A program made the position numbers and the translations under genes. The notes beneath the pieces are model-generated. The model made no database searches. It saw only the letters and a program-made list of their open reading frames with translations, and was not told where the DNA came from. This document shows positions 1 to 40,895 of a DNA stretch of 40,895 bases, one piece after another. This DNA is from an uncultured Clostridia bacterium. Its GTDB lineage: Bacteria; Bacillota; Clostridia; Oscillospirales; Ruminococcaceae. The stretch is from positions 1-40,895 of the forward strand of contig CANQTP010000023.1 in NCBI GenBank assembly GCA_947626755.1, read 5' to 3'. Position 1 is the stretch's first letter; each line of letters opens with the position of its first letter.

Positions 1-21
1 CGCTCACCATAATACTATGAC

Positions 22-132
22 GCACGGACGCACCTATGTATGCGCCCGTGCTAACCATAACATGAAAGGTGGGTGTAAACAAATGCAAAGAATAACAACA
101 GAAAGCAGATTAATTATCCGCTTTCTGTTGTT
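22..132. terminator. Two intergenic hairpins, the second a likely bidirectional terminator
   Basis: No gene is seen in 1-181. A GC-rich hairpin with arms GCACGG and CCGTGC lies at about 22-51. A perfect 13-bp stem AACAACAGAAAGC/GCTTTCTGTTGTT pairs 94-106 with 120-132. It is followed on the plus strand by TTATTTTA and lies 50 bp past the stop of the minus-strand FecR gene, so it probably ends that transcript and any plus-strand transcript entering from the left. Confidence 0.6.
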
Positions 133-181
133 TTATTTTATGAGAGGTAGTTGGATTTGCTCAATATATTACAGCTTTGTT

Positions 182-967
182 CTATTGTGTTTTTCGATGT
201 TCCGTAAGAATTGTTCTACTGACGGCGGGCAGAGTAACGGTTTCTCCCTCTTCCGCTGTAATGCTTTCGGGCATTGTGACTCCCTCTTCGGAAGTTTCAA
301 AGCTTATGGTATATGTTGTCGGAAGCGGTTCTGTTGTTTCGGTGGTAGTTTCAGATGTTTCTTCCGTTGTGACCGTGGTAGTTGTCTCTGCCGCAGAAGG
401 AGTTGTTCCCGTATACGGTGAAGGGACATACTGCGGTGCTATTGCGGAAGGAACAGTAGTTATCTCCGTTTCCGGAACAGTTGTAAAGGCAGTCTCCTGT
501 ACAGTCTCGGGAACTGTGGTAACAGCTTCTGTTTCGGGAACAGTGGTTTCCTGTTCGGCTTCTGAAACAGTGGTTTCTTGTTCGCTTTCCGAAACGGTGG
601 TTTCCGTTTCTGTGGTAGCAATTTCCGTTTCTGCTTCGGAAAGGGAAGTTTCCTGTTCGGTATACGCTTCTTCGGACGCTGAAACAGGCTCCGCTTCATC
701 AACAGGAGCAGCTGTTTCGGCGGCGAGGGAAATTTCCGAAACCGCAGGCGCAGACGTTTCCGCAGGAGTATTATCCCCAATTACGGGAACGGCAGCCGCA
801 GCTGTTGTTTCATTCGGTGAAACTTCCGCTTCGGCGGTGTTTGTCTCTTCTTTCACCTTTTCGGCAATGCTTTCGTTCAGCACAAGCAGTCCGCTGTCGT
901 TGGAATTTATAATGGTTTCCTTTACTTTTTCGGGAAGCATAAGATAGTCGGAGGGGTAAACGGGGGG
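182..967 (-). CDS. FecR-domain protein, C-terminal part in a shifted frame
   Basis: This is the continuation of the upstream FecR ORF, reached only if the reading frame changes at the C6 run (minus strand) at 962-967. It encodes a long low-complexity tail rich in Thr, Glu, Ala and Pro, with repeated TTVPETE/ETTVSE-type units. It ends in a segment (TISFETSEEGVTMPESI) that resembles the start of an InlB B-type repeat but stops early. Such tails usually span the cell wall or serve as extended linkers. The frame has no ribosome site of its own, so it is read as part of one broken gene. Removing one C gives an uninterrupted protein of 500 residues with the upstream part. Either the break is real, or it is a base-call error. 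Confidence 0.65.
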   Translation of the reverse strand, partial: PPVYPSDYLMLPEKVKETIINSNDSGLLVLNESIAEKVKEETNTAEAEVSPNETTAAAAVPVIGDNTPAETSAPAVSEISLAAETAAPVDEAEPVSASEEAYTEQETSLSEAETEIATTETETTVSESEQETTVSEAEQETTVPETEAVTTVPETVQETAFTTVPETEITTVPSAIAPQYVPSPYTGTTPSAAETTTTVTTEETSETTTETTEPLPTTYTISFETSEEGVTMPESITAEEGETVTLPAVSRTILTEHRKTQ

Positions 968-1685
968 TATTTTCGGTATCATATGTAAAAAGTGTTGGCT
1001 CGCCGCTTTCGTCCACGCCGTGGAAAACAAAATAGGAGTTTCCGTCAATGTCGGGATCGTTGGAAGTTTCCTCATTCTGATCCGTAACAATGGTAACACG
1101 ATTTCCTTCGGTAACTACCACAACATCGCCTTTTGCATCTCCGTTTTCGTCAAGGAGCTGCACGTCCACATGATCGTGGATAACGTCCACATCGGTGAGA
1201 TAGCTTCCGTCCTCAAGCTGACTTACATTTACATTGAAGCTCGTTCCACGCACCGCCATTGTTGATTTTGGGGCATTTACCACATAGGAAGAATTTTCCG
1301 AAAGGGGCTTTGTGATCTCGTTGAGAATATTTCCCTCGCGGAGTTTAAGGATAGTTCTGCTGTCCGCCTGATTTCCCGCGGCAACAAGTTCCATTACCGT
1401 CAGTTCGTCTAAAAGCACATACTTGTCGCTGTCAAGGGCAAGCCGCAGGGAGCTTTCCTTATCGGTGGAAATAAAGTCCTCGTTCTCGAAATTCATTCCC
1501 ACATAAACGTCCAGATGTCCTATGTCCTTTCTTTCCACCGAAGAAGTTCCCGTCATTTCAAAGCTTTTGAGAACGCGGTAGCTTTCGGGTCTTGTAAGTA
1601 CGAACACGATAATTATGGAAATTATCACAGCCGCCAGAGCAGAAGCGGCAATTATCAGGATATTTTTCTTGCTTAATGCTTTCAA
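810..1685 (-). CDS. FecR-domain membrane-anchored protein, N-terminal part (frameshifted)
   Basis: The start is TTG at 1685, chosen because GAGGTGA lies 4-11 bases upstream. The protein opens with a short cytoplasmic stretch and one membrane segment (about residues 8-32). A FecR-type domain follows, with the typical core VVNAPKSTMAVRGTSFNV near residue 135-152. FecR domains are extracellular beta-rich modules found in sigma-regulators and in surface proteins next to CHASE2 cyclases. The sensible reading ends at about 967 (FTYDTENTP). Beyond that this frame yields basic nonsense sequence to a stop at 810, while the sensible sequence continues in the neighbouring frame. The gene is transcribed behind a riboswitch-like leader, separately from the upstream isomerase-like gene. 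Function is unknown; a surface or envelope role is inferred from the anchor and tail. Confidence 0.75.
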   Translation of the reverse strand: MKALSKKNILIIAASALAAVIISIIIVFVLTRPESYRVLKSFEMTGTSSVERKDIGHLDVYVGMNFENEDFISTDKESSLRLALDSDKYVLLDELTVMELVAAGNQADSRTILKLREGNILNEITKPLSENSSYVVNAPKSTMAVRGTSFNVNVSQLEDGSYLTDVDVIHDHVDVQLLDENGDAKGDVVVVTEGNRVTIVTDQNEETSNDPDIDGNSYFVFHGVDESGEPTLFTYDTENTPRLPLRLSYASRKSKGNHYKFQRQRTACAERKHCRKGERRDKHRRSGSFTE

Positions 1686-1700
1686 GAGTATCACCTCAAA

Positions 1701-1844
1701 TAAAAAAGAGTACGCAGCCTTGCTGCACCATTGAAACGTTTTCAACAAATGCAGCACGACGACCATACCCTGTAAAGAACTTATTAAAGAGCTTAGGTTC
1801 ATGCTTTGCGCAAACCGCTTTCACGGAAATTGCCTTTAAATTTG
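1701..1844 (-). promoter_or_regulatory. c-di-GMP-I (GEMM-I) riboswitch with antiterminator and terminator
   Basis: Read on the minus strand. P1 can form between CAAAU (1840-1844) and AUUUG (1746-1750). A short stem CCGU/GCGG is capped by a GAAA tetraloop (about 1818-1825). The core GCGCAAAGC follows (1803-1811). CCUAAG and UAUGG form the two strands of the classical 11-nt GAAA-tetraloop receptor. GAAA loop, CGCAAAGC core and CCUAA/UAUGG receptor together are hallmarks of c-di-GMP-I aptamers. Downstream, UGCUGCA (1750-1756) pairs with UGCAGCA (1721-1727) as an antiterminator. The latter arm also forms a terminator GUGCAGC-AAG-GCUGCGU (1712-1728) followed by U6 (1702-1707). Because the antiterminator uses the P1 3' strand, ligand binding should favour termination (inference). 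c-di-GMP specificity is not proven; related variants bind cGAMP. Confidence 0.78.
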
Positions 1845-1855
1845 TTAGTAAGTAA

Positions 1856-1864
1856 ATTATACCA
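1856..1864 (-). promoter_or_regulatory. Extended -10 promoter of the riboswitch-FecR transcript
   Basis: TGGTATAAT on the minus strand is a consensus extended -10 element. No good -35 is seen at 17 bp, which is common for extended -10 promoters. Transcription would start near 1849, just before the riboswitch P1 strand. Confidence 0.6.
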
Positions 1865-1921
1865 TATTCCTTGCTCAATTATATGAACGCCCAAATTAAT
1901 TTAATATTAATTTTTAATAAA

Positions 1922-2695
1922 TTATAGTATACCAAGATCTTTTAAGAATTCCGCCGATCGCCGCTGATTTTCCAAAGACGCAGTTTCAATAAGTATAGAA
2001 CATTCAGAAAAATACTCATTGTAATATTTTTTGAATTTAACCCAGTCGATTTTCCCGCTGCCCACAGGAAGGTGAAGATCATTTACAAGATCGTTGTCGT
2101 TTATGTGCATATGCTTTACGAAAGGTGCAAGACTTTCCGCCCATTTTTCAATGGGAACGCTCTTTCCGAAGCAGGACGCATGAGCATAGTCAAGGCAGAC
2201 TCCGTAATTGGGGAATTTTGCAAGATTTTTGCTGAGCTTTTCTAACAGTTCGGGGGAAAAATCAAACATATTCTCCATGTAAATGTTTATCTGCGGGAAT
2301 TCCGCAAGGATCCCGCTCCAGTATGCGGTGTTCGTTTCAAGCCAACCCCGGGTGTAAAACTCCGCCGTAAGAAGCGGATCAAAATTCGTATGGAAAACCA
2401 CACCCGCCGCTCCAAGCCGTAATGCAGTGTCAATGCTCTGGCGGATACGCTTATCGGAAATTTCCCGTATCAGCTTATCCGAACTGAAAACAAGCACGTC
2501 GTAAAAATCCCCGTGCATGGTGCAGTAACGCGGATATTCCGCATACTTTTTTATCATTTCCCCGACCTTTGCGGCATCATCAAGCACGGTCGGCGTCATG
2601 AAGTCGTTATATTCAAAACCCATGCCGTATTCGTCCGCAAGGGAAACGCTTTCCCCGATATTTTCATAACTTGGTATCACAAGGAATTTTGCCAT
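1922..2695 (-). CDS. Sugar phosphate isomerase/epimerase-like TIM-barrel protein
   Basis: A 257-residue soluble protein of the xylose-isomerase-like (AP endonuclease 2) TIM-barrel superfamily. Likely metal ligands appear in the usual order: His in MHGDF, His in FHTNFDP, Glu in IYMENM, Asp/His in LDYAHAS, His in HMHINDND and a C-terminal Glu in LIETASLE. Members act on sugars, inositols or other small carbohydrates; the substrate here cannot be told. The start has GGTGGAG upstream. It begins 25 bp after the cyclase gene ends and is probably cotranscribed with it, whereas the FecR gene downstream has its own promoter. Confidence 0.8.
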   Translation of the reverse strand: MAKFLVIPSYENIGESVSLADEYGMGFEYNDFMTPTVLDDAAKVGEMIKKYAEYPRYCTMHGDFYDVLVFSSDKLIREISDKRIRQSIDTALRLGAAGVVFHTNFDPLLTAEFYTRGWLETNTAYWSGILAEFPQINIYMENMFDFSPELLEKLSKNLAKFPNYGVCLDYAHASCFGKSVPIEKWAESLAPFVKHMHINDNDLVNDLHLPVGSGKIDWVKFKKYYNEYFSECSILIETASLENQRRSAEFLKDLGIL

Positions 2696-2720
2696 TAAAG
2701 CTCTCCACCTTTACATATAA

Positions 2721-4025
2721 TTACTGCGCCGCTGCTTCTTCGGGGGAATTATTTTCTTTACTGTCGATAATATTTTTTAAAAAATATACAAAAACGCCTT
2801 TGGATTTTCCTTTTAAAGGAATTTCACCTATAGGTTCGACTTCGACTCTGTCCTTGACCTGTTCGTAAACATACTCGCTGATAAGCACCTGACCGCGCTT
2901 GGCGTTTGATTCCAGACGGGCGGCGGTGTTTACCGTGTCGCCAATTGCGGTATAGTCCATACGGAAGTTGCAGCCGATGTTTCCAACAACGGCATTTCCG
3001 CAGTTGACTCCCACGCCGAAGCTGACCGACTTGCCGTATTTTTCAAGGAATTTGCTTTCGATCTCGTTTCCGCCGTTTACAATATCAAGAGCGGTCTTTA
3101 CAGCTCGGAAAACATAGTCGTCCAGATCAAAAGGAGCGTTGAAAACAGCCATTGTGGCGTCGCCGATGAATTTGTCCAGCGTTCCGCCGTTCTTGAAAAT
3201 GGCGTTTGTGGTAAGATTCAGGTAACTGTTGAGAATATCCACCACCTGTTCGGGCTCAAGACTTTCCGACATGGGAGTGAATCCGCGTATATCCACGAAA
3301 AGCACCGCGATATGACGATTTTCGCCGCCAAGCTTTATGGTATAATTTCCCTTGGAAGCGATCTCATCGACCACCTGCGGAGCAACATATTTCCTGAAAG
3401 CGTCCGTTACGCGTTTCTTTTCCAGAGCTTCATGGACGTATTTCCGTACAAGATTGATAAGGTAGCCAACAACCATGAAAAGCAGTGAGTAAATAACCGG
3501 GTACGCCGTTCCAAGAAAATTTACAAGCATAAAGACGCACGCAAGGAGTATCATTCCAATAAATGTCACAGGCGTGGAAAATTTCAGCTTATACTGTCTT
3601 GAAATAAAGTATATCAGTGCCGCCGCAGCCGCGCTTACTATAGAAGCATACCATCTGCCCGCAGGAACGGGGCTTCTCTCGTCCATAAGTTCCTGTAAAA
3701 TATTTGCGTGGATCTCAACTCCGTACATCTGAACGGAACTTCCCGGAACGGAATACTGATCCTGCATTCCCGCGGCATACGCACCTACAAGAACTATACA
3801 ATCGGTAAAGATCCTCGGATCAACATTTCCGTTCAGCACATCAATAAATGAGATATATTCATAATCGCCGGGACGTCCTGCGTAATTTATCCGGAATCTG
3901 CCGTTGCCGTCAAGTTTCGGGACATATTCGGAAGCGCCTGTTCTTTCGCAGTAAAGTGAATATATCACCGAGGAAAAGCTTTTATAGACTTCTCCGCCGC
4001 TTACTTCGGGAGAGGACTGGCTCAT
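2721..4025 (-). CDS. Class III adenylate/guanylate cyclase, C-terminal part of a CHASE2-cyclase
   Basis: This holds the end of the CHASE2 sensor, two or three membrane segments (around WYASIVSAAAAALIYF and GMILLACVFMLVNFLG) and a complete class III nucleotide cyclase domain. Cyclase motifs visible include VLFVDIRGFTPMSE (metal Asp), FIGDATMAVFNAP (second metal Asp) and DYTAIGDTVNTAARLE near the substrate/transition-state region. The product would be cAMP or cGMP made in the cytoplasm in response to an extracellular signal. The first ATG has no ribosome site. The frame is open upstream to about 4204, where the coding sense joins the N-terminal ORF after removal of one TA unit; the joined protein would be 605 residues. 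As it stands, this piece is probably poorly expressed. Confidence 0.8.
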   Translation of the reverse strand: MSQSSPEVSGGEVYKSFSSVIYSLYCERTGASEYVPKLDGNGRFRINYAGRPGDYEYISFIDVLNGNVDPRIFTDCIVLVGAYAAGMQDQYSVPGSSVQMYGVEIHANILQELMDERSPVPAGRWYASIVSAAAAALIYFISRQYKLKFSTPVTFIGMILLACVFMLVNFLGTAYPVIYSLLFMVVGYLINLVRKYVHEALEKKRVTDAFRKYVAPQVVDEIASKGNYTIKLGGENRHIAVLFVDIRGFTPMSESLEPEQVVDILNSYLNLTTNAIFKNGGTLDKFIGDATMAVFNAPFDLDDYVFRAVKTALDIVNGGNEIESKFLEKYGKSVSFGVGVNCGNAVVGNIGCNFRMDYTAIGDTVNTAARLESNAKRGQVLISEYVYEQVKDRVEVEPIGEIPLKGKSKGVFVYFLKNIIDSKENNSPEEAAAQ

Positions 4026-4180
4026 AAATGCGGAACGGAGAATACCGTCCTCATCTGTGGCGGCATTTACAAAGCCTGTTGCGGAAACGTCCGCAATTAT
4101 CGGCTCGGAAACGCTGTCTATATGGAAATAGTCTATGTACTGTCTGCCCTTTTCGTCCGTGACAAAGGCGGGGGAGTAAT

Positions 4181-4540
4181 TTATATATGAACGTTGCCTT
4201 TATCCTTGCAGGCGTTTATAAGCGCATCATCGCCCGCCTTGTCCATTTCTCCGAAAACCATTATATCAAGCGCGGTAACGGCGGGATATTCGCCCAAAGC
4301 GTTTATAAGGTCGGCATATGTCTGCCTTGACCATGTTCCGAAAGTTCCGAGACTTTCAAGAGTTTTATCGTCTATGGCAATAATTTTTATCTTGTTGTTT
4401 ATGCCGCGCGGGGTCTGGTAAAGCCTGTCTCTCAGCATATTGTCAAAGGAATAGAACACATCGCCGAATGCGATCAGGAATACCAACAGAAAAAATACCA
4501 GCGTTTCGGCTGCGGCATAAAGTTTACTCTTATTTTTCAC
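4181..4540 (-). CDS. CHASE2 sensor, N-terminal part of the cyclase gene (frameshifted)
   Basis: The start is set at GTG 4540 because AAGGCGG lies upstream at good spacing; an in-frame ATG at 4573 lies directly behind a hairpin and has no ribosome site. The ORF encodes a membrane segment (about residues 7-27) and the first half of a CHASE2 extracellular domain: DNMLRDRLYQ, KIIAIDDKTLESLG, WSRQTYADLI and AVTALDIMVFGE are typical. It stops at GNVHI, where a short TA repeat (4182-4188) puts the rest of the gene out of frame by two bases. Deleting one TA gives GNVHINYSPAF and restores the full protein. It is transcribed from the consensus promoter at 4609-4637. Confidence 0.72.
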   Translation of the reverse strand: MKNKSKLYAAAETLVFFLLVFLIAFGDVFYSFDNMLRDRLYQTPRGINNKIKIIAIDDKTLESLGTFGTWSRQTYADLINALGEYPAVTALDIMVFGEMDKAGDDALINACKDKGNVHI

Positions 4541-4576
4541 AGATATGATCCGCCTTTCCGTAAATAAAGCCATACA

Positions 4577-4597
4577 GCCCGCAAGAAACGGGCTGTG
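4577..4597 (-). other. Hairpin in the cyclase 5' leader
   Basis: The perfect stem CAGCCCG/CGGGCTG with a 7-base loop lies within the first ~25 nt of the predicted transcript. It lacks a following U run, so it is not a normal terminator. It could stabilise the mRNA or affect translation. Confidence 0.45.
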
Positions 4598-4608
4598 CGG
4601 TACTTTTT

Positions 4609-4637
4609 ATTATAACATTGATGTAATATTATGTCAA
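4609..4637 (-). promoter_or_regulatory. Consensus sigma-A promoter of the cyclase operon
   Basis: On the minus strand TTGACA (4632-4637) and TATAAT (4609-4614) are separated by exactly 17 bp. All twelve hexamer bases match consensus, so strong constitutive expression is expected. Confidence 0.85.
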
Positions 4638-4696
4638 GCATACATTATAAATAATTTCAGAACTTTATTTACGGGAGCCGATCTTACGGTCTCATA

Positions 4697-5848
4697 TCAT
4701 GCCGCTGTCCGCCTGTAATTCCGCACAAGAACGGTCAGGACCACAAACACAGCCGCAAACCCGCATTCTATAAGCAGGTATGAAATAATTTCCGAAGTCT
4801 CAAATGCGCTGCTGCCCAAAATAATGTCGTTTGCCTTTACATACCAGTACGCGGGAAGAAATCTCGCCGCTTTCAGAACGCCTTCCGACAGCAAAGACTG
4901 ATCCACAAACACCCCGCAAAGAAAACTCATTCCCAGACTTATTATCTGAGTCAGAAAAGTAATTACGTTCCCGCCGATGGAAAAGCAGGAAATAAATATT
5001 GCAATTGCCGCCGCGGCAACGGCAAAGATCAGACTGTTCAGAACGGCAAGCCACATTTTTCCCGAATATATCCCGTCCGTGAAATACATTCCCACAAGCA
5101 TGAAAATAAACCATATCAGCAGGACAAAAACAATGCTTCCCGCAAATATCAGGAATGTGTATTCGCTTGCTTTTATTCCCGAACAATCTGTGCGGAAGCG
5201 CAGATCCTTTTTATTCATTTCAATAATAATATCGGAAAGCGTATTTATAAGCACTGCCAACAGGATATACGACAAATATCTGAAATATATCATAGCAGTA
5301 TAATTTACCGGTCTGTCATTTTCATTGAAATTTGCAAAATTAATTTCCGCTTTTTCCGAAAGCGCAGTCTCCGCATTTTTTACCGCACCCGATAAATTTT
5401 CTCCCGCAGAAATATACGCGCTTACAGTGGAAATATATTTTTCAAGGAACATATCCATAAGTATTTCGCTGTAGCCGTTATGCATTTTCCGCATTTCAAA
5501 AAGTTTGTCCGTATTTCCCGAAGCAAGGTTTTCCGCATATCCTTTTTTTATTGTTATAACGCAGTCAGCGCGTTCATAATAAAGTGCGTCAATAATAATA
5601 TCATCATTATTTTCAAGCGTAACTATATTGTTATTTTCTCCGATAAAGTCAATGAGCGAACGGCTTTCCGCAGAATTATCCTCGTCAAAAAAACATATAT
5701 CAAGTTCCGTTTGTTCAAACATTTGTCCGCTGTCATTGCCCATATATGCAAACATAAACGCCAGCACAAAAAATATTACCGTATATATGATTATCGGCAC
5801 TCTGTGTCCTTTCCAAAGGACTTTAAAAAACACATTAAAGACTTGCAT
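4697..5848 (-). CDS. ABC-2 type exporter permease (second subunit)
   Basis: A 383-residue membrane protein. It has one N-terminal membrane segment (about 18-37), a large extracytoplasmic loop (about 40-190) and five or six C-terminal membrane segments, the architecture of ABC-2 permeases of the YhgE/YhaP or DrrB type. It begins at an ATG behind AAGGAGG and overlaps the end of the preceding permease gene by 14 bp, so the two are translationally coupled. With the other permease and the ATPase it should form an exporter; the neighbouring two-component system suggests a role in antibiotic or envelope-stress efflux (inference). No terminator with a U run is obvious after the stop. Confidence 0.85.
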   Translation of the reverse strand: MQVFNVFFKVLWKGHRVPIIIYTVIFFVLAFMFAYMGNDSGQMFEQTELDICFFDEDNSAESRSLIDFIGENNNIVTLENNDDIIIDALYYERADCVITIKKGYAENLASGNTDKLFEMRKMHNGYSEILMDMFLEKYISTVSAYISAGENLSGAVKNAETALSEKAEINFANFNENDRPVNYTAMIYFRYLSYILLAVLINTLSDIIIEMNKKDLRFRTDCSGIKASEYTFLIFAGSIVFVLLIWFIFMLVGMYFTDGIYSGKMWLAVLNSLIFAVAAAAIAIFISCFSIGGNVITFLTQIISLGMSFLCGVFVDQSLLSEGVLKAARFLPAYWYVKANDIILGSSAFETSEIISYLLIECGFAAVFVVLTVLVRNYRRTAA

Positions 5849-6965
5849 ATCTTTTCCTCCTTGTCATAATTATTCCAAGCGTGGAAAATATCAGAATAGT
5901 TATTATCATTGTAATTATTTTTGTAAAAAATCTGTCAAGGTCGTCGTAGATATTCAGGCAATAAATGCTGTCGGAAATTACCGCGGCGGGATTAATATTA
6001 TTGAACCAAGGCGCTTTTTCCGCAACTACCGCTTTCATATTGCCTACCATAAGTCCGCTTAAATAACAAAGTGTCATGATTATTCCCGTTGAAAGACCAT
6101 CTTTTGTATTTTCTTTCATATTTCCTATGGAACCTATGAAAAATCCGAAAGAAACGCCTGTAAATCCGCCCAAAATTGCCGCAAGATAAACAAGGGGCAG
6201 TCTGTTTCCAAAATCAATTTTCAGCACAAAGGCAATGAACGTTACGCAAATTACCGAACATATAAATTCAATGAAAAAACTTCCGCATAATGCCGCCGTA
6301 AGGCTTATTCCTTTCGGAACGGGAGAACAGTTTTTCCTTGCTCCCAGAGCGGACAGGTTTGCCTGATTTTTCGTGCTTATATTTATTCCCATATATGATC
6401 CGTACAGCGAACTCATGGCAATTAAATTATAAAAATACGAATCAAAATTATTGGTATTTCCATGTGTAACGGGAGTTTCCTCAATAATTTCCCGCTCCTC
6501 GGAAAGTTCGGAAATTACTTTTTCCGCGTTCCCGGGGTCTTTTGTTATAACATCGGTGATAATTTTCTCCCGCAAATTATATTGTTCGATAAATTCTTTC
6601 AACGTTGTTTCTTCAATTCCGTTTTCCGCAACGGTAAGGGAAATTTTTTCTCCCGAATAAATTATCCCGTCGATCTCTCCGTTTTTAAGAAGTTCCATAG
6701 CAGTATTTTCATCGGTAAATTTTGCGTCAAGAAATTTATTTTCCGAGTCGTTCAGCGCGTCAATTACCGAACGAAAAACCTTGTTTTCCTCGTTTTCAAC
6801 TATTGCCGCGGGGATAGGTTCGGTGCTTGTAAGATCATTGTAAATATCCGAAAATGCGATCTTGAAAAATATGCCTAAAATTATGGGAAAAAGTATCATC
6901 CAGAACATCAGGTTCCCGCTTTTGAAACCGCTTTTTATAAAATATCTGAAATTATGCCAAAACAT
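5835..6965 (-). CDS. ABC-2 type exporter permease (first subunit)
   Basis: A 376-residue permease with one N-terminal membrane helix (about residues 20-38), an extracytoplasmic domain and a C-terminal block of about five helices. This is the same plan as the downstream permease, so the pair likely forms a heterodimer. The start is ATG 6965, because AAGGAG sits seven bases upstream; an upstream in-frame ATG at 7019 lies inside the ATPase gene and has no ribosome site. The gap to the ATPase stop is only 4 bp. Substrate is unknown. Confidence 0.85.
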   Translation of the reverse strand: MFWHNFRYFIKSGFKSGNLMFWMILFPIILGIFFKIAFSDIYNDLTSTEPIPAAIVENEENKVFRSVIDALNDSENKFLDAKFTDENTAMELLKNGEIDGIIYSGEKISLTVAENGIEETTLKEFIEQYNLREKIITDVITKDPGNAEKVISELSEEREIIEETPVTHGNTNNFDSYFYNLIAMSSLYGSYMGINISTKNQANLSALGARKNCSPVPKGISLTAALCGSFFIEFICSVICVTFIAFVLKIDFGNRLPLVYLAAILGGFTGVSFGFFIGSIGNMKENTKDGLSTGIIMTLCYLSGLMVGNMKAVVAEKAPWFNNINPAAVISDSIYCLNIYDDLDRFFTKIITMIITILIFSTLGIIMTRRKRYASL

Positions 6966-6969
6966 TTTC

Positions 6970-7917
6970 TCACTCCTTATCCCGCAGCGCTTTTCCCGTA
7001 ATTTCAAGAAAAACGTCATTTAATGTGGGTAATTCCGAATACACTCTTCCGAAAGCAATATCGTTCTTTTGCAGAACGTCAAGAACTCTTATAAGATTAT
7101 GTTTTCCGCCCGAGCAGTAAACGGTCAGTTTTGCACCGTCATACTCCGAATTATAAACATGAGGGAGCGCGGAAATTTCTCCCGTAATTTTTTCATCAAG
7201 TCCGAGAACTTCAATATTGATCGTTTCGGTATTTTTTATCATGCGTTTAAGTTCGTCATTTGTGCCTTCCGCAATTTTTTTGCCCTTGTCCATAATTGCA
7301 ATACGAGTACAAATTTGCTCCACTTCCTCCATGTAATGGGAAGTGTAAATTATGGTCGCGCCGTTTTTATTTAATTCTTGGATCCCTTCGAGAATTTTAT
7401 TTCTGCTTTGCGGATCGACTGCAACGGTAGGTTCGTCAAGAATTATAAGTTTCGGCTTGTGCGCTATCCCGCAGGCAATATTAAGTCTCCGCAGAAGTCC
7501 GCCCGAAAGCTTTTTCGGACTGAATTTCTTAAAATCTTCAAGTCCCGTAAAAGCGATCGCTTCCTCAACAAGACGTTTTCTTTCCGCTTTGTCACGTATG
7601 TAAAGTCCGCAGAAATAGTCGATATTTTCATAAACATTAAGTTCTTCAAAAACTGCCACATTCTGCATGATAACGCCTATCTGCTTTTTGATGTCATAAC
7701 TTGACGGAGTCATTTCCTTCCCGAAAATTTCAATTTCCCCTTTGTCAAATGTCAGCAGCGAAAGCAGACAATTTATCGTTGTTGTTTTTCCCGAACCGTT
7801 AGGCCCTAAAAGCCCGAAAATTTCCCCTTCTTTAATTTCAAGATCAAGGTGATCCAGTGCCACAAGATCGCCGTAACGCTTTACAAGGCTGCTTATTTTT
7901 ACAACTGTATTTTCCAT
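6970..7917 (-). CDS. ABC transporter ATP-binding protein
   Basis: A 315-residue ATPase of the ABC-2 exporter class. Walker A is GPNGSGKTT (residues 38-46), the signature is LSGGLLRRLN, Walker B is LIILDEPTVAVDP and the switch His is in YTSHYMEE. A C-terminal extension of about 90 residues follows the nucleotide-binding domain, as in DrrA/YhaQ-like proteins. The start is ATG 7917 behind GGGGAGAG. It is first in a three-gene operon and diverges from the kinase gene across about 175 bp. No consensus promoter is visible upstream, consistent with control by an activator such as the adjacent response regulator. Confidence 0.92.
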   Translation of the reverse strand: MENTVVKISSLVKRYGDLVALDHLDLEIKEGEIFGLLGPNGSGKTTTINCLLSLLTFDKGEIEIFGKEMTPSSYDIKKQIGVIMQNVAVFEELNVYENIDYFCGLYIRDKAERKRLVEEAIAFTGLEDFKKFSPKKLSGGLLRRLNIACGIAHKPKLIILDEPTVAVDPQSRNKILEGIQELNKNGATIIYTSHYMEEVEQICTRIAIMDKGKKIAEGTNDELKRMIKNTETINIEVLGLDEKITGEISALPHVYNSEYDGAKLTVYCSGGKHNLIRVLDVLQKNDIAFGRVYSELPTLNDVFLEITGKALRDKE

Positions 7918-7999
7918 AGTTCTCTCCCCTTTGATAAGTATATTATTATCATACATCATTTTTTTGGAAAATAAAAGTGCCTGCCGTCATTTTCCCATA

Positions 8000-8011
8000 T
8001 GACAAATGTCA
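8000..8011. promoter_or_regulatory. Candidate operator TGACA-N2-TGTCA between exporter and two-component genes
   Basis: A dyad with perfect 5-bp arms lies between the divergent exporter and kinase genes, 28 bp upstream of the kinase -35. NarL/LuxR-type regulators bind short dyads, so this is a candidate site for the adjacent regulator. The assignment is inference. Confidence 0.4.
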
Positions 8012-8038
8012 CAATTTTTCCGAACGAACGAAAATTCC

Positions 8039-8067
8039 TTGAAAATATCCGCAGAATGTGTTATAAT
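8039..8067 (+). promoter_or_regulatory. Promoter of the two-component operon
   Basis: TTGAAA (8039-8044), 17-bp spacer, TATAAT (8062-8067). The kinase start codon lies about 18 bases past the expected transcription start. Confidence 0.75.
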
Positions 8068-8092
8068 TTTAAAAAAAGGCGGTGTTACGGAT

Positions 8093-9157
8093 TTGAACAG
8101 ACTTGTTGACAAAATTGCAATAATGATGATCTGCTTTATCGGTTTCAGCTTTTCCGAAAGCTTTACAGAGCCTGTTGCGGGATTTCTTATTTCGGCGGCG
8201 GTCTCCGCGGCGATACAGATATTAACGGGAAAAAATTCCGCCGCTGTTCTGATATTTATGTATTCGGCGCTTTGCGGAATATTTCCCGCATTTTTCTGCG
8301 CGCTCCCGCTCATTCTTTACGATGCGTTATGGGAGAAAAAATATTGGCTTGTTATGCCTGCAATTACAGTTTTATTTCAGCTTGACAGACTTGCGGAACA
8401 TCAGTTTATAATTTCCGCTGTGGGGATGATAATTTCGGCAATAATTTACATAAGAGTTTCCAAGTTAGAAGAAACAGTCAGGACTTTTACATCTCTGCGT
8501 GATGAAATTGCCGAAAAGAATATCCGACTTTCAGAGAAAAATCAGTGTCTTGCGGAAGCGCAGGACACTGAGAGTTATCTTGCCGCTCTCCGTGAACGCA
8601 ACCGCATTGCACGTGAGATCCACGACAATGTGGGACATATGCTGACGCGATCGCTTTTGCAGTCGGGCGCGCTGATAATTTTAAACAAGGACGAAAATTT
8701 AAAAGAACCCCTTGAAAGCCTGAAAAGCACTCTTGACAGCGCAATGACGGGGATCCGCGAAAGCGTTCACGATATACACGATGATTCAATTGATCTTAAA
8801 AAAGTAATTGAGGAAAGCATTTCTTCTGTTGACGAACGCTTTAATGTGAAACTTGATTATGACGCGGGGAAAAATATTCCCGGAAAAATAAAATTATGCG
8901 CCGCGGGGATAGTTAAAGAAGGGCTTTCAAACGCCGTGAAACATTCAAACGGAGATAAAATTTCAATTATTTTCCGTGAGCACCCGGGATTTTATCAGCT
9001 GATGATAGAAGATAACGGCAGCTGCAAAAATATTTCGGGAAACGGTATGGGATTAAAAAATATGGAGGAAAGAGCGGACAGTATCGGCGGAAGGATAAGT
9101 TTTACGCCGTCGGAAAGCGGATTCAGGATCTTTATGTCCGTCAAAAAAGAATTATGA
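8093..9157 (+). CDS. Sensor histidine kinase, NarL/DesK class
   Basis: A membrane histidine kinase of 354 residues. The start is TTG 8093, placed nine bases after AGGCGG; longer in-frame starts would lie in the promoter. Four or five membrane segments (about 10-125) with little extracellular sequence suggest sensing within the membrane, as in DesK or LiaS. A coiled coil follows, then the HisKA_3 box EIHDNVGHML with phospho-acceptor His177. The ATPase domain has GIVKEGLSNAVKHS (N box) and EDNG/GNGMGLKNM (G boxes). The stop overlaps the regulator start as ATGA. It likely senses an envelope or lipid signal and controls the divergent exporter (inference from context). Confidence 0.9.
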   Translation: MNRLVDKIAIMMICFIGFSFSESFTEPVAGFLISAAVSAAIQILTGKNSAAVLIFMYSALCGIFPAFFCALPLILYDALWEKKYWLVMPAITVLFQLDRLAEHQFIISAVGMIISAIIYIRVSKLEETVRTFTSLRDEIAEKNIRLSEKNQCLAEAQDTESYLAALRERNRIAREIHDNVGHMLTRSLLQSGALIILNKDENLKEPLESLKSTLDSAMTGIRESVHDIHDDSIDLKKVIEESISSVDERFNVKLDYDAGKNIPGKIKLCAAGIVKEGLSNAVKHSNGDKISIIFREHPGFYQLMIEDNGSCKNISGNGMGLKNMEERADSIGGRISFTPSESGFRIFMSVKKEL

Positions 9158-9789
9158 AAATTATTGTTATTGACGATGATAAATTAGCAGCTTTGTCATT
9201 AAAAACTATCCTTGAAAATACAGATAAAATAACCGTTTCCGCCATAGGAGGAAGCGGCGAAGAAGCGCTCGGGCTGTATGAAGATCACAGACCCGATGTT
9301 GTTCTTATGGATATACGCATGGAAAAAATGAGCGGACTTGAAGCGGGAGAAATTATTCTTAAAAAATATCCCGATGCAAAGATCCTATATCTTACCACAT
9401 TTTCCGATGACGAATATATTATAAAAGCTCTGAATATCGGCGCAAAGGGTTATATTTTAAAGCAGGATTTTGAAAGCATTCCCGCCGCTCTGGAAACTGT
9501 CCTGAACGGGCAGAGCGTATTCGGAAATAAAATAAGCGATAAGCTTCCCGATCTTATAAGATCAAAAGAAAAATTTGATTTTGAAAAGCACGGCATAAGC
9601 GGAAAGGAAAAAGAGATCATAGAACTTGTTGCAGCGGGTTTCAGCAATAAAGAAATAAGCGGGAAATTATTTTTAAGTGAAGGCACTGTCCGTAATTACA
9701 TAAGCACGCTTCTGGAAAAACTCTCTTTGCGGGACAGAACGCAACTGGCAATATTTTATTACACCGAAATATATGACGATAACCGATAA
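9154..9789 (+). CDS. NarL/LuxR-family response regulator
   Basis: A 211-residue regulator. The receiver domain (1-120) has acidic residues IDDD, phospho-acceptor Asp53 in VLMDIRM, the conserved Thr in TTFSDD and Lys in YILKQD. A LuxR-type helix-turn-helix follows (about 147-205: ISGKEKEIIELVAAGFSNKE and LSEGTVRNYIS). The start overlaps the kinase stop by 4 bp. It is the cognate partner of the kinase and a probable regulator of the divergent ABC exporter. Confidence 0.93.
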   Translation: MKIIVIDDDKLAALSLKTILENTDKITVSAIGGSGEEALGLYEDHRPDVVLMDIRMEKMSGLEAGEIILKKYPDAKILYLTTFSDDEYIIKALNIGAKGYILKQDFESIPAALETVLNGQSVFGNKISDKLPDLIRSKEKFDFEKHGISGKEKEIIELVAAGFSNKEISGKLFLSEGTVRNYISTLLEKLSLRDRTQLAIFYYTEIYDDNR

Positions 9790-9801
9790 TATAAAAGAAA
9801 T

Positions 9802-9829
9802 AGGCGGAACTGTTAGCGCAGTCCCGCCT
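9802..9829 (+). terminator. Terminator of the two-component operon
   Basis: The stem AGGCGGaACTG/CAGTcCCGCCT has one mismatch and a 6-base loop, 12 bases after the regulator stop. The tail TTTAAAAAT is only moderately U-rich. Confidence 0.65.
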
Positions 9830-9841
9830 TTAAAAATAAAA

Positions 9842-9915
9842 CAAGGAAGATGCTCGGAAGCCCGCCGTCTGCATCGGCAAGCCGAGAAATCATCGGTAAG
9901 GGGGTTCCCTTACAA
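9842..9915 (-). other. Structured 3' region of the deacetylase transcript
   Basis: Read on the minus strand, a 7-bp hairpin GTAAGGG/CCCTTAC is followed by a two-tier hairpin with arms CTCGG/CCGAG and GCCG/CGGC, then TTCCTTGTTTTATTTTT. It probably includes the terminator of the deacetylase gene. Confidence 0.4.
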
Positions 9916-9928
9916 TGAAAAGCGTTAG

Positions 9929-10681
9929 TTAAGAGTCGGGAAGCCCGAGTTCAAAACCCTGTTCCCGTAAACTGTCAATTACCCGCGGGAGAATTTCCGC
10001 ATTTGTTGCGGAAACGCTGTGCAGAAGGTAGATCCCGCCGCCGTGAGCCGCCGAAGTTACCCGCTCAAAGGCTTCTTCGGGGTCGGGCTGGTCATTGACG
10101 TCCCAGTCCTGATATGCGAAACTCCAGAGCATGGTCTTATAACCAAGCTGCTGACAAATCGCCATGGACTGTTCGGAATACTCCCCGCAAGGGGGTCTGA
10201 AATACTGCATTTCGCAGCCGTATTCTTCTTTTACATATTCATGGAGATCCATTATCTCTTTTTTGGCTTCTTCGGGAGAAAGCGTAGGGAGAGACTTATG
10301 TTTCATACCATGATTTCCGATAATATGCCCTTCGTCGATCATTCTCTGAACAAGTTCTTTGTTTCTCTCGGCGTAATCGCCTGTGAGAAAGAACACCGCT
10401 TTTACGTCCTTATCTTTTAAAGTATCAAGTATCGAAGCGGTATAGCCGTTTTCATAGCCCTGATCGAAGGTAAGGCATATTTTTTTGTCGTCATCGAGAA
10501 TTGCGCGGCAGTCGTAACAGCCGAGTTCGTCGTTAAAAGCAACAGCTCCGTAGGGACGGTTGTTTTCGTCCACCTGTCTGCCCTGACCGTAACCCTTGCA
10601 GGTAGTGTCAAGTCCCGAAATATTTGCTGTGAACGCCATCGCCATACACAAAGCCATAGCCGTCATAATAGTTTTTATCAT
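9929..10681 (-). CDS. PdaA-like polysaccharide (peptidoglycan) deacetylase
   Basis: A 250-residue secreted protein with a signal peptide (about 1-22) and a NodB-homology domain. The block ICLTFDQGYENGY matches the PdaA type, in which the second Asp of the usual TFDDG is replaced. Asp73 would be the catalytic base, and GNHGMKH (His124, His128) and the RPPCGEY motif are present. PdaA-type enzymes remove acetyl groups from muramic acid during muramic-lactam formation in spore cortex. Other members act on vegetative peptidoglycan, so the exact role is uncertain. The start has CGGAGG upstream. Three WalR-like half-sites upstream suggest control by cell-wall stress. Confidence 0.85.
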   Translation of the reverse strand: MIKTIMTAMALCMAMAFTANISGLDTTCKGYGQGRQVDENNRPYGAVAFNDELGCYDCRAILDDDKKICLTFDQGYENGYTASILDTLKDKDVKAVFFLTGDYAERNKELVQRMIDEGHIIGNHGMKHKSLPTLSPEEAKKEIMDLHEYVKEEYGCEMQYFRPPCGEYSEQSMAICQQLGYKTMLWSFAYQDWDVNDQPDPEEAFERVTSAAHGGGIYLLHSVSATNAEILPRVIDSLREQGFELGLPDS

Positions 10682-10746
10682 AAAAGCCTCCGATTTCGTA
10701 TTACATTAATAGTATCTCATGGACTCTTACGATCTATCACAAATAT

Positions 10747-10775
10747 ATTTTAGCATATTTTCAGGAAAAATAAAA
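10747..10775 (-). promoter_or_regulatory. Weak promoter of the deacetylase gene
   Basis: TAAAAT (10747-10752) with TTTTAT 17 bp upstream. The poor -35 fits activator dependence on the adjacent repeat box. Confidence 0.35.
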
Positions 10776-10784
10776 CTACAGAGC

Positions 10785-10814
10785 GGTTACAATACGGTTA
10801 CAATTTGGTTACAA
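10785..10814 (-). promoter_or_regulatory. WalR-type box: three TGTAAC half-sites at 11-bp spacing
   Basis: GGTTACAA occurs at 10785, 10796 and 10807 (plus strand). On the coding strand of the deacetylase this reads TGTAAC-N5-TGTAAC-N5-TGTAAC, which matches the known WalR (YycF) consensus TGTWAH-N5-TGTWAH with one extra half-site. It ends about 10 bp upstream of the weak -35. WalR controls cell-wall hydrolases and modifiers in Firmicutes, so the target is appropriate. Confidence 0.6.
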
Positions 10815-10842
10815 AACTCAAAGTGGGGGTCGGCTCAGCTTG

Positions 10843-10891
10843 CTAATTACTAATTACGCATTACGCATTACGAATTACGAATTACGCATTA
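10843..10891 (+). repeat. Heptamer tandem repeat, seven units
   Basis: Seven contiguous 7-bp units: CTAATTA x2, CGCATTA x2, CGAATTA x2, CGCATTA. It lies between the IreB terminator and the deacetylase control region. Function is unknown; AT-rich heptads like this are prone to slippage. Confidence 0.85.
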
Positions 10892-10927
10892 AAAAAGTGC
10901 GTTTGTGAATTCCCACATAACGCACTT
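10892..10927 (-). terminator. Terminator of the ireB-like gene
   Basis: On the minus strand the stem AAGTGCGTT/AACGCACTT (10919-10927 with 10895-10903) has an inner extension and is followed by T6. It lies 8 bp past the ireB stop. Confidence 0.85.
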
Positions 10928-10934
10928 AAACATC

Positions 10935-11183
10935 TTATTCACCGAGATAAGATTTCACCAGAGCCTGCAAAAGCTCGTCACGGTCGATATGCCGTATAAG
11001 ACTTCTGGCATTGTTGTAAGTGGTTATGTAGGTCGGGTCTTCCGATAAGATGTAACCTACTATCTGATTTATGGGATTGTATCCCTTTTCTTTAAGAGCG
11101 TCATAAATAGCCGTAAGATTCTTTTTCAGCTCGCCCTCTCTATCTTCTATGACAGAAAATGTCATTGTCTGATCGTTATTCAT
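10935..11183 (-). CDS. ireB: IreB-family regulatory phosphoprotein (UPF0297)
   Basis: An 82-residue protein of the IreB/YrzL family. The block [34 protein letters not shown] is nearly diagnostic (split here: [20 protein letters not shown], then [14 protein letters not shown]). In Enterococcus, IreB is phosphorylated near its N-terminal threonines by the PASTA kinase IreK and modulates cephalosporin resistance. Thr6 and Thr8 here are the corresponding candidates. In many Firmicutes it lies with alaS and ruvX; here it stands alone with its own promoter and terminator. Confidence 0.93.
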
Positions 11184-11255
11184 TTATAACACTCCTTTGC
11201 GTTGGGATCGTACAGGTAAAATATGTTATTTTTGCATTTTATCTGTTCAATAAGT

Positions 11256-11284
11256 ATTATACCGCATTTGCGGAATAAAAACAA
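11256..11284 (-). promoter_or_regulatory. Promoter of ireB with a dyad in the spacer
   Basis: TATAAT (11256-11261) with TTGTTT 17 bp upstream (11279-11284). The spacer holds CCGCA-N2-TGCGG (11262-11273), a perfect-arm dyad between the two hexamers, where a bound protein would block or remodel RNA polymerase binding. Confidence 0.55.
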
Positions 11285-11332
11285 GTAGTTTTTGCTATTT
11301 TTTTGCGATTGGGAAAAATTTCATTTGAAAAA

Positions 11333-12205
11333 TTATGCAGTTTGCACAGAAAATTTTTCCAGCAAGTCGGAAACTGCCGCAAAATCCTCGAGTTTCAGCT
11401 GCTCGGGGCGGATATTTTCCGGAAGTCCCGCCGCTTTTATTGCCGCAGCGACCTGCTCTTTCGGAATGTTCAGAGCGGAGGAAAGACTGTTTGCCAGATT
11501 TTTCCGCCGCTGTGAGAACGCTCCCCGCACAGTCCTGAAAAAGAACTTTTCGTTCACGGGCGAAACAGCGGGAGCTTTGCGAATGTCAAGGCGTATCACG
11601 CAGGAATCCACATTTGGCGACGGAAGAAAACTTCCCCTTGAAACTTCAAAGAGCATTTTCGGCTGGGAATAGTATCGCACCGCAGCTGTTACCGCTCCCG
11701 CATCACGATTCCCCATTTCCGCGCAGATACGCTTTCCCGCTTCTTTCTGAACCATTACCGTTACCGACTCGATAGGCAGACGGCTTTCCAGAAGCATCAT
11801 GATAACGGGAGATGTTATATAGTACGGCAGATTTGCGCAGACGGCAACTTTCAGCCCCGGGAAATTTTCCGCGATGATCGCCTTCAGATCGGCTTTCATT
11901 ACGTCCTCGTTGATAATATTTATATTGTTATGCTCGGAAAGCGTTTCATTCAGAATGGGAATAAGCCTGCTGTCGATCTCCACCACCGCGACTTTGTCCG
12001 CGCGCTTTGCAAGTTCATGGGTGAGTACTCCTATCCCCGCACCGATTTCCAGAACGCCCCAACCCTTTGCGGCACTGCCCATCTCGGCAATTTTCGGACA
12101 GACTGACGGATTTATCAGGAAATTTTGCCCAAGGCTCTTGCTGAACGTAAATCCGTGACGGTTCAGAATATCCTTTATAACATTAATATTAGTAAGATTT
12201 TCCAT
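11333..12205 (-). CDS. rsmA: 16S rRNA (adenine1518-N6/adenine1519-N6)-dimethyltransferase RsmA
   Basis: A 290-residue RsmA/KsgA methyltransferase, normal length for the family. It dimethylates two adjacent adenines in helix 45 of 16S rRNA during late 30S assembly, using S-adenosylmethionine. Visible motifs are the N-terminal FSKSLGQNFLI, SAM-binding EIGAGIGVLT (53-62), acidic VVEIDSRLI and catalytic NLPYYITSP (125-133). FRTVRGAFSQRRKNLANSL lies in the C-terminal domain. It lies 10 bp after the acyltransferase-like membrane gene and is probably cotranscribed with it. Loss of this protein classically gives kasugamycin resistance. Confidence 0.96.
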   Translation of the reverse strand: MENLTNINVIKDILNRHGFTFSKSLGQNFLINPSVCPKIAEMGSAAKGWGVLEIGAGIGVLTHELAKRADKVAVVEIDSRLIPILNETLSEHNNINIINEDVMKADLKAIIAENFPGLKVAVCANLPYYITSPVIMMLLESRLPIESVTVMVQKEAGKRICAEMGNRDAGAVTAAVRYYSQPKMLFEVSRGSFLPSPNVDSCVIRLDIRKAPAVSPVNEKFFFRTVRGAFSQRRKNLANSLSSALNIPKEQVAAAIKAAGLPENIRPEQLKLEDFAAVSDLLEKFSVQTA

Positions 12206-12215
12206 ATTATTCCTT

Positions 12216-13007
12216 TCACAAGAAATACGTTATGAGCATGAAGATCGGCTGATGTATTATGTAGAACCACAGGGAATACCGTCCGCAGAAATTGACGGCG
12301 GGGAGTTTTGCCTTGTAGAAAAATTCAGGAAGCTGCCTTTTGGAAAAAATCTCCGAAAGCCCCGTTCCCGCAAGGAAAATGAACCCGAAAGGCGCAAGGG
12401 GAAAATAATCCTCAGAGTGAAAATCCACGCTTTTTATACCCAAAGGATATAAATACGGAATATCATGGGGAACATTCAGTTTCACGCTGCCGAAGATGAA
12501 AAACAAGCTGTCTGTGCGGTGGAAATTGAAAAATATTATTGAAAGCGCGGCGAACACCGCAAACACCGCAAACTGCGGAAGTTTTTTCAGCAGCGGCGAA
12601 ATGACTCCGTAAATAAGCATTGACATACCGAAGCAGGACAGCACCCCGAAAACTATAAGTTCCTGCGGAAAGAACGCCGCCGTTCCGATAGTGAGAAGTT
12701 CACCCAGAAGAAAAAGCGTTGCGCCGCGTTTCAGAACGTTCATGGAAAATCCCGCGCATATCCCCGAGACCGAAAACAGCACCACAAGGAAAAAGTTATG
12801 GATAATATCCATAGCATCGGAGAAAAAGAAGGGTATATCCTTTCCCGAAAAGAAGATCAGATCATACAGCAGATGATATACCATTACAAAAATTATAGCA
12901 AAACCTCTCAGCAGATCAAGGACACCGACTCTGTTATTACGTCCTATACTATTATTATTCGTTTTCGCGGGAGCTTCGGCGGGAAGTTCCGCTTGTTTTA
13001 CAGCCAT
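12216..13007 (-). CDS. Heparan-alpha-glucosaminide N-acetyltransferase-like (DUF1624) membrane protein
   Basis: A 263-residue polytopic membrane protein with about seven or eight helices. The opening LDLLRGFAIIFVMVYHLLYDL resembles the HGSNAT/YeiB-type acyltransferase fold: a charged residue and His in the first helix (split here as LDLLRGFAII and FVMVYHLLYDL). The closing GRYSLWFYIIHQPIF is also typical. The substrate is unknown; transfer of acyl groups to envelope sugars is a family-level guess. The start is ATG 13007 behind AAGGAGGTG, in preference to an upstream in-frame ATG. rsmA follows at 10 bp. Confidence 0.75.
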   Translation of the reverse strand: MAVKQAELPAEAPAKTNNNSIGRNNRVGVLDLLRGFAIIFVMVYHLLYDLIFFSGKDIPFFFSDAMDIIHNFFLVVLFSVSGICAGFSMNVLKRGATLFLLGELLTIGTAAFFPQELIVFGVLSCFGMSMLIYGVISPLLKKLPQFAVFAVFAALSIIFFNFHRTDSLFFIFGSVKLNVPHDIPYLYPLGIKSVDFHSEDYFPLAPFGFIFLAGTGLSEIFSKRQLPEFFYKAKLPAVNFCGRYSLWFYIIHQPIFMLITYFL

Positions 13008-13032
13008 TCTGCACCTCCTTGAAATTCCGGGT

Positions 13033-13061
13033 TTGCATTTTCTGCGGATATGTGGTATAAT
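13033..13061 (+). promoter_or_regulatory. Promoter of the small membrane protein gene
   Basis: TTGCAT (13033-13038), 17-bp spacer, TATAAT (13056-13061) preceded by TGTGG. Confidence 0.7.
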
Positions 13062-13095
13062 ATTTCTACCAACATGACCGAAAGGACTGAAACCA

Positions 13096-13605
13096 TTGTT
13101 TAAAAAACTTGACGATTTCTTCACCGACAAAAGAAAATTCGCATTTGCCGTTGGCGCGGTGATATTCGCGCTGCTGTGGCTTTTCCTTTGGAACGCATTT
13201 CCCATGCAGTTCTACTCGCTGTTCTTCGCGGACATCATCGGCAGCAATATCCAGCTTGCGCTTCTCAACGCTGTTGTGCTGTTCATAATGTTCTGGGTAT
13301 TTCCAAAAATAACCGCCTTGGAGCTGAGTTTCGGCAAGACCGTTTTTATGAATATCTTCCTCACCGCGGCGGTGGAATATGTTTTTTCAATATTCATGTT
13401 CAGCGACTATTTCTTTTTATGCGTGATCGCATACATCATTCATGCGGCGGTGAACATATGGACTTTTTCAAGCGCGGAAAGCCGCAAAAAAGGCGTTAAA
13501 ACGCACAAGATCATTCCGATAATGTGGTCGGCGGCGTTCACCCTTGCCACAGACGCGGCTTGTATCGGGCTTATGTATATTATTGCAAAAATCTACTCGG
13601 AGTAA
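13096..13605 (+). CDS. Small integral membrane protein of unknown function
   Basis: A 169-residue hydrophobic protein not recognised as a named family. It has about five membrane segments (near 17-36, 50-70, 79-100, 105-122 and 145-165) and a basic loop SAESRKKGVKTHK. The start is TTG 13096, nine bases after AAAGGA and 35 bases after the -10. It converges on the C39-like peptidase gene and the two coding ends overlap by 13 bp, so no room remains for a separate terminator. Confidence 0.75.
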   Translation: MFKKLDDFFTDKRKFAFAVGAVIFALLWLFLWNAFPMQFYSLFFADIIGSNIQLALLNAVVLFIMFWVFPKITALELSFGKTVFMNIFLTAAVEYVFSIFMFSDYFFLCVIAYIIHAAVNIWTFSSAESRKKGVKTHKIIPIMWSAAFTLATDAACIGLMYIIAKIYSE

Positions 13606-14438
13606 TTTCTGTAATCTTTAACCGCAACGCACTGGCAGCCGTTTTCCTTGAAACGTTTCAGGAAGCTTTCTTTCGGATATGGCGTTATCTCGTCCTTATC
13701 GTTGCAGTCCATAAAATAATAACAATAGTTGTCGTAACCGCACAGAACAAGGGTATGGGAATTTCCGAGCCATGTGAAAGTGCGGTTCGTTCCGTTTATT
13801 ACCCATTCAGAAGGCTCATCGTACTTGTAGGCTTTCATGTCGATACTTGCCCATACTATCAGCGGAACGCCTTCGTTTATAAGCTTTTCGATGTCTGCGG
13901 AATTGATCTCGTCCATAACGAGTGCTTTGAAATCCGCCTTCTGATCCGCAAAAAAGCGGTTCATTGTCTCCGCAAGGACAGGCGCATAGCAGCCGTAACC
14001 CCAGTTATATGGGTTTCCCGCAAAAACGCGTTTCGGGTCGGGACCGTGAGAGACCATATTTTCGTCATATGTAAAATTATCGTCCCATTCAAGATATTTG
14101 TCTGTAAGAGTCAGCTTGTCTATTTCAAATCCCAGATATTGCAGAACGGCGGTCGCGCTTGTGACTTCGCAGCCTATGGGAAGTTCGGGATACTGGTTTA
14201 TTATGGGAATATCCAGAACGACTTTTCCGAAAACGGAAGAGGGTTTTTCGTAGCCCTCTCCCAGTTCTTCAACGGTAAATCCCGCATAGAGCGCGTGGGG
14301 ATCGGCGTCCAGTGATTCATAAAGCGCATCTTCGGCAATGCGTTCTGCGTTGAGCTGTTCGGTATAGACATAGTCCGCCGCTATGGTACAGGCTGCCGTA
14401 CATAATACAAGCACGGCGGCAAGCAGCTTATTCTTCAT
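13593..14438 (-). CDS. Secreted C39-family-like cysteine peptidase
   Basis: A 281-residue protein with an N-terminal signal peptide (about 1-24) and a papain-fold C39_2-type domain. Catalytic residues can be seen: Gln and Cys in NQYPELPIGCEVTSA, His in LGNSHTLVLCGYD and a downstream Asp/Asn in YYFMDCNDKD. The family includes BtrH/C39-like enzymes whose targets are often unknown; it may cleave an envelope or extracellular peptide. The start is ATG 14438, six bases after AGAGGTG; a GTG three codons earlier lies within that ribosome site. The end overlaps the convergent membrane gene. Confidence 0.8.
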   Translation of the reverse strand: MKNKLLAAVLVLCTAACTIAADYVYTEQLNAERIAEDALYESLDADPHALYAGFTVEELGEGYEKPSSVFGKVVLDIPIINQYPELPIGCEVTSATAVLQYLGFEIDKLTLTDKYLEWDDNFTYDENMVSHGPDPKRVFAGNPYNWGYGCYAPVLAETMNRFFADQKADFKALVMDEINSADIEKLINEGVPLIVWASIDMKAYKYDEPSEWVINGTNRTFTWLGNSHTLVLCGYDNYCYYFMDCNDKDEITPYPKESFLKRFKENGCQCVAVKDYRNYSE

Positions 14439-14474
14439 GCGGGACACCTCTTTTCACTTCGGATCGGTACTATC

Positions 14475-14503
14475 ATTATAGCACATAAGAATAATTTTAT
14501 CAA
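14475..14503 (-). promoter_or_regulatory. Promoter of the C39-like peptidase gene
   Basis: TTGATA (14498-14503), 17-bp spacer, TATAAT (14475-14480) on the minus strand. Confidence 0.75.
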
Positions 14504-14522
14504 GTGCGGGAAATTCTTCCTG

Positions 14523-16103
14523 TTATTCCTCCGTCTTCAGCTGCTGTTCGCAGTCGGAAATTATTTTTTCTGCAAGCTCCGGATCTTTCACCTTTGTGAA
14601 CGCGCTTACAACGGGTACTATTATAAGTCCCGCTATCATTGCAATTGCTCCCGCGTTTATGGGCGAAGCCATGTTCAGTTTAAGAGAAGCCGCCGCTTTT
14701 GCAGCTTCGGGGAAAAATCCCAGACTGAATATGAACATATGGATAACCGTGAATCCCACTCCGAAAATAATGCTTGACCATACTGCCGCGTTGGTGACTT
14801 TCTTTGAGAAAAGTCCGTACATGAACGGCGCAAGAAACGCTCCCGCCAGTGCGCCCCATGAAATTGACATCAGCGTGGTTATATACGCGTTGGGGTTCAG
14901 TGCGATAACAACGGACAGCACAAGGAATGCCGCAATAAGTATTCTCATAATAAGGACCTGCTTCTTTTCGTCCATGCCATTCTTGCAGAAAGGTTTTATA
15001 AGGTCGATGGTAAGCGTGGAACTTGACGTGAGAACTAACGAGGACAGTGTTGACATGGACGCGGAAAGCACAAGCACTACAACTATTCCGATAAGAATGT
15101 CGGGAAGTGCGGCTTGGAGCATTGCGGGAACGATAGAGTCAAACGCAAGTTTGCCGTTGGGGTTTGTTGGAATAAGCGCACGTCCCGTGGCGTCCGCAGT
15201 CGCCTGATCCGCCGAGCCGTAGAGACGTCCGAAACCGCCCATAAGGTATGAACCGCCTGCAACGATAAGGGCAAACACCGTTGAAATTATGGTTCCGCGG
15301 GTGATAGCTTTGTTGTCCTTGATAGCGTAGAATTTCTGAACCATCTGCGGAAGTCCCCATGTTCCGAGAGATGTAAGGATAATTACGCCGAAAAGATTTA
15401 TGGGGTCGGGTCCGAAAAGGGTGTTAAGAGTTCCTGCGGGAATGCCCGTATCGGTTATTTCTCCCAGACCGTCAAGAGCCGAGCTCCAGCCGCCCTTGCC
15501 GTTTATAACGCTTACCACAACGGCGGTAATTCCTATAAGCATGATGATACCCTGAACAAAATCATTTATAGCCGTTGCCTTGTAGCCGCCGAGGATAACA
15601 TATGCCGCGGTAAGAACAGCCATTCCTATAAGGCAGGCGGAATAGGGGATATTGAACGCCATTCCGAAAAGCCTTGAAAGTCCGTTGTAGACCGAAGCGG
15701 TATAGGGAATAAGGAACAGGAAAACTATCACTGCGGAAACGATCTTCAGGCTCTTGGAATTGTAACGCTTTTCAAAAAATTCGGGCATGGTGGAAGCGCT
15801 GAGCTGTTTTGTCATGATCCTTGTGCGCTTTCCGAGGATAAGCCATGCGAGGGTCGAGCCGATGAAAGCGTTTCCTATGCCTATCCAAGCGGCGGCAACG
15901 CCGTAGCTCCAGCCGAACTGTCCCGCATAGCCGATGAAAACCACGGCGGAGAAGTAGGACGTTCCGTAAGCAAAGGCTGTGAACCAGCCGCCGAGGCTTC
16001 TTCCGCCAAGAACGAAGTCGGACACGGAGGAAGTTTTTCTGCGGCAGTAAACGCCTATTCCCAGCATAAGCAGCAGATAAACGATCAGAATAACATATAT
16101 CAT
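14523..16103 (-). CDS. Sodium:solute symporter (SSS family)
   Basis: A 526-residue transporter with about 13 membrane helices. Family features include the N-terminal LGGRSLGGWFTAFAYGTSYF, which matches the PutP/SSS motif around the first sodium site, and VILGGYKATAINDFVQG with SASMSTLSSLVLTSSS in the later core helices. It imports a small solute (amino acid, vitamin or organic acid) with Na+. Sequence reading alone does not fix the substrate; proline is one option given its resemblance to PutP. It is a single-gene unit with its own consensus promoter. Confidence 0.9.
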   Translation of the reverse strand: MIYVILIVYLLLMLGIGVYCRRKTSSVSDFVLGGRSLGGWFTAFAYGTSYFSAVVFIGYAGQFGWSYGVAAAWIGIGNAFIGSTLAWLILGKRTRIMTKQLSASTMPEFFEKRYNSKSLKIVSAVIVFLFLIPYTASVYNGLSRLFGMAFNIPYSACLIGMAVLTAAYVILGGYKATAINDFVQGIIMLIGITAVVVSVINGKGGWSSALDGLGEITDTGIPAGTLNTLFGPDPINLFGVIILTSLGTWGLPQMVQKFYAIKDNKAITRGTIISTVFALIVAGGSYLMGGFGRLYGSADQATADATGRALIPTNPNGKLAFDSIVPAMLQAALPDILIGIVVVLVLSASMSTLSSLVLTSSSTLTIDLIKPFCKNGMDEKKQVLIMRILIAAFLVLSVVIALNPNAYITTLMSISWGALAGAFLAPFMYGLFSKKVTNAAVWSSIIFGVGFTVIHMFIFSLGFFPEAAKAAASLKLNMASPINAGAIAMIAGLIIVPVVSAFTKVKDPELAEKIISDCEQQLKTEE

Positions 16104-16154
16104 ATGTTTTCCCCTTTCTTTCTTGTAAGTTTTAAAGCGATAAAGAACTGTATT

Positions 16155-16183
16155 ATTATATCAGAATTTTTTGATCTTGTCAA
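16155..16183 (-). promoter_or_regulatory. Consensus promoter of the symporter gene
   Basis: TTGACA (16178-16183), 17-bp spacer, TATAAT (16155-16160) on the minus strand; all hexamer positions match consensus. Confidence 0.85.
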
Positions 16184-16272
16184 TAGCAGGAAAGAGGGGG
16201 AAAATTTTCACATTTTGTCATATATGCCAAATTCCGACAGGCTCAATATATGAATTTTGTGTAAAATATATA

Positions 16273-16303
16273 TTGCTTTTTTTTTTTTTTTTTGCGTTAT
16301 AAT
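16273..16303 (+). promoter_or_regulatory. Promoter with a 17-T homopolymer inside the spacer
   Basis: TTGCTT (16273-16278) and TATAAT (16298-16303) are 19 bp apart, and the spacer is largely a run of 17 T (16277-16293). Loss of two T would give the optimal 17 bp. Homopolymers placed like this make promoters phase-variable in several pathogens. Confidence 0.55.
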
Positions 16304-16362
16304 AGATATATGTATTTATGCCTGTTTTAAAATACATTAAAAAAAGAAAGAAGGAAATTTTT

Positions 16363-18033
16363 ATGAAGTTAAAAAAATTGCTTGCGGGGATAACCGCAGC
16401 GGCAATGGCTGTTTCTATGGCATCGTTTTCTGCCTTTGCGGCTGATGGCGAAATCACATGGAGCGGCACGGGTGCAGCTCGTACTGTATCCTACACGGGA
16501 GAAGCAAAAGCTTTCAAAGGAAACAGTAGGTCTGTATTTATAGATGTTAATGAACTATTGGAGAAAGACAAAGAGAAAAAAGATGTTGTGTCTGTCAATT
16601 GCGAAATTACTGATGTTAAAGGAGAATTTACAGCTACAGTTGCAAATGTCAGCAGCATACTCACCGGAGAATTGGAAGATGTTCCTGATAGTAAAGATCG
16701 TGTACAATTATCAAATACAAATACAACAGGTTCTATCGATTCGCCGCTTTTTGACTTGTCAAATTATATCAGATTATCTATTGACGAGAGTGGTAGCGGA
16801 AATTTTTCAGCAACTTTTACGGTATCATTTGAATATGATCCCGGCGATACTACAGATATGAGCAAGGTGCCTGATGAAGTAAATGTTGATTTTATTTCAT
16901 CGCCCACAGCCTTTAAATATGATGAAGTCGGTTGGTTTGACCGGTTTATCACAGTTCCTATTGAAATACCCGGTGTTATACTATTTACAACCACATTGGA
17001 AAACCTTAAAGCAAAGGACGTTAAAATAAACCTTAATAATATTTCGTTCGGCTATGTTACCGTAAACGGAGAGAAAGTTGACATCGGTCCGGAGGATCTT
17101 AAAATAGAGATCATAGTTCATTGTACCGGTACAACGCTGACGCGTACCTTTGACTTCGCTGATGGTTCAAGTATAAATACAAGTTTAACACAATTAACGC
17201 GTTTTGAATCAGAAGAATACCCCGGCAGTACATTTGAGGATTGCGAATACGTAGTAGTATTTGATGATAAAGTTTTAGATGACTTAAATATTTCTCCGAC
17301 AGATACTGTTATGTTTTACCCGACTTCAACTGCCGTTTCAACTCCTTCTGTTGTTCCCGCCCCTGCTCCTTCTCACGGTATAGGAATGCCGCCTGTTATT
17401 ATCAACCAAAAAGACGATACAACAACTGCCGCAGCTGATACCGAAAAGACAGAAGAAAATACTTCCGTAGAACTTAAAGACTCCACAAAGCTTTCAAAGG
17501 ATCTTATTGATTCCGTTTCGGACAAGGACAGCGTAGAATTCAAGCTTGATAACGGAGCTTCCTGGGAAATTGCAGGCAGCGACCTGAAAGACGCCGCAGG
17601 CATGGATCTGGGGATCGTACTCAACACTAATAATGCCGATAAATCCCAGATCGAAAGCGTTTCAAAGGACAGCGATACTTTGCAGTTCTCACTGAACCAT
17701 GAGGGAAATTTCGGATTCAAGGCAAAAATTAACATTCCTGTTGACAATAAGTATGACGGACTTTATGCAAACCTCTACTGGGTAAACGGTGATAAGCCGG
17801 AATATATTGGAAGCTCAAAGGTCGCAAATGAAATTGCAAGTTTTGAAATGACACACGCTTCGGGCTACATAATCTTCTTCAACCGCGTATCCTTCGGTGA
17901 GGATATATCTTCCGGCGCAGGCGTTCACGCCGAGGAAAGCGGAACCGCTTCCGCAGTTCCTGCCGTAATTTGCGTATCATTTGCCGCTCTTGCTGCTGTA
18001 TCGGCAGTTATCATTAAGAAAAGAGCGAAATAA
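16363..18033 (+). CDS. Secreted, C-terminally membrane-anchored surface protein
   Basis: A 556-residue protein, not recognised as a named family. It has a signal peptide (about 1-26, ending SFSAFAADG), an extracellular region and a C-terminal anchor made of one helix (VPAVICVSFAALAAVSAVII) followed by KKRAK. The anchor resembles a sortase tail but lacks an LPXTG motif. A proline-rich hinge (STPSVVPAPAPSHGIGMPP, about 340-358) and a Thr/Glu-rich linker separate an N-terminal beta-rich half from a C-terminal domain. The coding region 16540-17330 looks clearly more AT-rich than its surroundings, which may mark recent exchange. The start is ATG 16363 behind AAGAAGGAA. Expression may be switched by the T17 promoter. 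Confidence 0.75.
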   Translation: MKLKKLLAGITAAAMAVSMASFSAFAADGEITWSGTGAARTVSYTGEAKAFKGNSRSVFIDVNELLEKDKEKKDVVSVNCEITDVKGEFTATVANVSSILTGELEDVPDSKDRVQLSNTNTTGSIDSPLFDLSNYIRLSIDESGSGNFSATFTVSFEYDPGDTTDMSKVPDEVNVDFISSPTAFKYDEVGWFDRFITVPIEIPGVILFTTTLENLKAKDVKINLNNISFGYVTVNGEKVDIGPEDLKIEIIVHCTGTTLTRTFDFADGSSINTSLTQLTRFESEEYPGSTFEDCEYVVVFDDKVLDDLNISPTDTVMFYPTSTAVSTPSVVPAPAPSHGIGMPPVIINQKDDTTTAAADTEKTEENTSVELKDSTKLSKDLIDSVSDKDSVEFKLDNGASWEIAGSDLKDAAGMDLGIVLNTNNADKSQIESVSKDSDTLQFSLNHEGNFGFKAKINIPVDNKYDGLYANLYWVNGDKPEYIGSSKVANEIASFEMTHASGYIIFFNRVSFGEDISSGAGVHAEESGTASAVPAVICVSFAALAAVSAVIIKKRAK

Positions 18034-18081
18034 TTAAGATAACCTCTACTACATTTTTCATTTTTTTTAACTTCTTTAGGT

Positions 18082-18114
18082 CGGCGGGACACTGATGATC
18101 TCAGTGTCCCGCCG
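18082..18114. other. Perfect 14-bp inverted repeat without a U run
   Basis: CGGCGGGACACTGA pairs with TCAGTGTCCCGCCG around a 5-base loop. It lies 49 bp after the surface-protein stop and probably acts as its transcript 3' end or terminator, but neither strand has a U run directly after the stem. Confidence 0.55.
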
Positions 18115-18161
18115 GTCTGTCTGCGGATATATTTCATTCATGTAAAATTCCGACATTTTTC

Positions 18162-18190
18162 TTGACAATCCGCGCCGTATATGGTAAAAT
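18162..18190 (+). promoter_or_regulatory. Promoter of the dockerin gene
   Basis: TTGACA (18162-18167), 17-bp spacer, TAAAAT (18185-18190). Confidence 0.75.
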
Positions 18191-18236
18191 AAAATTCAAT
18201 TATTATGCTTATACCATAAAATATGGGGTGATCTCT

Positions 18237-19868
18237 TTGAAAAAATTTGTCAGAAAAATAATATCTGCCGCTGCCGCAGTCTGCGCGGCGATCGCGCTTT
18301 GCGTTCCCGTATCTTCCGACAGCGTCTCCGAAACTGCAACTTCCCTGAAAAAAGACCTGACCGACATCAGGGGACAATATCCGCACTGGGACGGTATCTC
18401 GCCTGTTACCCAGTTTAAATACTATGACGGAACATTCTGCATTGCAATAGATAATGACGATAGTATCACCGTTCTGAAAATTTCTCCCGAAGGAAATATC
18501 CTGCCCGGGGTGATAAATCTTGAAAAACCTCACAAGGAATTCGGCACGGTGATCTCCGATGATAACGGATTTTTCTATGCCGTGACAGGCGAGACAAATT
18601 CCCTTGACGGCAACAGGAAACAGGCTACAATATTCATTTCAAAATATCTGCGCACAGGCGGCGCGCCCATGTGGACTGCAAGCGATGACGGAAGTTCCAG
18701 CCTGCAATATTACCACGATGACGGACATAATACGCGGCTGCCCTTCGATTCGGGAATAGACGCCGCCATCAGCGGCAATATCCTTGCGGTGAATTACGGC
18801 AGATTCATGTACAACGGACATCAGGCAAATTCGATCTGGGCAATTAATATCAACACTGCCATAAACACCCGCGATGTCAAATGGATAAGCACCCACTCAT
18901 TTGCGCACCGTGCAATACCCGTGGACGGCGGCTTTGTGTTTGTCAGCGAAGGAGACTGCTATGAACGGGCATTCTCGGTATATGCCGTAAAAACAGGCTC
19001 ATACAGCGTTATGGACTACAATTACGGCGATCCGTTCCACTTCTGGGTACGCAAGAACGCTTTGAAAGACAAAGCTTACGGAGTTCTCAACAACAACTTT
19101 GCGCATCTTGCGGGGATCGTTCCGCTCAGCAACGGAAATGTTGCGCTTGTGGGAACGGCTGCACCGTCCCTTGATGAGAATGCCGCAAACGAAAAGGAAA
19201 AGCTGTTCATACAGATATTTGATCCGTTCAAGGATCTGAGCAAGGCTTCCTCATATGTTACCGAGGGAACGCGTTCGGGACTCAGCGGCGGGAACGGCGA
19301 TCTTAAAGTTACGGACTACGGCGTCAAATGGCTTGACGAATACATGGGCACCACAGGCGCAACTATTGAAAATCCGCAGGTCACTGTTACGGACGATGAC
19401 AGAATAGTGATCCTTTACGAAAAGGGCGACAGATACCCGTGGACAGTAGGCTGGCATTACAAGAGATATGACGGCTTATTCTACATGATCCTTGACGCGG
19501 CGGGAAATGTAATCCGGGAGGAAACGCAATTTTCAGCGACAGCTCGTCTTGATCCCTGTGAAATGCCTGTTTACACCAACGGCTCGATCTACTGGGTGGG
19601 AAATACTGTCAGCGATCGGGAGAACATTTATATAAACATTCTTACTCTTGACGGCAGTGCCGAAAGGGACGAAGGTATCAAGGGAGATGTTGACGGTGAC
19701 GGAAAGATAAGCTATCATGATGCGACGGTGCTTCTTGCGTACCTTGAAGGCAGCGGAAGCGTTTCGATAAACAAGAACACTGCCGATGTAAACGGCGACG
19801 GTTCTGTCGACCGCAAAGACGCGGAACTTATACAGCGTTATGCTGCGGGGAACACGGATATTTTCTGA
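18237..19868 (+). CDS. Secreted protein with C-terminal type I dockerin
   Basis: A 543-residue secreted protein with a signal peptide (about 1-28). A region of about 440 residues follows, with repeated short beta-strand patterns (such as DDNGFFYAVTGE and GGFVFVSEGD) that suggests a beta-propeller-like fold; no glycosidase motif was recognised. Residues about 480-543 form a type I dockerin with two calcium-binding repeats, GDVDGDGKISYHDATVLLAY and ADVNGDGSVDRKDAELIQRY. Dockerins bind cohesins on scaffoldins or on the cell surface, so the protein is likely displayed in a multiprotein complex. The start is TTG 18237, because GGGGTGAT sits just upstream; a longer in-frame start overlaps the promoter. 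Confidence 0.85.
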   Translation: MKKFVRKIISAAAAVCAAIALCVPVSSDSVSETATSLKKDLTDIRGQYPHWDGISPVTQFKYYDGTFCIAIDNDDSITVLKISPEGNILPGVINLEKPHKEFGTVISDDNGFFYAVTGETNSLDGNRKQATIFISKYLRTGGAPMWTASDDGSSSLQYYHDDGHNTRLPFDSGIDAAISGNILAVNYGRFMYNGHQANSIWAININTAINTRDVKWISTHSFAHRAIPVDGGFVFVSEGDCYERAFSVYAVKTGSYSVMDYNYGDPFHFWVRKNALKDKAYGVLNNNFAHLAGIVPLSNGNVALVGTAAPSLDENAANEKEKLFIQIFDPFKDLSKASSYVTEGTRSGLSGGNGDLKVTDYGVKWLDEYMGTTGATIENPQVTVTDDDRIVILYEKGDRYPWTVGWHYKRYDGLFYMILDAAGNVIREETQFSATARLDPCEMPVYTNGSIYWVGNTVSDRENIYINILTLDGSAERDEGIKGDVDGDGKISYHDATVLLAYLEGSGSVSINKNTADVNGDGSVDRKDAELIQRYAAGNTDIF

Positions 19869-19870
19869 CT

Positions 19871-19898
19871 TTAAAGGAGCTTGCGAAAGCTCCTTTAA
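19871..19898 (+). terminator. Terminator of the dockerin gene
   Basis: Perfect 12-bp stem TTAAAGGAGCTT/AAGCTCCTTTAA with loop GCGA, three bases after the stop. The tail GATTTG is weakly U-rich. Confidence 0.75.
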
Positions 19899-19927
19899 GA
19901 TTTGACTGAAAAAATATGCAAAAATTA

Positions 19928-19956
19928 TTGCAGTAACGAATAAAATATGGTATAAT
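19928..19956 (+). promoter_or_regulatory. Promoter of the ddl-murI-argS operon
   Basis: TTGCAG (19928-19933), 17-bp spacer ending TATGG, TATAAT (19951-19956). The leader begins with hairpin TCGGAG/CTCCGA (19965-19981). Confidence 0.75.
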
Positions 19957-20003
19957 AAGTTGTGTCGGAGTCCTTCTCCGATAGGACGACCCGGAAAGGA
20001 GAT

Positions 20004-20045
20004 ATGTTCCGTATCGGAACATTACCGTTATTATGGCAAAATTAA
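20004..20045 (+). CDS. 13-codon leader ORF overlapping the ddl start
   Basis: ATG 20004 directly follows the only good Shine-Dalgarno sequence of the leader (GGAAAGGAG). The reading is MFRIGTLPLLWQN then TAA, ending 12 bases inside ddl in another frame. The ddl ATG at 20033 has no ribosome site within 20 bases. Ribosomes finishing the leader peptide could restart on ddl, giving translational coupling. The hairpin GTTCCG/CGGAAC (20006-20020) lies inside it. Real translation is not proven. Confidence 0.45.
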   Translation: MFRIGTLPLLWQN

Positions 20046-21091
20046 AGATCGCCGTCCTGTTCGGCGGCGTTTCAAACGAACACGATATTTCACTTATTTC
20101 CGCGGAGAATATCATTTCTTCCATTCCCGCGGATAAGTATGAAGTTATCCCCATAGGCATTACCAAAAAGGGCAGATGGCTTTTCTATCCCGGAGATGTC
20201 TCCTGCATTTCCTCGGGACGCTGGGAATCCAATCCCGACTGCGTTCCCGCTGTCATTCTCCCGGATCCTATGTACAAGGGCATTTTCAAAGTTTCCGACG
20301 GAAGCTATTCCCTTGTGAAAATAAATGCGGTCTTTCCCGCCCTTCACGGGCAGAACGGTGAGGACGGTGCCGTTCAGGGGCTTTTAAAACTTTCGGGAAT
20401 ACCCTATGTGGGCTGCGATGTGCTTTCTTCCGCCTGCTGTATGGATAAAGCCGTAACTCATACCATTCTTGAAGCAAACGGCATTGAAATGACCGACTGG
20501 CGCTGCGTTTATTCCTCAGAACTTAACAGATTAGAGGAGATCTGCGACGGCATAGCGGCGGAACTTGACTACCCGCTTTTCGTAAAACCCGCAAACAGCG
20601 GTTCTTCCGTTGGGGCAAACAAGGCGGACTCCTTTGAGGAACTGAAAAACGCCGTGAAACTTGCGTTCAGCCACGATAAAAAGGTAATTGTGGAAAAATA
20701 CGTCAAGGGCAGAGAGCTTGAATGTGCCGTTTTCGGCAAGGACAACGCCTTTGCTTCGGAAGTGGGAGAAATACGCTCCTGCAACGAATTCTACGACTAT
20801 GAAGCAAAATACATACTCGGCACTTCGGGACTGTCCATTCCCGCAGATCTCCCTGCGGAAATTTCCAAAGAAATACGGGAAACTGCGGTGAAAGCCTTCA
20901 AGACTATGGGCTGTTCGGGACTTTCCAGAGTGGACTTCTTCCTTTCGGAGGACGGCAGGGTGATCCTCAACGAGATAAACACTCTCCCCGGATTTACCCA
21001 GATAAGTATGTATCCGAAACTTATGGAAAATATGGGAATACCTGTTTCCGAACTTCTTGACAGGCTGATAACTCTTTGCATTGAGGGCTGA
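20033..21091 (+). CDS. ddl: D-alanine--D-alanine ligase
   Basis: A 352-residue ATP-grasp ligase that joins two D-alanines in the cytoplasm for the peptidoglycan stem peptide. Motifs include N-terminal VLFGGVSNEHDISL, PALHGQNGEDGAVQG, FVKPANSGSSVG (ATP-binding loop), EFYDYEAKY (the Tyr-containing loop of D-Ala-D-Ala rather than D-Ala-D-Lac ligases) and SRVDFFLSEDGRVILNEINT with LPGFT (metal and substrate sites). First full gene of an operon of six genes; murI begins three bases after its stop. The start lacks its own ribosome site, see the leader ORF. Confidence 0.95.
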   Translation: MAKLKIAVLFGGVSNEHDISLISAENIISSIPADKYEVIPIGITKKGRWLFYPGDVSCISSGRWESNPDCVPAVILPDPMYKGIFKVSDGSYSLVKINAVFPALHGQNGEDGAVQGLLKLSGIPYVGCDVLSSACCMDKAVTHTILEANGIEMTDWRCVYSSELNRLEEICDGIAAELDYPLFVKPANSGSSVGANKADSFEELKNAVKLAFSHDKKVIVEKYVKGRELECAVFGKDNAFASEVGEIRSCNEFYDYEAKYILGTSGLSIPADLPAEISKEIRETAVKAFKTMGCSGLSRVDFFLSEDGRVILNEINTLPGFTQISMYPKLMENMGIPVSELLDRLITLCIEG

Positions 21092-21094
21092 TAT

Positions 21095-21943
21095 ATGAAC
21101 GACTGCGCTATAGGAGTTTTCGATTCGGGACTTGGCGGGCTTACCTGCGTAAAGGAACTGAACCGAATTCTTCCAAACGAAAATATCGTATATTTCGGGG
21201 ACACCGCCCGTGTCCCTTACGGAACGCGAAGCCGCGAGACAATACTTGAATACGCGGAACAGGATATAAATTTCATAAAAAAACATAATGCAAAACTGAT
21301 AATCGCCGCCTGCGGAACGGTCTCTTCCGTTCTGGGCGCGGATAAGAAAGCTGCGGGAGAAATTCCGTTTACGGGAGTTCTTCTCCCTGCCGCGCAAACT
21401 GCTTGCAGTCTGACAAGAAACGGAAAGATAGGCGTTATCGGAACGCCCGCAACTATAAACTCGGGCGCATACGGAAAAGCTATACGCAGGATCCGTCCCG
21501 ACATTTCCGTTACGGGAAATGCCTGTCCGCTGTTCGTTCCGCTGGTGGAATACGGATTTACCGACAGAGACGATCCGATCACAAAACTTGCAGTCGAAAA
21601 GTATCTTGCTCCCATAAAAGCAGAGGGAGTTGACGTGCTTATCCTCGGCTGCACACACTATCCCATAATAAAAGAGACCATCGCCGACTATATGGGGGAG
21701 AACGTTTCTCTCATTTCTCCGAGCAGCGAAGCCGCAAAGTACGCGCTTTCCCTGCTTACCGAAAAGGATATGCTTTCCGAACGCTCCGAAAAAGGGAAAA
21801 ATATCTACTACACTTCCGACAGCATTGAGCTTTTTGAGGAAAGCGCACACGCATTCCTCGGAGATGCTATAGGCGGAGAAGTACATAAGATCGGCATTGA
21901 CGAGCTTATTTCAGCGGCACAGGAAACGCCGTCCGCGCTGTAA
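21095..21943 (+). CDS. murI: Glutamate racemase
   Basis: A 282-residue MurI that makes D-glutamate for peptidoglycan. N-terminal IGVFDSGLGGLTCVKEL carries catalytic Asp10. The two catalytic cysteines are Cys73 in AACGTVSS and Cys185 in LGCTHYP, with His187 beside it. The first cysteine motif is CGT instead of the common CNT; this substitution is noted but the fold motifs are intact. It is tightly coupled to ddl, so the two D-amino-acid steps are expressed together. Confidence 0.95.
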   Translation: MNDCAIGVFDSGLGGLTCVKELNRILPNENIVYFGDTARVPYGTRSRETILEYAEQDINFIKKHNAKLIIAACGTVSSVLGADKKAAGEIPFTGVLLPAAQTACSLTRNGKIGVIGTPATINSGAYGKAIRRIRPDISVTGNACPLFVPLVEYGFTDRDDPITKLAVEKYLAPIKAEGVDVLILGCTHYPIIKETIADYMGENVSLISPSSEAAKYALSLLTEKDMLSERSEKGKNIYYTSDSIELFEESAHAFLGDAIGGEVHKIGIDELISAAQETPSAL

Positions 21944-21964
21944 TTTTATATTGGAGATGTTTAT

Positions 21965-22387
21965 ATGGAAAAAGATGTTACAATAAATCTTAAAAGCGTA
22001 AATTCAGTTGACAGTGAAAGTTCCACAATAGAACTCACCACCGTTGGGAAGTTCAGATCCCTTGCAAACGGCGGTTTTCAGCTTAAATACGAAGAATCGG
22101 AAGTCACGGGCTTTGAGGGTTCCACCACCTGCCTTTCCATTTTCGGTAACGATCTCGTAAATCTCAGCAGGACGGGAACTGCCCCTTCCGAACTTGTTCT
22201 TGAAAAGGACAAAAAACATCACTGCCATTACGGAACGCCTTACGGCGACCTGACCATGGGAATATTTACCCACTGTATCGACAACAACATGAACGATGAC
22301 GGCGGGGACATTTACCTGAAATACACTGTGGATATAAATTCCAGCTACGTTTCTGACAATGAAATTTACATCAGCATAACAGAATAG
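21965..22387 (+). CDS. DUF1934 (YwiB-like) beta-barrel protein
   Basis: A 140-residue protein of the DUF1934/YwiB family, a small calycin-like beta-barrel of unknown function. Strand-rich sequence and the closing GGDIYLKYTVDINSSYVSDN are typical. In Bacillus the homologue ywiB also lies next to argS, so the order here is conserved. A ribosome site (GGAGATG) precedes the start. It is soluble, with no signal peptide or membrane segment. Confidence 0.85.
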   Translation: MEKDVTINLKSVNSVDSESSTIELTTVGKFRSLANGGFQLKYEESEVTGFEGSTTCLSIFGNDLVNLSRTGTAPSELVLEKDKKHHCHYGTPYGDLTMGIFTHCIDNNMNDDGGDIYLKYTVDINSSYVSDNEIYISITE

Positions 22388-22404
22388 CGAAAGGATAGAT
22401 AAAG

Positions 22405-24165
22405 ATGATAAACCCCATAAAAGAAGCTTCAAGCGAGCTTCGCGAAATGCTTATGAGCGCAGTGGGACGGCTCGTTTCCGAAGGAAAAATAGAAGCTGTT
22501 CCCCTGCCCGCTTTTAATATTGAGATCCCGCAGGACAAATCCCACGGGGATTTTGCTTCAAATATTGCCATGGCTTTTGCAAAACCGTTGAAGTCTGCGC
22601 CGCGGAAGATCGCGGAAATGCTGAGCGATTCGCTTATCCTTGACGGAAGTTCCTTTGACCGCGTGGAGATCGCGGGACCGGGATTTATAAACTTTTTCCT
22701 GTCAAAGCGATGGTTCTCCAAAGTTGTTGCGGACGTCTGCAATGAAAAGGATAATTTCGGACGGACGGACACAGGCGCAGGAAAGAAAATTCTCGTGGAA
22801 TATGTTTCCGCAAACCCCACAGGACCTATGCACATAGGAAATGCCCGCGGCGGCGCGATAGGCGACTGCCTTTCCTCTGTCCTTGACTGGGCGGGTTACG
22901 AAGTAAAGCGTGAATTCTACGTAAACGACGCGGGAAATCAGATAGACAAGTTCGGCAGATCCCTTGATCTGCGCTATTGCCAGCTTTGTTCCGAAAACGG
23001 ACAGGCTCTTATTAAAAAATTCTCCGATGATGAGGAACTTTGTCAGGCAATTTATAACGATGCGGAAACTTTCCCCATGCCCGAGGACGTTTATCTCGGG
23101 GCGGATATAATCGCTCATGCAAAGAAATTCTACGACGAAAACGGCAGTTCATACATTGACAAGACCGAGGAAGAACGCTGCGGCGCACTTGTTGCAATGG
23201 CACTTCCGAAAAATATTGCAAAGCTTGAATCCGATCTTCTGAAATATCGTATAAAATACGACAACTGGTTCAAGGAAAGTTCTCTCCACAACAGCGGTGC
23301 GGTAAAAGAAATTATAGAACTTCTGAAAAAAAGCGGTCACACTTACGAGCAGGAAGGCGCGCTTTGGTTCAGATCCACAGATTTCGGAGACGAAAAAGAC
23401 CGCGTTCTGCTCCGTGCGAACGGCGTTCCCACATATTTTGTGCCGGACATAGCCTACCACTACAACAAGCTCGTTACACGAGGATTTGACAAGGCTATCG
23501 ACATTCTGGGCGCGGATCATCACGGATATATCCCCCGTATGAAAGGCGCTATGCAGGCTCTGGGCATAGACCCGAACCGTCTGGAAATGCTCATAATGCA
23601 AATGGTCCGTCTTGTAAAGGACGGCGAAACTTACAAGCTTTCCAAGCGTTCGGGAAAAGCCGTCACTCTGGAAACTCTCCTTGATGAAGTTCCCATTGAT
23701 GCGGCAAGATATTTCTTCAACCTCCGCGAGGCAAACTCCCAGTTTGAATTTGATCTTGATCTTGCTATCGAGCAATCCTCAAAAAATCCCGTTTATTACG
23801 TTCAGTATGCCCATGCCCGCATATGTTCCATAATAAGGAATCTTGAAGCGGAAGGACATTCTCTTGAAATTCTCCCCGCCGAGAAACTTGATGTTCTGGA
23901 AACTTCCGAGGAGCGGGAACTTATCCGCTATATCGCTTCACTGCCGAACACGGTGGACATGGCTGCAAAAGACTATGATCCCGCAAAGATAACAAAATAC
24001 ACGCAGGAACTTGCGGCGCTGTTCCACAAATTTTACGACAAATGCCGCATAAAAGGTGCGGAAGAACCTTTGCTGAAAGCCCGTCTCTGCCTTTGTCAAG
24101 CGGCTAAGACAGCTCTCAAAAACACACTTGATATGCTGAAAATAGATTGTCCCGAAAAAATGTAA
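22405..24165 (+). CDS. argS: Arginyl-tRNA synthetase
   Basis: A 586-residue class I synthetase that charges tRNA-Arg. The N-terminal Add1 domain (1-110) is followed by the HIGH-equivalent ANPTGPMHIGNARGG (about 136-150). The catalytic core has DHHGYIPRMK, and KLSKRSGKAVTL corresponds to the KMSKS region. The C-terminal anticodon domain contains NPVYYVQYAHARI. Length is normal. Gaps to its neighbours are 17 and 12 bp, consistent with operon expression. Confidence 0.97.
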   Translation: MINPIKEASSELREMLMSAVGRLVSEGKIEAVPLPAFNIEIPQDKSHGDFASNIAMAFAKPLKSAPRKIAEMLSDSLILDGSSFDRVEIAGPGFINFFLSKRWFSKVVADVCNEKDNFGRTDTGAGKKILVEYVSANPTGPMHIGNARGGAIGDCLSSVLDWAGYEVKREFYVNDAGNQIDKFGRSLDLRYCQLCSENGQALIKKFSDDEELCQAIYNDAETFPMPEDVYLGADIIAHAKKFYDENGSSYIDKTEEERCGALVAMALPKNIAKLESDLLKYRIKYDNWFKESSLHNSGAVKEIIELLKKSGHTYEQEGALWFRSTDFGDEKDRVLLRANGVPTYFVPDIAYHYNKLVTRGFDKAIDILGADHHGYIPRMKGAMQALGIDPNRLEMLIMQMVRLVKDGETYKLSKRSGKAVTLETLLDEVPIDAARYFFNLREANSQFEFDLDLAIEQSSKNPVYYVQYAHARICSIIRNLEAEGHSLEILPAEKLDVLETSEERELIRYIASLPNTVDMAAKDYDPAKITKYTQELAALFHKFYDKCRIKGAEEPLLKARLCLCQAAKTALKNTLDMLKIDCPEKM

Positions 24166-24177
24166 AGGAATTTTCAA

Positions 24178-24996
24178 ATGGCTCTTTTTATTGAATGTGA
24201 ATACTGCGGCACGGTTTTCGACTGCGAAGCCGAACGCGTCTGCCCCAACTGCGCGGCAGTTCCCGACATGGAACTCATTTCCGCCGCGCGTCAGGCGGAA
24301 GAAAGCAAGGCAAAAGCCCTGCGGGAGGAAGTTCACGCCGCAAAGATGGAAGAACTTGCCGCACGAGCAAAGCTGAGGGTCGTTCCCACAGGCAGATTCA
24401 TGACAAAGCTTATAAAGCTTATCCCGCTGTGGGTGGTAATTATCCTTATCTGCGGGATAGTTCCGTCAATTGTCAGCGCGTCCGTTTCGGGAAAAATAAA
24501 AAACAACCTGCAAACCATTGACACCGCGGAAATTACGGAACACGAGTTCGGAGAGGACTTCGCCTGCGGGAATATGTTCAATATTGCCGTTGATGGAGCG
24601 TTCTTCGCGGAAAGTGATGCGGTAAAAGCGCTTCTTCCCGAAAATGTGAAACTTCTTGCGGTACATATCAGCGCAACAGCGGGAAACAGAAGCGGCTACA
24701 CAAGCATTTTTGAGGATTACGACAGGGAAATTTACATAGGATACGGGGAAAAATTTGCAACTCCCGTTTCCGTATATTCGCTGAATGCGCTGAAAGATGA
24801 TTTTGCGCAGAACAGATTCTACCTTTCATCGCTGGACTATTCCGACTCTGCAAGCGGCTACCTCTGCTATCTTGTGGAAGGCGAAGCGGAGGACATTTCG
24901 ATTTACATGGACGAGATCCACGCCGAAGGCTATGTTCAGCAGCTTGACTGTATCCACAAAGTTCCTCTTGTAATTTCAAAGGAGGGCGAGCAATGA
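24178..24996 (+). CDS. Zinc-ribbon membrane protein of unknown function
   Basis: A 272-residue protein. An N-terminal zinc ribbon (CEYCGT and CPNCAA, residues 7-25) is followed by an Ala/Glu-rich helix, one membrane segment (about 83-103) and an extracytoplasmic domain of about 165 residues rich in aromatic and acidic residues. The layout resembles other Clostridia proteins where a cytoplasmic zinc ribbon is joined to an outer domain; the role is unknown. The stop overlaps the next gene as ATGA, so the two products are probably made in fixed ratio and may work together. Confidence 0.8.
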   Translation: MALFIECEYCGTVFDCEAERVCPNCAAVPDMELISAARQAEESKAKALREEVHAAKMEELAARAKLRVVPTGRFMTKLIKLIPLWVVIILICGIVPSIVSASVSGKIKNNLQTIDTAEITEHEFGEDFACGNMFNIAVDGAFFAESDAVKALLPENVKLLAVHISATAGNRSGYTSIFEDYDREIYIGYGEKFATPVSVYSLNALKDDFAQNRFYLSSLDYSDSASGYLCYLVEGEAEDISIYMDEIHAEGYVQQLDCIHKVPLVISKEGEQ

Positions 24997-25475
24997 AACA
25001 ACATTCAACATTTGTAAAAATTCTTGCAGTATTGCTTCCCATATTTGCACTGATAGGGATATTTGTATCGCTGTCGGTAATTTCCGAAACATTGTCAAGG
25101 CAAAGCTGGAAAAACTATTATTCATGGGAAATAACCGATGCTTCCGCCGAAAAATTGGACGACGGACGGTATCTTATAAATGTTTCGGTAAAAAATACAA
25201 GTTCCTATCCCGCAACGCTGACTTCAGGCACGATATGGGTAAAATGCGGCGGAAAATCTCTTGACAACGAATATGGAAATTACGAAAATATCGAGCTGTA
25301 TTCCTCACTTAACGGCACATATCTTCCCGCGGGGCAAAGCACGGTATTTCCCATAATAGTTGACGTTCCGAAAGGCGAAACGCGGCTGACGGTCAACGGT
25401 TCGGGAATGTCCTACTCCCGCAGTGATGTGACAGGCGTGGACAATGACATTATTTCGGTAGAAGTGAAAATTTAA
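24993..25475 (+). CDS. Membrane-anchored extracellular protein with Ig-like domain
   Basis: A 160-residue protein with one N-terminal membrane segment (about 9-31) and an extracellular beta-rich domain. The pattern GRYLINVSVKNTSSYPATLTSG and YLPAGQSTVFPIIVDVPKG resembles DUF4352/FxLYD-like immunoglobulin folds. The role is unknown. It is the last gene of the ddl operon and is translationally coupled to the zinc-ribbon protein by a 4-bp overlap. Confidence 0.8.
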   Translation: MKQHSTFVKILAVLLPIFALIGIFVSLSVISETLSRQSWKNYYSWEITDASAEKLDDGRYLINVSVKNTSSYPATLTSGTIWVKCGGKSLDNEYGNYENIELYSSLNGTYLPAGQSTVFPIIVDVPKGETRLTVNGSGMSYSRSDVTGVDNDIISVEVKI

Positions 25476-25481
25476 AATAAT

Positions 25482-25507
25482 AAAAGGCTGAAAAAACTCA
25501 GCCTTTT
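25482..25507. terminator. Bidirectional terminator
   Basis: Perfect 10-bp stem AAAAGGCTGA/TCAGCCTTTT with a 6-base loop, followed by TTATTTTC on the plus strand and TTATTATTTT on the minus strand. It ends the ddl operon and the convergent amidase-like gene. Confidence 0.85.
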
Positions 25508-25989
25508 TATTTTCTTGAACCTATTATGCGGATACACCGCGTTTTGCCGTAGCTGTAGGAAAACAGCGGCACATCATAAGCATCATACATATGCGCGGCA
25601 ATATACGGGATCCCGTCCTTCACATCTACCGCAAGCAGACTGTGATAAAATTTTTCATTATCTCCAAGCTGGATCACATCGCCTTTGCGGACATCGTAAA
25701 GCGGAATGATCTCCCCGAAAGGTCCCGCGCCTTTATTACGCAGCAGGAATTTATATAAATATTCCACACTCGTCCAAGCCGCCGCCCGATTATCGGTAGA
25801 AATATAATACCAGCCCGTGTCGGGCGTATAATTCATTGCCGCGCCGCCCGCATACAGGCACTGGGAAATAAAATTCGTGCAGTCGCCGCCTACGCTGTCA
25901 AAATTATAATAAGCGGGATTTCTCTTGAATGCCCATTTTTTCGCATAATTTATTTCTGCATTTACGTCCAAAGCATACTCTGTAAACAT
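25507..25989 (-). CDS. Amidase_6-type (NlpC/P60-like) protein
   Basis: A 160-residue protein of the putative amidase domain family PF12671. The motif NFDSVGGDCTNFISQCLYAG contains the likely catalytic Cys, and EKFYHSLLAVDV the His. These domains usually sit at the end of secreted proteins that cut cell-wall peptides, but this one is a bare domain with no signal peptide. The start is ATG 25989 behind CGGAGATA; an upstream in-frame ATG at 26040 falls in repeat sequence. It may be a truncated version or an intracellular or co-exported enzyme. Confidence 0.8.
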   Translation of the reverse strand: MFTEYALDVNAEINYAKKWAFKRNPAYYNFDSVGGDCTNFISQCLYAGGAAMNYTPDTGWYYISTDNRAAAWTSVEYLYKFLLRNKGAGPFGEIIPLYDVRKGDVIQLGDNEKFYHSLLAVDVKDGIPYIAAHMYDAYDVPLFSYSYGKTRCIRIIGSRK

Positions 25990-26017
25990 AATTATCTCCG
26001 ATTTTGGAAATTCAGCG

Positions 26018-26216
26018 TTGAGAGCAGGCTGAGCCTGCAACAGAGTTGAGAGTTGAGATATTACAGTAACGCTTATATCTCCTGTTTAAATAATTCGTAG
26101 ATTTAACTTTACTTAATGCACGCCGGGCATTAATTTGAAAATAACAAAATAAAGCCTGAATGGGTGCAGGCTCAGCCTGCTCTCAACTCTACCGAAGGCT
26201 CTCCACTCTCAACTCT
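26018..26216. repeat. Interspersed repeat element, copy 1
   Basis: About 130 bp (26061-26190) matches 37211-37340 in the same orientation, best over the last 88 bp (from TTAACTTTACTTAATGCACG to CTCTCAACTCT). In this copy a 22-bp sequence at 26018-26039 is the exact reverse complement of 26165-26186, both containing the palindrome GCAGGCT-AGCCTGC. Further AGTTGAGAG/CTCTCAACT blocks flank it. This looks like a small non-coding, MITE- or REP-like family. No ORF or transposase. Confidence 0.75.
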
Positions 26217-26218
26217 TA

Positions 26219-27673
26219 CTACATAATGTATTCAACAGGGTCTTTATCTGACACAGCATGGACAAGTTCAAGTCCTGAAAATTCTTCGGAAAATCTTTTT
26301 ATAAGGTACGGGATAACTATATCTTCGGTGTGGAAATGTCCGCAGTCATACAGGGAAATGCCGTTATTCCGCGCCGTTATCCATGTATCGTGCTTGACAT
26401 CTCCCGTAATGTATGCGTCCGCATTTTTTTCAATGGCAAGGGGAAGATCGCTTCCGCCGCCTCCCGAGCAGAACGCAAGTTTTTTTATTATTTTTCCGCT
26501 GTCGGCAAAACGTACTACCGTGCATTTAAAAATTTCTTTCAGAAGCTTTGCAAGATTTTTCGGCATAATTTCATTTTTTACCGAACATATAAAACCGTAA
26601 CCCCGTCCGTCAGGGTGGATAGGTTCAAAATACGATAATTTTTTTAATTTTAAATGCTCATCAAGCATATCAAAAATAATATCATTTATCCCGCCGTCCG
26701 CCATGTCAAGAGGGGAGTGAAAACAGATACAGGAAATATTATTTTTTAACGCAAGACAAGCGGGGTCATTTTCATTTAAATTATAAAGCGGGTGAAAAAT
26801 TACAGGGTGATGTGAAATAATTAATTCCGCGCCGATATTTGCAGCTTCGCGGACAGCTTCGCAGGTTATGTCAAGAGCAAAAAGAATTTTTGTGACAGAC
26901 GCATTTTTATCGCCTACGAGCAAACCCGAATTATCGCCTTTGTGGAGATTTTTCATAGGCGCGATAACGTCCATAAATGCTAAAATATCATTTACGGTAT
27001 ACATGATATTTCCTCCCGTTTCAAGAATTATTTTATTTGCAAGGGAAATTTTTTTCACGGCTTCGGCTGAACGTCCCGAGTCCCGCAAAGCCCGTCCCGA
27101 ATTTAAAATGCTTTCCGCTTTTGAAAAAATATATTTTACTGAATCGCTGTCGGAAAAATTTAATTTTCCCAGATATTCAAAAAGCGGCGGCATTTCTTTT
27201 TTTTGCAAATTATTTTTTTCGGCGTTTATTACCGTATAAAAAAATTTTCCGTCGGAAACTGCTTTTTGAGAAATAATTTCAAAGCCGTTTTCAAAAAGAA
27301 ATTTTATTAATTTTTCCGAGCGGGTCATTGGCTGCAAAATTAAATTTTTTCCTTGAAGCCTGTCGCATTCCGAAAGTATTTTTGCAATAAGTTCCCCGCC
27401 CATTCCCGCAATTACAATATCGGTGATATTTTCAAGGGGGATATTTTTTAATCCGTCGGAAATTATCAGCTTTGTTTTATTCAGGACTCCCGCTGCGCGA
27501 AGGGTATTTTCCGCAGCTTTCAAAGGCTTTTCGTTAATATCCGCGGCAACGGCAGCGGTGCATTTCCCCGAAGTAAGAAGTTCGGAAACAAGATATGCGT
27601 GATCCGTTCCCACATCGCAGACAAAATTTCCCTTTACCATTTCCGCGCATAACGCAAGGCGTTTATCAAGCAA
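26219..27673 (-). CDS. TrmK-Nif3 fusion: tRNA adenine-22 methyltransferase plus Nif3-like metal protein
   Basis: One uninterrupted 484-residue frame. Residues 1-222 match TrmK (YqfN), which methylates N1 of A22 in tRNA: FVCDVGTDHAYLVSELL (SAM site), AADINEKPL and IVIAGMGGELI. Residues 224-484 match the Nif3/DUF34 dinuclear-metal family (YqfO): NSGLLVGD, ISHHPVIFHPL, CFHSPLDMADGG and a C-terminal DCGHFHTE, carrying the expected His/Asp/Glu ligands. In Bacillus the two are adjacent separate genes. Here they are fused, yet an ATG at 27004 with GGGAGGA six bases upstream remains at the junction, so the Nif3 half may also be made alone. The start is TTG 27673 behind AAGGAAG. Confidence 0.88.
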   Translation of the reverse strand: MLDKRLALCAEMVKGNFVCDVGTDHAYLVSELLTSGKCTAAVAADINEKPLKAAENTLRAAGVLNKTKLIISDGLKNIPLENITDIVIAGMGGELIAKILSECDRLQGKNLILQPMTRSEKLIKFLFENGFEIISQKAVSDGKFFYTVINAEKNNLQKKEMPPLFEYLGKLNFSDSDSVKYIFSKAESILNSGRALRDSGRSAEAVKKISLANKIILETGGNIMYTVNDILAFMDVIAPMKNLHKGDNSGLLVGDKNASVTKILFALDITCEAVREAANIGAELIISHHPVIFHPLYNLNENDPACLALKNNISCICFHSPLDMADGGINDIIFDMLDEHLKLKKLSYFEPIHPDGRGYGFICSVKNEIMPKNLAKLLKEIFKCTVVRFADSGKIIKKLAFCSGGGGSDLPLAIEKNADAYITGDVKHDTWITARNNGISLYDCGHFHTEDIVIPYLIKRFSEEFSGLELVHAVSDKDPVEYIM

Positions 27674-27688
27674 AGTAATCTTCCTTTT

Positions 27689-30301
27689 TTAATTTTTACT
27701 GCCGTCCTCATTATCCTGCACGAGCATTCCCGTCAGGAGTTCCATAAGATCGTTAATATCGAAGGGCTTTGCAACATGAGCATTCATGCCGCTTTCAAAA
27801 GCCTGCTGTTTGTCCTCGTCAAAGGCGTTTGCTGTCATTGCAACTATGGGTATGGAAGCAAGTTCCTTATCATCTAACGCGCGGATAGCCCTTGCGGCTT
27901 CGTAACCGTTCATTACGGGCATTTGTATGTCCATAAGTATCAGCGAATAATAGCCGTGTGCGGAATTTTTTACCTTTTCAACGGCAATGCTGCCGTTTTC
28001 GGCTTTGTCGATAAGGAACCCGTTTGCTGACAGAAGTTCCTCGGCAATTTCGCGGTTAAGTTCGTTATCCTCCACAAGAAGCAGACGCTTTCCGACAATG
28101 CCTTTTAATTTGTCGGGAGCATCTTCATTTTTCGCGGGGAAACCGTGATCCAGAGCCGCAGAGATAAGTATATCCCTGAGTTCTGAAAGGAATATGGGCT
28201 TGCCGCAGAACGCAGTAACTCCTGCTGCTTTGGCTTCGTCCTCAATGTCCGTCCAGTCATAAGCGGTAACTATTATTATAGGAGCAGAATCGCCTACTAC
28301 TCCGCGGATCTGACGAACGACTTCAAGTCCGTTCAGGTCGGGAAGCAGCCAGTCTATTATGTAAACGTGGTAATCCTCACCCATTTCGTGCGCCTGTTTT
28401 GCGTGGAGAACTGCTTCTTTGCCGTGCAAGACCCAATCGGCGTGCATTCCTATCTGGCGGAGCATTTTTGAAACGCTGTCGCAGGTGACAAAACTGTCGT
28501 CGGCAATAAGCGCGCGGAGTCCTTCAAGTTCTGCAATATCCACAGCTTTTTTCGGCTCGGTCTGAAGGCGGAACTCCAGATCAATGACAAATTCCGTGCC
28601 TTTGCCCTGCTCGGATTCAACGGTGATAGTCCCGCCCATAGCATCAATGATATTCTTTGTTATCGCCATGCCAAGACCTGTGCCCTGAATGCCGCTGGCG
28701 GTGGTGTTCCGTTCCCTTTCAAAGGGTTCAAAAATATGATCTATGAAATCCTTGCTGATACCGATACCGGTATCCTTGACTCGTATCTCATATGCGCCAT
28801 AGCCTTTGGGCGCGCCCGGCTTCTGACGGATAGTGAGCGCGATGGTTCCGCCTTCGGGCGTGAATTTTATGGCATTTGAAAGCAGATTCAGCAGAACCTG
28901 ATTTACATGGAGCTTGTCGCAGCATATATCCTCGTCGATAATATCAATTGTGTCCATGTAAAAATTCAGCTGTTTGGAGTGCATCTGGGTCTGGATAATG
29001 TTCCGCATATCCTTGAAAATATCGGAAATGGAGCAGTCTTTCTCCTCAATGTTCAGCTTGCCCGATTCGATACGGCTCATATCAAGAATGTCGTTTACAA
29101 GCGAAAGCATATGATTTCCCGAAGAAAGTATCTTGCTGAGGTATTCCTCGGTTTTCTCGCGGTTGTCAAGACAGGTCTGCACAAGGGTGGTGTAGCCGAT
29201 TATTGCATTCATGGGAGTCCTTATGTCGTGGGACATATTTGAAAGGAAAACGCTCTTTGCCTTATCGGCGGCTTCTGCTTTGCGGAGCTTTTCGGTAAGA
29301 ACAGCCTGCTCTACCGCCTGTTCGGTCATCTGCTTTGAGTTTCTCCTTACCCATAGGTAATATATAACGATAACGCCTGCCATTATTATTCCCAGCATAA
29401 AGCATATCTGCCGCACAAGGAAAACGCTTTCAAAAGCAACTTTTTCTGGGATCTCAACGGCGATCGCCCAGTCGTTTATGCCCATAGAACTGTAATACAT
29501 ATAGTCCCAGCCGTCTGTCATTCCCGTGCGGAAAACCACATACCCTGTTTTAAGTGCAAGGACCTCATCGGTGTACTCTTCCCAGCTGCGTTTTCCTTTT
29601 GTCTCACGGAGATAAACGCTTGAATCATAGTCGCTGATATTTCCAAGCTGTTTGTGGGCGGGATATGTGTCAAGGAGAAAATCTCCGTTTCGTGTGTCGA
29701 TAATGTAAACGCTTGCCGAAGCATCGTAAATGACCTGATTATTAAGACTGTCGGGCAGTTCTTCCAGATCAATGATACCGTAAAGCATTGCAACTGTTTC
29801 CCCGTCACGAACGACAGGCACGAAATATCTGAGGATCTCAGCTCCGGTAAAGATCTGCTTTGATCTTTCCGAAATATGCTCTCCCAGTGCAGCTTCCGTT
29901 TCAAAGGACAATGCTTCGAGGGGAACTTTTGCCGTATTTCCGTCAGGAGTGATAAGCGTGTTATCGGGCAGGAGAACGCGCGCCTGTATGGTTTCCATGA
30001 GTATATCGTTGGTTTTCAGCACCTGAGAAGCAGTTTCAACATTAAAATTTTCGATCTGAGAAAGCATTTCGGCGGTGGCATTGAGTATCTGACTGTCACG
30101 CTTCAGCTTCACTTCCACTTCTTCGGTAATGGTCTTTACGCCCTCTTCCATGCGGCTTATAGCTCGTTTGCGCAGGGTCATTTCTATGCCGATGTACGCT
30201 GTTACCAGCAATGCGGTGATGATAATTATAACAATGCCTGTAGCAGTCAGGCTTTTATCCAATTTAATATCTTTAATATCTTTCTTTATATTTACGGACA
30301 T
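27689..30301 (-). CDS. Hybrid sensor histidine kinase with two receiver domains
   Basis: An 870-residue membrane kinase. Helix 1 is at about 20-38 and an extracellular Cache-like sensor at about 45-295. Helix 2 (about 298-316) is followed by the HisKA domain with phospho-acceptor His358 in SNMSHDIRTPMNAI. The ATPase domain contains HVNQVLLNLLSNAIKF (465-480), VKDTGIGIS and GTGLGMAITKN. REC1 has Asp650 in YIIDWLLPDLNG and REC2 has Asp791 in LILMDIQMPVMNG. There is no output domain, so the signal must leave by phosphotransfer or protein contact. The start is ATG 30301 behind GGGGAG. The trmK fusion begins 15 bp after its stop, suggesting readthrough. Confidence 0.92.
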   Translation of the reverse strand: MSVNIKKDIKDIKLDKSLTATGIVIIIITALLVTAYIGIEMTLRKRAISRMEEGVKTITEEVEVKLKRDSQILNATAEMLSQIENFNVETASQVLKTNDILMETIQARVLLPDNTLITPDGNTAKVPLEALSFETEAALGEHISERSKQIFTGAEILRYFVPVVRDGETVAMLYGIIDLEELPDSLNNQVIYDASASVYIIDTRNGDFLLDTYPAHKQLGNISDYDSSVYLRETKGKRSWEEYTDEVLALKTGYVVFRTGMTDGWDYMYYSSMGINDWAIAVEIPEKVAFESVFLVRQICFMLGIIMAGVIVIYYLWVRRNSKQMTEQAVEQAVLTEKLRKAEAADKAKSVFLSNMSHDIRTPMNAIIGYTTLVQTCLDNREKTEEYLSKILSSGNHMLSLVNDILDMSRIESGKLNIEEKDCSISDIFKDMRNIIQTQMHSKQLNFYMDTIDIIDEDICCDKLHVNQVLLNLLSNAIKFTPEGGTIALTIRQKPGAPKGYGAYEIRVKDTGIGISKDFIDHIFEPFERERNTTASGIQGTGLGMAITKNIIDAMGGTITVESEQGKGTEFVIDLEFRLQTEPKKAVDIAELEGLRALIADDSFVTCDSVSKMLRQIGMHADWVLHGKEAVLHAKQAHEMGEDYHVYIIDWLLPDLNGLEVVRQIRGVVGDSAPIIIVTAYDWTDIEDEAKAAGVTAFCGKPIFLSELRDILISAALDHGFPAKNEDAPDKLKGIVGKRLLLVEDNELNREIAEELLSANGFLIDKAENGSIAVEKVKNSAHGYYSLILMDIQMPVMNGYEAARAIRALDDKELASIPIVAMTANAFDEDKQQAFESGMNAHVAKPFDINDLMELLTGMLVQDNEDGSKN

Positions 30302-30339
30302 ATCCACTCTCCCCTTTTTGATACAATTATCCAATATAG

Positions 30340-30368
30340 ATTATAATATATTTTTCGTCAGAATGCAA
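30340..30368 (-). promoter_or_regulatory. Promoter of the hybrid kinase gene
   Basis: TTGCAT (30363-30368), 17-bp spacer, TATAAT (30340-30345) on the minus strand. Between here and the fucO promoter the intergenic region holds only an imperfect Rex-like site (30473-30489). Confidence 0.75.
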
Positions 30369-30530
30369 TAGTTTTTGGGAATTTATTTTACAGTTATTTT
30401 ATTAAAAATCTCTTTTCAGCACATTTCTCCGCACACCGGATAAACAAAAAGCGACATTTGCAAATATACATATTGTTAATATTGCACAAAAAACTTGTAA
30501 ATATTTTTTAGGGGAATCAACATAATTTTC

Positions 30531-30559
30531 TGGACTTTTTTATTAAAATATTGTATAAT
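30531..30559 (+). promoter_or_regulatory. Promoter of the fucO-fucU unit
   Basis: TGGACT (30531-30536), 17-bp spacer, TATAAT (30554-30559). The weak -35 suggests regulation. Confidence 0.6.
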
Positions 30560-30641
30560 ATAAACAGATTAATGCTTGTATTTGTGGAATAATACCGTAA
30601 ACAAGCACAAAATTATATTATTATAAAGGAGTTTGATTAAC

Positions 30642-31787
30642 ATGAACAGATTTATCCTCAATGAAACGTCCTATCACGGCAGCGGCGCGATCTCCGCTAT
30701 CAAGGACGAAGCTGTGGGCAGAGCTTTCAAGAAAGCTTTCCTTTGCTCCGACCCCGATCTGCTGAAATTCGGCGTTACAAAGAAAGTCACCGACATTCTT
30801 GACGGCGCAGGTCTGAAATATGAGATCTACTCCGAGATCAAGCCTAACCCCACCATTGAAAACGTTCAGCACGGTGTTGCAGCTTATAAGGCTTCTGGTG
30901 CGGACTATATCATCGCTGTGGGCGGCGGTTCTTCAATGGATACCGCAAAGGCTATCGGAATCATTATCAACAATCCCGAATTTGCGGACGTAAGAAGCCT
31001 TGAAGGCGTTGCGGATACAAAGAATAAGTGCGTTCCTATATTTGCAGTTCCCACAACAGCAGGCACAGCCGCAGAAGTTACCATTAACTACGTTATCACG
31101 GACGTTGAGAAAAACCGCAAGATGGTCTGCGTTGATCCTCACGATATACCCGTTGTTGCTTTCGTTGATCCTGATATGATGGAATCCATGCCCAAGGGAC
31201 TTACTGCCGCAACCGGCATGGACGCTCTTACCCACGCTATCGAAGGCTACATCACAAAGGGCGCATGGGAACTTTCCGATATGTTCCACCTGAAAGCTAT
31301 CGAGATAATTTCAAGAAGTCTCCGCGGCGCAGTTGCAAACACAAAAGAGGGACGTCTTGACATGGCTCTCGGTCAGTATGTGGCAGGCATGGGCTTCTCA
31401 AATGTAGGTCTGGGAATCGTTCACTCCATGGCTCACCCTCTGGGCGCGCTGTATGATACTCCCCACGGCGTTGCAAACGCTATAATCCTTCCTACCGTTA
31501 TGGAATACAACGCTCCCGCAACAGGCGAGAAATACCGCGAGATCGCAAGAGCAATGGGCGTAAAGGGCGTTGACAATATGTCTCAGGACGAGTACAGAAA
31601 AGCCGCAATTGACGCTGTTAAACAGCTTTCCAAGGACGTTGGCATTCCCGAAAATCTTAAAGACATCGTTAAGACAGAGGATATTCCGTTCCTTGCGCAG
31701 TCCGCATATGACGACGCTTGCCGTCCCGGAAATCCCCGTGACACTTCCGTTGAAGAGATCACAGAACTTTACAAGTCGCTTATGTAA
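30642..31787 (+). CDS. fucO: Lactaldehyde reductase / iron-containing alcohol dehydrogenase FucO
   Basis: A 381-residue group III alcohol dehydrogenase, the same length as E. coli FucO. It reduces L-lactaldehyde (from fucose or rhamnose breakdown) to 1,2-propanediol with NADH in the cytoplasm. GGGSSMDTAKAIG is the nucleotide-binding loop. The iron ligands line up with FucO as Asp194, His198, His261 and His275 (GMDALTHAIEGY, HSMAHPLGALYDTPHG). The start is ATG 30642, ten bases after AAAGGAG; TTG 30633 is too close to the ribosome site. The fucU gene downstream supports a role in fucose fermentation. Highly expressed codon use is suggested by frequent CGC/GGC/AAG. Confidence 0.92.
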   Translation: MNRFILNETSYHGSGAISAIKDEAVGRAFKKAFLCSDPDLLKFGVTKKVTDILDGAGLKYEIYSEIKPNPTIENVQHGVAAYKASGADYIIAVGGGSSMDTAKAIGIIINNPEFADVRSLEGVADTKNKCVPIFAVPTTAGTAAEVTINYVITDVEKNRKMVCVDPHDIPVVAFVDPDMMESMPKGLTAATGMDALTHAIEGYITKGAWELSDMFHLKAIEIISRSLRGAVANTKEGRLDMALGQYVAGMGFSNVGLGIVHSMAHPLGALYDTPHGVANAIILPTVMEYNAPATGEKYREIARAMGVKGVDNMSQDEYRKAAIDAVKQLSKDVGIPENLKDIVKTEDIPFLAQSAYDDACRPGNPRDTSVEEITELYKSLM

Positions 31788-31813
31788 TTTATCCAAGCGA
31801 ACAACGATCTGCG

Positions 31814-31861
31814 CAGTATCCTCCGGCTATCCTCCGGAAGCGGAGGATACTGTTATTTTTT
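31814..31861 (+). terminator. Terminator/attenuator between fucO and fucU
   Basis: Stem CAGTATCCTCCG/CGGAGGATACTG (31814-31825 with 31841-31852) followed by TTATTTTTT. A second TATCCTCCGG copy in the loop allows an alternative pairing. It probably reduces fucU relative to fucO. Confidence 0.75.
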
Positions 31862-31881
31862 ACAGAATAGAGGAATGTGAA

Positions 31882-32307
31882 ATGTTAAAGAATATCCCGA
31901 AAATAATTTCGCCCGAACTTATGAAGATACTCATGGAAATGGGACACGGCGATGAAATAGTCTTTGCTGACGGAAATTTTCCCGCTGAGACCATGGGCAA
32001 ACGAGTCGTGCGGTGTGACGGTCACGGCGTTTCCGATCTTTTGGACGCGGTAATGAAGTTTTTCCCGCTTGACACCTATGTGGAGAAGCCTGTTGTGCTT
32101 ATGGAAGTGGTAAAAGGCGATGATACTCCAGACATATGGTACACATATGAGGAGATACTGAACCGCTACGAACCCGACAACTGCAAGATAGAAATGCTTG
32201 AACGCTTTGATTTCTACGAAAGAGCAAAAACCGCATATGCGGTAGTTTCAACAGGCGAGGAAGCATTGTACGCGAATATAATTCTCAAAAAAGGCGTTGT
32301 AAAATAA
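31882..32307 (+). CDS. fucU: L-fucose mutarotase
   Basis: A 141-residue RbsD/FucU-family protein. It interconverts alpha and beta anomers of L-fucose (some members also ribose). MLKNIPKIISPELMKILMEM and GHGDEIVFADGNFPAE are characteristic, with the catalytic His in MGHGDE and a C-terminal aromatic/His region. The start is ATG 31882, behind AGAGGAATG. Pairing with fucO indicates fucose use, although the isomerase, kinase and aldolase genes are not in this window. Confidence 0.93.
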   Translation: MLKNIPKIISPELMKILMEMGHGDEIVFADGNFPAETMGKRVVRCDGHGVSDLLDAVMKFFPLDTYVEKPVVLMEVVKGDDTPDIWYTYEEILNRYEPDNCKIEMLERFDFYERAKTAYAVVSTGEEALYANIILKKGVVK

Positions 32308-32312
32308 GATCA

Positions 32313-32346
32313 GCCGCGGGGAGATCCTCCGCGGCAAATTAATTTT
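32313..32346 (+). terminator. Terminator of fucU
   Basis: Stem GCCGCGG/CCGCGGC (32313-32319 with 32329-32335), followed by AAATTAATTTT, five bases after the fucU stop. Confidence 0.7.
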
Positions 32347-32357
32347 CAGCTGAAATT

Positions 32358-32388
32358 CAAAAAGCCGCAGGGCGACTTGCCTGCGGCT
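32358..32388 (-). terminator. Minus-strand terminator ending the mini-ORF array RNA
   Basis: On the minus strand the stem AGCCGCAGG/CCTGCGGCT (32380-32388 with 32363-32371) is followed directly by TTTTTGAATTT. On the plus strand no U run follows. Since no ordinary minus-strand gene lies upstream of it for 2.4 kb, it implies a minus-strand transcript through 32400-33750. Confidence 0.85.
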
Positions 32389-32437
32389 CCGAATTTATCA
32401 TTAAATATGGCTTTTCAGCACAACTAAATGTTCAGGC

Positions 32438-33082
32438 GGACTCACTCCTAACTTTCAGATTTTTAAATATCTCCGAACATTTTTCATAGGTCATTCCTTT
32501 CAAAATCATACATAACAGCGGACTGACACTTGCTTATGCCATTGGACTCACTCCTTGAAATTCAATATTCCGTAAGGTAAATTTTCCTGCGCATAAGGCA
32601 GCAGCTCCTTTTTGAAATATATATATCAAGCGAATAAGGCTTATGCCATCGGACTCACTCCTTAACTATCAATATTCCTTTGGTACGGTAAAATCAAGAT
32701 CATATGCACCGACTCCTTTGGGAATAATCAAACTATTAAGGCATTGAAGCCGCAAACTATGCCATTGGACTCACTCCTGCGTTTTCAGATTTTTTTATAA
32801 GAAGCCTTTACAATTACCATATTATATCACTCAATTCTGAGAGTATTTTTTCCGAAATCGGTCAAAACCGTTATGACTGTCCTGTCGGACTCACCTCTTT
32901 CAAAAATTTATTTCATATTCAGATCATGATATGCATAATCAGGTTTCCTCATATGCATCCCTTCATTTCATTAAAATTTTTATCCGAAGAAAATTAAACT
33001 TTCAGGTGGTCTCACTCCCATCAATTTAACTCATGATATATCTGAAACCTTTATAAACTCCCATCATAGGACATCGCCCCTT
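32438..33082 (-). repeat. Diverged tandem units with AGGAGTGAGTCC motif
   Basis: On the minus strand the motif GGAGTGAGTCC or a close variant occurs at 32438-32448, 32544-32554, 32651-32661, 32767-32777, 32887-32897 (GAGGTGAGTCC) and 33008-33018 (GGAGTGAGACC). Steps are 106, 107, 116, 120 and 121 bp. More distant copies are at 33069-33082 and 33428-33445. Three copies continue one base later into ATG-GCA-TAA or ATG-GCA-TAG. The sequence before the motif also repeats: GGAATATTGA or AAAATCTGAAA. Confidence 0.8.
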
Positions 33083-33426
33083 AACGGTCACTATTCCGAA
33101 ACGGGTATAAAAATTCCCCGATCAAAATATACTTGCATTTTATGTAAAGCCCTTTGTGGGGGACGTTCACCCGACAGTCTCGCAATGCACTGTATATCAA
33201 GCCGAGGGTATTAAAAAACCACACGATAAAGCTTGCTTGCTGAATCTATGCGGCACGTAGATCATTATATACTTCAAGAGGAATAAATGCTAATCGCTTT
33301 TAAATCCGGAGTGAGGTCTGAAAAGACGCTTACATTTAAACTCCGCGCACATTTATCTTAAAGTAAAGCTGTGAACGAGCCGCTGCGGACTGTCATAAAA
33401 AACTTCTGCTCTGTTACATTCTCCAT
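32455..33426 (-). other. Seven candidate mini-ORFs within the array
   Basis: From 5' to 3' on the minus strand: 33358-33426 (22 codons, starts MENVTEQ), 33026-33067 (MMGVYKGFRYIMS), 32908-32952 (MRKPDYAYHDLNMK), 32785-32820 (MVIVKASYKKI), 32662-32703 (MILILPYQRNIDS), 32562-32594 (MRRKIYLTEY) and 32455-32487 (MKNVRRYLKI). Most have a good ribosome site 7-10 bases upstream (AAAGGAATGACC, AAAAGGAGCTGCTG, AAAGGAGTCGG, AAGGGGCGATG, GGAAAGG). The peptides are mostly basic but do not resemble one another, while the spacing and ribosome-site pattern is conserved. Translation is unproven. Confidence 0.4.
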
Positions 33427-33754
33427 GGGACTCGCCAACCTTTCCAAGATAAATTTTACAGATTCCCGTATCCGCAAGCATCTTGCTGAAACATTATTCA
33501 CAAACTGATATTTCCGGATAGAACATCGGGTCTGACTCTCTGGGATAAAGAATATTTACTGACATTGGGTCAAGAGTTCATCGGAAGTTCGGGAACATTG
33601 CTCTGCGGATCTGCAATTCCGCGGATATTATCCGACTGCTGCGGTCTTAAAACTTAGCTGAGGATCGTGCCCGACCATCGTGGGCAGTGACCGGGTCTTA
33701 AGAAACCGACCTCCGTGTTCTTGCTTGCCTTATCGTTTCTTTGTCCTTGAGTAT

Positions 33755-33783
33755 ACTATAGCACACTCTTTGTGCAATGTCAA
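33755..33783 (-). promoter_or_regulatory. Promoter of the mini-ORF array RNA
   Basis: TTGACA (33778-33783), 17-bp spacer, TATAGT (33755-33760) on the minus strand: eleven of twelve consensus bases. It diverges from the DUF1292 promoter. Confidence 0.8.
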
Positions 33784-33842
33784 TAGTTTTTTATAAAAAA
33801 TACTCTACAGTATTTGTGCAAGATTTTTGTTAATATTTCACC

Positions 33843-33872
33843 TTGACAAATATGTCCGAAATGGTGTAAAAT
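33843..33872 (+). promoter_or_regulatory. Promoter of the DUF1292 gene
   Basis: TTGACA (33843-33848), 18-bp spacer, TAAAAT (33867-33872). Confidence 0.65.
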
Positions 33873-33944
33873 AAAATAGTTGGGTGTTCGGACGGAGAAT
33901 AGTTCGTCTGTTCCCCCTCTTATTGAATTTAAGGAGGAAATACT

Positions 33945-34244
33945 ATGCCCGCCGATAATGATATGACCGCCGATCTCTACACCCTTGTAGATGAGGACGG
34001 CGTTGAGCAGCAGTTTGAACTGCTTGATACCATGGACGTTGACGATGACAGATACTATGCCCTTGTTCCCTATTATGCAGACCCTTCTCAGGAACTCAGT
34101 TCCGATACGGAACTTGTAGTTCTCAAATCCGAGTATGACGAAAACGACGAGGAAACTCTCGTTTCCATCGACAATGATGAAGAATACGAAAGAATAGGAA
34201 ATATGTTCCTTGAAAGGCTCAACAAGCTTTACGATGATGAATAA
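33945..34244 (+). CDS. DUF1292 (YrzB-like) acidic protein
   Basis: A 99-residue, strongly acidic soluble protein of the DUF1292/YrzB family. The pattern YTLVDEDGVEQQFELLDTMD, YYALVPYY, LVVLKSEYDENDEETLVSID matches. Family members often lie with ireB and ruvX in Firmicutes; their role is unknown. Here the gene is separate, behind its own promoter and the excellent ribosome site AAGGAGGAAAT. Downstream lie two small RNA genes with their own promoters. Confidence 0.88.
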   Translation: MPADNDMTADLYTLVDEDGVEQQFELLDTMDVDDDRYYALVPYYADPSQELSSDTELVVLKSEYDENDEETLVSIDNDEEYERIGNMFLERLNKLYDDE

Positions 34245-34257
34245 TTTCATAAAAGCG

Positions 34258-34286
34258 TTGACATTATCGGATAAATAGTGTATAAT
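34258..34286 (+). promoter_or_regulatory. Consensus promoter of the three-hairpin RNA
   Basis: TTGACA (34258-34263), 17-bp spacer, TATAAT (34281-34286): a perfect match in both hexamers, only 14 bp after the DUF1292 stop. No coding gene follows. Confidence 0.85.
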
Positions 34287-34292
34287 ATAAGG

Positions 34293-34475
34293 TGAACGGT
34301 GTTAGGTCGCTCATCTATCGTAAGTGCTTCACAGCTTGTTAAAATGTGAGTTTTTATCGTAAGCGCTCCGCTGCTTGTAAAAATGCGGGTTTTATATCGT
34401 AAGTGCTTCACAGCTTGTTAAATGTGAGATAAAAGCGATCAGGGTCGGGCAATGCTGTTGTCCGGCTCTCGTTGA
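34293..34475 (+). ncRNA. Small RNA of three tandem hairpin repeats
   Basis: About 180 nt between a perfect promoter and a strong terminator. Three repeats of 39-40 nt start at 34316, 34355 and 34395, each beginning TATCGTAAG. Each contains a hairpin with a conserved loop (GCTTGTTAAAA or close). The stems are UUCACA/UGUGAG in repeats 1 and 3 and UCCGC/GCGGG in repeat 2, so two base pairs change in a compensatory way. That supports a selected RNA structure. No ORF of note. A protein-binding or multi-target antisense RNA is possible; no known family recognised. Confidence 0.7.
34442..34468 (+). terminator. Terminator of the three-hairpin RNA
   Basis: Stem GGGTCGGGCAA/TTGTCCGGCTC (11 pairs with G-U pairs) and a 5-base loop, followed by TCGTTGATTATT. 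Confidence 0.65.
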
Positions 34476-34506
34476 TTATTAAAATATAAAAATCTAAAAA
34501 TTGCTA

Positions 34507-34535
34507 TTGATTTTCAGAAAAAGACGTGTTATAAT
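34507..34535 (+). promoter_or_regulatory. Promoter of the 6S-like RNA
   Basis: TTGATT (34507-34512), 17-bp spacer, TATAAT (34530-34535). Transcription would start near 34542. Confidence 0.75.
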
Positions 34536-34550
34536 ATTATCAATGAACGA

Positions 34551-34756
34551 AAGCGATTTCTGCCTTGTACGATAAAGTGTGATTTTATAATCCAACACAT
34601 AATTTCAGGGATTCAGACTCCGTCGGCGGATTGCAGACCTCCCGCCCCATTAGATGTGGGGAGTAACGGACGCAGGGAGCGCGAAACCGATGGGCTGTTG
34701 CCCACCTGCTGAGTGCGGGTTTTATGCTTCACATGGCGGCAAGGCGGTTATCTTAG
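34551..34756 (+). ncRNA. ssrS: 6S RNA (RNA polymerase regulator)
   Basis: About 200 nt with the 6S plan: a closing stem (GAU 34555-34557 with AUC 34750-34752; CUGCCUUG 34560-34567 with CAAGGCGG 34740-34747), a long interior region and an inner GC-rich arm. The 5' end GATTTCTGCCTTGTACG and the 3' GGCGGCAAGGCGG recall E. coli 6S (ATTTCTCTGAGATGTTCG and GGCGGCATCTCGGAG). 6S RNA mimics an open promoter and holds the housekeeping RNA polymerase in stationary phase. Family assignment is by eye; a covariance-model search would settle it. Confidence 0.7.
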
Positions 34757-34764
34757 AAAATTGC

Positions 34765-34796
34765 GCGGGGCTCCGATCTTTCGGAGTCCCGCTTTT
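34765..34796 (+). terminator. Terminator of the 6S-like RNA
   Basis: 12-bp stem GCGGGGCTCCGA/TCGGAGTCCCGC with loop TCTT, then TTTTGCTT. On the other strand the stem is followed by GCGCAATTTTCT, so it may also end the convergent membrane-protein gene. Confidence 0.85.
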
Positions 34797-34808
34797 GCTT
34801 ATAAAAAT

Positions 34809-35495
34809 TCATTCAAACAGCTCATCATCGGAGATCCTGCTTTCTTTACTTTTCGGAGCCTCGTCCCAGACTTTTGCGGGCGGGGCTTTTTCTTCCCGTA
34901 TGACTTCGGGGATCTCCACATCTTCCGTGAGAAGTTCGTCCATTTCGTCCGAGGGTTCGCCTGCGGGAACATATCTTATCCTTTCGGGGCGCTCCGCGTG
35001 CATTTCGCTTGAATCTATATACTGATCCGAGCCTAACCTGTCCTTTGCCGCAAAGGTAATATCGTCCAGAGCGGGATCAAAGAACGGGAACCCGGGAAGT
35101 TCCTTAAGTTTGCGGAATTCTGCGGACGCGTTTATCACAAATATCTGAAGTCCCGAAGCGATAAGAAACGCAAGTGCTCCGATATGTGCAAGATCCGAGC
35201 CCGAGAGTTCCGCAGTCAGAGCCGCCACAAGTCCGAGAGGTATCGAAAACAAGCACAATTTCGGACGCCGCGCCCAGCACCCGATAAACGCAAGCAGGCA
35301 GAACATAAGCCCGAATAACGCCATTACAGCCATTAACGCAGGATCAAACGCCACGCAAAGCGAGCCGATTATAAATGCCGCAACGGGAATTATCAGTCCC
35401 CTTTTCAGAGTAGTATCCACTTTCTTTTTGAGTTTTCCCGCCCGTTCGTAATGGGCAAGGGGCTGTTCCGCGTTATAAATGATAGGTTCTTTCAT
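34809..35495 (-). CDS. Membrane protein with acidic cytoplasmic tail, unknown function
   Basis: A 228-residue protein not recognised as a named family. An N-terminal basic stretch (KLKKKVDTTLKR) precedes four hydrophobic segments (about 33-50, 53-72, 80-95 and 102-122) and a C-terminal tail of about 100 residues rich in Glu, Asp and Pro (DEMDELLTEDVEIPEV, SRISDDELFE). A ribosome site (CGAGGGAAG) precedes ATG 35495. It converges on the 6S RNA gene and has its own promoter. The tail could be a protein-interaction region. Confidence 0.72.
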   Translation of the reverse strand: MKEPIIYNAEQPLAHYERAGKLKKKVDTTLKRGLIIPVAAFIIGSLCVAFDPALMAVMALFGLMFCLLAFIGCWARRPKLCLFSIPLGLVAALTAELSGSDLAHIGALAFLIASGLQIFVINASAEFRKLKELPGFPFFDPALDDITFAAKDRLGSDQYIDSSEMHAERPERIRYVPAGEPSDEMDELLTEDVEIPEVIREEKAPPAKVWDEAPKSKESRISDDELFE

Positions 35496-35537
35496 AAAAT
35501 CTTCCCTCGTTTGGTGGTATATATCGGTATATTTGAT

Positions 35538-35566
35538 ATGATACCATACATTTCCCCAAAAGTCAA
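35538..35566 (-). promoter_or_regulatory. Promoter of the acidic-tail membrane protein gene
   Basis: TTGACT (35561-35566), 17-bp spacer, TATCAT (35538-35543) with an upstream TGG, on the minus strand. The -35 adjoins the 3' end of the XRE gene. Confidence 0.65.
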
Positions 35567-35568
35567 TA

Positions 35569-36117
35569 CTATATTTCCGAGATCAGCCCCGCATAGTATT
35601 TGCTTAACTTTTCCGCAAGCAGGTTAAGAAGTTTCAGCGCATCGGTCTTAAGCTGTCTGTCGGCGTAAATTCCCCGTTCGGAAAGCTCCGCCGCCTGTTT
35701 TGCGTATTCAACGGCTTTCACGGTGTTTTCCTCCGCAAGCGACTCCGCCAGATGATAACAGCACTTTGCAGAAATCGCCGTCAGTTCATCGTAAAATGCG
35801 CCGTGCTCGTCATTTTCCCCGATAAGCTCCTGCGCTTCGGAATAGCTTCCTTCAAGGAAAAGCATTTTCACCCGCACAAGCTTTTCAGCACCTGAAATTA
35901 CTGCCGGTTCTTCCTCATCGCCCTGAGTGTACGCAGAAACGGGAATATCCAGCACCGAAGCAAGATATTCCAGAGTTTTCACCGAGGGTGTGGCTTTTCC
36001 GCTTTCTATCTGACTGAGCATATTGCGGGTAATGAAGTTCCCCGCAACTTCGCTCTGGGACATCTTTTTTGAAATGCGCGCTTCTTTGATGATCTTTCCT
36101 CTTTCAGCCGGTGTCAC
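35569..36117 (-). CDS. XRE-family transcriptional regulator with helical C-terminal domain
   Basis: A 182-residue regulator. The N-terminal helix-turn-helix (about 6-62: ARISKKMSQSEVAGNFITRN, MLSQIESGKATPSVKTLEYL) is of the Xre/Cro type. The rest is alpha-helical and TPR-like (EGSYSEAQELI, AVEYAKQAAEL) and may sense a ligand or peptide. The start is GTG 36117 behind AAAGGTGGG; an upstream in-frame ATG would sit before the operator. A dyad GTAAAT-N3-ATTTAC lies at its transcription start and twice more in the divergent region, so it probably represses itself, the small peptide gene and the nfeD-flotillin genes. Confidence 0.88.
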   Translation of the reverse strand: MTPAERGKIIKEARISKKMSQSEVAGNFITRNMLSQIESGKATPSVKTLEYLASVLDIPVSAYTQGDEEEPAVISGAEKLVRVKMLFLEGSYSEAQELIGENDEHGAFYDELTAISAKCCYHLAESLAEENTVKAVEYAKQAAELSERGIYADRQLKTDALKLLNLLAEKLSKYYAGLISEI

Positions 36118-36136
36118 AGCGTTCCCACCTTTATTC

Positions 36137-36152
36137 GGTAAATTTAATTTAC
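36137..36152. promoter_or_regulatory. XRE operator 1 (autoregulatory)
   Basis: GGTAAATTTAATTTAC, arms GTAAAT and ATTTAC around 3 bp, lies directly downstream of the XRE -10, over the expected transcription start. It is the exact reverse complement of operator 2. Confidence 0.75.
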
Positions 36153-36155
36153 TAT

Positions 36156-36184
36156 ATTGTATCACATCTTTCATAAAATTGCAA
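36156..36184 (-). promoter_or_regulatory. Promoter of the XRE regulator
   Basis: TTGCAA (36179-36184), 17-bp spacer, TACAAT (36156-36161) on the minus strand. Confidence 0.7.
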
Positions 36185-36214
36185 GGGGTAAATAAAAAAT
36201 ATTTTCAAACCCCC

Positions 36215-36243
36215 TTGACAAGCGGGAAATATTCGTATATAAT
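36215..36243 (+). promoter_or_regulatory. Consensus promoter of the small peptide gene
   Basis: TTGACA (36215-36220), 17-bp spacer, TATAAT (36238-36243): perfect hexamers. Operator 2 covers the transcription start, so the promoter should be strong when the repressor leaves. Confidence 0.85.
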
Positions 36244-36250
36244 CAAATTA

Positions 36251-36266
36251 GTAAATTAAATTTACC
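36251..36266. promoter_or_regulatory. XRE operator 2
   Basis: GTAAATTAAATTTACC, same arms as operators 1 and 3, eight bases after the -10 of the plus-strand promoter. Confidence 0.75.
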
Positions 36267-36287
36267 TTTTGGGGAAGGGTGAGGGGT

Positions 36288-36410
36288 ATGGGCTGTTTTG
36301 CCGACCCGTTTGAAGCTTTCATATGGGTCTGGAGCTTATTTTGCGCGATCTTGTCACCGTTTTGCAATTTTCTTTGGATTTTTGTTAAAATGTACTTGAC
36401 AAAATTTTAA
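36288..36410 (+). CDS. 40-residue membrane peptide under XRE control
   Basis: A small ORF starting MGCFADPFEAFIWVWSLFCA and ending in KMYLTKF. It is rich in Trp, Phe and Cys, with one membrane-spanning stretch (about residues 9-33). A GGGTGAGG ribosome site lies just upstream, and the ATG is about 38 bases after a perfect promoter controlled by operator 2. No homologue is recognised. The promoter of the next gene starts inside its last codons. It could be a small regulator or partner of the NfeD/flotillin proteins, or a toxin-like peptide silenced by the repressor; these are guesses. Confidence 0.55.
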   Translation: MGCFADPFEAFIWVWSLFCAILSPFCNFLWIFVKMYLTKF

Positions 36411-36424
36411 TACGGGTTTATAAT
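36396..36424 (+). promoter_or_regulatory. Consensus promoter of the nfeD gene
   Basis: TTGACA (36396-36401), 17-bp spacer, TATAAT (36419-36424): perfect hexamers. Operator 3 follows by 3 bp. Confidence 0.85.
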
Positions 36425-36427
36425 GTA

Positions 36428-36442
36428 GTAAATGGCATTTAC
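36428..36442. promoter_or_regulatory. XRE operator 3
   Basis: GTAAAT-GGC-ATTTAC: same arms and spacing as operators 1 and 2 but a different centre, which shows that the arms are what is conserved. It covers the nfeD transcription start. Confidence 0.75.
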
Positions 36443-36464
36443 ATTGCATGAAAGGAGAGTTCTT

Positions 36465-37160
36465 ATGTCCGAATGGTGGGCTTCGCTGTCATCTTTGCTG
36501 AAAGTCCTGTACTGCTTTGCAGTTCCGTCAACGCTTATCCTGCTTTTGCAGACCATCTTTTCAATATCGGGGGTCGGGCATGACGGAGATATAAACATCA
36601 GCGATACAAGCGGTCTGGACGGCGGAGGTTTTGACGGCGGTTTTGATGCTCCGGACGGCGGAGACATTGACATAAACGGACTTGACACGGACGTAAACGG
36701 CGATGTTTGTCCGCAGGGCGATGCGGATATGAACGTTCATGTTCACGGAGACTTTACGCCGCTGAAACTTTTCACCGTTCAGGGGATAGTGGCATTCTTT
36801 GCAGTTTCGGGCTGGGTGTCCATAGCGGCGATAAGCGGCGGAATGCCGCCGTTCCTCGGTTTGCCTTTAGGCGTAATTGCGGGATTTTTCGCCATGTACG
36901 GAATTGCGAAACTTATCCAGCTAAGCAGGAAACTTGTTGAAAACGGCACTGTAGATTTCCGCAACGCCATCGGCGAATCCGCAACGGTCTACATACCCAT
37001 TCCGCCCAACGGCGAGGGAGAGGGGAAAGTTACGCTGACTTTGCAGGGACGGTTCATGGAATGCGAAGCTGTTTCCTACAGCCGTGAAGTTCTGAAAACA
37101 GGCACGCAGGTGCGAGTTACCGACCTTAACGGAGAAACGCTCGTTGTAGAACGCGATTAA
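36465..37160 (+). CDS. NfeD-like membrane protein
   Basis: A 231-residue protein with one N-terminal helix (about 13-35), an Asp/Gly-rich segment of about 60 residues (DGGGFDGGFDAPDGGDIDIN and similar), two more helices (about 108-126 and 130-150) and a C-terminal OB-fold-like domain (IGESATVYIPIPPNGEGEGK, TQVRVTDLNGETLVVE), as in NfeD. NfeD proteins are partners of flotillins in membrane microdomains. The start is ATG 36465 behind GAAAGGAGAG; an in-frame ATG at 36432 overlaps operator 3. The flotillin gene follows after 202 bp. Confidence 0.82.
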   Translation: MSEWWASLSSLLKVLYCFAVPSTLILLLQTIFSISGVGHDGDINISDTSGLDGGGFDGGFDAPDGGDIDINGLDTDVNGDVCPQGDADMNVHVHGDFTPLKLFTVQGIVAFFAVSGWVSIAAISGGMPPFLGLPLGVIAGFFAMYGIAKLIQLSRKLVENGTVDFRNAIGESATVYIPIPPNGEGEGKVTLTLQGRFMECEAVSYSREVLKTGTQVRVTDLNGETLVVERD

Positions 37161-37210
37161 GATAAATGCGTAATTAAAGAGTGGAGTGTGGGGAGTGAAG
37201 AGTGGAGTTA

Positions 37211-37340
37211 TTGCAGAAACACTTATATTCCAATTCTCAATACTTTTGCAGACTTAACTTTACTTAATGCACGGTATACATATGCGTGAAATCACCAAGC
37301 AAAGCCTGAAAGCGTGCAGGCTCAGCCTGCTCTCAACTCT
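37211..37340 (+). repeat. Interspersed repeat element, copy 2
   Basis: 130 bp related to 26061-26190, same orientation. The block from TTAACTTTACTTAATGCACG and the final GTGCAGGCTCAGCCTGC through CTCTCAACTCT are nearly identical. It separates nfeD from the flotillin gene; AGAGTGGAG-type short repeats lie at its left edge (37175-37210). It seems to have landed between two partner genes. Confidence 0.75.
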
Positions 37341-37362
37341 AATAAATTAGGAGGTCTTTTAT

Positions 37363-38967
37363 ATGGAACACATCGAAACCCTTATAGCAATTTGCGTAAT
37401 TGTCGTGGTGCTTTTCGCGGCAGTTGCGGCTATCCTGTCACGGTACAGAAAATGCCCGTCCGACAAGGTAATGGTAATTTACGGTAAGGTCGGCACAGAC
37501 AAGAACGGTCAGGCGCGCAGTGCGAAATGTATCCACGGCGGCGCGGCGTTTATCGTGCCTATTATCCAGTCTTATCAGTATCTTGACCTGACGCCTATTT
37601 CCATTAACGTTGACCTGAAAAACGCGCTTTCCAAGCAGAATATCCGTGTTGACGTTCCGTCAAGATTTACGGTAGGAATTTCCACCGAGCCGGGTATTAT
37701 GCAGAATGCCGCTGAACGTCTCCTCGGTCTGAAAATGATGGAAATTCAGGAACTTGCAAAGGATATTATTTTCGGACAATTGCGCCTTGTAATTGCTACA
37801 ATGGACATTGAGGAAATAAACACCGACCGCGATAAATTCCTTGTTGCAGTTTCAAACAACGTTGAGATCGAGCTTAAAAAGATCGGTCTGCGGCTCATAA
37901 ACGTAAACGTTACCGATATTAACGACGAATCGGGTTACATAGACGCTCTCGGTAAAGAAGCCGCCGCAAAGGCTATAAATGACGCCAAAAAGAGCGTTGC
38001 TGAAAAGGACAGAGACGGTGCAATCGGTGAAGCAAACGCCAAGAAAGATCAGCGTATACAAGTTGCCGCCGCAAATGCTGCCGCCATCGAGGGTGAAAAC
38101 GATGCGAAGATCGCTGTTGCTCAGTCGGAAGCTATCCGCCGTCAGAAAGAAGCAGAAGCTGATGCGAAAGCTACCAACGACGCAAAAGTTGCCGTTGCAG
38201 AAACAAGCCGCGACGGTGAGATCGGTCAGGCTAACGCTATGAAGGATCAGCGTATACAAGTTGCCGCCGCCAACGCTTCCGCTATCGAAGGTGAAAACAA
38301 CGCAAAGATCGCCGTTGCACAGTCCGAAGCAAAGCGCCGCGAAAAAGAAGCGGAAGCCCTCAAGACTGCAATCACTGCCGAAGCAGTTCAGGCTGCAAAG
38401 GCAAAGGAAGAAGCATATATTGCCCAGCAGGAAGCCGAAAATAAGCGTGCCGAACTGGAAATGGCAACTCAGAAAGCGGACGTTATCGTAAAGGCGCAGA
38501 TCGAAAAGGAAAAAGCCGAGATCGCCGCAGAAGCCGAAGCGGAAGTTCTCCGCCGCAAAGCACGAGGCGAAGCGGACGCGATCTACGCAAAAATGGCAGC
38601 CGAAGCAAAGGGTGCTATGGAAATTCTCCAGAAACAGGCTGAAGGTATGCGCGCGCTTGTTGACGCTGCGGGAGATGCGGATTCCGCTGTCAAGATGGTA
38701 ATTGCCGACAAGCTTGAAGATCTGATGAGGATACAAGTAGACGCTATCAAGAACATCAAGATAGACAAGGTAACTGTCTGGGACGGCGGCAAAAACTCCG
38801 ACGGAAGCACCGCCACCGCGGATTTTATTTCGGGAATGATGAAGTCCGTTCCGCCGCTGAATGAAGTTTTCAAACAGGCAGGCATGGAACTTCCCACGCT
38901 TCTGGGGCAGGAGCTTGAAAGCAAGACTGCCGTTCCCACTCCGGAAACTGCCGATAGTGATGAGTAA
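37363..38967 (+). CDS. Flotillin (SPFH-domain membrane scaffold)
   Basis: A 534-residue flotillin. It has an N-terminal membrane hairpin (about 7-27), an SPFH domain (about 30-200: CPSDKVMVIYGKVG, GGAAFIVPIIQSYQYLDL, IEIELKKIGLRLINVNVTDI without the first residue) and a long Glu/Ala-rich coiled-coil region (about 200-440). The C-terminal assembly region has KVTVWDGGKNSDGST. Flotillins organise membrane microdomains. Residues 205-270 and 271-334 are a near-exact tandem duplication (DQRIQVAAANAAAIEGEN versus DQRIQVAAANASAIEGEN). It follows nfeD and is probably under the same XRE control. The ribosome site is AGGAGG. Confidence 0.93.
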   Translation: MEHIETLIAICVIVVVLFAAVAAILSRYRKCPSDKVMVIYGKVGTDKNGQARSAKCIHGGAAFIVPIIQSYQYLDLTPISINVDLKNALSKQNIRVDVPSRFTVGISTEPGIMQNAAERLLGLKMMEIQELAKDIIFGQLRLVIATMDIEEINTDRDKFLVAVSNNVEIELKKIGLRLINVNVTDINDESGYIDALGKEAAAKAINDAKKSVAEKDRDGAIGEANAKKDQRIQVAAANAAAIEGENDAKIAVAQSEAIRRQKEAEADAKATNDAKVAVAETSRDGEIGQANAMKDQRIQVAAANASAIEGENNAKIAVAQSEAKRREKEAEALKTAITAEAVQAAKAKEEAYIAQQEAENKRAELEMATQKADVIVKAQIEKEKAEIAAEAEAEVLRRKARGEADAIYAKMAAEAKGAMEILQKQAEGMRALVDAAGDADSAVKMVIADKLEDLMRIQVDAIKNIKIDKVTVWDGGKNSDGSTATADFISGMMKSVPPLNEVFKQAGMELPTLLGQELESKTAVPTPETADSDE

Positions 38968-38977
38968 AGCATAGTAA

Positions 38978-39008
38978 AAAGCCGTTCCCCAAGTCGGAGA
39001 ACGGCTTT
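38978..39008. terminator. Terminator between flotillin and AIM24-like genes
   Basis: Perfect 10-bp stem AAAGCCGTTC/GAACGGCTTT. On the minus strand it is followed by TTTACT, four bases beyond the AIM24 stop; on the plus strand the U content is within the stem arm. Confidence 0.8.
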
Positions 39009-39011
39009 CGC

Positions 39012-39692
39012 TTATCTGTTCGTGACAATATACGGACGGACAGCGCCCGCAAATGAAAGTATCGGCATGGTTTGCAGCCAGATGTGTCCCGGACCTGTGA
39101 CTTTCGTATTGAACAGCCCTTCGCCGCCGAAGATAGCGTTTCCCACACCTTTTACCGACTCGATATCCACCGTACAGGTAATATCCATAGCCGCAAGATA
39201 GCCCGTATCAATAAGTATCGACTGCCCTGCCGCAAGGTCATATTCTATAACGCTTCCGTCTATTTCAAGAAAAGCAATGCCCTCGCCGCTCAGCTTCTGC
39301 ATAATGAAACCTTCTCCGCCGAAAAGACCCGCTCCGAACTTCTTCTGGAAGAATATGCTTAAATTTACATTTTCTGTTGAAGCAAGATATGCGGACTTCT
39401 GCGCGACTATCTGACGGCTGCCCGAAATTTCAAAAGGAAGTATATTGCCGGGAACGGAAGCGGCAAATGCTATCTCGCCAACGCCGCCCGAAGCCGTGTA
39501 TTTATTCTGAAAGACCGATTCTCCCGAAACAGCGCGGCTCAGCATTTTGCTGATACTGCCGCCTGCGTTCGTTGACATCTGCATATTAGGAGACATCCAC
39601 GCCATGCCGCCTTTCTGACAGCAGACGGTCTCGCCGCTTTCAAGACGGCAGATAACGGTCGGGAAAGGCGTTCCCTTGATCTCATAATTCAT
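39012..39692 (-). CDS. AIM24 family protein (TIGR00266)
   Basis: A 226-residue beta-rich protein of the AIM24/TIGR00266 family, whose fold resembles the TRAP RNA-binding protein. MNYEIKGTPFPTVICRLESG, FQNKYTASGGVGEIAFA, GLFGGEGFIMQKLSGEG and NAIFGGEGLFNTKVTGPG are typical. The bacterial role is unknown; members often lie near membrane or stress genes. It is soluble, and a single gene with its own consensus promoter and a terminator shared with flotillin. Confidence 0.9.
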   Translation of the reverse strand: MNYEIKGTPFPTVICRLESGETVCCQKGGMAWMSPNMQMSTNAGGSISKMLSRAVSGESVFQNKYTASGGVGEIAFAASVPGNILPFEISGSRQIVAQKSAYLASTENVNLSIFFQKKFGAGLFGGEGFIMQKLSGEGIAFLEIDGSVIEYDLAAGQSILIDTGYLAAMDITCTVDIESVKGVGNAIFGGEGLFNTKVTGPGHIWLQTMPILSFAGAVRPYIVTNR

Positions 39693-39737
39693 AAATTATC
39701 CCCTCTTTATCTGTATTTGGCACAATGCCCAATAATA

Positions 39738-39766
39738 ATTATAACTTTTCGGAGCGGAAATGTCAA
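39738..39766 (-). promoter_or_regulatory. Consensus promoter of the AIM24-like gene
   Basis: TTGACA (39761-39766), 17-bp spacer, TATAAT (39738-39743) on the minus strand. Confidence 0.85.
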
Positions 39767-39816
39767 TAGTTCGGCAGAAACGGCAAAAAATTGCTGTAAA
39801 TTTTAAAAATTTCCCC

Positions 39817-39845
39817 TTGACAATTGTCATTTTATAATGTATAAT
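39817..39845 (+). promoter_or_regulatory. Consensus promoter of the tRNA unit
   Basis: TTGACA (39817-39822), 17-bp spacer, TATAAT (39840-39845), 15 bp before the tRNA-Leu. Confidence 0.85.
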
Positions 39846-39860
39846 AGGCTATGTTGATCG

Positions 39861-39944
39861 GCGGGTGTGGCGGAATTGGCAGACGCGCCGGACTTAGGAT
39901 CCGGTGTCCGGGACGTGCAGGTTCAAGTCCTGTCACCCGCACCA
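39861..39944 (+). tRNA. tRNA-Leu (anticodon UAG)
   Basis: 84 nt with CCA encoded. The acceptor stem GCGGGTG pairs with CACCCGC. The anticodon stem CCGGA/TCCGG encloses loop CTTAGGA, giving anticodon TAG at 39895-39897. There is a long variable arm (TGTCCGGGACGTGC region) as expected for leucine, and the T arm is CAGGTTCAAGTCCTG. It reads CUA and probably other CUN codons. Confidence 0.95.
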
Positions 39945-40030
39945 AAAAGCAGGATTCGGCAGGAATATCCGAGTCTGCGGTCTTATTTTGGAACATTTTG
40001 GCAGAAAACAGCAGTGTAAAAATATCCCAT

Positions 40031-40106
40031 GGGGCATTAGCGCAGTTGGGAGCGCACCACACCGGCAGTGTGGGGGTCAGGGGTTCAAGTCCCCTATGCT
40101 CCACCA
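40031..40106 (+). tRNA. tRNA-Ala (anticodon GGC), with C at position 33
   Basis: 76 nt with CCA encoded. The acceptor stem GGGGCAT pairs with ATGCTCC, including the G3-U70 wobble that marks alanine tRNAs. The anticodon stem CCACA/TGTGG encloses loop CCGGCAG, anticodon GGC. The base before the anticodon is C, not the nearly universal U33. T arm AGGGGTTCAAGTCCCCT is normal. It shares the promoter and terminator with tRNA-Leu. Confidence 0.9.
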
Positions 40107-40197
40107 TTGCGTACACATCCGAACCCCACATAAAGTGGTTTGGTAACGTGTTTTGCATAAGTTTTGATATTTCAGAGATAGTGTGAACGCAAAGAAA

Positions 40198-40230
40198 AAC
40201 AGTGTCACTTTTATGTGGCACTGTTTTTTT
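40198..40230. terminator. Terminator of the tRNA unit, probably bidirectional
   Basis: 11-bp stem AACAGTGTCAC/GTGGCACTGTT with loop TTTTAT, followed by T5 on the plus strand and by TTTCTTTG on the minus strand. It also lies just beyond the stop of the last minus-strand gene. Confidence 0.85.
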
Positions 40231-40234
40231 ATGC

Positions 40235-40468
40235 TTAAAGTATGATTACATATTCCTCTTGTAAAAGTTTTTGACCTATGCAGTAGATTATGCTTTCCGC
40301 TTTATCAAGAGATTTATAAACGCCGATGATGCTTTTTTCCGTGTAACCCTCGTTATCGTTTATAGCTACAACTTGGTATTTATCGTCTGTTTTTTCCACA
40401 AAAATGGTTTTAAGACTATCAAGTGGGATATTAAGCAACCTGCGTCTGTCATCTGTTATAATAATCAT
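40235..40468 (-). CDS. Small protein of unknown function
   Basis: A 77-residue protein starting MIIITDDRRRLLNIPLDSLK; family not recognised. Alternating strand and helix character (FVEKTDDKYQVVAINDNEGY, LDKAESIIYCIGQKLLQEEY) suggests a compact alpha/beta fold. GGGGGTGA lies four bases upstream of the ATG, and the start overlaps the stop of the preceding gene as ATGA. Tightly packed small genes of this kind are common in prophages and conjugative elements, but no hallmark gene is in view. Confidence 0.7.
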   Translation of the reverse strand: MIIITDDRRRLLNIPLDSLKTIFVEKTDDKYQVVAINDNEGYTEKSIIGVYKSLDKAESIIYCIGQKLLQEEYVIIL

Positions 40469-40755
40469 CTTTTCACCCCCTGTTCCGTTTCGGGTATTAC
40501 ACAATCCTGTACTGGGAAAACGGCGATCTCCTCCGCTATTCCGTGCATCCGAGTTTGCTTTTCAAAGAGGGATAACGCTCTTTTCAGCGTGTAGCTTTTG
40601 TTATCACACTTCGGTCTGCACGGCGTAACAATGACCGAACCCTTTACCACCGCAAGCAACGTAAATCTCCGCATACCCGAAACACGCCCTTTTAAATCGC
40701 GTGTTTTTATCAGCACTGTTTCCCCGGACCACACTTTTGTCTTTCCTATCCTCAT
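40465..40755 (-). CDS. Small basic protein of unknown function
   Basis: A 96-residue basic protein (VLIKTRDLKGRVSGMRRFTL, RPKCDNKSYTLKRALSLFEK). No known family recognised. It overlaps both neighbours by 4 bp (ATGA), so the three genes are translationally coupled. Its two cysteines (in TPCRPKC) are close together, but no zinc-site pattern is complete. Confidence 0.65.
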   Translation of the reverse strand: MRIGKTKVWSGETVLIKTRDLKGRVSGMRRFTLLAVVKGSVIVTPCRPKCDNKSYTLKRALSLFEKQTRMHGIAEEIAVFPVQDCVIPETEQGVKR

Positions 40756-40895
40756 TCTGCACCCGCCTCTTTTACTTTGTCTATTATTTCCGCATACGCG
40801 CCCTTTAACGTCCCGCCAGTCTGGATTATGCGGTATGTAATGTTGACGGGACCTTTGCCGATCACCTCACCTAAACCAAAGGATCTCATACGCAC
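40752..40895 (-). CDS. Partial small ORF at the window edge
   Basis: The visible end of a gene running out of the window. From an in-frame ATG at 40889 it would encode 45 residues (MRSFGLGEVIGKGPVNITYR, ending KEAGAE), but the frame stays open to the edge and the true start may lie beyond. Its stop overlaps the next start as ATGA. Function is unknown. Confidence 0.55.
   Translation of the reverse strand: MRMRSFGLGEVIGKGPVNITYRIIQTGGTLKGAYAEIIDKVKEAGAE

Follow-up and report, generated by a model that had tools for sequence, protein, structure and literature searches.

Lambda bar is a minigene system. Leader peptides and attenuators combine short open reading frames, conserved residues and a ribosome-binding site held in a hairpin, and CsrB and CsrC are sponges for CsrA that carry tandem short GGA motifs. 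Papers on a 'ribosome sponge' reportedly deal with an insect, mammals and Plasmodium. The open-access literature yielded neither a ribosome-sponge RNA of bacteria nor an array of minigenes, and neither there nor in Rfam did we find a described RNA built of tandem start-stop units. Gene leaders are known to contain two-codon minigenes as single elements, according to the accessible part of PMC8708949. In the papers found, minigene action has so far been addressed with single leader elements and plasmid constructs.

The locus described here lies on the minus strand (33783-32361) of the window, the whole stretch of 40,895 nucleotides that was analysed. Its promoter, TTGACA-N17-TATAGT with an extended -10 and an A-rich upstream region (33755..33783), matches 11 of the 12 consensus bases, and a terminator scan found a strong intrinsic terminator of 11 pairs at 32361..32390. 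With the transcription start set at about 33749, as assumed from the promoter, the predicted RNA spans 32361..33749. Promoter-like sites are more frequent than expected (14 per 2.9 kb vs 6.5), so the hexamers by themselves are weak proof; the promoter at 33783-33755 is nevertheless conserved. Neither strand has an ORF of at least 80 amino acids between 32307 and 33780. The promoter, the minus-strand terminator and the lack of a normal gene between them had all been described in the earlier note, which was made from the sequence alone. The Rfam search of the 1.4-kb region which that note had proposed was run with 4227 families on the window and ten further array loci, and no family matched the RNA at its gathering score. 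A permissive search of the region gave five matches, all below gathering, the best of which was RcsR1 (29.7 bits vs 60) over the terminator.

The motif GGAGTGAGTCC occurs in four exact copies (32438, 32544, 32651 and 32767), and a fifth copy (33008) deviates from it at a single position. The sixth, GAGGTGAGTCC at 32897-32887, has diverged further. At up to one mismatch the window has six matches where 0.25 are expected, one of them unrelated, at 3274. The 'six AGGAGTGAGTCC' motifs of the earlier note are thus six copies of which only four are exact and two are variants, and the steps of 106-121 nt that it gave are those of the six copies. It was right about the seven mini-ORFs, which have 22, 13, 14, 11, 13, 10 and 10 codons, and about the three motifs that run straight into ATG-GCA-stop (TAG, TAA and TAA). 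The RNA of the source genome carries, besides these seven mini-ORFs and three minigenes with a Shine-Dalgarno (SD) sequence, three start-less copies of the motif.

From the 5' end, all on the minus strand and each ORF closed by a stop codon, the units are ORF-A (MENVTEQKFFMTVRSGSFTALL, 33358..33426), whose SD leader pairs with a segment within the ORF, in a predicted structured 5' domain (33131..33450); ORF-B (MMGVYKGFRYIMS, 33026..33067) and the start-less site GGAGTGAGACCACCTGA (33002..33018, motif scan); ORF-C (MRKPDYAYHDLNMK, 32908..32952), with a conserved [FY]HDLN core, and the start-less site GAGGTGAGTCCGACAGG (32881..32897, read as a motif); ORF-D (MVIVKASYKKI, 32785..32820) and site 1, the minigene GGAGTGAGTCC-A-ATG GCA TAG (32757..32777); ORF-E (MILILPYQRNIDS, 32662..32703) and site 2, GGAGTGAGTCC-G-ATG GCA TAA (32641..32661); ORF-F (MRRKIYLTEY, 32562..32594) and site 3, GGAGTGAGTCC-A-ATG GCA TAA (32534..32554); and ORF-G (MKNVRRYLKI, 32455..32487) and the last site, the start-less GGAGTGAGTCCGCCTGA (32432..32448). 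Sites 1 to 3 came from the motif scan, ORF-E, ORF-F and ORF-G from an ORF pattern and the last site from a family scan with GGAGTGAKWCCRCCNGA. In the source genome the pattern GGWGNGAGTCCNATG is confined to the three minigene sites. From ORF-D to the last site starts follow one another every 51-62 nt, with the longer mini-ORFs beginning between the minigenes.

Within the genus, a query of 1461 nt from this region matched 19 of the 20 other genomes (none in G015, and only a short match in G017). Most rows of an alignment of 19 sequences have motifs, minigenes, mini-ORFs and terminator in register; G003, G005 and G011 are without one or more modules, and G013a is truncated by a contig end. Read by eye, the alignment varies in its downstream sequence among genus members. 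An exact motif scan gave 22 stretches, from metagenome assemblies that carry the labels Ruminococcus sp., Oscillospiraceae or uncultured Clostridia. The third codon is a stop at all 54 GGAGTGAGWCC-N-ATG sites of the genus (TAA 32, TAG 19, TGA 3), and the middle codon is GCA in 49, TCA in 2, GCT in 2 and GTA in 1, so that 51 of the 54 encode alanine; 43 more copies of GGAGTGAGWCC are without ATG. In a second minigene type of the genus, AAGGTGA..CC-N-ATG, the third codon is a stop in 10 of the 13 cases, and in the other 3 the stop comes at least one codon later. The mini-ORFs are open in 19 (B and C), 18 (D) and 17 (G) of 20 genus sequences, ORF-D with 11 codons in all 18 sequences where it was found, and the ORF pattern caught ORF-E and ORF-F less often. 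Values of pN/pS of 0.77-0.88 for ORFs A, B (0.82), D and G, the last calculated after three rows had been left out that were ORF-D by a pattern error, indicate weak constraint on amino acids. The 3' end of ORF-A differs in several relatives through frame changes, and its nucleotides remain similar. The earlier note had held that peptides differ while motif and spacing are kept: this is the case for most ORFs, and the core of ORF-C, under strong purifying selection, departs from it. The spacing of the motifs, on whose conservation in related genomes that note had made its reading depend, is kept. The remnant of a degraded larger gene was rejected as an explanation, given the lack of any ORF of at least 80 amino acids and the maintenance of stops and spacing across species.

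Outside the genus, BLAST matches in four genomes of other genera do not extend past the promoter and start, about the first 66 bases, and similar promoter matches are found also at other places in the source genome (contig C52) and in G016 (C140). The divergent DUF1292 gene, a syntenic neighbour outside the RNA (33945..34244, plus strand; PF06949 match 33993-34220), is present in 102 of 108 family genomes and was used as anchor, so that loci were not chosen by motif; in G022 the BLAST match is on contig C1 and the DUF1292 locus on a different contig, C21. This unselected survey took one locus from each of 90 genomes among the 102 that have a DUF1292 match. Beside DUF1292 in these 90 genomes, 94 minigenes preceded by CC are on the RNA strand vs 4 on the opposite strand (counted by hand from table rows), with about 3 expected from Markov shuffles; the CC requirement is built into this comparison, and when it is dropped the counts are 128 sense and 17 antisense. 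At least two sites are present in 53 of 90 loci on the sense strand and 1 on the antisense, the promoter pattern alone in 47 and 8, and promoter together with at least two sites in 44 and 0. Fewer than two sites were found at the DUF1292 position in 37 of the 90 loci; 34 have neither promoter nor two sites and three have the promoter only. Among these three, short ORFs are preceded by TCC-type leaders in G104 (two leaders) and in G158 (one). Many of the genomes are metagenome assemblies, and because the genomes are related to each other these counts are not independent events.

A scan for the terminal start-less motif GGAGTGAKWCCRCCNGA detected it in 32 of 297 family genomes, covering 17 of 126 genera, and its reversed pattern in 5 genomes. 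By hand count, 23 of the 30 terminal-motif loci returned have at least two short SD-led ORFs (up to 5 codons) upstream. A partly selected set of 111 regions was made up of the 90 surveyed loci, L205 and 20 loci picked for the terminal motif, and in it SD-CC-N-ATG leaders number 263 sense vs 15 antisense, again with CC required. A stop follows within three codons in 172 of the 263 (about 19% expected), and ORFs of more than 25 codons follow only 4. Up to seven minigenes lie on one RNA. In the order outside the family, 28 DUF1292 loci gave three CC-minigenes sense and none antisense, with an array only in G351 (family f24, locus L205).

Across the family the leader consensus is (A/G)GGTGAGTCC(A/G)-ATG, and 85 start-less sites are spread over 47 of 111 genomes. 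The repeated element GTGAGTCC could serve a protein or another RNA as binding site, with the start and stop codons secondary. The element is retained in the start-less sites, and CC at -3/-2 is uncommon elsewhere (3.5% of 545 ordinary SD starts, with TCC in 0.7%), both as such a site would have it; the strict maintenance of the stop codons is left unexplained, and we consider this reading improbable. A mini-hairpin GGW..WCC within each leader was also considered and rejected, because its combinations (A..T 63, T..T 62, T..A 18, A..A 7) give no convincing covariation.

What the minigenes encode changes from genus to genus. The 159 unique family minigenes, collected with CC required, have 45 different products (MA 26, MK 21, MY 16, M alone 11, and 41 others), with second codons for Lys, Tyr, Glu, Cys, Asp, Asn, Val or His, among others, or with none. 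Their stops are TAA in 89, TAG in 39 and TGA in 31. A sponge for peptidyl-tRNA(Ala), as the earlier note had suggested, fails as a general reading: alanine prevails in the genus, but Met-Ala, although the commonest product, makes up only 26 of the 159 in the family. The genes for tRNA-Leu and tRNA-Ala(GGC) were seen at 39861-40106 of the window, and a GGC anticodon is not expected for the GCA codon of the minigenes.

A more general form of the bar mechanism would have fast two-codon cycles release peptidyl-tRNA and so drain particular tRNAs or peptidyl-tRNA hydrolase. The accessible part of PMC8708949 gives short length, a strong SD and UAA stops as features of toxicity, and UAA is indeed the commonest stop here; the bar-type structure (SD, AUG, one or two codons and a stop) is found at all 54 sites of the main genus motif, 10 of 13 of the second type and 172 of 263 family leaders. 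However, the last sense codons are mixed (AAA, GCA, TAC, GCT, AGT and others), so that no tRNA is targeted, some sites are AUG-stop and others have no AUG. An axe-txe minigene gave no growth inhibition when induced, according to the same part of PMC8708949. Drainage of this kind appears quite improbable.

Sites keep a minimum distance from each other. Where a locus had at least three detected sites (56 loci, with sites within 4 nt merged), the distance from each site to the next was taken; of these 248 gaps none is shorter than 42 nt, where 53 would be expected with random placement within the array. Gaps of 48-59 nt number 52 vs 13 expected, and a second peak lies near 96-113 nt; the pattern is blind to leaders without CC, which include most longer mini-ORFs of the source genus. 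The minimum might reflect the least distance between neighbouring ribosomes, as if collisions were barred. Maintained stops, enrichment on one strand, spacing and pN/pS together bear out the view of the earlier note that selection acts on the architecture of ribosome sites and their spacing and not on most of the peptides, and because of this its idea of a ribosome sponge survives.

No 16S gene was found in the source assembly, and the 16S tail was taken from relatives, of which 6 of 8 had 16S; in all six the 3' end is GGTGCGGCTGGATCACCTCCTTTCT. Minigene leaders pair with it at a mean of -11.9 kcal/mol; this weakens to -9.9 when ordinary starts supply the last 5 nt and to -11.2 when these nucleotides are permuted. 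When the tail is cut at AUCACC, the SD core is slightly weaker at array sites (-8.1) than at ordinary starts (-9.1). Better complements of 16S than the leader consensus are possible, GTCCA ranking 163 of 1024. Start-less sites of the RCC type pair at -18.4 vs -17.3 permuted (n=51), and those of the other type show no excess 16S pairing (-17.3 vs -17.4 permuted, n=28). Extended pairing of the leaders with 16S is thus suggestive only. The predicted probability of being unpaired, computed for 145 sites from 40 of the 56 loci, has a median of 0.002 vs 0.008 elsewhere in the RNA; this modelled accessibility would argue against easy access of ribosomes unless translation or chaperones hold the RNA open.

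Most mini-ORFs drift, but the YHDLN core of ORF-C has a pN/pS of 0.04, and the predicted product of this ORF is a conserved peptide with [FY]HDLN. The core recurs with different codons in two other genera (g102 and g115). FHDLN was seen near the C-terminus of mini-ORFs in other genera at loci L091, L155 and L080 (MVMIVPTFHDLNI, MVMIVPAFHDLNI and MQTRGFHDLNHR, each before the stop). Short peptides with conserved residues just before the stop, as in these three, are reminiscent of nascent-chain sensors. The RNA could be a polycistronic mRNA for functional micropeptides, chiefly the [FY]HDLN peptide, with minigenes as devices for coupling or re-initiation. Selection on ORF-C and the recurrence of its motif agree with such a role, and so does the retention of open frames for B, C and D in 18-19 of 20 sequences of the genus. 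On the other side, little constraint is seen in ORFs A, B, D and G, [FY]HDLN is found in just 7 of 111 loci, 4 of these from the source genus, and minigene products are not conserved between genera. The peptide mRNA of the earlier note has partial support, for ORF-C, and as an account of the whole RNA we find it rather unlikely.

The 5' domain is predicted from alignment A2 (18 of 19 regions; G020 was left out) to contain the ORF-A hairpin, the hairpins GGAGT..ACTCC and GCCGCA..TGTGGT and a long-range pairing of CTTTAAGA with TCTTGAAG. RNAalifold within the genus gave the ORF-A hairpin and others, with two-sided changes in only 4 of 40 pairs. Between genera the pairing of the ORF-A leader with a segment inside the ORF shows two-sided changes, with a helix score of 15.0 vs 13.4 for leader-swapped pairs (z 5.0, 0 of 100), and control windows gave z -1.9 and 0.0; when pairing was required up to CC, the stricter test gave z 2.1 (4 of 200). 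Two of the 54 leaders were dropped as near-duplicates in the pairing test. Unlike ORF-A, leaders of minigenes have no pairing beyond chance, either downstream (z -0.6) or upstream (z 0.2). In 23 of the 28 loci listed ORF-A has D, E or Y as its second residue, mostly with E nearby. For the 5' domain across the family, after five of 28 domains had been dropped, no usable alignment was obtained and RNAalifold gave no structure.

These data bear on another explanation, in which a stabilised structured or regulatory RNA works through its 5' domain, with the ORF-A switch and the hairpins, and the minigenes serve only to load ribosomes, which keep RNases away from the 3' part. The folded domain predicted in the genus and the two-sided changes in the ORF-A pairing are in line with it, and the axe-txe two-codon ORF is reported in the accessible part of PMC8708949 to act in cis, possibly by mRNA protection. 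But the array persists between genera where the 5' domain is not usefully alignable, and up to seven minigenes per RNA seem beyond what shielding needs. Of the large structured RNA suggested by the earlier note there is the predicted structured 5' domain, which is not the defining part, and we regard a structured RNA with protective minigenes as unlikely, if the most serious of the alternatives.

A CsrA sponge, another suggestion of the earlier note, would fit the many GGA motifs, and the source genome has a CsrA gene. CsrA was found in only 16 of 60 family genomes, however, and G033, G084, G113 and G115 carry sites with no match to CsrA, and so this idea does not stand as a general reading and is very improbable altogether.

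Of the 111 array loci, 63 have the promoter pattern TTGAC...TGnTAnnnT, in most cases preceded directly by an A-rich tract, and the same architecture is found at rRNA operons of 5 of 6 relatives (the sixth, L229, had no match). The pattern is not specific to this RNA, having 5 matches in the 40.9-kb window. A promoter of this type hints that the RNA is well expressed, perhaps coordinately with ribosome synthesis. Upstream of the RNA promoter, at 33795-33895, the genus keeps a CACAAATACTGT..AGTATTTTGTG-like dyad together with CACCCAACTATTTAATTNTACAACTTTT, a possible operator. Beyond DUF1292 lies a 6S RNA (34554..34754, plus strand; RF00013, 61.8 bits), and three imperfect tandem copies of ATCGTAAGYGCTYCRCWGCTTGTWAAAATG were read by eye between the two, at 34315-34430. 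A c-di-GMP-I riboswitch was seen at 1747-1844 on the minus strand (RF01051, 44.4 bits).

A scan of viral contigs for leader and minigene gave 14 single hits and no arrays. Five of the 14 share a second RNA with a similar rRNA-like promoter, GGTGAGTCC-R-ATG-TAY-TAR near its 5' end, about 240 conserved nucleotides and a terminator. This second RNA, with a single minigene, was seen in L234, L235, L236, L242, L243 and L247-L249, that is in contigs filed as viral and in family f14, genus g30. Parts of it match 3 of 197 order genomes, all from that genus, and GGGTGAGTCCGATGTACTAA is in the same place at the three loci of the genus that were read. The ORF after it in L234 is presumably MreB-like, and given this the contig may be bacterial although filed as viral. 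In five contigs the second RNA had no Rfam match at gathering score, and one piece had nothing above 17 bits.

Start, immediate stop, minimum spacing and promoter are kept while the peptide drifts (ORF-C excepted), and this points to ribosomes as the target. From this anatomy and its conservation, the maintained stop codons, the strand-specific enrichment, the spacing and the promoter type we infer that the RNA is transcribed, would bind ribosomes and may affect translation. A dedicated RNA that captures ribosomes is the best reading, which we hold tentatively and at somewhat short of even confidence. An rRNA-type promoter would make an RNA with ribosome-entry sites at regular intervals, about 13 in the source genome and fewer detected in most relatives. 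Each site would be an SD leader, in many cases with AUG, one or two codons and a stop; of the remaining sites, some are without a start codon and others are ORFs of roughly 10-25 codons. A ribosome that enters would make almost nothing and remain near the site or re-enter, and the RNA would serve as a decoy or parking place for 30S or 70S ribosomes and initiation factors, much as 6S RNA does for RNA polymerase. The selected ORF-C peptide and the ORF-A leader in its conserved hairpin are features that a plain sponge does not need. With still more reserve we propose that the RNA may represent a new class in bacteria, the counterpart of 6S on the side of translation, in which an rRNA-type promoter drives tandem futile start-stop sites in their closest collision-free packing and capacity for translation is buffered or parked; the same leader and minigene (GGTGAGTCC-R-ATG-TAY-TAR) also stand at the head of a different RNA in another family of the order. 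Our estimates for ribosome capture and for the 6S counterpart were both lowered because the SD core is not stronger than at ordinary starts. If the RNA captures ribosomes, gut bacteria adjust their capacity for translation through an RNA, as transcription is adjusted through 6S. Whatever the mechanism, the conserved two-codon ORFs, whose peptides change, offer a natural test of minigene action.

Several known systems share parts of this design. The array RNA would, like the adjoining 6S RNA, be a decoy for a central machine, but it has no RF00013 match (only the neighbour at 34554 does) and its proposed target is different. It has tandem short GGA motifs in common with CsrB and CsrC, whereas its motif is coupled to AUG-codon-stop and several carriers have no CsrA match. 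Like the large ornate RNAs OLE, GOLLD and ROOL (PMC12286853), the array RNA is long and apparently has its own promoter; it is a modular array of short ORFs and not one large fold, and has no Rfam match. With leader peptides and attenuators it shares short ORFs, residues conserved near the C-terminus in ORF-C and a ribosome-binding site in a hairpin in ORF-A; it ends at a terminator, and the next ORF in the window (31570-32307) is convergent. The two-codon ORFs of lambda bar, LEE1 and axe-txe likewise consist of SD, AUG, one codon and a stop, with translation expected (for LEE1 and axe-txe, in the accessible part of PMC8708949). These are single elements, those of LEE1 and axe-txe in gene leaders according to the same source, whereas here up to seven minigenes stand in tandem on a predicted dedicated RNA with its own promoter and terminator, in many genera of one family.
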